Assembly (NCBI GenBank): GCA_028709085.1 | Contig: JAQVXQ010000011.1 | Coordinates: 1-42,337, forward strand | DNA length: 42,337 nt | Reading direction: 5' to 3' | Origin: Salinivirgaceae bacterium | GTDB taxonomy: Bacteria > Bacteroidota > Bacteroidia > Bacteroidales > Salinivirgaceae | Shown here: positions 1-42,337 of the stretch, one piece after another | Position numbering within the stretch: position 1 is the stretch's first letter | Layout of the letters: each line of letters starts with the position of its first letter | Translations under genes and position numbers: made by a program | Notes under the pieces: generated by a model | What the model was told of the DNA's origin: nothing | The model's input: the letters and a program-made list of their open reading frames with translations, nothing else | Databases searched by the model: none

Positions 1-33
1 TTATTCAATATTATTGAATGTTAATCCGCTACG

Positions 34-597
34 CTAGAATTTAACGGCTAAACCAGCAGTAACGTTAGCAACACCATAACCTGCTTCTACGTAAACTCCC
101 ATTTTAGGATTAAATTCGTAACGAACACCAACTACACCGCTGTAAGTAAAAGCACCAACTGCTGGGCTTTCGCCAATATAGTCTTCAATTTCTGAAGGAC
201 CATCAAATGTACTTTTCCCTACTGTATAACCCAACATAACACCAAAATAAGTGTCAAAATTGTCTATAAAGCTGTAGTGACCAATAGCACGACCCCCAAT
301 AACAATGTTCGTGTATTTCCATGAATAGTTAACATTACTTGTTCCGGATGTAAAAGAAAGATCTTCTGAATAACCAAAATAGGCCAAATAACCACCAAGA
401 CCTATATTAAGGCCTTTTATACCAGCAAAGTCATCTTTAAATCCTTTTTCATAAGATACTTCCAAAGGGAAACCAACTTCGACATATCCTACACCGACTT
501 TAAACAATTGAGTTCCTTTTTGAAACATTGATTTTTGTGCATTTGCACTTCCCAATAGCAGGAATGCTGCTACGATTAATAATGAAATTTTTTTCAT
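34..597 (-). CDS. Outer-membrane beta-barrel protein
   Basis: This is a small exported protein of 187 residues when read from the ATG at 597. It begins with a clear signal peptide (MKKISLL, a hydrophobic run, then SANAQ). The mature part alternates glycine- and aromatic-rich strands ending in VKF, and a C-terminal Phe is the usual outer-membrane insertion signal of beta-barrel proteins. The frame stays open upstream to an ATG at 711, but that extension (basic, no signal peptide) would bury the signal sequence, so the start at 597 is preferred. The upstream 110 bases look like a structured RNA leader instead. The gene follows a PorP-OmpA gene on the same strand but is separated from it by a strong hairpin, so it is probably its own transcription unit. 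It has no recognisable enzyme motif, and its specific function is unknown. Confidence 0.75.
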   Translation of the reverse strand: MKKISLLIVAAFLLLGSANAQKSMFQKGTQLFKVGVGYVEVGFPLEVSYEKGFKDDFAGIKGLNIGLGGYLAYFGYSEDLSFTSGTSNVNYSWKYTNIVIGGRAIGHYSFIDNFDTYFGVMLGYTVGKSTFDGPSEIEDYIGESPAVGAFTYSGVVGVRYEFNPKMGVYVEAGYGVANVTAGLAVKF

Positions 598-715
598 AAT
601 GTTGTTTGTTTTTTGTTTTCCTACTCTTATGGCTTTTCGGTTGACGCCCCCGCTTTGGTAACCTGAACGGGACAGATCCGTTTTTTTTGGTGGTCTCTGG
701 TCTCCACTCATTTAT
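598..715 (-). ncRNA. Possible structured 5' leader of the barrel gene
   Basis: Read on the minus strand, this stretch is much more GC-rich than the surrounding intergenic DNA and can form several short helices. GTGG pairs with CCAC in the first 20 bases. AACGG pairs with CCGTT around a 7-base loop. CCCG in that hairpin could pair with CGGG further down, and GGC pairs with GCC before the A-rich run that precedes the ATG. A CTATTTTG box, close to the TAnnTTTG promoter element, lies just upstream at about 718-725. I do not recognise a known riboswitch class here, so the leader is inferred from composition and pairing only. Confidence 0.35.
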
Positions 716-758
716 TACAAAATAGAATTGTTGTCAATTGAAGTTTAGGGGTTAGAAA

Positions 759-784
759 CCTTGTAATGCAACTGCATTACAAGG
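759..784 (-). terminator. Perfect 12-bp inverted repeat after the PorP-OmpA gene
   Basis: The arms CCTTGTAATGCA and TGCATTACAAGG are exact reverse complements around two bases. The repeat lies 27 bases past the stop of the PorP-OmpA gene and before the next gene on that strand. It is followed on the minus strand by only a short T stretch (TTTCTAA), so it may be a weak intrinsic terminator or a 3'-end stabilising hairpin. Confidence 0.55.
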
Positions 785-810
785 ATCTACTAAACAACAT
801 TAACAAAAAA

Positions 811-2295
811 CTATTCTGTGATTTTAAATTCAACTCTGCGGTTTTTTGCTCTGTTTTGTGCAGAATCGTTGGCAACAATAGGTTTTGTTTTACCATAACC
901 TACCGCTTTTAATCTTCCGGCATCAATTCCTTTTGATACCACATAGACCATACAAGCTTTTGCTCTTTCTTGCGAAATAGTTTTGTTTGTTGCATCATCA
1001 CCAACATTGTCGGTATGTCCACCAATTTCTATTTTAATAGTTGGATTATCGGTCATAATTTTTACAAGTTCGTCGAGCACTGCAAAGGATTCAGCTCCTT
1101 TTAAGGTCGATTTATTAGTTTCGAAATTAACGTCACCCAATGCAAAGGTTTTATTAATATCGAGCGGATTTAATTGTAAATCTAATTTAACCTCACTGTT
1201 ATTTCCCGAAACTGTAAAAGACTCTTTTTTGGAGATTGTATTCTCAGCACTAACACTTATTTCATATTTTCCAGGAATTAGACTTGTTGTTAATGACCCA
1301 CTTACCTTTTGATTATAAACCTCTTTGCCATCTTTACTTGTAATTACCACGTCGGCATCGATTGGGGCTTTTGTATCTTTGTTGACAACAGAAACTCGTA
1401 CTGTTACAGGATCTAACGAATAGTCGCTAGGATATAACGATGTGTTTTTGTCACAGCCAAAACGAGCAATTAATTGGATTTCATGGGATCCGCCCGCAGC
1501 TTCGTTTATATATCCAGTCTCTTTTTGATATGCATATCCAAACGAGTAGTTTAAGTAATTAACACCAAATCCAAAGAGTAAACTTTTGTTTGTTCGGAAT
1601 CCAAGTTGTGCCCATACCATTTTATCGTATGTTGCCATTACGTTAAAGTCGGCTTGCTTGGGAGTTGTTTTTGCTCCGCGAAACAAAAATGAGGGTTTTA
1701 AATCGATGGTTGAATTGAGCTCATAGTTGTAACTTAAAATGCTTACCATATATAAATTGGTCTCTTTTCGTTGCAACATTTGTGGCAATGTTATTTGTGC
1801 CTCAAATCCTTTATAGACATACGATAAACCAAATTTCGCAGCAAACGTCGATTGTTTAAATAGATTCTCAGTAATAAGAGGATCACCAGCAGTTGTTGAT
1901 GTGGATCCGCTAATATTATCCATTAAAATTCCGAATGCCAAACCAAAAGTTACATAATGGCTCTCTGCTATGTTCACTTTATAGGCATAGCTTAAACTGA
2001 TGTCGGTGCTTTTGGTTATTCCTTGTTTAAAGTTGAAAACAGATAACCCGATTCCCATATTTGGATTGAGGTTGCCACGTACGCCAAAATTATTTACGCG
2101 TGGTGCTCCGTCAAATCCAACCCATTGAATATGACTGTTTAAATAGGCATTAAACAAACATTGATCGGAAGCATATGCAGGGTTATATAAAAAGGGGTTC
2201 TGATTATAGAGGTTATAGTTGGTTAAATCCTGCGCTTTAACCGTAGCTGACAACGTCAGAACTATAACTATGGTTGTTAATAATATTTTTTTCAT
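811..2295 (-). CDS. PorP/SprF-family protein fused to an OmpA peptidoglycan-binding domain
   Basis: This 494-residue envelope protein has three parts. After a signal peptide (about 1-21) comes a PorP/SprF-type outer-membrane barrel (about 22-280) with the family hallmarks NPAYA and QWVGFDGAP. Next is a small beta-sandwich resembling the carboxypeptidase regulatory domain (about 295-375). An OmpA C-terminal domain follows (about 385-494), with the peptidoglycan-binding pattern GGHTDNVG...N..ISQ.RA and NRRVEF. PorP/SprF proteins are accessory outer-membrane components of the T9SS, and OmpA domains tether outer-membrane proteins to peptidoglycan. Here both lie in one chain, unlike the plain PorP at 30.0-30.9 kb. 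The gene lies 60 bases downstream of a type B T9SS cargo gene in the same direction, which suggests it helps export or anchor that cargo. Confidence 0.85.
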   Translation of the reverse strand: MKKILLTTIVIVLTLSATVKAQDLTNYNLYNQNPFLYNPAYASDQCLFNAYLNSHIQWVGFDGAPRVNNFGVRGNLNPNMGIGLSVFNFKQGITKSTDISLSYAYKVNIAESHYVTFGLAFGILMDNISGSTSTTAGDPLITENLFKQSTFAAKFGLSYVYKGFEAQITLPQMLQRKETNLYMVSILSYNYELNSTIDLKPSFLFRGAKTTPKQADFNVMATYDKMVWAQLGFRTNKSLLFGFGVNYLNYSFGYAYQKETGYINEAAGGSHEIQLIARFGCDKNTSLYPSDYSLDPVTVRVSVVNKDTKAPIDADVVITSKDGKEVYNQKVSGSLTTSLIPGKYEISVSAENTISKKESFTVSGNNSEVKLDLQLNPLDINKTFALGDVNFETNKSTLKGAESFAVLDELVKIMTDNPTIKIEIGGHTDNVGDDATNKTISQERAKACMVYVVSKGIDAGRLKAVGYGKTKPIVANDSAQNRAKNRRVEFKITE

Positions 2296-2355
2296 AAGTA
2301 CATTGAGTTAATTGTTGATTGTTTTTTTAACTGCGAATAGGGTTTAAATACCATT

Positions 2356-3813
2356 CTAATTTTTCTCTCTGATTACAGTTATAAAACCTTTAAATACAGA
2401 AGAACCATTTACAAAAACGTAGTAGTAAGTACCCGATTTTAATTCATTTCCATTGTATTTGCAGTCCCAATCATTATTATATCCTTTCGATTCATAGATG
2501 GTTGCTCCTAGGTTGTTAAAGATTGTCAAATCATAGTCAGCTAATGCGGCTGCATTAGGAATAATCCAATAATCATTGATACCATCGCCATTTGGAGTTA
2601 TGGTGTTGGGGGCATCAAGTTTGTCCATTAGCGGCGGGTTTACATTAAGAGTAAATACATTGGAGAAACCTTCTAAATCAGTACAACCCAAAGCAGCTTC
2701 AGCGGTAACACTACAAAAATCAGAGGCAGTTCCACTTGCATCAACTGCATTTAAAATTACACTTGCTGTGGTTCCTTCTGCGTTACCAGGTGCGGTAACC
2801 TTAACAATTATGTTTTTAATTTCATTGGCTGCCAAGGTGATGGTTGTACCGCCTTGTACAGCTGCAGTCCAGCTTGCTGGGGTTGCTTCGCTATTTAGGG
2901 TAACCTCGGTAGCGATAGCGGTTAAATTTTGAAGCTGGTAGGTTAATTCTGTATTACCACCGGCATTCACTACTCCCGATAATGGTGCTGTCACTTGTAT
3001 GTTAGTTACTGCAACGGTGCTGAATTTCTCAATGGCGTTGATCATATAACTGCCAGAAGCAGTTATCGATTCCGTTCTCCATTCTAGTGCATAACCTTGG
3101 TCAACATTCGTTTCTGTGGCTGTATTTGCTAAAGCACCTGCAATTGCATTGGATCTGCACATAGAATAAGACCCTCCTTGATATCCAAAAGGAACTGTTA
3201 TTCCTTGGAAATAGAGTCTAATTTGATCAGTTCCGGATGTGGTATAAGCAATAATGCTATTCCTTAAAGCATCCCAAGCGCTGTAACCCATGTCGCTTCC
3301 GTTCAAGGTGTTATCTTGACCGTGGAAAAAACGAATGTCGTTTATTGCCGATGAAGAAAGATTGGTAACAGTCCATGCGTAACGTACGTTGGCAGTACCA
3401 GTTGTATAATAAACATCTTGTGTTAGCCTTACAACGTCTGTAGTTTCCCAAATACTTTGAACATGATTTGGAGATATTATGGTATGACTAATAAGAACCA
3501 TTGATGTTCCAGCAAAGTAATAACCGCCTGAACTACTGTAGTTTACTCCATTTATGCGGAGCAATGAACCTTTGTTCGCTGTTCCAAAAATTTGTTTTTG
3601 CCATACATTATTTACAAATCGTTTAATTTGCATGTTTGTATTATCGTGAATTTCAGCCAGTAACGAGCCAACAATGGAATCGCCCCCAATGGTTAGGAAT
3701 GATTTACTGCCTTCTGTAATATCTATTTTGCCGGAGCTGTTCTTTGTTTGTGCGAAAGATCCTAGTGTAACCATAGAGAAGGCTAGAATCCATAGAAAAG
3801 TTAATTTTCTCAT
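2356..3813 (-). CDS. Secreted protein with T9SS type B (CHU_C) sorting domain
   Basis: This 485-residue exported protein starts with a signal peptide (MRKLTFLW to FAQ). The N-terminal half (about 25-270) resembles no enzyme I know and is rich in Gly, Ser, Thr and Tyr. Residues about 275-375 look like an Ig-like beta-sandwich. The last 85 residues are a gliding-motility-associated C-terminal domain, recognisable by ITPNGDGINDYW, LTIFNNLGATIYES, NNDWDCKYNG and LKSGTYYYVF. That domain directs T9SS export and surface attachment and in other Bacteroidota needs a PorP/SprF-like partner. The neighbouring downstream gene encodes exactly such a partner, fused to OmpA. It is probably co-transcribed with the gene 35 bases upstream. 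Confidence 0.85.
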   Translation of the reverse strand: MRKLTFLWILAFSMVTLGSFAQTKNSSGKIDITEGSKSFLTIGGDSIVGSLLAEIHDNTNMQIKRFVNNVWQKQIFGTANKGSLLRINGVNYSSSGGYYFAGTSMVLISHTIISPNHVQSIWETTDVVRLTQDVYYTTGTANVRYAWTVTNLSSSAINDIRFFHGQDNTLNGSDMGYSAWDALRNSIIAYTTSGTDQIRLYFQGITVPFGYQGGSYSMCRSNAIAGALANTATETNVDQGYALEWRTESITASGSYMINAIEKFSTVAVTNIQVTAPLSGVVNAGGNTELTYQLQNLTAIATEVTLNSEATPASWTAAVQGGTTITLAANEIKNIIVKVTAPGNAEGTTASVILNAVDASGTASDFCSVTAEAALGCTDLEGFSNVFTLNVNPPLMDKLDAPNTITPNGDGINDYWIIPNAAALADYDLTIFNNLGATIYESKGYNNDWDCKYNGNELKSGTYYYVFVNGSSVFKGFITVIREKN

Positions 3814-3848
3814 AACTTGTATATTTTAAATATGAATAGAGCTGTTAA

Positions 3849-5027
3849 TTAATTAAGAGTTGAATAGACTCTTATTTTTGTTTGTTCGCTGGACTTTCCT
3901 TCCGGATAGTTCGCCTTTGCATCCCAGATTATTTGCAAACCGGCTGCTGGCACTACATTTTCCAAAGCTCCACTTAAATATGTTGAAGGTATTGGTTCGT
4001 AGGTTGCACCATTATCGAAACTAACGTCAACGTTCATAGTATATACTCCACCGATATTACAAACAAGGTCGTAAGTTATTTCCACGGTTCCGTTAGTTGA
4101 AGTTTGTTGATTAATCTCAATATTTAAAATTCCTGATGCAATTTCCGTTACGGTACCAGTTACTGAAATATTTTGAGAATCAACCCCAGTACTTGATATT
4201 ACTATATCACCCGATAGAGAACCAACAGTTGCCGAAGCAGCAATACGAACATAAACTGTAACGGGTTGTCCTGTTAAAGAACCTGCCGATTGTGCCAACG
4301 TTACACTTGATGTGTATGCTGTTCCATCGGTAGAAACTTCAAAACTGGCTGGTGCTGTAACGATTGCATCGGCCGTTAGATCTGAAGCTGAAACTGTAAA
4401 CGTTTGTGAATCAGACGCTGTTCCGCTGGTAGTTGTGAAAGCATTTAATGTACCAGTAATAATAAATGGTGAAAGATTTAATGGGTTTGAACTTGGATTG
4501 TAATTTTCAAGTCCGGTACAATCTGCTAGTCCGGTTGTTGTTGTGAATGAAACAGATTCTCCATAACTATATCCCATGGAATTGGATACAAATGTTCCAT
4601 AACCAGTAGAAACTCCACCATCGGAAACATATAAGAATCCTTCATGCTCTAATCCATAAATTTTTCCGGAAGTAGAAATAGTTTCAATCTCAGTGCCTGA
4701 AGCATTGTATCTTTTTATTCCTACTTTACCCCCACTGCAAGTGCCTCCAACATAAAAAAATTGAATGTATTCGCCTGCCAACAGAGTATATTGACCTCCC
4801 ACATCGCGATATGGTCGCTGTAAGTTCAATGCAGTAAATAACTGCCCAGCACTAGGATATGCAGGGGATCGCTGACAATCAAAAACCTGATATACTCCAT
4901 ACTTGCCATTTATAATACCAAGGGTTTGTCCCTCTTTCTCTTTAGCACCTTGTGCCCAAGCACTGCTCCAATTAGCCATAAATGTAGCCATGAGCATTGT
5001 GAAAAATATAATCTTAATTTGTGTCAT
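3849..5027 (-). CDS. Secreted Ig-like repeat protein, function unknown
   Basis: This 392-residue protein has a signal peptide (about 1-26, ending AWAQ). Residues about 30-165 form a Gly/Tyr-rich region without an obvious match. Residues about 205-292 form the extracellular Bacteroidota beta-sandwich with the pattern SQTFTVSASDL...FEVSTDG...V.VYVRI...G.I.ISS. The last 95 residues contain VDVSFDNGATYEPI and IIWDAKANY, a beta-rich module often seen at the end of secreted Bacteroidota proteins. No T9SS sorting domain is visible, so it may be released to the periplasm or retained by its neighbours. It is the first gene of the apparent operon running into the type B cargo and PorP-OmpA genes, which points to a shared surface structure. 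Confidence 0.7.
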   Translation of the reverse strand: MTQIKIIFFTMLMATFMANWSSAWAQGAKEKEGQTLGIINGKYGVYQVFDCQRSPAYPSAGQLFTALNLQRPYRDVGGQYTLLAGEYIQFFYVGGTCSGGKVGIKRYNASGTEIETISTSGKIYGLEHEGFLYVSDGGVSTGYGTFVSNSMGYSYGESVSFTTTTGLADCTGLENYNPSSNPLNLSPFIITGTLNAFTTTSGTASDSQTFTVSASDLTADAIVTAPASFEVSTDGTAYTSSVTLAQSAGSLTGQPVTVYVRIAASATVGSLSGDIVISSTGVDSQNISVTGTVTEIASGILNIEINQQTSTNGTVEITYDLVCNIGGVYTMNVDVSFDNGATYEPIPSTYLSGALENVVPAAGLQIIWDAKANYPEGKSSEQTKIRVYSTLN

Positions 5028-5202
5028 AATGTTGTTGTTAATTGTTTAATAGAATTTTTTGTTTACCTGATTTGCTTTTCGCTAAAACCCCAAAATTGAG
5101 AGTTGCTTTTAAAAAACTTCTTGCTAGCTTTTCCGTTTGGCTAAAATTAGATCTCTGGTTGTGGTGGTTTTAATGCACAAAAGCACTTCGTTTTTCTTGC
5201 AA

Positions 5203-5235
5203 CAAAACTATATTGTTGTGCTCTATTTGGTGCAA
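5203..5235 (-). promoter_or_regulatory. Possible promoter for the 5027-811 operon
   Basis: On the minus strand TAGTTTTG (5210 to 5203) matches the Bacteroidota -7 element TAnnTTTG, and a TTTTG lies 22 bases upstream. It would give a leader of roughly 170 bases before the first gene of the operon. The match is short and the spacing long, so the call is weak. Confidence 0.3.
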
Positions 5236-5543
5236 AACATAGATGGACAAAAAGTGGACAATTAAAAAATAAATTCATTAAGTGCTGACGATAAGAGCAA
5301 TACGAAAACATGTTTAGGTGACATAGGTGCACCTTGGATCTTTTTGCACCATCCTATTTTGTTAATGAATTGTAAAAACAGAAGGGGATTGAATTATCCG
5401 TAGCCCTTTCTTTTATCGGTTCGTTTTAATTATCTCATTTTTGAAGACGAAATAAAAAAATGTAACGGTGAGGAGATGCATTTTTTTTTAAGTGTATTTT
5501 GAGTTGCTGGCAATTAATGGATGTAAAAATCAAGTTAGTGGAA

Positions 5544-5599
5544 ACGGTGAACGGTGAAGATTGATCGGTGATCGGTAATCGGTTATGGGTAATCAGTAA
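5544..5599. repeat. Degenerate heptanucleotide tandem repeat (8 units)
   Basis: Eight consecutive 7-base units can be read in register: acggtga, acggtga, agattga, tcggtga, tcggtaa, tcggtta, tgggtaa, tcagtaa. The shared core is nCGGTnA. Divergence increases towards the right end, next to the kinase remnant. The period of 7 cannot preserve a simple peptide repeat in one codon phase, and no gene covers it. Confidence 0.75.
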
Positions 5600-5613
5600 G
5601 TGGTTGTCAATGC

Positions 5614-5793
5614 CTAAATAACGTTGACCGATTTGGGCAACATAAATCTAAAAAGGCTTCCCGCTCCTACGGTGCTCTCCACTTCGATCTTTCCGCCGTG
5701 AAGACGCACAAATTCATCGCAAAAAATTAATCCTTAACCACTTCCACGCTGGTTTTCTGTTCCTAAAGTAGTTTGTCCTGAGACTAATTTCAA
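5614..5793 (-). pseudogene. Remnant of a histidine kinase ATPase domain
   Basis: Translating the minus strand gives about 60 codons matching the end of a histidine kinase HATPase domain: LVSGQTTLGTENQRGSG, then a stop, then GLIFCDEFVRLHGGKIEVES and TVGAGSLFRFMLP. The stop at 5734-5736 (TAA) sits exactly where the Leu of the conserved G-x-G-L-G-L box should be, so one substitution (TTA to TAA) explains it. Upstream of about 5793 the kinase similarity vanishes, leaving no H-box or N-box. This is a dead fragment of a larger sensor kinase gene. It does not derive recently from the intact kinase at 19.5-21.4 kb, whose corresponding sequence differs. Confidence 0.8.
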
Positions 5794-5819
5794 CCTGCTC
5801 CTTTCACAAAAAAATTGTA

Positions 5820-5996
5820 GTACACAAGCCGGAATTCGAAAAATCGCAATTGGCTCACATTGGGTATTTTGGTTCTCAATAGCTGCAAGTTAGATTTATT
5901 GATAAAATTTCGATAAAAACAAGCGTAAAAAAGCCTATCAATACACTCCATGAACATTAAAATTAGGTTAAAGTCTCCAAAACTTCAAAACAGACT
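5820..5996. other. Non-coding stretch next to the kinase remnant
   Basis: I see no gene, RNA or clear repeat here. It may be the fully decayed upstream part of the kinase gene, but no residual motif supports that. Confidence 0.4.
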
Positions 5997-6026
5997 TGCT
6001 TTTGCATTTCAAATACACTATTTTTG
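5997..6026 (+). promoter_or_regulatory. Promoter of the ftsX-queA operon
   Basis: TTG at 5997-5999 and TATTTTTG at 6019-6026 are separated by 19 bases. This is the Bacteroidota housekeeping promoter arrangement (TTG, spacer near 19, TAnnTTTG). Transcription would begin near 6033, about 75 bases before the ftsX start. This is the best-formed promoter in the window. Confidence 0.6.
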
Positions 6027-6108
6027 TACTATTCTGAAATACTTGTAATTTTGGGAGTAGTACGCTTTAACCGTTTTTATCCATTTTAAGGACATTTATA
6101 AAAAAACC

Positions 6109-6981
6109 GTGCGCGAAGAGAAACAATCCACCAGACGTTTGCAAACTTCATATTTTACCACAATAGTATCCATCACATTGGTTCTGTTATTGCTTGGTAC
6201 AATGGGGATGCTTATTTTAAATGCCGGGAAAGTAAGCCGACATGTAAAAGAAAATATTGGTATAAGTATTATTTTACACGAAAACGTTAAAGAAGCCGAT
6301 ATCTTGAGGTTACAAAAGAGTTTTGAAACCAAACCCTATGTCCGAACAACACGCTACATAAGCAAAGACCAGGCAGCCAAGGAACTACAAGAGGAGTTGG
6401 GCGAAGATTTTGTGGAATTTATTGGATACAATCCCCTACCCGTTTCCATTGAAGTAAAATTGGCGGCAGAATATGCCAACAACGACTCAATTCGTTCCAT
6501 AGAACGTTCCATTAAAGACTCAGAGAGTATAAAAGAAGTTTGGTATCAGAAAAACCTAATATACATTGTAAACGAAAACATACGAAAAATCAGTTTAATA
6601 ATTTTTGGATTCGCATTAATCTTATTGTTTATCTCGTTGGTGCTGATTAACAATACTATTCGTTTGGCGGTTTACTCAAAACGTTTTATTATTAACACCA
6701 TGAAACTCATTGGAGCAACTGAAGGATTTATTCGCCTGCCCTTTCTCAAAAACGGATTGTTTCACGGACTCCTTAGCGGACTTTTATCGGTTTTGCTCCT
6801 AAGTTCGCTTGTCTATTTTGCAAACAGCGAATTTCCTGAAATACGGATATTCGATAATATTGAAACAATTGCAATTTTATACACCGCAGTAATTTCTGCC
6901 GGCATTTTAATCAGTTTAATATCAACTCTATTTGCAGTAAACAAATTCTTAAGAATCAAACTAGATCGACTTTACAATTAA
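6109..6981 (+). CDS. ftsX: Cell-division protein FtsX (permease-like)
   Basis: This is a 290-residue inner-membrane protein. FtsX pairs with the ATPase FtsE and links the divisome to peptidoglycan hydrolases. It has the FtsX layout: a short basic N-terminus, one membrane helix (about 20-40), a periplasmic loop (about 41-160) with the sequence KPYVRTTRYISKDQAA and NPLPVSIEVKL, then three more helices (about 162-187, 212-240, 255-280) spanning the permease domain with MKLIGATEGFIRLPFL. The start is a GTG at 6109. No in-frame ATG lies near enough to replace it without losing the basic N-terminus. No ftsE lies nearby, which is common in this phylum. It heads a five-gene operon, with 14 bases to the next gene. 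Confidence 0.9.
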   Translation: MREEKQSTRRLQTSYFTTIVSITLVLLLLGTMGMLILNAGKVSRHVKENIGISIILHENVKEADILRLQKSFETKPYVRTTRYISKDQAAKELQEELGEDFVEFIGYNPLPVSIEVKLAAEYANNDSIRSIERSIKDSESIKEVWYQKNLIYIVNENIRKISLIIFGFALILLFISLVLINNTIRLAVYSKRFIINTMKLIGATEGFIRLPFLKNGLFHGLLSGLLSVLLLSSLVYFANSEFPEIRIFDNIETIAILYTAVISAGILISLISTLFAVNKFLRIKLDRLYN

Positions 6982-6995
6982 AAAAACTATACTTT

Positions 6996-7262
6996 ATGAC
7001 AACTACCACTGAAAAAGATTTTGCTATTTCAAAAAGCAATGCTCGACTATTATTAGTTGGATTTGGAATTGTTATCTTAGGATTTATCCTAATGATTGGT
7101 GGAGCACCCGCGTCTCCAGAAATATGGTTTCCTGATAACGACCCAACAAAAACACCGGAAATGTTTTCATTTGTACGGATTACCTTAGCGCCAATTATTG
7201 TCGTTTTTGGGTTTGTTTTTAATATCTGGGTTATCATGCGTAAACAAAACACGGCAGCGTAA
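6996..7262 (+). CDS. DUF3098 family small membrane protein
   Basis: This 88-residue protein has two predicted membrane helices (about 18-38 and 62-82) and the DUF3098 ending FVRITLAPIIVVFGFVFNIWVIM. The family is small, found in Bacteroidota, and has no assigned role. It lies between ftsX and uppP with gaps of 14 and 5 bases, a placement that suggests a link to division or cell-wall synthesis. Nothing in the sequence shows a catalytic site. Confidence 0.8.
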   Translation: MTTTTEKDFAISKSNARLLLVGFGIVILGFILMIGGAPASPEIWFPDNDPTKTPEMFSFVRITLAPIIVVFGFVFNIWVIMRKQNTAA

Positions 7263-7267
7263 ATCAT

Positions 7268-8062
7268 ATGTCACCTTTAGAGTCCTTTATACTCGGAATT
7301 ATCCAAGGGATAACCGAGTTTTTACCTATTTCTAGTTCGGGTCATTTAAAAATTGGCGAAGCTATATTGAATACACCGGTGAAAGACAACTTGCTCTTTA
7401 CCATTGTTGTTCATGGAGCCACCGTTTTGAGTACGATTGTGGTCTTTAGAAAAGATCTATGGGAAATATTTACCGGTCTCTTTCAATTTAAATGGAATGA
7501 GCCAACCAAATTTTCGTTGAAAATTATATTGTCAATGATTCCCATAGCCATTGTAGGTCTTTTCTTTAAAGACAATGTTGAAAGCCTTTTCGAGTCCATT
7601 AATTTAACGGGAATTGGATTTATGCTTATCCTTACCTCCATACTGTTATTTTTTGCATGGCGCTATAAAGGCGGTGAAAAAAAAGTTGGATATGGCCAAG
7701 CTATAATAATCGGATTAGCCCAAGTAATAGCCATTGTCCCTGGAATAAGCAGAAGTGGTGCAACCATAGGAACTGCATTATTACTCAAAGTAGATAAAGC
7801 AAAAGCGGCACGATTCTCATTTTTAATGGTTATTGTTCCCATTTTAGGCGAAAACATTCTGGACTTAACGAAAGGAACATTTGCAATGAGTTTAATTCCG
7901 ATCAATTCGCTCATCGTTGGATTTTTTGCTGCTTTTATTGCCGGACTCTTTGCTTGTAAGGTGATGATAAAAATTGTATCGCAAGGAAAACTGCACTATT
8001 TTGCAATATATTGTGCTATAGTAGGCACTTTAGCCGTGATTTTTCACGAATTTATTATGTAG
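7268..8062 (+). CDS. uppP: Undecaprenyl-diphosphatase UppP (BacA)
   Basis: The 264-residue integral membrane enzyme dephosphorylates undecaprenyl diphosphate, recycling the lipid carrier for peptidoglycan and surface polysaccharides. Both family motifs are present: GITEFLPISSSGHL at residues 14-27 (Glu17 and His26 in the active-site region) and PGISRSGATIG from residue 158 (Arg162). The rest is a succession of hydrophobic helices, and the length matches the family. It starts five bases after the DUF3098 gene and is surely co-transcribed with it. Confidence 0.95.
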   Translation: MSPLESFILGIIQGITEFLPISSSGHLKIGEAILNTPVKDNLLFTIVVHGATVLSTIVVFRKDLWEIFTGLFQFKWNEPTKFSLKIILSMIPIAIVGLFFKDNVESLFESINLTGIGFMLILTSILLFFAWRYKGGEKKVGYGQAIIIGLAQVIAIVPGISRSGATIGTALLLKVDKAKAARFSFLMVIVPILGENILDLTKGTFAMSLIPINSLIVGFFAAFIAGLFACKVMIKIVSQGKLHYFAIYCAIVGTLAVIFHEFIM

Positions 8063-8123
8063 TTGTTTTTAACAATTATCACACATTTGACAATCACTAT
8101 TAATTAAAGGGAATACTAGCTCA

Positions 8124-8861
8124 ATGCAAAACATAAATAACGAAGAACTAAAAAATAGCATTATCGAAGGGCAAGTGTTGCTTTTTAACAAACCATATCG
8201 CTGGACATCGTTTGACGTGGTAAACAAAGTGCGATGGCATTTGCAGAAAGCCATTGGCGTAAAGAAAATAAAAGTTGGACATGCAGGCACGCTCGATCCG
8301 CTGGCAACAGGATTACTTATTTTATGTACCGGAAAAGAGACTAAAAATATTGAACAAATCCAAAGTCAAAACAAAGAATATGTTGCCACCATTGCGTTAG
8401 GAAAAACAACCCCCTCCTTTGATTTAGAAACAGAGGTAGATAAAACATTTTCAACAGAGAATATTACACGTCAACAAGTTGAAGATGTAATTGCAAAATT
8501 ACAAGGCTCCATAATGCAAGAGCCCCCTATTTTCTCGGCAAAGAAAATTGATGGGAAACGCGCATACGAATTAGCAAGAAAAGGAACCGATAAGAAACTA
8601 GACCCCGTTGAAATAACAATTTACCAACACGAGTTGCTATACTTTTCTCAAGAGGAGATAAAAATCCGAATCCTCTGTTCAAAAGGAACATACATTAGAG
8701 CAATTGCCCGCGATATTGGCATAATGTTAAACAATGGAGCTTATTTAGCAAATCTAGAACGCACTAAAATAGGAGCCTTTGCAGTTGAAAATGCGCTCGA
8801 TCCTGAACAATATTGTCAGGAACTAAAAGATATAATAATACGTAATAAAGTAACAAATTAA
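8124..8861 (+). CDS. truB: tRNA pseudouridine-55 synthase TruB
   Basis: TruB makes pseudouridine 55 in the T-loop of tRNAs. The 245-residue protein has the catalytic motif GHAGTLDPLATGLL with nucleophile Asp58, the KPYRWTSFDVVNKVR opening typical of the family, KIDGKRAYELARKG, and the RI.CSKGTYIRAIARDIG motif. It is shorter than the E. coli enzyme because it lacks an extended C-terminal PUA region, as is common in Bacteroidota. It follows uppP by 61 bases and precedes queA by 12, so two tRNA-modification genes end this operon. Confidence 0.95.
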   Translation: MQNINNEELKNSIIEGQVLLFNKPYRWTSFDVVNKVRWHLQKAIGVKKIKVGHAGTLDPLATGLLILCTGKETKNIEQIQSQNKEYVATIALGKTTPSFDLETEVDKTFSTENITRQQVEDVIAKLQGSIMQEPPIFSAKKIDGKRAYELARKGTDKKLDPVEITIYQHELLYFSQEEIKIRILCSKGTYIRAIARDIGIMLNNGAYLANLERTKIGAFAVENALDPEQYCQELKDIIIRNKVTN

Positions 8862-8873
8862 CACACATAGATC

Positions 8874-9923
8874 ATGAAGTTATCCCAATTTCATTACACG
8901 CTTCCGGATAAACTTATTGCCCTAAACCCTTCACAGAATCGCGACGAATCGCGATTAATGGTGGTGAACAGAGCAACCGGTCAGATTGAACACAAGATCT
9001 TTCGAGAAATTCTTGAGTACTTTAAAGCAAACGATGTTCTTGTGTTTAACGACACAAAAGTATTTCCTGCACGACTTTTTGGAAATAAAGAAAAAACAGG
9101 TGCGAAAATCGAAGTTTTCCTTTTAAGAGAACTTAACCGCGAACAACGTCTTTGGGACGTTCTGGTTGATCCCGCTCGTAAAATCAGAATTGGAAACAAA
9201 CTCTATTTTGGTACCGACGAAGCCCTTGTTGCTGAAGTAATCGACAACACTACTTCAAGAGGAAGAACTTTACGATTCCTGTTCGATGGTCCTGCCGAGG
9301 AGTTCAAAAAAACATTGTATTCATTGGGCGAAACGCCACTCCCAAAATTTATTAATCGTGAAGTAGAACCTGAAGACTCGGAACGCTACCAAACCATCTT
9401 CGCTGCAAATGAAGGAGCTGTGGCTGCACCAACTGCAGGCATGCACTTTAGCCGTGAATTACTAAAACGATTTGAAATTCTGGGAACAAAGTCGGCTTTT
9501 GTTACACTCCATGCCGGTTTAGGCAATTTTAGAAACGTTGAAGTGGAAGACTTAACGAAACACAAAATGGATTCTGAGCAACTTATTGTTACTCAAAAAA
9601 CCGCAACAATGCTCAATGATGCTCACAAGCAGAAACAAAATATCTGCGCAGTTGGAACAACCGTTATGAAATCCCTCGAGACAGTAGCCACAACTAGTGG
9701 AAATATTAAAATATTTGACGGTTGGACTAATAAATTCGTTTTCCCCCCATACGACTTCACTGTCGCCAATATGTTGATATCAAACCTTCACCTTTCAAAA
9801 TCGACACTTTTGATGATGGTTGCAGCTTTTGGAGGTTACGATCTAATTATGCATGCTTACAACGAAGCCATGAAAGAGAAATATCGATTTGGGACTTATG
9901 GCGATGCAATGCTCATTATATAG
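8874..9923 (+). CDS. queA: SAM:tRNA ribosyltransferase-isomerase QueA
   Basis: QueA transfers and isomerises the ribosyl part of S-adenosylmethionine onto preQ1-modified tRNA, giving epoxyqueuosine. The 349-residue sequence is full length and shows family signatures: [21 protein letters not shown] near the start, [30 protein letters not shown], the [26 protein letters not shown] block, and [10 protein letters not shown] near the end. It is the last gene before a strong terminator. The next enzyme of the pathway, QueG, is encoded about 5 kb away at 14.7-15.7 kb. Confidence 0.96.
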
Positions 9924-9942
9924 TATAACAATCGCACTTATC

Positions 9943-9978
9943 AAAAAAAGGGAAGCATCTATTGTGCTTCCCTTTTTT
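9943..9978 (+). terminator. Intrinsic terminator after queA
   Basis: GGGAAGCA (9950-9957) pairs with TGCTTCCC (9965-9972) around a 7-base loop. The stem is flanked by seven A's and followed by six T's. It ends the ftsX-queA operon and, because of the A-run, may also work for the opposite strand. Confidence 0.9.
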
Positions 9979-10116
9979 GTTTCTTTCAATTCTACAACAA
10001 ATTAAAATATAGTAATATTTGTATCCTAGACCTTTGATGTATAAAATTCGAGTCAAAGAGACGGCTAATCATTTCTGGTAAAATCGAACAAAAGAATATT
10101 GGTAATACAATTAAGG

Positions 10117-12291
10117 TCATCGTATCATTTTAACGGTACGGCTAAATATACCATCCTCCGTATAAAGAGTTAAAAAATAAATTCCTGACGGAATTGGCCT
10201 ACTTATTATTTCTGATAGCTGAACTGTATTATCTCCTGCATTCAAAAACAGTGGATTCAATTTTATTGTCTCTTTCCCGTGCACCGAAACTAACTGAATT
10301 TGGTACACCCCCCCTTTATGCAAAAAAACATCAACAACACTATTTTCAGAAATAGGTTGCGGATAGACCATAAGTTGCTCTTTTTCGACTGATTCATCAA
10401 TACCACCTATGATAAACATAAAATCAATATTTCCATTTTCTCCATCAATAATGGTATCAACAGAAACCGTTGTATAAACCGCTTCTGACAATTCTGCACT
10501 TCCAACATATCTTCCATAAGGAAAACCTGCTAATGTCACATCTGACTCTCCACTTGTAAAAACAAATTCAGCCTCTGGATAATTGAAACGAACAAATGCT
10601 CCAGAAATATTATCACCCCACTGATCGGTAACGGAAACTACAATATCACGACGTTGAACCAATACCGTAAAATCCATGCTAACGGTTTCTCCTCCCGTTA
10701 CAACAACACTCGTTGCCTCTTGGGTAATAATATAAGGATGCGACACCCTAATTGAATACGCCCCCGATTCTATTTCAATCGAATAAATGCCTTCATCATT
10801 CGGATGATAGATGTCATCGTCCACAGTAATTATGATCTCTTCAACGGGAACCATATTTCCCTCAATCGAAATCTGACCGCTAATAATACCACTTGAATTG
10901 TTTATTCCAAGCGATCCATCGGGACGAAAATTCTGAGCAAACACATTAGTTGTATCATTAACAGGAGCAATCCAGAATGCAACCCATTGATTATTTGCAA
11001 AGGAAGAAATTACACAATCCGATTTATCAGCCCCAGAGGTGCTAATTGGACTATCAGCTTGATCCCAAACATTTTCTCCGCTGGACTTTAAACGTCGGGC
11101 TTTTATAAGACTCTCTTCCTCACGAAACACCATCAAAATATCATCCACATAAGACAAACAATATTCTAAATAAATGTTTGTGCTCTCCAGAGGTATAATA
11201 ACTTTTCCCCCATCGTTCCATTGACAAACACCTAAAGAATTAACCTTTTGCCCATAAACACCATACTGGTTTTGATTGCCATTGGTCTCTCTCCACAATA
11301 CCATGATATCGCTGGAAGATTCGTTCAATACAATTTTAGGTTCAAATTGATTTGCACTGTTTGAGGTAGAAAGCAGTGCTCCATTTTCGGGAAACTGTAC
11401 AACACCTTCGCTGTTTACATGTTGCACCCACGAAGAAGCATTGATTCCCGAAAATCGGTAATCGTGCCAGGCCATGTAAAAGCCTTCATTTCCATCGCTA
11501 ACAAAAGATAAAATTTGGGTCCATGAAGAGATCGTGCCTGCATTACTAACAATTACGCTATTATCCCAAACAGGTAATCCATTGGAATCATACCGCTGTG
11601 CTTTTATATGACGAATTGGGTACATGGTTTGTCCACTATCCTCAAAGTATTTCATAATAATATCGTTATCCCCCACAGCCATTAATTGTGGCCATGTATA
11701 TCGATTTGTTGAACTTAATGTAATTCCCCAATCACCCCACATTTTTAAACCTGTCGCAGAAATTCTTTGCATAATAATCACATAATTCGATTGCCAAGCA
11801 ATTACAACATCATCACCACCCGTAACCACAACCTTAGGTGCAATATCCATTCCCACTGAGGCAGACAAAAGAATTCCATCGGCTCCCCAAATAAAATCGC
11901 CACTTTGTGAGACCTTGCTTGCAACAACATTCAAATCGCCATCCAATCGCGTATCAGTCCATGTTAAAATTGCATTATTTTCCGAATCAACACTCATATC
12001 CCAATCCGTTACCCATGACATAGTAGGCTTATTACTAACCTCAATTCCATTATCGCCCCAAAGCAATGCTCCCTGAGAGCTAACGAGTTGTAATCGGACT
12101 GTATAAACACTTTCGCTCGAGGCAAAATAACCCACATAATAATTGCCATTAGAACATGTTGCTATTTTTGTGCTACTCTTCTCATTATCAGAGTTTGTGA
12201 TTCTCAAGTTTTCAGCTGGGCTGTCGCTCCATTGGGCAAATATAATTTGACTTAATAACATAAGTCCTGAGATGAAGATTATCTGTTTCAT
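10117..12291 (-). CDS. Secreted repeat protein with T9SS type A sorting domain
   Basis: This 724-residue exported protein has a signal peptide (about 1-19, ending IFAQ). Residues about 40-465 carry a recurring unit of 50-58 residues centred on G-x-x-x-W-G-x-x-G-I-x-L-S. Clear copies start near residues 75, 131, 181, 239, 297, 354 and 405, and a partial one near 458, which fits a seven-bladed beta-propeller with a shared closing strand. Two small beta-sandwiches follow (about 468-545 with IEIESGAYSIRVSHP, and about 546-635 with VTDQWGDNISGAFVRF). The last 85 residues are a T9SS type A domain (VYPQPISENS, YQIQLVSVHGKE, SGIYFLTLY, KMIR). The cargo is probably surface-attached or released, and no catalytic motif is visible. 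It stands alone between two convergent or divergent units. Confidence 0.85.
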   Translation of the reverse strand: MKQIIFISGLMLLSQIIFAQWSDSPAENLRITNSDNEKSSTKIATCSNGNYYVGYFASSESVYTVRLQLVSSQGALLWGDNGIEVSNKPTMSWVTDWDMSVDSENNAILTWTDTRLDGDLNVVASKVSQSGDFIWGADGILLSASVGMDIAPKVVVTGGDDVVIAWQSNYVIIMQRISATGLKMWGDWGITLSSTNRYTWPQLMAVGDNDIIMKYFEDSGQTMYPIRHIKAQRYDSNGLPVWDNSVIVSNAGTISSWTQILSFVSDGNEGFYMAWHDYRFSGINASSWVQHVNSEGVVQFPENGALLSTSNSANQFEPKIVLNESSSDIMVLWRETNGNQNQYGVYGQKVNSLGVCQWNDGGKVIIPLESTNIYLEYCLSYVDDILMVFREEESLIKARRLKSSGENVWDQADSPISTSGADKSDCVISSFANNQWVAFWIAPVNDTTNVFAQNFRPDGSLGINNSSGIISGQISIEGNMVPVEEIIITVDDDIYHPNDEGIYSIEIESGAYSIRVSHPYIITQEATSVVVTGGETVSMDFTVLVQRRDIVVSVTDQWGDNISGAFVRFNYPEAEFVFTSGESDVTLAGFPYGRYVGSAELSEAVYTTVSVDTIIDGENGNIDFMFIIGGIDESVEKEQLMVYPQPISENSVVDVFLHKGGVYQIQLVSVHGKETIKLNPLFLNAGDNTVQLSEIISRPIPSGIYFLTLYTEDGIFSRTVKMIR

Positions 12292-12407
12292 TTTCGATGT
12301 TTATATAGTAAGAACGATTACAAAATAACAAAGATGCTATCTAATTTTCATATCTCAGTTTTCAACCTCTAACCATCTTAGCTAGCAAAATAGAAGAATA
12401 ATAGAAC

Positions 12408-12415
12408 CAAAGATA
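12408..12415 (-). promoter_or_regulatory. Possible -7 element for the T9SS cargo gene
   Basis: TATCTTTG on the minus strand matches TAnnTTTG exactly. No TTG is found at the expected upstream distance. Transcription would start about 110 bases before the gene at 12291. Confidence 0.35.
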
Positions 12416-12428
12416 TTTAAAAAAGCTG

Positions 12429-12436
12429 TACATTTG
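12429..12436 (+). promoter_or_regulatory. Possible -7 element for sppA
   Basis: TACATTTG matches TAnnTTTG exactly and would start transcription about 77 bases before sppA. It lies back-to-back with the minus-strand element at 12408-12415, with 13 bases between them. No -33 TTG is evident. Confidence 0.35.
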
Positions 12437-12519
12437 CTAGAGAACAATCACTTTTTTGGTTATAAACATTGCTTTCCTATAAAATTAACAAATAATAACA
12501 ATCCTTAAAACTCAATCCT

Positions 12520-14298
12520 ATGAAAAGTTTCTTTAAGTACTTTTTTGCCTCTCTACTTGCTATGGTTTTAGCATTTTTAGTTGTTATATTAATAATAAGT
12601 GGAGCTATTGCCGGTATAATGTCTGGTAGTGATAAAACAGTTACCATAAAAGAGAACTCGACTCTTGTTATGGAAATGAATCGAAGAATTGTTGATCGAG
12701 CATCGAACAATCCCTTTCAAAACTTTGATGTTGCAAGTTTAACAGGAATGGAAGGTAATTCAACAATGGGGTTGAACACCATTCTTACCAATCTTAAAAA
12801 AGCGAAAGAAGACCCAAATATCAAAGGGATATTTATTAAACCGGAACGACTTTCTGCCGGGTGGGCAACCATTGAAGAGGTCAGAAATGCGTTAATCGAT
12901 TTTAAAGAATCGGGCAAGTTCATAATTAGTTATGCTAATTTCTACACCCAGCCAGCGTACTATCTAGCCTCCGTTGCCGATAAAATCTATTTGAATCCTG
13001 AAGGATCGTACACATTATCGGGACTATCGGCGCAATTAATGTTTTTTAAAAATACGCTGGAAAAATTAGGTGTTGAACCTCAAATTATCCGACACGGAAG
13101 ATTTAAAGCTGCTGTAGAGCCTTTTATGCTCACCGAAATGAGTAAAGAAAATCGCTTGCAAACAGAAACATATATTGGTTCGATTTGGAATCACATGCTT
13201 GCAGGGATTTCAAAAGAGAGAGGAATCGACGTTGTTACTCTGCAAAAATATACCGACAACTTGGATATTCGCCAAGTATCCGACGCCGTTAAGGCAAATC
13301 TAATTGATGGCGCAAAGTATTACGATGAGGTAGCAAACGAACTTAAAATGCGAACCGACTCTACATCAAAAGAGGAATTTATTGCGTTCAACTTCAATAA
13401 GTATGAAAACACCCCAAAATTAAAAACTGATAAACTCATTACCGATCTTTCCAAAATTGCAGTTATTTATGCACAAGGAGAAATTGGAATGGAAAAAGGA
13501 ACAAACGAAAAAATAGGCCTTGAAAACATCGCAAAAGCACTTTCTGAAGCTCGTAAAGACGAAAAAATCAAAGCCATTGTATTACGAATTAACAGTCCGG
13601 GCGGAAGTGCATTAACATCCGAAGTTATTCTGCGCGAAGCAATGCTTGCTCACCAAGAAAAACCACTGATTGTTTCCATGGGAGACGTCGCGGCTTCCGG
13701 CGGATACTATATCGCATGTGCTGCCGATACTATTGTTGCTAGCCCCAACACAATTACTGGTTCCATTGGAGTTTTTGGACTCATGTTTAATGCCCAAAAA
13801 TTGATGAATAACAAACTTGGAATAACTACCAGCACCGTAAAAACCGGAAAGCTTGCCGATATGGGTACGCAAACACGAAAACTAACGCCCCTAGAATACG
13901 ATATTATTCAGCAAGATGTGATTCGAGTGTACAAAACATTTGTGAACCATGTATCGAGAGCTCGAAATATGAGTTTCGACGAAGTGGACGAAATTGGCGA
14001 AGGTCGAGTTTGGACTGGCAGTGATGCCAAAGAAATTGGTCTTGTGGACGTTTGGGGCGGATTAAACACAGCCATTGCAATTGCAGCCGAGAAAGCAAAC
14101 CTTGATGATTATAGAATTGTTGAACTTCCAAAACAAAAAGATCCCTTTGCTCAACTCCTCGCATCGATGGAAGAAGGGGTATATGCTCGGATTTTTGATT
14201 TTAATAGTGAGATTTCCAGATATTCAGGACATGTTTTTAACGCGCTGAATATGAAAGGTATCCAAACACGAATGGAATACGATTTAGATATAAAATAA
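12520..14298 (+). CDS. sppA: Signal peptide peptidase SppA, 67 kDa type
   Basis: SppA is a membrane-bound serine protease that degrades signal peptides left after secretion. The 592-residue protein has one N-terminal membrane helix (about 9-32) and the tandem S49 layout of the long form. The Ser/Lys dyad is visible: Lys196 in RHGRFKAAVEPF of the first domain and Ser393 in MGDVAASGGYYIA of the second. INSPGGSALTSEVI and TGSIGVFG are further family blocks. The length agrees with the E. coli protein. It is a single-gene unit with its own terminator. Confidence 0.96.
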   Translation: MKSFFKYFFASLLAMVLAFLVVILIISGAIAGIMSGSDKTVTIKENSTLVMEMNRRIVDRASNNPFQNFDVASLTGMEGNSTMGLNTILTNLKKAKEDPNIKGIFIKPERLSAGWATIEEVRNALIDFKESGKFIISYANFYTQPAYYLASVADKIYLNPEGSYTLSGLSAQLMFFKNTLEKLGVEPQIIRHGRFKAAVEPFMLTEMSKENRLQTETYIGSIWNHMLAGISKERGIDVVTLQKYTDNLDIRQVSDAVKANLIDGAKYYDEVANELKMRTDSTSKEEFIAFNFNKYENTPKLKTDKLITDLSKIAVIYAQGEIGMEKGTNEKIGLENIAKALSEARKDEKIKAIVLRINSPGGSALTSEVILREAMLAHQEKPLIVSMGDVAASGGYYIACAADTIVASPNTITGSIGVFGLMFNAQKLMNNKLGITTSTVKTGKLADMGTQTRKLTPLEYDIIQQDVIRVYKTFVNHVSRARNMSFDEVDEIGEGRVWTGSDAKEIGLVDVWGGLNTAIAIAAEKANLDDYRIVELPKQKDPFAQLLASMEEGVYARIFDFNSEISRYSGHVFNALNMKGIQTRMEYDLDIK

Positions 14299-14310
14299 GC
14301 CTATTCGCAT

Positions 14311-14356
14311 AAAAAAGGTTAGCGATGTGTCTTTTGACACATCGCTAACCTTTTTT
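14311..14356. terminator. Strong 21-bp-stem terminator after sppA
   Basis: A perfect 21-base stem (14311-14331 with 14336-14356) closes on a TTTT loop. It begins with six A's and ends with six T's, so it can terminate transcription in both directions. It lies 13 bases after the sppA stop. Confidence 0.92.
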
Positions 14357-14378
14357 CATTTTCATTTATTGCTTGTCT

Positions 14379-14504
14379 TCAAAACAGCCGTTTACGGAGA
14401 GTAAATTCCTGTTTTTCAATCTTTGCATTCCTTGCCCTTGACGCCTTCTTTTCAAGCACTTGAAAAAAAACATGCGTTTTCTTGCAGATACTATTTAACA
14501 ACAC
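14379..14504 (-). other. Possible 41-codon basic ORF, unassigned
   Basis: An open frame without ATG (GTG at 14504 or TTG at 14501) encodes a Lys/Arg-rich peptide with VLEKKASRARNAKIEKQ and ends TLRKRLF. The composition looks more peptide-like than random intergenic DNA, but there is no promoter or ribosome-binding site. It may be part of a dispersed repeat together with the adjacent palindromes. I do not count it as a confirmed gene. Confidence 0.2.
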
Positions 14505-14545
14505 GAAAAGTCGTCAACATTCGGATATTTACAGAAACCTTTATA

Positions 14546-14696
14546 TTTGGCTAAAGCCAATTTGTTTTCCTTGACATCCCCATGGCTGAAGCCATGGGCA
14601 ACTCAATTTCATCATCTTTGAACTTGATAAGTCGTGAATTGCCCGCGGCTTCAGCCGTGGATTAACGAACAATAATGCCATCTGGCTTTAGCCAAA
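14546..14696. repeat. Nested REP-like palindrome cluster (BIME-like)
   Basis: Four short palindromes are arranged symmetrically. The outer pair is TTGGCTAAAGCCAA (14547-14560) and its inverted copy TGGCTTTAGCCAAA (14683-14696). The inner pair is CCCATGGCTGAAGCCATGGG (14579-14598) and the inverted, slightly diverged CCGCGGCTTCAGCCGTGG (14643-14660). The inner arms also share the flank GGGCAAyTC. All four have the core GGCTrAAGCC. This looks like a mobile-type extragenic palindromic element lying between the convergent sppA and queG genes. No transposase is present in the window. Confidence 0.75.
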
Positions 14697-14732
14697 CATC
14701 AACCAATGTCATTACACATTGCAAGCTTTTTA

Positions 14733-15653
14733 TTATTCTTCTCTGTTCTTCTTTACATGAGAAATATTTCGACGTATTCCCTTAACTCCTATTCGTTTAA
14801 TGGGTGTGGAGGCAAACAGTCGTTTAAACCGGCTCGATGCCACATTGTCCCATTCATCGTCGGTTAATAAACAAATCGAATTGTCGCTTTTAAATACCTT
14901 GGATTGAATTGCATCCTGGTTATGAGGACATACCATATTACAAATGTCGCAGCCAAAAATTTGGTTGTTAACGTCAATATCCGCATCCAATAATTCATCG
15001 TTATTTTTCTCAATGGTTTGATAGGATATACATTTCCTGGCATTGAGGGTGAACGGTTGCTCCAGAGCTCCATTGGGGCAAGCCGCAATACATTTTCCGC
15101 AATTTTGGCATCTGTCGGTATTTGGCGCATCGGGTTCAAGCCACTGATCAACAACAATAGTTCCTAGAAACACGAACGATCCCAACTTGGGATGGATAAA
15201 CATGGTGTTTTGTCCTATGAACCCCAGTCCTGCTTTTACAGCCCAATATCGTTCTAAAACAGGTGCGGAATCAACACTTATGGAGCCATTTAGTTGCGGA
15301 TTTATTCGACGAATCTCCTCCAAAAGCATTCCTAGTCGGTTTTTTATGGAGTGATGATAATCGGAAAAACGTGCAAACATAGCAACGCCATAACTGGAAT
15401 TCCATACCGATGGTTGTTGGTGGTAATTCTGCACAACAACAATAATCGATTTTGCATTGGCATGAAATAATGTGGGATTGGTTCTGACATCCATATTGGA
15501 TTCCATATATTGCATGTTGGCATGATAACCTCTTGATAACCAGGCTTTAAAAATCTCCGCATCTTCAACTGTATCGTGAATCGATGCGATGCCACAATCG
15601 TCAAACCCCAACTTTAATGCTCTTGCTTTTATCGTGTCAACAATCGAATTCAT
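14733..15653 (-). CDS. queG: Epoxyqueuosine reductase QueG
   Basis: QueG reduces epoxyqueuosine to queuosine in tRNA using cobalamin and two [4Fe-4S] clusters. The 306-residue protein (from the ATG at 15653) has the cluster ligands in CQNCGKCIAACP (Cys182, 185, 188, 192) and CDICNMVCP (Cys235, 238, 242), the family signature VDSAPVLERYWAVKAGLGFIGQNT, and the N-terminal DUF1730 region. An in-frame ATG at 15695 exists, but it lies inside the loop of the upstream gene's terminator hairpin. The start at 15653, with MNSIVDTIKARALKLGF, agrees with the family. It works in the same pathway as QueA at 8.9 kb. Confidence 0.95.
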   Translation of the reverse strand: MNSIVDTIKARALKLGFDDCGIASIHDTVEDAEIFKAWLSRGYHANMQYMESNMDVRTNPTLFHANAKSIIVVVQNYHQQPSVWNSSYGVAMFARFSDYHHSIKNRLGMLLEEIRRINPQLNGSISVDSAPVLERYWAVKAGLGFIGQNTMFIHPKLGSFVFLGTIVVDQWLEPDAPNTDRCQNCGKCIAACPNGALEQPFTLNARKCISYQTIEKNNDELLDADIDVNNQIFGCDICNMVCPHNQDAIQSKVFKSDNSICLLTDDEWDNVASSRFKRLFASTPIKRIGVKGIRRNISHVKKNREE

Positions 15654-15674
15654 TTTTTTTAATCCATTCATTAA

Positions 15675-15714
15675 AAAAGAGGAGACTGAATGCAAATGTT
15701 ACAGCTCCTCTTTT
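15675..15714 (-). terminator. Terminator of the C-terminal protease gene
   Basis: AAAAGAGGAG (15675-15684) pairs with CTCCTCTTTT (15705-15714) and a CTG/CAG pair extends the stem inward. On the minus strand the hairpin ends in TTTTTTAA. It comes 21 bases after the protease stop and just before queG, and it decides the queG start. Confidence 0.75.
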
Positions 15715-15735
15715 ATTGCATTTTCAATGTTTTTT

Positions 15736-17415
15736 TTAATTCAATTGCAATATGGAGTTGTATCGATCCATATTATTGAGAATAACTTTGGCCGAATCTA
15801 ATTCAGCATCGTGACGCATGTAAAAGATGGCTCTGCCTCGTTGATAGTAGTATCGACTTATAACCTCCTCGTTAATTAATCTTGAAATTTCGTCCTTAAA
15901 TACCATTAAATCTTTCTGCAAGTCTTGTTTCATTTTTTGCTCCAATTCCTTTACTTCATCTTCTACTATTTCGTAGTACTTCTCTGATTTCAAGGTTTTT
16001 ATCAATTGCGATAATTTATTATTGCTCTCCATCTCATATTTAAAATTGCCCTTATTCACAAATTCAATAAAATCAGTGTAGTCATTGTCAGAAATTGAAA
16101 ATTGTTGTGGAGATTCAATCAAATTGGTTTTATGAGCATATTGAGTGGCAAAATCAAAAATATAATTGTCAACATAGAGCCCAGCGGTTATTCTACTCAA
16201 CAGATTTGTCTCTATATCAATGTCGGGCTTAATTCCACCACCATCATACACTTTACGTCCATTCTTGGTTGTAAACTCCGAGATGAGCGAATCGGGAACG
16301 GTTCCAACACTTCCATCCTCGTTTCGGTGTGAATAATCGAGTGCTTGAATACACCTTCCCGACGGAATATAGTATTTTGCCGTTGTCAGTTTCATTTGTG
16401 CCTTATAACTTAGTGGGCGTGTTGCCTGCACCAATCCTTTTCCAAAAGTACGACTTCCCAGCACTACACCTCTGTCCAAATCCTGTAATGCTCCTGCCAC
16501 AATTTCAGATGCCGAAGCTGACCCCCGATTAACAAGAACGACAACGGGCATTTTTGGCAAAATAGGTTCATCTGTTGTTGTGTAATCTCTGTTCCATTGC
16601 TTCATTTTACCTTTAGTGGAAACAATTAATTGTCCTTTTGGTAAAAAGAAATTGCTGATCGTAATGGCTTCGTTAAGCAATCCTCCTGGATTTCCGCGTA
16701 AATCCAATATCATAGAGGTAGCTCCTCTCCCAACCAATGAATCAATGGAACTTTTCAATTCCTGAGCACAATTTTGTGTGAAATTATTGAATTGGATGTA
16801 GGCAATATTCCCCTCTAGCAAATCGTAAAATGGCACCGAACTAATATGTATATTCTCACGAACCACGTTAAAGGTTAAAGGTGCCGGCTCCCCAAAACGC
16901 TCAACGACGACTTTTAGGGTGGAGTTTTGAATTCCTTTTAGTTTTTCAGAAATGGCACTTATCTCTTTTCCGTTGGTATCGAATTCATCAATTCTCAGCA
17001 AAATATCCCCTGCCTTTATTCCAGCTTTTTGTGCCGGTTTCCCTTCGTAAGGGTCTGTAACCACAGCATTTTCGCCCGTCTTTCGAATCAACGCACCTAT
17101 TCCGCCATAACTTCCAGTTGTCATAAACCGAAAATCCTCAATTTTTGATTCGGGGATATAATTTGTATATGGATCCAACGATTCAAGCATCTTGTCGATT
17201 CCAACTTTGATGGTTTTTCCGTGATCGATTTCATCCACATAAAAAGCATCCAGTTCACGCACAACGGTATATAAAATATCAAGATTCTTAACAATCTCAA
17301 AACTATTGTCAACGGCACTCATTAAAAATACGGAAGACCCTAAAATCAAAGCAATAACAAGATACTTAGCCTTTCGTTTCGTAAATTCGAATAAAGAATA
17401 CAATTTATTTTTCAT
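15736..17415 (-). CDS. S41 C-terminal processing peptidase (CtpA/Prc-like)
   Basis: This 559-residue periplasmic serine protease trims or degrades envelope proteins from their C-termini. It has an N-terminal membrane anchor (about 10-30, KYLVIALILGSSVFLMSAV). A PDZ domain (about 80-165, GSYGGIGALIRKTG and AGIKAGDILLRID) is followed by the S41 catalytic domain with Ser301 in GSASASEI and Lys326 in TFGKGLVQ, 25 residues apart as expected. The C-terminal 150 residues are charged and helical. The ATG at 17451 adds 12 polar residues, and the start at 17415 places MKNKLYSLFEF before the anchor and is preferred. It follows rnpA by about 115 bases. Confidence 0.9.
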   Translation of the reverse strand: MKNKLYSLFEFTKRKAKYLVIALILGSSVFLMSAVDNSFEIVKNLDILYTVVRELDAFYVDEIDHGKTIKVGIDKMLESLDPYTNYIPESKIEDFRFMTTGSYGGIGALIRKTGENAVVTDPYEGKPAQKAGIKAGDILLRIDEFDTNGKEISAISEKLKGIQNSTLKVVVERFGEPAPLTFNVVRENIHISSVPFYDLLEGNIAYIQFNNFTQNCAQELKSSIDSLVGRGATSMILDLRGNPGGLLNEAITISNFFLPKGQLIVSTKGKMKQWNRDYTTTDEPILPKMPVVVLVNRGSASASEIVAGALQDLDRGVVLGSRTFGKGLVQATRPLSYKAQMKLTTAKYYIPSGRCIQALDYSHRNEDGSVGTVPDSLISEFTTKNGRKVYDGGGIKPDIDIETNLLSRITAGLYVDNYIFDFATQYAHKTNLIESPQQFSISDNDYTDFIEFVNKGNFKYEMESNNKLSQLIKTLKSEKYYEIVEDEVKELEQKMKQDLQKDLMVFKDEISRLINEEVISRYYYQRGRAIFYMRHDAELDSAKVILNNMDRYNSILQLN

Positions 17416-17516
17416 GTGTTTTTGTTTTTTATTTAAAGGAGTACTGTCCATTCTTTTAACAGCTAAATCTTTAAACCGCTCTCCTTCTGATAAATATAGA
17501 TTTTAAAATTAAACGA

Positions 17517-17524
17517 CAAAGGTA
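17517..17524 (-). promoter_or_regulatory. Possible -7 element for the S41 protease
   Basis: TACCTTTG on the minus strand matches TAnnTTTG exactly and lies just past the rnpA stop. No TTG at a suitable distance is seen. It would give the protease gene a leader of about 95 bases independent of rnpA. Confidence 0.35.
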
Positions 17525-17529
17525 TTGTT

Positions 17530-17925
17530 TCACATTTCTGTTTGCTGCACGATTTCAATTAAACGATTCAAAACTAATATTGTTTTTTTGTCAACCTTTT
17601 TAAAATCCTCAATCTCTTTGGATGTATAAATTAGCATGACATCAAGTTGTTTGGAACGACTTCTCAACTCATCGGTCAATATCAACTTATTGGTTCTCCA
17701 TGCTTCGCGCATTAAGCGTTTTATCCTGTTCCTATCCACGGCATGTTTGAAACGTCTTTTTGAAACGCTAACACATATTTTCAAGGGTTCGGTTGACTCA
17801 TCTTTATGAAATCGATATAAAACCCGAATTGGAAATATATAAAAAGAATCTGCCTCACGCATCAAAACTTCAATGGCTTTACGACTCTTTAACCGTTCGT
17901 GCTTATTCAACGTGTTGTTTTTCAT
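17530..17925 (-). CDS. rnpA: Ribonuclease P protein component
   Basis: This small basic protein (131 residues) binds the catalytic RNase P RNA and helps it cut the 5' leaders of pre-tRNAs. The conserved RNR box is present: CVSVSKRRFKHAVDRNRIKR and LMREAWR at residues 51-77. It starts 12 bases after the DUF4384 gene and is probably co-transcribed with it. The usual rpmH partner is absent here, and the RNA subunit gene is not in this window. Confidence 0.93.
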   Translation of the reverse strand: MKNNTLNKHERLKSRKAIEVLMREADSFYIFPIRVLYRFHKDESTEPLKICVSVSKRRFKHAVDRNRIKRLMREAWRTNKLILTDELRSRSKQLDVMLIYTSKEIEDFKKVDKKTILVLNRLIEIVQQTEM

Positions 17926-17937
17926 ACAGTTGCCCAG

Positions 17938-18750
17938 CTATCGAATCGTGAAAGTTTTGTATTGCACCACTCGTTGATCGGGGGATAAACCGTAAACCCA
18001 TGAAAATATTTTCTCAGATGTTGTTTCTTGATCCTCGCCAATATAATCTAAAAAATGAACCTTTTCTTTTGTAAATACAAATACAAGTCGATTAAACACA
18101 GGATCTTTCCCCTCTTTAAACAAATCATAATTTGCGCCATACGGAAATTTTATTTTACTTGTTGCTGGTATCATCCGAAACTCTTCGTATAACCCAGGAT
18201 AAACCAAAGATGCACAATTGTTGTCGATAGAAAGAATATGCAAATAGCAATCTTTGGTCGATAAGATGTTGAACGACAACATTTCACCATCCTCGTATAA
18301 ACTTTTTATTCCTTCAATTTGAACATTAAAAGTAGGATCTGGAGATTTGTCGTATATACTAATAATAGCATCCAGGGTAACTTGAATGCTAAAATAATGC
18401 TCATACGACTTTCGCTCTTCTTTAACTATGGTGTATTCTCGCACAGCACCTTGCATTTCAGTTTGAACATCAGAACTAAAGAATTCCGTGTAATTATTCT
18501 CCACCTCGCTTTTAAAGAGCATTTGATATGAACTTATACTTTCTGAAATCCCGGCTTTCCTTAATGCGTCAATTTTTGCTCTATTTATGGCATCTTGTCG
18601 AGCTTCTGCTTCACTAACTCTGCCAATAATTATGCCTTCTCCCGTTGCCCCTTTCACCTCTTTTTCAACTTGACTGTAAACAGGATTCCAAATTAAACTG
18701 GAAATTGAACAAAAGAATATCAAGTAAATGATCATTTTTTTTATAAACAT
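17938..18750 (-). CDS. Exported DUF4384 protein
   Basis: This 270-residue protein starts with a signal peptide (MFIKKMIIYLIFF to VYSQ). Residues about 28-120 resemble the N-terminal module of LPP20/FlgT-like lipoproteins (GRVSEAEARQDAINRAKIDALRKAG). Residues about 140-235 are a DUF4384 domain (SFNILSTKDCYLHILSIDN...LVYPG). DUF4384 proteins are envelope proteins of unknown function, sometimes linked to secretion or kinase modules. A longer reading from 18783 is possible, but the ATG at 18750 begins the signal peptide and is only a few bases downstream of a promoter-like box. It is divergent from the YfiR-like gene. Confidence 0.75.
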   Translation of the reverse strand: MFIKKMIIYLIFFCSISSLIWNPVYSQVEKEVKGATGEGIIIGRVSEAEARQDAINRAKIDALRKAGISESISSYQMLFKSEVENNYTEFFSSDVQTEMQGAVREYTIVKEERKSYEHYFSIQVTLDAIISIYDKSPDPTFNVQIEGIKSLYEDGEMLSFNILSTKDCYLHILSIDNNCASLVYPGLYEEFRMIPATSKIKFPYGANYDLFKEGKDPVFNRLVFVFTKEKVHFLDYIGEDQETTSEKIFSWVYGLSPDQRVVQYKTFTIR

Positions 18751-18772
18751 AACGATCTTATTTGGTTGAATA

Positions 18773-18780
18773 CAAAGATA
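18773..18780 (-). promoter_or_regulatory. Possible -7 element for DUF4384-rnpA
   Basis: TATCTTTG on the minus strand matches TAnnTTTG exactly, 23 bases before the ATG at 18750. Transcription would begin close to 18766, downstream of the alternative ATG at 18783, which supports the shorter start. Confidence 0.4.
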
Positions 18781-18989
18781 CAATATTCAATTTAAAATTC
18801 TAGTGAAGCGCATCAATCATAATAATACTAGTTGATTTATGTTCATTTTTTAATTTAATCGAGATTTTAAACAGTATTTCTATTATCTTTAACACATTAA
18901 TTTTCACAATGCGCAAAGTCCTTTTACTTTTATAAATACACCAATGACAAAATAATAGCGTAATATATTTTCAACGAGCAGATGCCATT

Positions 18990-19526
18990 ATGTTTCTTAT
19001 TGCCATATGTACATTTTTAACGATCACAATGTTGCCAGACAACAATAACCCGATAGACGAAACATCGCTTAAGGTGGCTTATATTGAACGATTTACGAGA
19101 TTTGTAGAATGGCCACAAGACTCAAGCAATGAGTTTATAATACAAATTATTGGAGATACAGAACTTTACGATGCAATGCAGGCGAAGTTTAAGACTCACT
19201 CCATCAAAAACAAGAAAACCTCCGTAATCAATTCTTCTGAAATAGATGAAAACAACCTTCCGCAATTATTAATAATTGGAAACATTAATAAAATAGAAAA
19301 TTATATTTTAAAAACAGCGAACAAGCCCATTTTAACGATTTCGAATGAAACGTCCATGTGTGAAAAGGGGGTTATGATCAACCTGTTTATACATGAAAAA
19401 AGGCTTCGTTTTGAGGTGAACGAACAGGCCCTTCGAAACTCAAAGTTGTATGTCAATTACCGATTAATGCAAATGGCAATGAGGATTATATACCCTGTAA
19501 ATAATCAAAATGCAACGAATAGGTAA
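18990..19526 (+). CDS. YfiR-like periplasmic protein (DUF4154)
   Basis: This 178-residue protein has a short hydrophobic N-terminus that probably directs it to the periplasm. It shows the YfiR/DUF4154 pattern: LKVAYIERFTRFVEWP near residue 28, a central QLLIIGN strand, ILTISNE, KGVMINLFIHEKRLRFEVNEQALRNS and a final LYVNYRLMQMA. In Pseudomonas YfiR is a periplasmic repressor that binds the sensor part of the cyclase YfiN. Here the next gene overlaps by 17 bases and encodes a sensor kinase with a periplasmic domain. By analogy this protein probably gates that kinase, which is an inference. Confidence 0.85.
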   Translation: MFLIAICTFLTITMLPDNNNPIDETSLKVAYIERFTRFVEWPQDSSNEFIIQIIGDTELYDAMQAKFKTHSIKNKKTSVINSSEIDENNLPQLLIIGNINKIENYILKTANKPILTISNETSMCEKGVMINLFIHEKRLRFEVNEQALRNSKLYVNYRLMQMAMRIIYPVNNQNATNR

Positions 19527-21378
19527 CATATCAATTAAAGGTAAAATTATATTACTCATCTTATCTGTAACCTACGGAACAATGATACTATGGTCAGTCT
19601 TTGTATTGTTTCAGCACTCTAACGAAACAAAAAAGACGTTTAATCAAAGTATGCAAATGAATGCTAAGATAATTGCAGATTATGTGGTTGGGCCCATATC
19701 ATTTAACGATACAATTGAGACAAAAAACATATTAAAGCGTATAAATTCAATTCCATCGATTATCGGGATAGCGGCTTATGGAACAAACAAACAATTAATT
19801 ACAAATTATATTCTTAACGAACATAAACCAAATATTACCTATTCGTATAATATCGAGAAAACTACAATAGAAGATCAGGCAAACATAAAATCGTTTGTTG
19901 GAGAAATCGTTTACGATAATATACATTATGGTACTATTATATTACATGCCAACACAACAGAAATTCAAGATCAAATTCAAAATTATGCTAAAACGCTTCT
20001 GTTTTTTATTTTCCTATTGGGGATTTTAGCCTATCTAGCGGCGCTTTACATGCAGAAAATTATTTCTAAACCGATTCAAGATCTCGCTTCAGTATCTCGC
20101 CAAATATCTGAAAACAATGACTTTTCATTGCGCGTTCATCGATCAACACAGGACGAAATTACGGAATTGTATAACGCATTTAACAACATGCTTGCACAAA
20201 TTGAATCGCGGGATCGAATTCGTACTGAATATGAAATTCAACTCACCAAAGCCAAAACAAAAGCAGAAGAAGCTGATAAATTAAAAACCTCCTTTCTTAC
20301 AAACATGTCGCACGAATTGAGAACTCCAATGAACGCAATTCTTGGGTTTTCATCCTTATTATTGGAAGAAGAAACTCCGTGTGGACAATACAAAAGTTTT
20401 ATAGAGATTATCAACGAAAGTGGAAACACTTTGTTAAATCTTGTAGACGATATCTTGGATATCTCAAAAATTGAAGCCGGCCAAATCGATATTAAAAAGG
20501 AAGATACAAACATACATCGGCTACTGGAGGAATTATTGCTTTCATTTAACGAGATTAAGCATCAAAAAAAAGCCGGGGAAATCGCTCTGTTTTTAGAAAA
20601 CAACAGAAATTGTAAAAACCTAATCTTAACTGATCCATATCGGTTACGTCAAATTTTGATGAACCTATTAGGGAATGCCCTAAAATTCACAGACGTTGGA
20701 AACATATCGTTTGGAATTGAATCAATTACAAAACAGAAGGTCACTTTTTACGTTACAGATACTGGAATTGGGATCTCGTCGGAACAGATTCCCCTTATTT
20801 TTGAGCGATTTCGCAAAATCGACAATGAGAAAAACCGACTCTTCAGAGGTGCCGGGCTTGGTTTAGCAATTACAAAAAAACTTGTTGAACTTTTAGATGG
20901 AGAGATATGGCTTGAATCTCAACTCGGTATCGGAAGCACATTTCGATTCTCAATACCTAATGTAATATCCGACTCTAAGGAAATAACAAATAATCTTGTA
21001 AAACGTTCTTTTGCTGATACAACCAAAAGACTAAACATACTTATTGCAGAAGATGAATCAAACAACTATAAATATTTATATCAATTATTATTCAAATATA
21101 ATGTAAACATTTCGTGGGCAAAAAACGGACAAGAGGCCATTAACCTTTGCAATATAAAGGACTTTGACGTTATTTTAATGGATATAAAAATGCCCATTGT
21201 TGATGGTTATAAAGCAACAAAAATAATTAAAGCTACTTTTCCGACAATAAAAATAATTGCCCAAACAGCCTATGCCGGTAAAACTGAACTCGAAAAAGTG
21301 CTTGAAGCAGGTTGTGACGATTACATCGTAAAACCAATTAACCCAAACAAATTAATATCAAAACTATTCTCAAACTAA
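19510..21378 (+). CDS. Hybrid histidine kinase with CHASE8-like sensor and receiver
   Basis: This 622-residue membrane sensor has helix 1 at about 11-33, then a periplasmic domain (about 34-157) resembling the CHASE8 sensor of YfiN (MNAKIIADYVVGPISFNDTI, SIIGIAAYG). Helix 2 spans about 158-180, followed by a HAMP domain (about 181-235), a HisKA domain with the phospho-acceptor His268 in MSHELRTPMNAILGF, and an ATPase domain with Asn389, DTGIGIS and GAGLGLAI. A receiver follows (about 510-622) with phospho-acceptor Asp558 in LMDIKMP, an acidic pair in IAEDES, and Lys in VKPIN. All catalytic residues are intact. No separate response regulator or DNA-binding output lies next to it. Confidence 0.93.
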   Translation: MQRIGNISIKGKIILLILSVTYGTMILWSVFVLFQHSNETKKTFNQSMQMNAKIIADYVVGPISFNDTIETKNILKRINSIPSIIGIAAYGTNKQLITNYILNEHKPNITYSYNIEKTTIEDQANIKSFVGEIVYDNIHYGTIILHANTTEIQDQIQNYAKTLLFFIFLLGILAYLAALYMQKIISKPIQDLASVSRQISENNDFSLRVHRSTQDEITELYNAFNNMLAQIESRDRIRTEYEIQLTKAKTKAEEADKLKTSFLTNMSHELRTPMNAILGFSSLLLEEETPCGQYKSFIEIINESGNTLLNLVDDILDISKIEAGQIDIKKEDTNIHRLLEELLLSFNEIKHQKKAGEIALFLENNRNCKNLILTDPYRLRQILMNLLGNALKFTDVGNISFGIESITKQKVTFYVTDTGIGISSEQIPLIFERFRKIDNEKNRLFRGAGLGLAITKKLVELLDGEIWLESQLGIGSTFRFSIPNVISDSKEITNNLVKRSFADTTKRLNILIAEDESNNYKYLYQLLFKYNVNISWAKNGQEAINLCNIKDFDVILMDIKMPIVDGYKATKIIKATFPTIKIIAQTAYAGKTELEKVLEAGCDDYIVKPINPNKLISKLFSN

Positions 21379-22208
21379 TGAAAACTATGAAAAATCTCGG
21401 ACTATTAATTATTCTAAATTTATTGTTTATTTCAATAACTTTTGGACAAGAAAGTCAAAAACGGAAAAAAGTCGAAATCGATACTAAGTTTGGAGTTATG
21501 GTTATTGAATTGTATAATGAAACCCCGAAACACAGGGATAACTTTCTAAAACTTGTTTCACAAAAGTACTACGATGGTGTGCTTTTTCATCGCGTAATTA
21601 ATAATTTTATGATTCAAGGCGGAGATCCAAACTCCAGAAATGCACAACCCAACGAACAACTGGGAAATGGAGGACCAAACTACACAATCGATGCTGAAAT
21701 TCTTCCCCAATTATTTCACAAAAAAGGAGCACTTGCCGCTGCTCGACAGGGTGACAATGTAAACCCACTTAAAAAAAGTTCAGGCAGTCAATTTTATATT
21801 GTGCATGGTCAGAAATATACAGAGGCACAAATGAATGCAACAATAAATCGGGCAAATCAAACTCAAATACAGGAGTTAACAAAGGAATATATTAGTAAAA
21901 ATCAGAAAATAGCTGATCAGCTGAAAGAATTTCAAGAGGCAAAATTATACGACTCTGTTAACTCAATAGTACAAAACATAATGAACATAGTTCAGAATTC
22001 ACCAGACTTTAAACCCAAAACATATCGTTCCGAGAAAATACAAGCCTACAGTACAATCGGAGGAACCCCACACTTAGATGAAGGATACACCGTTTTTGGG
22101 CAGGTTGTTAGTGGGTTGAGTATTATTGACTCAATAGCTGCCCAGCCAGTGGGGAAAAGCGATAGGCCTATTGAAAATCTTAAAATGAAAATAAAAATAG
22201 TCCCATAA
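21378..22208 (+). CDS. Periplasmic cyclophilin-type peptidyl-prolyl isomerase
   Basis: This 276-residue exported protein catalyses cis-trans isomerisation of proline bonds and would help proteins fold in the envelope. It has a signal peptide (to about residue 24, ITFGQ) and a cyclophilin domain with FHRVINNFMIQGGDPN, SGSQFYIVHGQKY and YTVFGQVVSGLSIID. An 80-residue mostly charged helical insertion (about 150-230) interrupts the fold, a frequent feature of Bacteroidota cyclophilins. The ATG at 21378 overlaps the kinase stop by one base (TAATG). A second ATG at 21387 is also possible. It is coupled to the YfiR-kinase pair. Its stop lies one base from the convergent delta' gene. Confidence 0.92.
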   Translation: MKTMKNLGLLIILNLLFISITFGQESQKRKKVEIDTKFGVMVIELYNETPKHRDNFLKLVSQKYYDGVLFHRVINNFMIQGGDPNSRNAQPNEQLGNGGPNYTIDAEILPQLFHKKGALAAARQGDNVNPLKKSSGSQFYIVHGQKYTEAQMNATINRANQTQIQELTKEYISKNQKIADQLKEFQEAKLYDSVNSIVQNIMNIVQNSPDFKPKTYRSEKIQAYSTIGGTPHLDEGYTVFGQVVSGLSIIDSIAAQPVGKSDRPIENLKMKIKIVP

Positions 22209-22209
22209 A

Positions 22210-23325
22210 CTAAACTGTAAGAACTTTTCGTAATTGTATCGCCACATCCATGAACACAATTCGTGCGTTTACATTACGTTCGATATGATTCAAGGCTTCG
22301 GTTAACATCTTTAAAAGTGTTTTAGCTTGAACGAGTGTCAGATTTATTTTAACACTTTTCTCAAGACTCTTAGAACCTATATTTTTAGAGTTTTTTTCTA
22401 TTGTACTTTGGATAATATTGTGCCGTACAGTGTGTAAAATATAATTGAGAAATTCTATTTGCGCCGTTTTATCTTTACCGAGAGTCGTATCAATAAATCT
22501 AAGAATATCAGAGGTTTGCTGTAATTTACAATATTCCAAAAAATAACTGAAATTTTGAACATTTTGATTCAATTCGTCCATTCTATCAATCAATTCCAAT
22601 GATCTGCCAAGATCCCCTTCCGAGAAAACCCCTAGATCATTCGCATTTTCTTCATTTAGCCCCTTTGCTAATTCAAGATATGCAACCAAATCCTCTGAAT
22701 CAATGGGAGGTATTGGAATAACTTGAGTCCTACTAATAATAGTTTGTAACAACTGTTCAGGAAAAACTGAAATTAAAATAAAAATAGTGGACGCTGGAGG
22801 CTCTTCTAATATTTTTAGAATCTTATTTGCAGCAGTATCATTCATTTTTTCAGCCATCCAGATAATCATTATTTTATGATCACTTTCAAAACTTTTTAAA
22901 CTCAACTTTCGATTGATAGTGTCGCTTTCATCTTTAAATATTCCACCTTGTTTATTTTCAGATGCAATATATTTAATCCAATCAACATAGGATCCATACG
23001 GTTTATTAAAAACAAATTTACGCCAATCAGAAATATAACTATCGGAAATGGGGTCCTTTCCCTTTTTATTAATCACAGGAAAAACAAAATGAAGATCCGG
23101 ATGTATTAATTTATCCATCTTTTTACATGAAGGGCATTTTCCGCAGGCATCATCATCATTTCTATTAGTACATAAAACATATCTCGATAAGGCTAAAGCG
23201 ATTGGTAATGAACCAAATCCCTCCTTTCCTGTAAACATTGTAGCGTGTCCCAATTTTCCGGTTCGAAACGCAGTTCTTATTCGTCTTTTTAGATCCCTAT
23301 GGCCTATAATCTCTTTAAAATACAT
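22210..23325 (-). CDS. DNA polymerase III subunit delta'
   Basis: This is the clamp-loader subunit of the replicative polymerase, with 371 residues from the ATG at 23325. It shows the AAA+ fold: IIGHRDLKRRIRTAFRTGKLGHATMF near the start, a four-Cys zinc module (C...CGKCPSC), KIMIIWMAEKMNDTAANKILKILEEPP and the ISRT sensor. The P-loop reads TGKEGFGSLPIA and lacks the GKS/T, as expected for the non-ATP-binding delta' subunit rather than DnaX. An in-frame ATG at 23349 exists, but AAGGAGGT (23340-23333) sits between it and 23325 with a 7-base gap, so 23325 is the real start. Confidence 0.88.
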   Translation of the reverse strand: MYFKEIIGHRDLKRRIRTAFRTGKLGHATMFTGKEGFGSLPIALALSRYVLCTNRNDDDACGKCPSCKKMDKLIHPDLHFVFPVINKKGKDPISDSYISDWRKFVFNKPYGSYVDWIKYIASENKQGGIFKDESDTINRKLSLKSFESDHKIMIIWMAEKMNDTAANKILKILEEPPASTIFILISVFPEQLLQTIISRTQVIPIPPIDSEDLVAYLELAKGLNEENANDLGVFSEGDLGRSLELIDRMDELNQNVQNFSYFLEYCKLQQTSDILRFIDTTLGKDKTAQIEFLNYILHTVRHNIIQSTIEKNSKNIGSKSLEKSVKINLTLVQAKTLLKMLTEALNHIERNVNARIVFMDVAIQLRKVLTV

Positions 23326-23332
23326 TAAAAAC

Positions 23333-23340
23333 ACCTCCTT
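23333..23340 (-). promoter_or_regulatory. Strong Shine-Dalgarno site deciding the delta' start
   Basis: AAGGAGGT on the minus strand lies 7 bases before the ATG at 23325. Such sites are rare in this window and in the phylum. Confidence 0.75.
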
Positions 23341-23354
23341 TAAGTTCAATACAA

Positions 23355-23362
23355 CAAAGTTA
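23355..23362 (-). promoter_or_regulatory. Possible -7 element for the delta' gene
   Basis: TAACTTTG on the minus strand matches TAnnTTTG. Transcription would begin close to 23348, within or past the alternative ATG at 23349, which again favours the start at 23325. Confidence 0.4.
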
Positions 23363-23520
23363 CATATTTCTATCGGATAAAAAGATTTTCAATTTTCAGA
23401 AATCAACTCAGGACAAATAAATGTCGAAATATTGGTTTTGAATTCGTGAAAAATATTTGTAAATTCGTTACAAATTAAAGAAATGATAATAATTTAAAAA
23501 CTGAACTAAAATAAATCAAT

Positions 23521-24711
23521 ATGTTCGCAATTGACTCATACAGCTTTAAAGAAAAACATGCATTAATCCGGGTTGACTTTAATGTCCCCTTTAATGCACA
23601 TGGAGAAATAACCGACGACACACGCATTAAAGCGGCTTTACCAACCATAAAGAAAATATTAAACGATGGTGGGTCAGTAACATTAATGTCACATTTAGGT
23701 CGTCCCGATGGAACACCGAATGCAAAATATTCACTTAAACCGATTGCTCAACATTTAGAAGTACTTTTAAATTTAAAAGTAAAATTCGTAGACGATTGCA
23801 TTGGAACAAAAGCATTAGAAGCTAAAACATCGTTAAACTTTGGAGAAGTATTACTCCTGGAAAATCTTCGTTTTTATAAAGAGGAAGAAAATGGAGAATT
23901 AATGTTTGCAAGAGATTTGGCTTCAGGTATGGATGTTTACATTAACGATGCATTTGGAACGGCTCATCGTGCTCATGCCAGTACAAGTATTATTGCAGAA
24001 TTATTCCCACAAAGTAAGTTTTTTGGATATCTTATGGAGAACGAATTAAAGGCAATGGATAGGGTTCTGCATCAGTCGCAATCACCTTCTGTTGCAATTA
24101 TAGGCGGTGCCAAGGTCAGCTCTAAAATAGAAATTATCGAAAATTTACTAAGCAGCGTAGAAACGATAATAATTGGTGGCGGAATGGCTTTTACGTTCAT
24201 TAAAGCCAAAGGAATAACAGTTGGCAAATCGCTTGTGGAAAATGATCATATAGAAACTGCACTAAAAATAATGAAGGTTGCAACTGATAAAGGGGTCGAA
24301 TTATTACTTCCTGTTGATAGTGTAAATGCATCAGAATTTAGTAACGATGCACAAATAAACACAACTCCCATTGATAAAATTCCTGACAATATGATGGGAT
24401 TGGATATTGGTCCTAAAACAATAGAACTTTTTGACACAATAATTCGCAGTTCAAAAACAATTTTATGGAATGGACCCATGGGTGTATTTGAAATGAGTAA
24501 TTTTAGTAAAGGAACTTTGGAGATTGCTCAAAGCATTGCAAAAGCAACCGCTTCAGGATCTTTCAGCTTAGTTGGTGGTGGAGATAGTGTAGCAGCCATA
24601 AATAAATTCAACTTGAGCAGCAAAATAAGCTACGTATCTACAGGCGGTGGTGCGATGTTAGAATACATGGAGGGCAAAGAGTTACCAGGAGTAACGGCGA
24701 TTAGAAAATAA
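23521..24711 (+). CDS. pgk: Phosphoglycerate kinase
   Basis: Pgk moves phosphate between 1,3-bisphosphoglycerate and ADP, giving ATP in glycolysis. The 396-residue protein matches the family length and shows ALIRVDFNVPF (residues 14-24), TLMSHLGRPDG, LLENLRFYKEEE, INDAFGTAHRAHAS, IIGGAKVSSKI, ILWNGPMGVFE and the nucleotide-binding GGGDSVAAI. It is a single-gene unit between two convergent or divergent neighbours. Its stop codon lies inside the left arm of the following terminator. Confidence 0.97.
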   Translation: MFAIDSYSFKEKHALIRVDFNVPFNAHGEITDDTRIKAALPTIKKILNDGGSVTLMSHLGRPDGTPNAKYSLKPIAQHLEVLLNLKVKFVDDCIGTKALEAKTSLNFGEVLLLENLRFYKEEENGELMFARDLASGMDVYINDAFGTAHRAHASTSIIAELFPQSKFFGYLMENELKAMDRVLHQSQSPSVAIIGGAKVSSKIEIIENLLSSVETIIIGGGMAFTFIKAKGITVGKSLVENDHIETALKIMKVATDKGVELLLPVDSVNASEFSNDAQINTTPIDKIPDNMMGLDIGPKTIELFDTIIRSSKTILWNGPMGVFEMSNFSKGTLEIAQSIAKATASGSFSLVGGGDSVAAINKFNLSSKISYVSTGGGAMLEYMEGKELPGVTAIRK

Positions 24712-24753
24712 ATAAATAAGCCGGATTGATAACACAATCCGGCTTATTTATTT
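24710..24753. terminator. Bidirectional terminator between pgk and gldN
   Basis: A perfect 19-base stem (24710-24728 with 24735-24753) has a 6-base loop (ataaca) and a GCCGGATTG core, with A/T-rich flanks on both sides. It serves the convergent pgk and gldN genes and overlaps the pgk stop. Confidence 0.88.
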
Positions 24754-24769
24754 AATAAACTTTATGAAA

Positions 24770-25663
24770 TTAATATGACCAAAGGTCTTGCTCCAAATCA
24801 AATATTTTATTTTTGATAATTTCTGCTTCCCATAATCCATATATTCCAAGCTCATAGTCAAAAATTGTTCTATCATTATAAACGTTGGACTCTTGAACTA
24901 TATAGCTGCTAAAAAATCTTTTAAAAAAGATATCATCAAAAGTTCGCCTTTCAGCGTCATTATTTGAATTGAAAATTGAATACTTAGCTAAAATAGGTCG
25001 TAATTCTGGAAAATAAACCCAAAAAGGACGTGTAAACTGAACCTGAGCATTAGCACCAGTGGTAGTTCCTTGAACGGCAGCACGAATTGCACAAAGTCCA
25101 AGTATTCGAACTTCAATTCTAGAACGCTCTTTATTAAAGAACCAATCTTCTTTCACCATCCATTGAATTACTTCCTCGGGAGCAATTGCTGAATAAGAGT
25201 TTGGATTAGTAGGATCTACTCCAAATTTCATTTCAATATCAGAGATTGTCAAGACCTTTTTGAAAAATTCATCTTCATATAGTTGAAGTATTGGGATCTT
25301 AGTTGAACTAGGATCAAGTCGAGCTGTAAGTGGATCAGATCCCGGTATGCGATCCGTTTGTTCATCTAACAAACCTTGCTGAGCACGCAAAATCAATGAA
25401 ATCAAACTCATTCGATCCATAATTGGCTCTACAGGAAAATAGAGCGGGTGATTCATTTTTTCACGCATATCTACTACTCGCCAAATACGCTTTTTCCACA
25501 TTACATCGGATTCGTGTAAATAATAGTATGGGATAGGTTTCCGAGCAGGTACATGTTCTTCATCATAAACACCAACTCTGTTGAATGTTTGTCCTTTCAC
25601 CATCGTTGAGGTGCCAAATAAACATCCAACAATTAAGACTAAAAATAGAGCATACCTTTTCAT
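24770..25663 (-). CDS. gldN: T9SS periplasmic protein GldN (PorN)
   Basis: GldN forms with the lipoprotein GldK the ring of the type IX secretion system beneath the outer membrane. The 297-residue protein has a signal peptide (MKRYALFLVLIVG to VKGQ) and the GldN family core: PYYYLHESDVMWKKRIWRV, DMREKMNHPLYFP, IAPEEVIQWMVKEDWFF and VQFTRPFWVYFPELRP. It is the last gene of porP-gldKLMN and starts 11 bases after gldM. Confidence 0.95.
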   Translation of the reverse strand: MKRYALFLVLIVGCLFGTSTMVKGQTFNRVGVYDEEHVPARKPIPYYYLHESDVMWKKRIWRVVDMREKMNHPLYFPVEPIMDRMSLISLILRAQQGLLDEQTDRIPGSDPLTARLDPSSTKIPILQLYEDEFFKKVLTISDIEMKFGVDPTNPNSYSAIAPEEVIQWMVKEDWFFNKERSRIEVRILGLCAIRAAVQGTTTGANAQVQFTRPFWVYFPELRPILAKYSIFNSNNDAERRTFDDIFFKRFFSSYIVQESNVYNDRTIFDYELGIYGLWEAEIIKNKIFDLEQDLWSY

Positions 25664-25674
25664 ATTGTCAGATT

Positions 25675-27294
25675 TTAATTAATTGTAAATACAAGTGACC
25701 CAATATTTTTATCTCCACCGGGCCCAGTGGCAATTATATTTTCGATAGTAAGTCGTTCGTTTCTTTTTAAAGAACGAATTTTATCGATTACCCGTTCGTT
25801 AAAATTCCGTCCTGTATTTGGAATTGGACTTGCATATAGACCGTCTTGCGTTACAAATGTGTAACTTTTTATCACATATGTAATGTTATCCATAATAAAA
25901 TTCTCCAACACAGCATCTACTCCTCCTGCCGAAAGCATATCAGTAGCTCTTATGCGTCCTGAAATCTTACCGTCCAATTTAGCCGTTGGAGGGGGCACGG
26001 GCATTATTCTAAAATTTTGACTTCTTATTCTTTGTTTTTTACCATCAACATCTGCCATCACTGTTATAACAACTTCACCTTTTGAAGCAGTAGGAGTAAT
26101 TTCCCAACCTTTTCCTTTTTTCACAATTCGAGCATTCGTAGCCGATGGATAAATTTTATCCATGCTAAGTCCTGGAACAGAAACTTCTAATGGATTAGGA
26201 ATCCCTGAGTAAAAAACCGTATTTGCTGATGCGGAAATCACTGCCATGGGATCATTGACCATATACTTATTTTTAAAGGGATATTGTTTATATGTCCCGT
26301 CTGGGGCTTTCATAACGATTAAACCACCCCACTCTGCTTCACCAGCGCGCCGTGCAACAGTAGTAAAAACTCCCATACCATTTCTAATAGGCAAAGAATC
26401 GTAATTACCCTTCATTTTATAACTACCATCTGCTTGTTCATCATAACTTCCAACATAAATAGTAGGAAATTGTGTTGTATCAAATGCGGCCATAAAAACT
26501 TTAGCGGAGAATTCTCCCCCAGTAATTATCCCACTACTCTCCGGAATCACAATCCCATCAAGCTTATTAAACTTAAATTCGCCTATATCAATTTGACCAT
26601 ATAAATACCTCAAAACATCGGCCTCAGCGTTACGAATATCACTCTGCAATTTAGTTAACATTGTAATTACAGCAACAAGGGGTATATCTTGAAATTGAGA
26701 TTGCTGCCAAGTTTGATTTGCTTCCTCAGCTGTTTTAGCTTTAGGAGGTGATGTATTGATGTTTTTTGCAATCGAATTTCTAACAATAGCATTTCCATCT
26801 GTATCTGGAATCAGATCAAAAAGATATTTTCTGTGTGCTTCTAGTTTTTCCTTAAGCTCTTGTCCCTTACCATTTCCAGTAGGTCCAATCATCACATTAT
26901 TACCTATAGTAGTATTATCTTTAACTGATATGTCTGCTGCTACAACCATATCATCAACAATAGCTATTGACTCCGGTCCTTCGGCTACAGTAACCAATTC
27001 CGTTTTCAATTGATTAACGTAATCATAAAGTTCATCTGATCTAACATGAACCACATCAGCCATGTCGGACCATTTTTTTACTTTTGCTTCGTTTATTACC
27101 TTTTGATTAGCAAATTCAGCATATACCTTTTTGTTTTTTTCGGTAAAGTTCTCAACCGTAACTGTCAAACTATCGTTAACCAGTACAAAAGAATCAAGAA
27201 CCTCCTTTGAAACTTTTATCGCTAACATAGCAGTCAAAAATAGGTACATCATACCTATCATCTTCTGCCTAGGGGTTTCCTTTCCGTGTCCCAT
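25675..27294 (-). CDS. gldM: T9SS motor protein GldM (PorM)
   Basis: GldM and GldL form the proton-driven motor that powers T9SS export and gliding. The 539-residue protein has the conserved start GKETPRQKMIGMMYLFLTAMLA with Arg9 before one membrane helix (about 12-32). In the F. johnsoniae complex the matching Arg meets a GldL glutamate. A large periplasmic part follows, with KQRIRSQNFRIMPVPPPTAKLDGK and a C-terminal domain that contacts the GldK/N ring. Length agrees with the family. It is separated by 9 bases from gldL and 11 from gldN. Confidence 0.96.
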   Translation of the reverse strand: MGHGKETPRQKMIGMMYLFLTAMLAIKVSKEVLDSFVLVNDSLTVTVENFTEKNKKVYAEFANQKVINEAKVKKWSDMADVVHVRSDELYDYVNQLKTELVTVAEGPESIAIVDDMVVAADISVKDNTTIGNNVMIGPTGNGKGQELKEKLEAHRKYLFDLIPDTDGNAIVRNSIAKNINTSPPKAKTAEEANQTWQQSQFQDIPLVAVITMLTKLQSDIRNAEADVLRYLYGQIDIGEFKFNKLDGIVIPESSGIITGGEFSAKVFMAAFDTTQFPTIYVGSYDEQADGSYKMKGNYDSLPIRNGMGVFTTVARRAGEAEWGGLIVMKAPDGTYKQYPFKNKYMVNDPMAVISASANTVFYSGIPNPLEVSVPGLSMDKIYPSATNARIVKKGKGWEITPTASKGEVVITVMADVDGKKQRIRSQNFRIMPVPPPTAKLDGKISGRIRATDMLSAGGVDAVLENFIMDNITYVIKSYTFVTQDGLYASPIPNTGRNFNERVIDKIRSLKRNERLTIENIIATGPGGDKNIGSLVFTIN

Positions 27295-27303
27295 AAGCTA
27301 CTA

Positions 27304-28485
27304 CTAATATTCGTTTAATGTAACGGTTGATAACATACTTCCATAAACTTCGTTCAGTTGTGAAAGTTGGTTATTTAATTTCTTTAATTCGTCTTTATAT
27401 GCAACAGTCTGTTGTAATCCTTCATTGAATCCCTCAACCATGTTTTTACTCTTTCCATTCAAATCTTCAATCATCTGGGTGTGCTGAGTAATATTCTGGA
27501 TGTGCAATTCGTAAACAGAATTAATCGCAGATAGGTTTTTATTCTGAGCCTCAATGTTTTGAGTATATCCTTGTGAACTCTTTTTAACACTATCAGCAGT
27601 TTGATTTAGATGGTCTAGCATTAATTGATAAGCTTGTCGCATCTCATTATCAGAATTACTGATGCTTTCTATCAATCGTGCTCCTGCATCACCAAGCGCT
27701 CCAACCATAGTTTTAACGCCACCATCCACTGTATTTGCAATTGTTTGTCCAGTAGAACTTATCAAATCTGCAGATTGTAAATATGATGTTGATAAACTTC
27801 CAACGGACTCTTTCAATATATCTGAACTATTGTTACATGCATTGGACAATCCCTCTGCAGCTTTGGCAGCACCTGAAATATTTTGTGAAAATTCTCCTGT
27901 AGATTCAATAGTTGCTTCAAGATTTTGAAATTTATCGGCAATATCACCCACTTTATGAATTCCCTCTCCCAATTTTTGAAACATTTCGGAAGACAAATTT
28001 GCTTCCGATAGCAGAGCATCAAACTTCTCAATAGCTTGGAAGCTTTGCATTCCAGCGCCTGTAAAGCCACCACCTGAAAAGCCACCCATTGCCGGAGCAT
28101 TCGGTTGTTGTACCACGCCACCATCAGGTTGATCGTAATCAAAGACTTGGGCGGGTGGTGGCATATTGCTGATATTCATTAATCGATTATCATGAAAACC
28201 CATTCCATGTCGATCTCCTTGATGACGCATTTCAAAGTCATCCGTCATTCCAGCAAGTTCGGGATATACTAAAGTCCAATCAACCTCCTCGTGTAAGGGT
28301 TCAAAAGCTGATAGAAAGAATATAAGAACCTCTGTTCCCATACCTGCAATTAACATAGGCCCAGCACCAGGCCAGTGCATGATTTTAAACAGGGCCCCCA
28401 TAAGTACTACGGCTGCTCCCCAACCGTAAACAAACTTCATTATGTTCTTATAGGCTTTACTTTCAACAAATTCGGATAGCGACAT
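27304..28485 (-). CDS. gldL: T9SS motor protein GldL (PorL), long form
   Basis: GldL is the inner-membrane stator-like partner of GldM. Two membrane helices lie at about 17-36 and 42-61, with the hallmark KIMHWPGAGPM between them. Lys34 and Glu52 (in GTEVLIFFLSAF) match the charged intramembrane residues important for proton-driven movement. A long cytoplasmic tail (about 140-393) is mostly heptad-like, coiled-coil sequence rich in Ser, Gln, Asn and Leu. At 393 residues it is longer than the GldL/PorL proteins I know of (roughly 210-310). It lies between gldK and gldM with gaps of 20 and 9 bases. Confidence 0.95.
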   Translation of the reverse strand: MSLSEFVESKAYKNIMKFVYGWGAAVVLMGALFKIMHWPGAGPMLIAGMGTEVLIFFLSAFEPLHEEVDWTLVYPELAGMTDDFEMRHQGDRHGMGFHDNRLMNISNMPPPAQVFDYDQPDGGVVQQPNAPAMGGFSGGGFTGAGMQSFQAIEKFDALLSEANLSSEMFQKLGEGIHKVGDIADKFQNLEATIESTGEFSQNISGAAKAAEGLSNACNNSSDILKESVGSLSTSYLQSADLISSTGQTIANTVDGGVKTMVGALGDAGARLIESISNSDNEMRQAYQLMLDHLNQTADSVKKSSQGYTQNIEAQNKNLSAINSVYELHIQNITQHTQMIEDLNGKSKNMVEGFNEGLQQTVAYKDELKKLNNQLSQLNEVYGSMLSTVTLNEY

Positions 28486-28505
28486 AATTAACAGCTTCTA
28501 AATTA

Positions 28506-29975
28506 TTAATAAACAGATGATTTTGAAGAAACCGCAGGCTGCGATCCCATATGAGCTCGAACACACCTAAAGCCTATATATGACTTTGCTGTATCCTGAT
28601 ATTCGAATGTGCGCGTTCCATTTTGTAAGAAAAATGCAATATCTTTCCATGAACCGCCTCTGATTACTTTGCGTTTTAACACCGGCTGATCGTCTCTTTG
28701 TGCATTATATTCGTATGCAGGATTCATATCATGGGTGTAACTATATGAAGATTCATCAAAGGCATCTCTTGTCCATTCCGCAACGTTCCCAGCCATATCG
28801 TAGAGACCGTAATCGTTGGGATGGAATTTTCGTGCTTCTGAAGTAAATAAGTCTCCATCTTTTGTATAATCGCCCCTATTATTTTTAAAATTAGCTAAAA
28901 AACATCCATAAGAGTCTCTTGTATAATATCCACCCCAAGGGTACATCATTTGTTCAAGACCGCCTCGAGCAGCATATTCCCATTCCGCTTCAGTAGGTAA
29001 TTTATAATCGTGAATAAGTGCATTTCCTTGGGTTACCAACCAACTGTTCATTAAATTGGTTCTCCAAACACTAAATGCTGTTGCTTGCATCCAAGTTACT
29101 CCTACTACAGGATATTCATCAAAATTCGGATGTGTAAAATAGGTTGCAGCATACGGCTCGTTATAAGCAAATGAGAAATCGCCAACCCAGACCAATGTAT
29201 CCGGATAAACCAAAATTCGGTTTCTTTGAATAAATGATTTTCTATTCACATAACGTTCTTCAACAGCTTGAGCATTAAAAACGTTTGTTTCAGTATCTCC
29301 TTGATAATTATCTCTTTCTAGAACTTCAGCACTAAAGTTTCTACGACGTACCTTTCCATCTAATAAGAATTTCTGAGCTGCTTGTTGATAATCAACCCAT
29401 GAATACTCAAATACAAGTTTTCGAGTATCAATTTCTTCCATTCCAATATACTTCGTAAATCGTTCTTCGTTGGGATAGAATAATTTTTCTTTAATTACTG
29501 TGTATGGTTCATACATTTCAGGATCACTTCCATCCCAAGGAATTTGATATTCCCAATTTAAAGGTAAATCCTCTTCCTTAATAAAGAATGGTTCTTCGCG
29601 TAAGTCTTGCGAGTTTTTATTATAAACCATCCGTGTCTCTTCAATATCAAGATTTCCGCGCGTAGCAATTTCTAGACGTGCTATTGAATCTCTAACCCAA
29701 TATACGAACTGGCGATACTCATTGTTAGTGATCTCGGTGTCATCCATCCAGAATGCAGCGACTGAAACCGTTTTCGTTTCGGCATTGAGCGACCAAGGAA
29801 TGTCCTCGTCTCCTGCACCTTGAACAAAACTTCCTTGTGGAATTATGACCATTCCATATGGATCAACACTATATCCTGGAGCTCTGTCCTGTACTCCTAT
29901 AAGGTCTCCAGATTTTTTGTTAGAACAACCATATAGAAAAAGTGCTGCAAATAGTAAATACAATAGTCGTTTCAT
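28506..29975 (-). CDS. gldK: T9SS outer-membrane lipoprotein GldK (PorK)
   Basis: GldK is the lipoprotein of the T9SS ring. The 489-residue protein has a lipoprotein signal (MKRLLYLLFAALFLYGC, lipid-bearing Cys17) and a formylglycine-generating-enzyme-like (SUMF1) fold: IPQGSFVQGAGDEDIPWS, AAFWMDDTEITNNEYR, LPTEAEWEYAARGG, YDMAGNVAEWTRDAF and RGGSWKD. In this branch the fold is structural and the enzyme activity is not expected. It follows porP by 26 bases. Confidence 0.96.
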   Translation of the reverse strand: MKRLLYLLFAALFLYGCSNKKSGDLIGVQDRAPGYSVDPYGMVIIPQGSFVQGAGDEDIPWSLNAETKTVSVAAFWMDDTEITNNEYRQFVYWVRDSIARLEIATRGNLDIEETRMVYNKNSQDLREEPFFIKEEDLPLNWEYQIPWDGSDPEMYEPYTVIKEKLFYPNEERFTKYIGMEEIDTRKLVFEYSWVDYQQAAQKFLLDGKVRRRNFSAEVLERDNYQGDTETNVFNAQAVEERYVNRKSFIQRNRILVYPDTLVWVGDFSFAYNEPYAATYFTHPNFDEYPVVGVTWMQATAFSVWRTNLMNSWLVTQGNALIHDYKLPTEAEWEYAARGGLEQMMYPWGGYYTRDSYGCFLANFKNNRGDYTKDGDLFTSEARKFHPNDYGLYDMAGNVAEWTRDAFDESSYSYTHDMNPAYEYNAQRDDQPVLKRKVIRGGSWKDIAFFLQNGTRTFEYQDTAKSYIGFRCVRAHMGSQPAVSSKSSVY

Positions 29976-30001
29976 ATGCCTCAGTTTTATATTTTACAAA
30001 G

Positions 30002-30934
30002 TTATAAATATCTAATACTTTTATAGTTCGATTGTTCTCTTTCAATTCCAATTTTGAAGACGTATCGCAAGAAAATTTCTACGGACCCATCATCATATTT
30101 TGCAATTTTAGAGGTTGTTACGTCGTAGGCTAATCCAAAATTTAATCCCTCAATAAATTCTGCGCCAATAAATGCTGTTATTGCGTCTGTGTTACGATAT
30201 CCAACACCTCCCCAAATTTTACCTTTATATTTTAAGGCCGCATTTACACTAATTTGGGTTGTACTTCCAGTTGTACGTATCAACAATGCAGGTTGAATTT
30301 CAAATAACGGATTCGATAGTTGATAATTGTATCCTCCTGTGATATTAAATTGTCTAGCCATGTTAGCATATGGTTTGTTATCTCCAGTTTTTGTTGCTAA
30401 ATCGCCTTCGTTTATATTCATTATTGATAGTCCTAAAAATACATTTGCTGCTTGATAAAATGCTCCTATATTTGCGGTAAATGCAATTTTACCTTTATCA
30501 GAAGGGTTTGGAATAACGGCATCATTGCCATTTATTGGTTCAAAAGAACCACTTAAAGTTTGACTAAAAAACCCTACGCCTCCACCTATACCTATTTTTC
30601 CAGAACCCACACCTTTTAAAAAACTATATGAAAGGGTTGCATTTATATCGTTGGCTAGTCCTATTTTATCATTGTACAATGCAAATCCAGCTCCATGCTC
30701 TGCCCCAAAAAGTTTAAATGGCATGTGAACATCAAATTTTTGCGTATTTGGAGCACCATCAAATCCCATCCATTGATTTCTTGCTAAAATGTTAACACAA
30801 ATACCCTCTTGCGATCCGGCATAACCTGGATTAATTGTCATTTGATCGTATACAAAGAACGTTGATTGCGGCAATACTTGCGCAGATAATGAAAATGTTA
30901 TTATACTAAATATGAGACTAATAAGTCGCTTCAT
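30002..30934 (-). CDS. porP: T9SS outer-membrane protein PorP (SprF family)
   Basis: This 310-residue outer-membrane beta-barrel protein leads the gldKLMN operon. It has a signal peptide (to LSAQ), the family marks INPGYAGSQEG and RNQWMGFDGAPNTQ, and then repeated barrel strands. In other members PorP takes part in T9SS assembly at the outer membrane. The C-terminal OmpA domain seen in the paralogue at 0.8-2.3 kb is absent here. Confidence 0.94.
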   Translation of the reverse strand: MKRLISLIFSIITFSLSAQVLPQSTFFVYDQMTINPGYAGSQEGICVNILARNQWMGFDGAPNTQKFDVHMPFKLFGAEHGAGFALYNDKIGLANDINATLSYSFLKGVGSGKIGIGGGVGFFSQTLSGSFEPINGNDAVIPNPSDKGKIAFTANIGAFYQAANVFLGLSIMNINEGDLATKTGDNKPYANMARQFNITGGYNYQLSNPLFEIQPALLIRTTGSTTQISVNAALKYKGKIWGGVGYRNTDAITAFIGAEFIEGLNFGLAYDVTTSKIAKYDDGSVEIFLRYVFKIGIEREQSNYKSIRYL

Positions 30935-31006
30935 TCTCGAAAATTCAGAATCATTTTTGCTCGGAATCTACCGAACGGTAAAGTAAATAAAAATATGTTG
31001 CCTATG

Positions 31007-31039
31007 CAAACTTATTAACAACTGTTTGTTGATAAGTTT
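31007..31039 (-). promoter_or_regulatory. Dyad overlapping the porP-gldKLMN promoter
   Basis: AAACTTATTAACAA (31008-31021) and TTGTTGATAAGTTT (31026-31039) form a 14-base inverted repeat with one mismatch and a 4-base spacer. On the minus strand TAAGTTTG (31014 to 31007), an exact TAnnTTTG match, lies within one arm. This gives a possible operator over the promoter, about 70 bases before porP. It could instead be a 3' hairpin of the upstream gene, though no T-run follows. Confidence 0.45.
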
Positions 31040-31101
31040 ATGAACGGAAAGATATAGGGAAAATTTCGAATCACAAAATATTTTTTGTAAAATTTATTAA
31101 C

Positions 31102-32250
31102 CTATTGTTGTGTTAGATAAAAATAAATTCTGTCGGATATCAGATTATTTACGGCATTAAGATATTCAGGTTTCGAAACAGCAAGGAATTTATCGCCCTT
31201 TCCCTCATTTATTGTGGGCAATTTAAGCCAATAACGATTACTTAATATGCTTTTACAAAAGACCAACTCTTGACGAATACTTTCAACATTAACATGCAAT
31301 TGTAAAAACTGATCGATGGAAAAGTGCGGATCTTCGCCCAATCGTTTTGAACATCCATCGAAAAAATGCCATATTATTTGTGCTACTAGTTTAGCTCCCG
31401 CTTTTCGATTGTCATATTCACTGAAATAATTAAACAATCCAAAAAGCGAAACTCTTTCAGAATAACCCGCATACCATGCTAGTTGGCAAGCCTCTTCGGC
31501 ATAAAGTCCATTGGGCATTCCCAAATAATTAGCCGGATTATCACTCATTCGTATGGCATTGAGGTCAAAACTTACGCTGTCCGAATTGCGAAAAAAAGCC
31601 TCTGATTCAAACAGTTCGGCACGTAATAATCCAAGTCGGTGATTAATAATTAAAGAGTTGGTTTCTGAAAAGAAGGGTTCAAGATCACAATAGTATGATT
31701 GAGTTCCTAATATTGTGAGCTCTTGTACGTTTTGTTTGAAATCAGTTTGAATTTTATGAAAATAGCAATCTTGATTAACTATATTTAATTCCTCGTGTTG
31801 ATTATCAAACATATAATCAATGTGCAAGTGATTCAATGGGTCTCCTATTTGTGTGAAATATTGATATATGGAATATATCATACTATCATCGGATCCAAAA
31901 AATATGGGCACAATCTTTTTTTTGTGTAATTCGCAGAAAATAAAGGCAAGTGCAAAATAAGTGTCCCTACGCGTTTTTCCAATTTTAAGTTCCCCTAAAT
32001 CAATGATTTTCCTCGATATTTGACCTTTCGTCAAGCCGTAAAGTTGTTCTCGCACGTGAAATGCAGAGGAGCTCGATTTTTCGGAAATATGGGGATTATT
32101 GCGATAATCGGCAACAGAAAACAATGCTATACGAATATCTGCATCGCTTTGCTTTTTATGCCAACCTTGGAAAATAAACTGCCCCAGAGTTCCGTCCACA
32201 ATCGTTAAATCGTCGGCTGGAGCAGTGAAGTATGTTTGTAACTCTAACAT
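31102..32250 (-). CDS. Arginase/formimidoylglutamase-fold protein with altered metal site
   Basis: This 382-residue protein has the ureohydrolase (arginase) fold but not its full metal site. Where arginases have GGDHS it has GSDDS (119-123, His to Asp at 122). Where they have DAHxD it reads DYMFD (His to Met). Where they have SxDxD it has SFDLNAIR (second Asp to Asn). Similar proteins annotated as formimidoylglutamase occur in Bacteroidota genomes, but catalysis by this one is doubtful. It sits 6 bases after topA and 167 bases before porP-gldKLMN. Its role is unknown, and regulation or T9SS-linked binding is only a guess. Confidence 0.7.
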   Translation of the reverse strand: MLELQTYFTAPADDLTIVDGTLGQFIFQGWHKKQSDADIRIALFSVADYRNNPHISEKSSSSAFHVREQLYGLTKGQISRKIIDLGELKIGKTRRDTYFALAFIFCELHKKKIVPIFFGSDDSMIYSIYQYFTQIGDPLNHLHIDYMFDNQHEELNIVNQDCYFHKIQTDFKQNVQELTILGTQSYYCDLEPFFSETNSLIINHRLGLLRAELFESEAFFRNSDSVSFDLNAIRMSDNPANYLGMPNGLYAEEACQLAWYAGYSERVSLFGLFNYFSEYDNRKAGAKLVAQIIWHFFDGCSKRLGEDPHFSIDQFLQLHVNVESIRQELVFCKSILSNRYWLKLPTINEGKGDKFLAVSKPEYLNAVNNLISDRIYFYLTQQ

Positions 32251-32256
32251 GGATTA

Positions 32257-34683
32257 CTATTTCTTATCCGTTGATTTTTTAGATTTCGTTGTCGTTTTCG
32301 CTTTTACAACAGTACTCTTGGTTGTTTTTGGTTTTGTAGTTGTACTCTTGGTAACTTTTGTTCCCCTAGTTGTTTTTCCCTTTTTACTGGATTCTTGACT
32401 GTTTATGAGTTCAAAACACTGTTCAATTGTCAGACTGGCAGGATCTTGTGTTTTAGGAATTTTAAAATTCTTCTTTTGATACGAGATATAAGGACCATAG
32501 CGACCATTTAAAATTAATAGTTCGGGTTGCTCATCAAATCGCTGAATCACTTTTTTTGCATCGGCCTCGCGTTTAGCTAGAATAATTTCGATGGCACGAT
32601 TATGATCGATAAGATCAATATCTTCGGTTTTAGCAATGCTGTAAAACAATCCCTTATGTTTTAAATAAGGGCCAAAACGTCCAATTCCAAAAGTAATGGT
32701 TTCATCTTCAAAAATTCCATAATCTTTGGGTGGCGCAAATAAATCCAACGCCTCTTTCAGGGTTATGGATTCAAGACTTTGATTTGGTCGCAATGAGGCA
32801 AATTTCGGTTTCTCCTCGTCATCGGCAACTCCAATTTGTGCCATTGGTCCATATCGGCCAATACGTACAGAAATCTGCTTCCCAGATTCCGGCTCAATCC
32901 CAAGGATTCGTTCCCCAACTTTTTTACCCTCTTTTTCCTGAGCAGCTTCTGTAACTGTATCATGGAATGGGAAGTAAAAATCTTTTATCATTTTTTGCCA
33001 CTCAACATTTCCATCGGCAATATCATCAAATATTTTTTCAATATTGGCAGTAAAGCCGTAGTTCATTATACCGTCGAATTTCTCAACCAAATAGTCATTT
33101 ACGACAATCCCTATGTCGGTTGGGAATAGTTTGGATTTTTCGGCTCCATAGTTTTCTGCGCGTTTTGATTTCTTAATGGCACTATTTTGTAGTGCAATAA
33201 TTGAAATCTGACGGGTATTTCCGGGACGGTCCTCCTTAACAACGTAGCCCCGTTGCTGAATTGTGGATATTGTAGGTGCATATGTAGATGGTCGGCCTAT
33301 TCCTAATTCTTCGAGCTTTCGAACTAATGTTGCCTCAGAATATCTTGGGGGATGCAGTGTAAATCGTTCTATGGCTTCAATTAACTTCGTCTCCAGATCC
33401 TGACCAACTTGTATTGGGGGCAATATTTTAGAGTTTTTTGTCTCCTTTGAATCATCGTCCTCTTCCACCGATTCGATGTACAATTTCAAGAATCCATCGA
33501 ACTTAATAACTTCTCCCGTTGCTACAAATTTGTATTCTTTTTCAGGCGTGGGAATCGTAATATTTGTTTTTTCAAGTTTAGCATCGCTCATTTGAGAAGC
33601 CAACGTTCGTTTCCAAATCAATTCATAAAGTCGTTGATCGGCTGCATTTCCGCTTATCTGTTCGTGTTCGAAATAAGTGGGACGAATGGCTTCGTGAGCC
33701 TCTTGGGCTCCTTTTGTTTTGGTTGTATACCTTCGTACATTTGAATATTCTTCGCCAAAGAGTTTTGTTATCTGCGATTTAGCATCAGCAATGGCATCTT
33801 CGGAGAGATTGGTAGAGTCGGTACGCATATAGGTAATGTGTCCGCTTTCGTATAATCGCTGAGCTACGACCATGGTTTGTGCTACCGAGAATCCAAATTT
33901 CCGACTTGCCTCTTGCTGCAGTGTAGATGTAGTAAATGGGGCAGATGGTGATTTTTTTGCCGGTTTTGTTTGGATATCGCTAACACTAAATTGATGTTTT
34001 GCCGATACCGTTAATAGTTGGTTTACCTCGTTCTCGTCCAAACGTTTATTTAACTCTGCCTCAATAATATAATCACGTTTATCTTTTGTATAAACAAAAT
34101 GTCCTGTGGTTTTGTAGCTTGATTGTGAATCAAATGCCTGAATCTCTCTATCTCGCTCTACGAGTAATCGAACGGCAACAGATTGTACTCGTCCAGCAGA
34201 AAGCGATGGTTTTATTTTTTTCCACAACAACGGAGAAATTTCAAATCCTACAATTCGGTCTAAAATTCTACGAGCTTGTTGTGCATTTACTAGGTGTTGG
34301 TCAATATCCCGCGGATTTTCGATGGCTTTAACGATCGCCTTTTGTGTAATCTCGTGAAAAACAATCCTTTTAGACGTTTTGTTATCCAGCTTTAGCACTT
34401 GCGCTAAATGCCATGCTATTGCTTCTCCTTCGCGGTCCTCATCGGATGCGAGATAGACCATCTCGGCTTTTTTAACACTTTCTTTAAGTTCTGCAACAAC
34501 TTTCTTTTTGTCGGGATCTACTTCATAGTTAGGTTCAAAATCCTTCTCAATATCAATTCCGAGATTTTTTTTTGCTAAATCGCGAATATGTCCATAGCTC
34601 GATTTAACAGTAAAGTCCTTTCCCAGGAATTTTTCAATGGTTTTTGCCTTTGCAGGTGACTCAACTATAACAAGATTCTTCAT
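32257..34683 (-). CDS. topA: DNA topoisomerase I
   Basis: TopA relaxes negative supercoils by cutting and rejoining one DNA strand. The 808-residue protein has the Toprim start (VIVESPAKAKTIEKFLG), DEDREGEAIAWHL, SAGRVQSVAVRLLVERDREI, and the catalytic Tyr285 in ITYMRTDSTNLS. The C-terminal half has repeat modules (RIGRYGPMAQIG, GRFGPYLKHKG, NGRYGPYISYQKKNFKIP) in place of Cys zinc fingers. It ends with about 45 residues of Lys/Thr/Ser-rich sequence, probably disordered and DNA-binding. The gene is followed within 6 bases by the arginase-fold gene. Confidence 0.97.
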   Translation of the reverse strand: MKNLVIVESPAKAKTIEKFLGKDFTVKSSYGHIRDLAKKNLGIDIEKDFEPNYEVDPDKKKVVAELKESVKKAEMVYLASDEDREGEAIAWHLAQVLKLDNKTSKRIVFHEITQKAIVKAIENPRDIDQHLVNAQQARRILDRIVGFEISPLLWKKIKPSLSAGRVQSVAVRLLVERDREIQAFDSQSSYKTTGHFVYTKDKRDYIIEAELNKRLDENEVNQLLTVSAKHQFSVSDIQTKPAKKSPSAPFTTSTLQQEASRKFGFSVAQTMVVAQRLYESGHITYMRTDSTNLSEDAIADAKSQITKLFGEEYSNVRRYTTKTKGAQEAHEAIRPTYFEHEQISGNAADQRLYELIWKRTLASQMSDAKLEKTNITIPTPEKEYKFVATGEVIKFDGFLKLYIESVEEDDDSKETKNSKILPPIQVGQDLETKLIEAIERFTLHPPRYSEATLVRKLEELGIGRPSTYAPTISTIQQRGYVVKEDRPGNTRQISIIALQNSAIKKSKRAENYGAEKSKLFPTDIGIVVNDYLVEKFDGIMNYGFTANIEKIFDDIADGNVEWQKMIKDFYFPFHDTVTEAAQEKEGKKVGERILGIEPESGKQISVRIGRYGPMAQIGVADDEEKPKFASLRPNQSLESITLKEALDLFAPPKDYGIFEDETITFGIGRFGPYLKHKGLFYSIAKTEDIDLIDHNRAIEIILAKREADAKKVIQRFDEQPELLILNGRYGPYISYQKKNFKIPKTQDPASLTIEQCFELINSQESSKKGKTTRGTKVTKSTTTKPKTTKSTVVKAKTTTKSKKSTDKK

Positions 34684-34813
34684 TCTATATTTATTTTTTG
34701 TGTTTCAAATTCATTAAATTAAAACCTATATCATTTAGGCTTTCCTTTGGTTTTACAAACAACTAATTCGAATATTTAATTAAAAAACGTAACTATATCT
34801 CTTTTCGAACGTG

Positions 34814-34821
34814 CAAAAATA
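34814..34821 (-). promoter_or_regulatory. Possible -7 element for topA
   Basis: TATTTTTG on the minus strand matches TAnnTTTG and would start transcription about 125 bases before topA. No clear TTG is found upstream. Confidence 0.35.
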
Positions 34822-35020
34822 AGCGTTTTAAAAATAGCGTGTCCTGTTTTTAATCAATATTTCTCAAACACAAATATTTAACTCAAAGAAAAACAACCCT
34901 AATAAGTATCGGTAAAGGCAGCATACAAGTAGGCTAGATGAGTTTTGAAAATGAGATATTCTTGATTTTATAATGCCTAACTTTATTGAAAAATAATTAA
35001 TAAGTGGATGATTTAAACGT
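34822..35020. other. Divergent intergenic region between topA and the PBP gene
   Basis: This AT-rich stretch holds the -7 candidates of both genes at its edges. I see no RNA gene, repeat or further ORF within it. Confidence 0.6.
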
Positions 35021-35028
35021 TATATTTG
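35021..35028 (+). promoter_or_regulatory. Possible -7 element for the PBP1A gene
   Basis: TATATTTG matches TAnnTTTG exactly. Transcription would start only about 10 bases before the ATG, giving a very short leader. No -33 TTG is evident. Confidence 0.4.
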
Positions 35029-35044
35029 CACAAATTCCATAATT

Positions 35045-37375
35045 ATGAAGAAAATCGTAACGCCCCTGATTTACATTTTTGCGTTTTTGCCGTTTTTGTT
35101 TTTAGCCATCATGTTCATTCTAATCAACTCCGGAGCAATGGGATTTATGCCCGGCTTCGAGGACTTGGAAAATCCAAAAAGCAACATAGCATCACAAGTA
35201 AAATCAGAAGATAACGTCCTACTTGGGAACTATTTTATTGAAAATCGAACGTATGCAACTTTCGACGAACTTTCGCCATATCTAGTTTCTGCATTAATTG
35301 CCACGGAAGATTATCGATTTGAAAAACATGCCGGAATTGATGGCATCGCTCTAATACGTGTCGTGGCTGGAATTATGACCGGATCGAACAAAGGAGGAGG
35401 AAGCACACTTACTCAACAGTTGGCAAAAAATTTATTTCCACGCGACACTACGGTTTACAACTCATTTATAGGCAGAGCTTCAAATATGGCCTTAATAAAA
35501 TTTAAAGAGTGGGCTACTGCAGTAAAGCTAGAACGAAATTACACTAAAAAGGAGATCCTGGTGATGTACCTTAATACAGTAGCTTTTAGCGGAAATGCGT
35601 ATGGTATAAAGGCAGCGTCACGAACTTTTTTCAACAAATCGACCAGAACGTTGAAAGCCGAAGAGGCGGCTGTACTAATTGGATTGCTAAAAGCGCCTTC
35701 GTACTACAATCCGGTTCGAAATACGGAAAGATCAACGATACGTCGCAATGTGGTTCTATCACAAATGCGAAAATATGAGTTTTTATCGACACATGATTAT
35801 GATTCCATTTCGGCAATGCCCCTTAAACTAGATTACTTAGTTCAGGATCACAATGTTGGATTAGCCACCTATTTTCGAGAAACGCTTCGTTTATATTTAA
35901 ACGCATCAAATCCGTTCGACAAAACCTACTCAAACACACAAAAATACACCGAAGACTCGCTTCTCTGGATCAATGACCCACTGTACGGATGGTGCAATAA
36001 AAACTTTAAACCCGATGGATCTAAGTATGATCTGTATAGAGATGGTTTACGAATATACACAACCATAAATTCGAAAATGCAAGAATATGCAGAGCAAGCC
36101 GTAAGCGATCACATGACCTACGATTTGCAACCTGCATTCAATATGGAAAAGAAAGGTAGTTCCATTGCACCCTATTCCAATGAGCTAACCCCCGATGAGG
36201 TAAAACATATTTCGATGTTGTCGATACGAAGGAGTGAGCGATACCGAGTTTTAAAAACCATGGGAATGAGTTGGGATGAGATTGTAGCCAATTTCAAAAC
36301 CAAAACCGATATGCGCATATTCTCACATAAAGGTGAAATTGATACCGTAATGACCCCTATTGACTCCATAAAATATTACAAACATTTTCTGCATTGTGGC
36401 TTTATGGCAATGGATCAACATACGGGCGAAATAAAAGCATATGTGGGCGGAATAAACTACAAACACTTTAAATATGATGCGGTAAAAAGTGGAAAACGCC
36501 AAGTGGGATCAACATTTAAGCCGTTTTTATATACTCTGGCAATGCAAGAGGGATATACACCTTGCTATAAAGTTCCAAATGTTCCTATCACATTTCTTTT
36601 ACCTACGGGCGAAACATGGACACCTGCAAGCAGTGGATATAAAAAGTATGAACGCCAAATGGTGACCTTGAAATGGGGATTGGCAAATTCCATCAATAAT
36701 ATTTCGGCATGGCTAATGCAGCAATTTAAACCAAAGGCGGTTATTGATGTGGTTCGATTAATGGGCGTACAAAGTTACATTCCTGAAGTACCATCGATCT
36801 GTTTGGGTTCAGCCGACATTAGTTTATTTGAAATGGTGGGAGCTTACGCAACATTCGCCAATAAAGGAATTCATATTACACCTATGCCCGTAAGCAAAAT
36901 TGAAGATAAAAATGGAAATATATTGGCCACTTTTAGTGCATTCAAAAACGAAGCGATTTCGGAAAATGCAGCTTTCCTAATGCTCGATTTACTGAAAGGT
37001 GTTGTAAATCAGGGAACTAGTGTTCGACTAAGGAGTAAATACGAACTATACAACGAGATTGCCGCTAAAACAGGAACAACCAACAATCACTCCGACGGAT
37101 GGTTTATGGCAATAATACCAAAACTAACCTGCGGTGTTTGGGTTGGTGGTGAGGAGCGCTCGATCCATTTTGACAATATTTCGGAAGGACAAGGAGCAAA
37201 TATGGCATTACCTATTTTTGCCATGTTTATTCAAAAAGTGTATGCCGACCCAACATTAGATGTTAAAGCCGAAGATGTTTTTGAACAACCAGAAAACATG
37301 AATTACAATTTGGATTGTGATTCGATGTATGAAAACGATATAATTGAGGGCTCTTCGGAAGATGAGTTCTTTTAG
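35045..37375 (+). CDS. Class A penicillin-binding protein 1A
   Basis: This 776-residue bifunctional enzyme polymerises glycan strands and cross-links peptides of the cell wall. An N-terminal membrane helix (about 5-28) is followed by the GT51 domain with catalytic Glu88 in ATEDYRFEKHAGID and GGGSTLTQQLAKNLF. The transpeptidase domain has nucleophile Ser489 in GSTFKPF, the SxN-type motif in NSINN, and KTGTTNNHSDGWF. The C-terminal end is acidic. All active-site motifs are intact. The gene is a single unit diverging from topA and converging with ruvB. Confidence 0.95.
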   Translation: MKKIVTPLIYIFAFLPFLFLAIMFILINSGAMGFMPGFEDLENPKSNIASQVKSEDNVLLGNYFIENRTYATFDELSPYLVSALIATEDYRFEKHAGIDGIALIRVVAGIMTGSNKGGGSTLTQQLAKNLFPRDTTVYNSFIGRASNMALIKFKEWATAVKLERNYTKKEILVMYLNTVAFSGNAYGIKAASRTFFNKSTRTLKAEEAAVLIGLLKAPSYYNPVRNTERSTIRRNVVLSQMRKYEFLSTHDYDSISAMPLKLDYLVQDHNVGLATYFRETLRLYLNASNPFDKTYSNTQKYTEDSLLWINDPLYGWCNKNFKPDGSKYDLYRDGLRIYTTINSKMQEYAEQAVSDHMTYDLQPAFNMEKKGSSIAPYSNELTPDEVKHISMLSIRRSERYRVLKTMGMSWDEIVANFKTKTDMRIFSHKGEIDTVMTPIDSIKYYKHFLHCGFMAMDQHTGEIKAYVGGINYKHFKYDAVKSGKRQVGSTFKPFLYTLAMQEGYTPCYKVPNVPITFLLPTGETWTPASSGYKKYERQMVTLKWGLANSINNISAWLMQQFKPKAVIDVVRLMGVQSYIPEVPSICLGSADISLFEMVGAYATFANKGIHITPMPVSKIEDKNGNILATFSAFKNEAISENAAFLMLDLLKGVVNQGTSVRLRSKYELYNEIAAKTGTTNNHSDGWFMAIIPKLTCGVWVGGEERSIHFDNISEGQGANMALPIFAMFIQKVYADPTLDVKAEDVFEQPENMNYNLDCDSMYENDIIEGSSEDEFF

Positions 37376-37526
37376 TCCTAGGTTAACAGATTTAGAATTA
37401 ATAGATTTTAATATTCTAAAACTTCGTTATTAAATTAGCAATCACAACTTTACGATTAGTTGACTCCATATTAAGATGAAAAAACGTGAACTTTCATTTC
37501 TTGTCATCATGGTTCAAAATAGTATT

Positions 37527-38552
37527 TTAATCAAACAAACGTTGTTGTTGAATTGCGGAAACCTTTCCCAAATGCTTGTATGCTAGTTCGGTGGCTTCGC
37601 GACCACGCGGAGTTCGCTTTAAAAATCCCTGTTTAATTAAGAATGGCTCATAAACCTCTTCAATTGTGCCTGGATCTTCGCTCAATGCGGTAGCAATTGT
37701 GGATATTCCAACCGGTCCTCCACTAAATTTATCGATAATTGTGGTTAGGATTTTATTGTCCATTTCGTCCAAACCAAATTGATCGATATTGAGTGCCTCC
37801 AGCGAATAAACGGAAATCTCTTTGTCGATTCGTCCATTTCCTTTTACTTGAGCAAAATCGCGAACTCGACGCAATAGAGCATTGGCAACCCTTGGAGTTC
37901 CACGACTACGCATCGATATTTCAATGGCAGCATCGTCAACAATGGGAACATTTAAGATTCGAGCCGAGCGTTTTACAATGCCACAAATAACCTCCGCATC
38001 GTAATATTCGAGATGGCAATTAATTCCAAAACGGGCACGCAAAGGCGAAGTGAGCAGACCACTTCGAGTAGTTGCACCAATCATAGTAAACGGACTCAAC
38101 CCAATTTGTACCGTTCGCGCTGAAGGACCTTTGTCGATCACAATATCGATTCGGAAATCTTCCATGGCAGAATAGAGGTACTCTTCGACAACGGAATTGA
38201 GGCGATGAATTTCGTCAATAAAAAGGACATCGTTCTCCTGCAAACTTGTTAAAATTCCAGCTAAATCGCCTGGTTTTTCGAGAACAGGACCTGATGTGAT
38301 TTTCATGTTTACGCCCAACTCGTTGGCAATAATATTTGAGAGTGTGGTTTTACCCAATCCGGGAGGGCCATGCAAAAGAACATGATCCAGAGAGTCGCCA
38401 CGCATTTTTGCAGCCTGAACAAATATTCTCAGGTTCTCGAGAATTTGTTGCTGGCCTTGAAAATCGTCGAACGTAAGAGGACGCAACCCTTGATCGGGAT
38501 CCGCCTCCAGATTCTCTAAATTTGGGTTTCGTATGTCAAATGATTCGTCCAT
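37527..38552 (-). CDS. ruvB: Holliday-junction branch migration helicase RuvB
   Basis: RuvB is the hexameric motor that drives branch migration with RuvA during recombination repair. The 341-residue protein has Walker [10 protein letters not shown] (Lys68), Walker [10 protein letters not shown] (Asp113, Glu114), the signature [18 protein letters not shown], and a C-terminal winged helix ([21 protein letters not shown]). It lies last in the rseP-yfhO-CPBP-ruvB run, 54 bases after the CPBP gene. There is no ruvA nearby. Confidence 0.97.
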
Positions 38553-38606
38553 TCGTATATTATTGCATTGTAATCCTATTCCTAAAATATCCGCTTCATC
38601 GAATAT

Positions 38607-39419
38607 TTACACTTCAATGTTATCGATTGTTTCGGTTATTATTTTTCTTTTATCAAATTCTTTGTAAAGATGGTAAAAACTAAACGCACCCAGTGCCAAA
38701 GCCCCAATTATGATTAGAATATAATTCAAATTCCCACCATATACTTCGGAAATTGTTTTGTCCATCATCTCCTTTTGATCAAACGCCAACATAAGAAGGA
38801 ATCCAACCAAATTATTTCCCATATGCATGATCATTGTCAACATTATATTGTGGGTTTTATAATAGACCCAACCCATAAATAGTCCAATCATTGTAGCAGT
38901 AACAAATTGCCATGGATTAAGATGGGCAATCCCAAAAAAGATGGCCGAAACAATGATGGCTTTTGTTGGCGAATATCTTTTTAATAAGCCTTTGAGTACA
39001 ATTCCACGAAAAAGAAATTCTTCGAGTATTGGAGCAGCAATTACGATGGTAATAAAACTGTAAATGTCGGTTTTACTCATACTTAGGAACAACTCTTTCA
39101 TAAAATCAGGCATCGGAATCATATCTGTAATCGGTCCGGAAATGCCGATTTGAATTGCAAACGTGACGAATAAAAGGAGCAATATAACCTCGATACTTTC
39201 GAATTTAAATGTATTTCCCTGGAAACCAAATATGGAACGAACTACCAAAAATACACCTCCCAAATGGATCACATAAAAAATAAGAAATGCCAACTCTTTA
39301 TTAATCAGATAATTGAGAAACAAAAACGGACTGAACGCAAATGCAGCAAAAATATAAATAGCAAAAATGCCAAGCACCCCTACAATTCGTACCTCTCCTT
39401 TTGATTTTACCATTTCCAT
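38607..39419 (-). CDS. CPBP family intramembrane metalloprotease
   Basis: This 270-residue membrane protein of the CAAX protease/bacteriocin-processing family has six to eight hydrophobic helices. The active-site motifs are present: EEFLFRG (Glu133, Glu134, Arg138), FFGIAHLN (His166) and MIMHMGNN. The family includes prenyl proteases and bacteriocin-immunity proteins, and the substrate of this one is unknown. It starts inside the upstream stop (TAATG, one-base overlap) and has AAGGAGG four bases before its ATG, so translation is coupled to the YfhO gene. Confidence 0.85.
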   Translation of the reverse strand: MEMVKSKGEVRIVGVLGIFAIYIFAAFAFSPFLFLNYLINKELAFLIFYVIHLGGVFLVVRSIFGFQGNTFKFESIEVILLLLFVTFAIQIGISGPITDMIPMPDFMKELFLSMSKTDIYSFITIVIAAPILEEFLFRGIVLKGLLKRYSPTKAIIVSAIFFGIAHLNPWQFVTATMIGLFMGWVYYKTHNIMLTMIMHMGNNLVGFLLMLAFDQKEMMDKTISEVYGGNLNYILIIIGALALGAFSFYHLYKEFDKRKIITETIDNIEV

Positions 39420-41890
39420 TACACCTCCTTTTTGCCTTTAAAGCCTAAATAAATTGCAAGAATACCAAGCAATATCAGAATCGACGATGCCATGTACGAA
39501 ACAACATTTCCAATGAAATAAGAATTTGGTTGAAATTCAAATTCAATTGTATTCTCCCCTGCAGGAACAACCAATCCACGTAGTAAGTAGTTCACACGAA
39601 TAATATCCAATTCTTTTCCGTTTACGGTAGCAATCCACCCTTTTGGATAGTATATTTCGGAAAAAACAGCCATTGCATCGGTTTCAGATTTGTAAGAGTA
39701 TTTAAGTCGATTGGCAGAATAGCTCTCCATTTTTATGGATTTTGTGTTCGAATTCATTGCACTCGGATTTATTTTCGCTTCAAATTCCTTATCAATAATG
39801 GCCGTAGTTTTCAAATCATAGTTCGACAACATTTGCATCTCTTGAATGGCCCCATTGGCAAAAGCTACATCATCAACAAACCAAGCCTGGCCGTAAGAGT
39901 GTGCATTTTTTAAGGGTGCATCTTGGGGAGAGAGAATAAAATATCGAGTATTCAACATATTTAGAACAGGGAGTTGTTGCAATAGACTGTCGATACGCGC
40001 GTAACTAACAGATTCTTGCAATACATCGATCATTCGGCGCATTTCAGGCTGGATCTGGTGTGTTATTAACTCTTGATATCGCTGCATTTTAGCTCCATGA
40101 TATCCACCAATACTATTATGAAAGTAGGATGTTGACGCATCGTTGAAGGTATTTACGGCAAGATTCAATACTCGATAATGCTCCGTATCTTTTAAGATAT
40201 TTAGATCGGCTTGGGTTGGTTTATAAGGATTATTCTTTAATTCGCGTCTCGAAACCCAATTGTCGTTTTGCGAATAACGCAAGGTAACGGGAATCAAATC
40301 GAACGCAAGAAGCAACCCTAAAGAAACGATCGCCAATGTCTTTTTTATTTTATGTTGAGCAATTGCCCAAATTAATCCTGAGGTAACCAACACAAACAAT
40401 AACGATCGAAAGGCATCGCTGCGCAACATGGAAAGACGATCGACTTGCAGGGCTTTTTGGATAACTTCCGGTAGTTGACTATCGTCGGAACCAACCATAA
40501 TAGCGGATGCCGGAACAATCACCAATGCGACGAGAATTAGTCCAACAACAATACTTAAAGAATAGATGAGCGGTCTCTTAATTTGTGCAAACGTAAATTT
40601 GTTTTTCAAAATCTGATCGAACGCAATTATGCCTAGCAAAGGCATAGTAAACTGTACAATTATTAAAATCATGCTCACGGTTCGGAACTTATTGTAGCCG
40701 GGCACATAATTGACAAAAAACTCGGTAAACCACATAAAGTTGCGTCCCCACGCCAGCAGCAGTGCTAAAAAAGTAGCCGTTAGTAGCCACCATCTTAGAT
40801 TGCCTTTTAACAGAAACATTCCCAGCAGAAAAAGTAAAATAACGGAGGCTCCGATATATACCGGTCCCGATGTAAAAGGCTGTTCGCCCCAATATGTATT
40901 CAAATATGCACCATATTTTTCAGCATTTGCTTTTCCGTAATTCCGTTCCAACTCTTTGTAGGTCGCACTTTTATTCCCCAGAGACATGTGGCTTGATCCC
41001 CCTTTCAAGTTCGGAATCAATAAGTTGAGCGATTCCACTTTCCCATAACTCCAACCCGTGATATAATCGATAGGCAATCCACTAGATTTTGGTTCATTGG
41101 GATCAACAATATTCGGTTTTCCGCGCATTGAATAATCACCATATTCAACAACTGTCCATAATGTTGTTAAGTTTGATGCCATTGCCAGAAGAGCAGCAAC
41201 AGCAAGATATGCCATTGTTTTCCCAAAATCAGGAAGTTTCTTTTTCTGAGTTGCACGAATAATCTCAAAAAGTCCTAAAAAGGCGACTATAATAAAGGTA
41301 TAATAGGTTATTTGTAAGTGATTTACGTAAATTTGCATGGAGAGAAAAAGCCCCAGCAAGACACTCCCACGGAATCGATCCGTTTGAAAGGCGTGATGCA
41401 CTGAGGCAACAACCAGAGGCAAATATCCCAATGCCATCACTTTTGTAATGTGTCCGGCATCGATAATAATTATGAAATAGGTTGAAAATGCATAGGCTAA
41501 AGCCCCAACCATACTCACCCACGGATTAACTCCAAATAGAAGCAAGGCGATATAGAATCCCAACATATATAAAAATATGTGGTTTGCCGGTCGAGGATGA
41601 TTTAAGTTTAAAGCGCTGTGGAGATGCCGAACCAAGTTGGCGTGTCCCGGGTTATTCATTAAAAATGTTGGCATTCCACCAAACATACGATCCGTCCACA
41701 AAGCATATTCGCCTGTTTCGGCTTCCAGCTCTTTAAGTTCCTGTACCATTCCGGCATACGCCATCATGTCGCCTTGACGCAACATTTTTCCTTCTAAAAC
41801 AGGTCGGAAATATCCAAAACTAATAACCGCAAAAAGCAATAAAGCAAAAAGATGTGGTTTTAACGCGCTATAATCAAACTTCTTAGTCAT
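39419..41890 (-). CDS. YfhO family multi-spanning membrane protein
   Basis: This 823-residue protein has about a dozen hydrophobic helices in its first 540 residues (starting LKPHLFALLLFAVISFGYF, then YALWTDRMFGGMPTFL). A non-membrane region of about 260 residues follows (LRYSQNDNWVSRRELKNNPYKP, GGYHGAKMQRYQELI, MLNTRYFIL), and a final helix lies before a basic tail. This is the YfhO layout, which resembles GT-C glycosyltransferases. In Firmicutes YfhO acts on surface-polymer glycosylation. No substrate can be read here. It follows rseP by 30 bases. Confidence 0.85.
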   Translation of the reverse strand: MTKKFDYSALKPHLFALLLFAVISFGYFRPVLEGKMLRQGDMMAYAGMVQELKELEAETGEYALWTDRMFGGMPTFLMNNPGHANLVRHLHSALNLNHPRPANHIFLYMLGFYIALLLFGVNPWVSMVGALAYAFSTYFIIIIDAGHITKVMALGYLPLVVASVHHAFQTDRFRGSVLLGLFLSMQIYVNHLQITYYTFIIVAFLGLFEIIRATQKKKLPDFGKTMAYLAVAALLAMASNLTTLWTVVEYGDYSMRGKPNIVDPNEPKSSGLPIDYITGWSYGKVESLNLLIPNLKGGSSHMSLGNKSATYKELERNYGKANAEKYGAYLNTYWGEQPFTSGPVYIGASVILLFLLGMFLLKGNLRWWLLTATFLALLLAWGRNFMWFTEFFVNYVPGYNKFRTVSMILIIVQFTMPLLGIIAFDQILKNKFTFAQIKRPLIYSLSIVVGLILVALVIVPASAIMVGSDDSQLPEVIQKALQVDRLSMLRSDAFRSLLFVLVTSGLIWAIAQHKIKKTLAIVSLGLLLAFDLIPVTLRYSQNDNWVSRRELKNNPYKPTQADLNILKDTEHYRVLNLAVNTFNDASTSYFHNSIGGYHGAKMQRYQELITHQIQPEMRRMIDVLQESVSYARIDSLLQQLPVLNMLNTRYFILSPQDAPLKNAHSYGQAWFVDDVAFANGAIQEMQMLSNYDLKTTAIIDKEFEAKINPSAMNSNTKSIKMESYSANRLKYSYKSETDAMAVFSEIYYPKGWIATVNGKELDIIRVNYLLRGLVVPAGENTIEFEFQPNSYFIGNVVSYMASSILILLGILAIYLGFKGKKEV

Positions 41891-41920
41891 AATGAACTCG
41901 TATTCAAGGTTTAACCTAAT

Positions 41921-42337
41921 TTATCGAAACAGCTTTACAATATCGTTTCCATTTGCATATAAAACAAGCCCTAACAAAAATAGCATTCCTAAAATTTGGG
42001 CAAATTCCAGAAATTTCTCGGATGGTTTTCTCCGCGTAACAATTTCGTACAATAAAAACATAACGTGACCGCCATCGAGCGCTGGTATGGGTAGCAAATT
42101 TAGAACTCCCAACATAATTGAGAGAAAAGCAGTTAACTTCCAGAAACTTTGCCAGTTCCATGTTCCAGGGAAAATCTTTCCAATGGTAATAAAACCACCC
42201 AACGACTCATACGCCTTTGTTTTAGGAGAGAAAATTAATTTCAATTGTTTTAAATAATCGGAAACCGTTGTAAATCCTTTTGTAATTCCGGCGGGAACAG
42301 ATTCCAATAAGCCATATTCTTTGACAGAAAACGGAAG
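41921..42337 (-). CDS. rseP: Site-2 metalloprotease RseP, C-terminal part (cut by window end)
   Basis: The frame continues without a break to the last base of the window, so only about 138 C-terminal residues are seen. LGVLNLLPIPALDGGHVMFLLYEIV is the second conserved block of RseP-type intramembrane proteases, with the Asp metal ligand in LDGGH. The last helix and a basic end follow (VLYANGNDIVKLFR). The N-terminal HExxH and PDZ domains lie beyond the window. RseP cleaves anti-sigma factors and leftover signal peptides. The gene probably leads the operon with YfhO, CPBP and ruvB. Confidence 0.92.
   Translation of the reverse strand, partial: LPFSVKEYGLLESVPAGITKGFTTVSDYLKQLKLIFSPKTKAYESLGGFITIGKIFPGTWNWQSFWKLTAFLSIMLGVLNLLPIPALDGGHVMFLLYEIVTRRKPSEKFLEFAQILGMLFLLGLVLYANGNDIVKLFR

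Follow-up and report, generated by a model that had tools for sequence, protein, structure and literature searches.

The window (the whole stretch of 42,337 nucleotides that was analysed) carries on its minus strand the gene order topA, arginase-fold gene, porP and gldKLMN, as the initial annotation had it; the gaps on either side of the arginase-fold gene are given with the other features in Table 1. When translated, the opposite (plus) strand of 31102-32250 contains many stops. The N-terminus of the encoded protein is devoid of any signal-peptide-like stretch, as judged by reading, and the protein would thus be soluble and cytosolic. Further downstream, the GldL of the window has 393 residues and matches the 247-position GldL model in separate pieces, a long middle region with weak SMC-like matches lying in between.

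Table 1. Features of the arginase-fold locus (positions in the window unless another locus is named)
Feature	Position	Strand	Remarks
Arginase-fold protein, HutG-derived, metal site incomplete (P0001, 382 aa)	31102..32250	-	ORF call, fold, profile comparison
GSDDS, residues 119-123	31882..31896	-	Canonical GGDHS/GGxHD; ligand position 122 is Asp
DYMFD, residues 145-149	31804..31818	-	Canonical DAHxD; Met147 is the His126 equivalent; both Asp kept
SFDLN, residues 227-231	31558..31572	-	Canonical SxDxD; D229 (Asp232 equivalent) kept; Asn231 is the Asp234 equivalent
E252-E253	31492..31497	-	Counterpart of E253 in B. subtilis HutG: Glu of PGGLYTDE
C-terminal domain, residues 305-382	31105..31338	-	Not in the 14 canonical HutG-like proteins
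topA (DNA topoisomerase I)	32257..34683	-	Immediately upstream, 6-nt gap
porP/sprF, first T9SS gene downstream	30002..30934	-	167-nt gap
gldK	28506-29975	-	
gldL	27304-28485	-	
gldM	25675-27294	-	
ORF in gldN position	24770-25663	-	Assigned by position
TTTACTTTACCGT (TTTACTTTACYGT)	30975..30987	-	Gene-porP gap
S13 carboxypeptidase, f4 example	L075:6589-7980	-	
S13 carboxypeptidase, f4 example	L110:8989-10314	+	

Three of the usual metal ligands had been said to be replaced, and this is confirmed in the 382-residue ORF (GSDDS, DYMFD, SFDLN): the six ligand positions read D-D-M-D-D-N, and a complete binuclear site is not found. When the family profile is aligned with B. subtilis HutG (3m1r), the three motifs fall on GGDNS, DAHHD and SVDMD. 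The change of GGDHS into GSDDS is present but is not diagnostic by itself, as the B. subtilis enzyme has GGDNS, and position 122 of canonical HutG-like proteins is His in 10/14 and Asn in 4/14; GSDDS therefore carries little weight, as either His or Asn can stand at that position in HutGs. The changes that are diagnostic, and strong evidence, affect the DAHxD His and the second Asp of the SxDxD motif.

Fold, ancestry and metal ligands of the family

An AlphaFold2 model, obtained with 74 relatives as a monomer without ligands, has a mean pLDDT of 84.2 and a pTM of 0.89, with weak loops at residues 151-170 (block pLDDT 49 and 59). Its best VIA match is T. cruzi formiminoglutamase (Z 31.0 over 276 residues, rmsd 2.9), followed by B. 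subtilis HutG (Z 29.7), whose structure 3m1r is also the top Foldseek match (E 3.5e-14). At the profile level, hhalign aligns residues 1-308 with the 14 canonical HutG-like rows (probability 100, E 1.2e-52), and 41 of 44 family members are hit by Pfam Arginase at 0.01, the window protein itself being unmatched. Metformin hydrolase subunits are also found among the Foldseek and VIA matches; histone deacetylases and the T. brucei arginase-like protein are absent among the best 50 VIA matches, which excludes nothing. The predicted structure confirms that the fold is that of the HutG-type arginase/deacetylase (ureohydrolase) superfamily.

Of 296 genomes from across the phylum, 94 have a family match; 69 belong to the class of the window (its own genome included) and 25 do not. 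Matches from 14 of these 25 were fetched, and all are canonical HutG-like proteins. Among close relatives, 46 of 60 have a match, and a profile search at the level of the order retrieves 182 of 247 genomes at 1e-5, of which 171 reach 1e-50. Scanning the genomes of named species with a DNA pattern gives at least 577 encoding relatives, and the 80 loci kept for synteny are the best matches to one Bacteroidales-like query and hence a biased sample. After removal of 20 exact duplicates and three short rows (L070, L089, L172), 152 non-identical members were aligned with the 14 canonical proteins.

In this alignment, position 147 (the His of DAHxD, His126) has a residue other than His in 145/152 relatives, and position 231 (the second Asp of SxDxD, Asp234) one other than Asp in 148/152, no relative having both of these second-site-specific ligands together (0/152). 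The first-site residues D145, D149 and D229 are all present in 136/152, position 122 is most often Gln (Q 123, H 14, N 8, D 3), and E253 is Glu in 144/152. If Asn is allowed at position 122, two ligands are replaced in 22 members, three in 118, four in five, five in six and six in one. When the 378 columns are ranked by conservation over 52 representatives of less than 60% identity, the kept Asp come 27th, 39th and 46th and E253 36th, against 336th for the lost position 147 and 193rd for position 231; the first metal site is also gone in 10 of these representatives. These results show that the second metal site has been lost across the family and that most of the first has been retained. The substituted ligands noticed at the start are thus real, but they are a trait of the whole family and not of the window protein specifically; a window-specific oddity was considered and rejected, as the same positions are degenerate family-wide.

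A HutG-like protein of genome G381 (L203:1707-2723, minus strand) has GGGHE and DAHFD but CSDVF for SxDxD; by eye, Cys seems to have taken the place of the first Asp of SxDxD, while the rest of the protein looks canonical.

A phylogeny with mapped ligands had been proposed as a check. A maximum-likelihood tree was built by a quick method from 69 rows, and in it all 54 degenerate ones do form one group (SH-aLRT 99, stem 1.35), apart from the intact HutG-like rows and from one row with a single Asp-to-Asn change. Six long end branches are flagged in this tree and one long-branch join is warned of, and such long branches make the deeper order uncertain. The grouping fits with a single loss at the base of the clade.

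The name formimidoylglutamase is said to be in use for such proteins, and it had been suspected that it may be wrong. Our results bear out this doubt: the window protein scores 33.8 bits with TIGR01227 (HutG), against a curated cut-off of 229.15 bits. Six canonical HutG-like relatives that were scanned score 176-217 bits, also under the cut-off, so that their HutG name, too, is one that we infer. In the canonical loci examined, a HutI-like cluster lies within four genes in 6/6 and a urocanase cluster in 3/6, and neither is found in the 19 degenerate-family loci clustered alongside them; one representative of each cluster was confirmed by Pfam (amidohydrolase; urocanase). The search for histidine-degradation genes elsewhere in the genome, which had also been suggested, is answered in part: hutH, hutU (urocanase) and an FTCD_N (formiminotransferase) homologue are found away from the window gene; as for another hutG, the only other PF00491 arginase-family match lies on another contig, has intact GGDHS, DAHAD and SFDID motifs and is agmatinase-like. 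Beside it lies what reads, from its sequence, as a polyamine-synthesis gene.

The proteins of the family extend past the canonical end by a median of about 83 residues, vs 0-6 in canonical rows, and this C-terminal domain carries the family motif RWWMEVP ... PCSYxDY ... PDRWW. W341, C358 and Y363 are each found in 148/152 relatives and in 0/14 canonical proteins; the window protein has Val at 358. Predicted alone, the domain has a pLDDT of 81.4 and a pTM of 0.73. It has no Pfam match up to E 1, and neither Foldseek (best E 0.58) nor VIA (best Z 4.2) gives a clear fold match. Kinship with the PARP WGR domain is not claimed, as the VIA Z of 2.9-3.4 is at noise level. R205, E217, R221 and C255 are among the most conserved columns and are new relative to HutG.

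Selection was estimated in the f6 family (18 loci), as the genus relatives of the window, at 39-41% identity, are too diverged for dN/dS. Every computable pair above 75% identity has a dN/dS of at most 0.091, many dS being saturated, and the seven f6 pairs with a dS of 1.07 or less give 0.009-0.057. These ratios show strong purifying selection where it is measurable. A pseudogene, or relaxed decay, is rejected on account of the open frame and of the low dN/dS in the f6 family.

The topA and T9SS neighbourhood

topA lies upstream in 61/69 named loci with enough flank. In same-order loci from whole genomes, topA is found in 20/20 and porP/gldK in 16/20; in class-level loci outside the order, topA is on the same strand within 4 kb in 8/25 (adjacent in six) and porP/gldK are downstream in 6/25. 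The gap to topA has a median of 19 nt and is of 30 nt or less in 55/92 loci, vs a median of 168 nt and 0/61 loci for the gap to porP/gldK; these gap counts pool two locus sets sharing some genomes, and L125 gives two topA pieces. Gene order thus shows topA to be the commonest and closest neighbour in the order of the window. Co-expression with topoisomerase I is likely because the topA junction is tight, which does not by itself imply contact between the two proteins.

In the f4 genome family, an S13-type D-Ala-D-Ala carboxypeptidase gene follows the arginase-fold gene in L075, L106, L107 and L110, without T9SS genes there. It overlaps the gene or lies within 44 nt of it in these four loci, which were read (two were Pfam-checked), and the S13 carboxypeptidase cluster also occurs in L077 (f4).

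The protein had been described as tied to the secretion locus. The adjacency is indeed conserved in many genomes, with porP/gldK downstream in 31/59 testable named loci, but topA is both a commoner and a much tighter neighbour. Strong matches (E of 1e-50 or less) are found in 169/229 T9SS-positive vs 2/18 T9SS-negative genomes of the order (Fisher p 1.7e-7, uncorrected for kinship). T9SS status is defined here by GldL over cut-off; GldK was sought in 7/20 GldL-negative genomes, two of which (G477 and G524) have GldK and were counted as T9SS-positive, while 13 of the 18 negatives are called from GldL only. Eleven matches weaker than 1e-50, including that of G381 (canonical-type HutG), are not counted as strong. 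In a wider sample, 69 of 71 class genomes with GldL over cut-off match the family.

Presence of the gene and presence of the T9SS do not always go together. Of the 229 T9SS-positive genomes, 60 are without a strong match, ten of these giving a weak one, and G190 and G249, with both GldK and GldL, have no family match. In G520, a genome of one contig that is 99% complete, the gene lies 6 nt from topA, and GldK and GldL, which were both sought there, are not detected. Its protein (L202:7044-8036, minus strand, 330 aa) has lost GGxxD and DxxxD and keeps the D229-equivalent Asp and the C-terminal motifs. In L204, from G521, the other T9SS-negative genome with a strong match (83% complete, 7% contamination), the gene is also 6 nt from topA, all three metal motifs are altered, and the C-terminal motifs are kept except for C358, which is Ala. 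The gene is nested among T9SS bearers and is not needed by them, since T9SS-positive genomes without a strong match exist; the proposed tie is real, but it comes second to the link with topA. In L202, the neighbours are topA and a PBP1-like gene, an arrangement that looks like the block with its T9SS genes excised.

The gap between the gene and porP contains TTTACTTTACCGT, which is also present in the same gap of both other genus members fetched (L051 and L052), although identity between their arginase-fold proteins and that of the window is only 39-41%; the 14-letter form of the sequence occurs once in the genome of the window. A role as promoter or operator for the T9SS unit is probable. A near-perfect palindrome (31009-31039, minus strand, -9.4 kcal/mol) also lies in this gap and is not evident in L051 and L052.

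The core consensus of Bacteroidota promoters is TAnnTTTG. Such cores are found in 26/61 gene-to-T9SS gaps, vs 9.3 expected from base shuffles, and in 16/37 topA-to-gene gaps of more than 30 nt, vs 4.2 expected. As they also occur in these long topA-to-gene gaps, some members probably have a promoter of their own.

Possible function and comparison with known systems

Taking all these results together, we lean towards a pseudoenzyme family of Bacteroidota, descended from a formimidoylglutamase-type ureohydrolase, encoded in the topA unit and acting by binding. That two-metal hydrolysis has been lost is very probable, and chances are about even that the protein serves for binding or regulation in connection with the topA unit. 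Loss of second-site ligands abolishes the bridging-hydroxide chemistry of the superfamily; the two-metal hydroxide chemistry of arginase and HutG would be impossible for the family, which, judging by its residues, could not be a formimidoylglutamase by the known mechanism. The initial annotation had left a choice between a different metal and substrate and a non-catalytic binding protein. The latter is the better half of this alternative, because selection is strong, the extra domain is conserved and an acidic pocket is kept.

In the proposed mechanism, the protein would be made together with TopA and would be soluble and cytosolic. Its acidic remnant pocket could bind a cation, which might be a guanidinium compound, a single metal ion or the side chain of an Arg in a partner. 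The contact important to the cell may be formed jointly by the C-terminal domain and the R205/E217/R221 motif, which is new. L202 and L204 have lost the pocket yet kept the C-terminal part, which suggests that this part carries the core function. The downstream T9SS genes would be a separate unit, having the neighbourhood but not the mechanism in common with the gene. Two points run counter to this reading: the topA link is not universal, as seen in class-level loci outside the order (8/25), and L202 retains the Asp equivalent to D229.

A further counterpoint is that the first-site Asp stand above most columns in conservation, which would be odd if no metal or cation were bound and would favour a one-metal protein, with the second site (His126/Asp234) deleted and the first (122, D145, D149, D229) holding a single ion for a new chemistry or for metal sensing. 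Such a protein is rather unlikely in our opinion. With Asp at position 122, the window protein would have a site of four Asp, as suits a hard ion; position 122 is occupied by Q, H, N, D or E alongside all three Asp in 136/152 relatives and 42/52 representatives, and losses in 145 and 148 of 152 are those of second-site-specific ligands. However, the 10/52 representatives that keep the gene without the site include members of f5 (L083) and f7 (L086-L088) and the same-family L062 and L063; L202 and L204 are also without the first site, and Gln, the usual residue at position 122, is generally a poor metal ligand. A bolder version, about as doubtful, is that a class-wide family kept the first metal site only, a HutG having become a regulator that responds to a single ion or to guanidinium. 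This regulator would carry a new C-terminal domain, would be made together with topoisomerase I and would often be encoded just ahead of the T9SS core genes. Such a retention of the first site would be the reverse of histone deacetylases, which keep the second metal site.

The conserved order with porP/gldKLMN (31/59 testable and 16/20 same-order loci), the co-occurrence with the T9SS at the level of the order and the 69/71 class genomes would all be expected of a cytosolic accessory factor dedicated to type IX secretion. We nevertheless hold this role to be unlikely, given the T9SS-positive genomes without a strong match, including G190 and G249 with no match, the presence of the gene in G520 with GldK and GldL undetected, the f3, f4, f10 and f11 loci without T9SS linkage, and a porP gap that is long and enriched in promoter-like sites. 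Even less probable is a partnership like that of MetCb with MetCa, in which the protein would be an inactive subunit stabilising a catalytic arginase-fold enzyme whose gene lies elsewhere. The structural matches do include metformin hydrolase subunits, PMC11271267 documents pseudo/active pairs from other phyla, and the genome of the window has one active-looking, agmatinase-like gene; this is, however, its only other arginase-family match and lies on a different contig, and the 56 pairs listed in PMC11271267 come from four phyla, Bacteroidota not being among them. A true formimidoylglutamase with an unusual metal site has HutGs as its closest fold and profile matches in its favour, but is hardly credible in view of the 33.8 bits obtained, the lost ligands, the lack of HutI-like and urocanase clusters in the 19 degenerate loci and the FTCD_N homologue in the genome.

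The family is strongly preserved and is present in most T9SS-bearing Bacteroidota sampled, and its HutG-like sequence invites the name formimidoylglutamase, the correction of which would remove a false histidine-degradation step from metabolic reconstructions. Researchers on the T9SS and gliding would gain a defined gene just upstream of gldK, and the family would offer a natural case of the loss of half a binuclear metal site. We found no description of it in the open-access literature, which does not show that it is undescribed.

Arginase-fold proteins with a lost metal site are a kind already known, of which the window family is a variant. With HutG (TIGR01227; B. subtilis 3m1r; T. cruzi 4mxr/4myn), it shares the fold over residues 17-305, the GG motif, D145/D149/D229, the Glu at 253 and the order of the motifs in the sequence. 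It differs from HutG by the absence of second-site ligands, by the extra C-terminal domain and by the lack of hut genes around the loci examined, and the window protein differs by a score far under the TIGR01227 cut-off. The T. brucei arginase-like protein, reportedly described by Hai et al. in 2015, is said to have an arginase fold without the binuclear manganese cluster and to belong to the arginase lineage, not to that of HutG. It shares with the window family the arginase fold and the loss of the binuclear cluster; however, it is the protein of a parasite, whereas the window family is a bacterial clade that spans a class, carries an extra domain and often has the same neighbour. The T. brucei protein, which PMC5602898 and PMC11271267 cite, is a known metal-free arginase-fold protein. 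The metformin hydrolase subunit MetCb, or MefH-beta, is described in PMC11271267 and PMC11399263 as a non-catalytic arginase-fold subunit with three to five of six ligands changed, which forms a heterohexamer with an active partner and is encoded with it as a gene pair. With three ligands changed, the window protein falls within this range, but the paired active gene is absent, the sole other PF00491 match being on another contig. The window family is thus set apart from the known metal-free arginase-fold proteins by its HutG ancestry, its added domain and the absence of a paired active gene.
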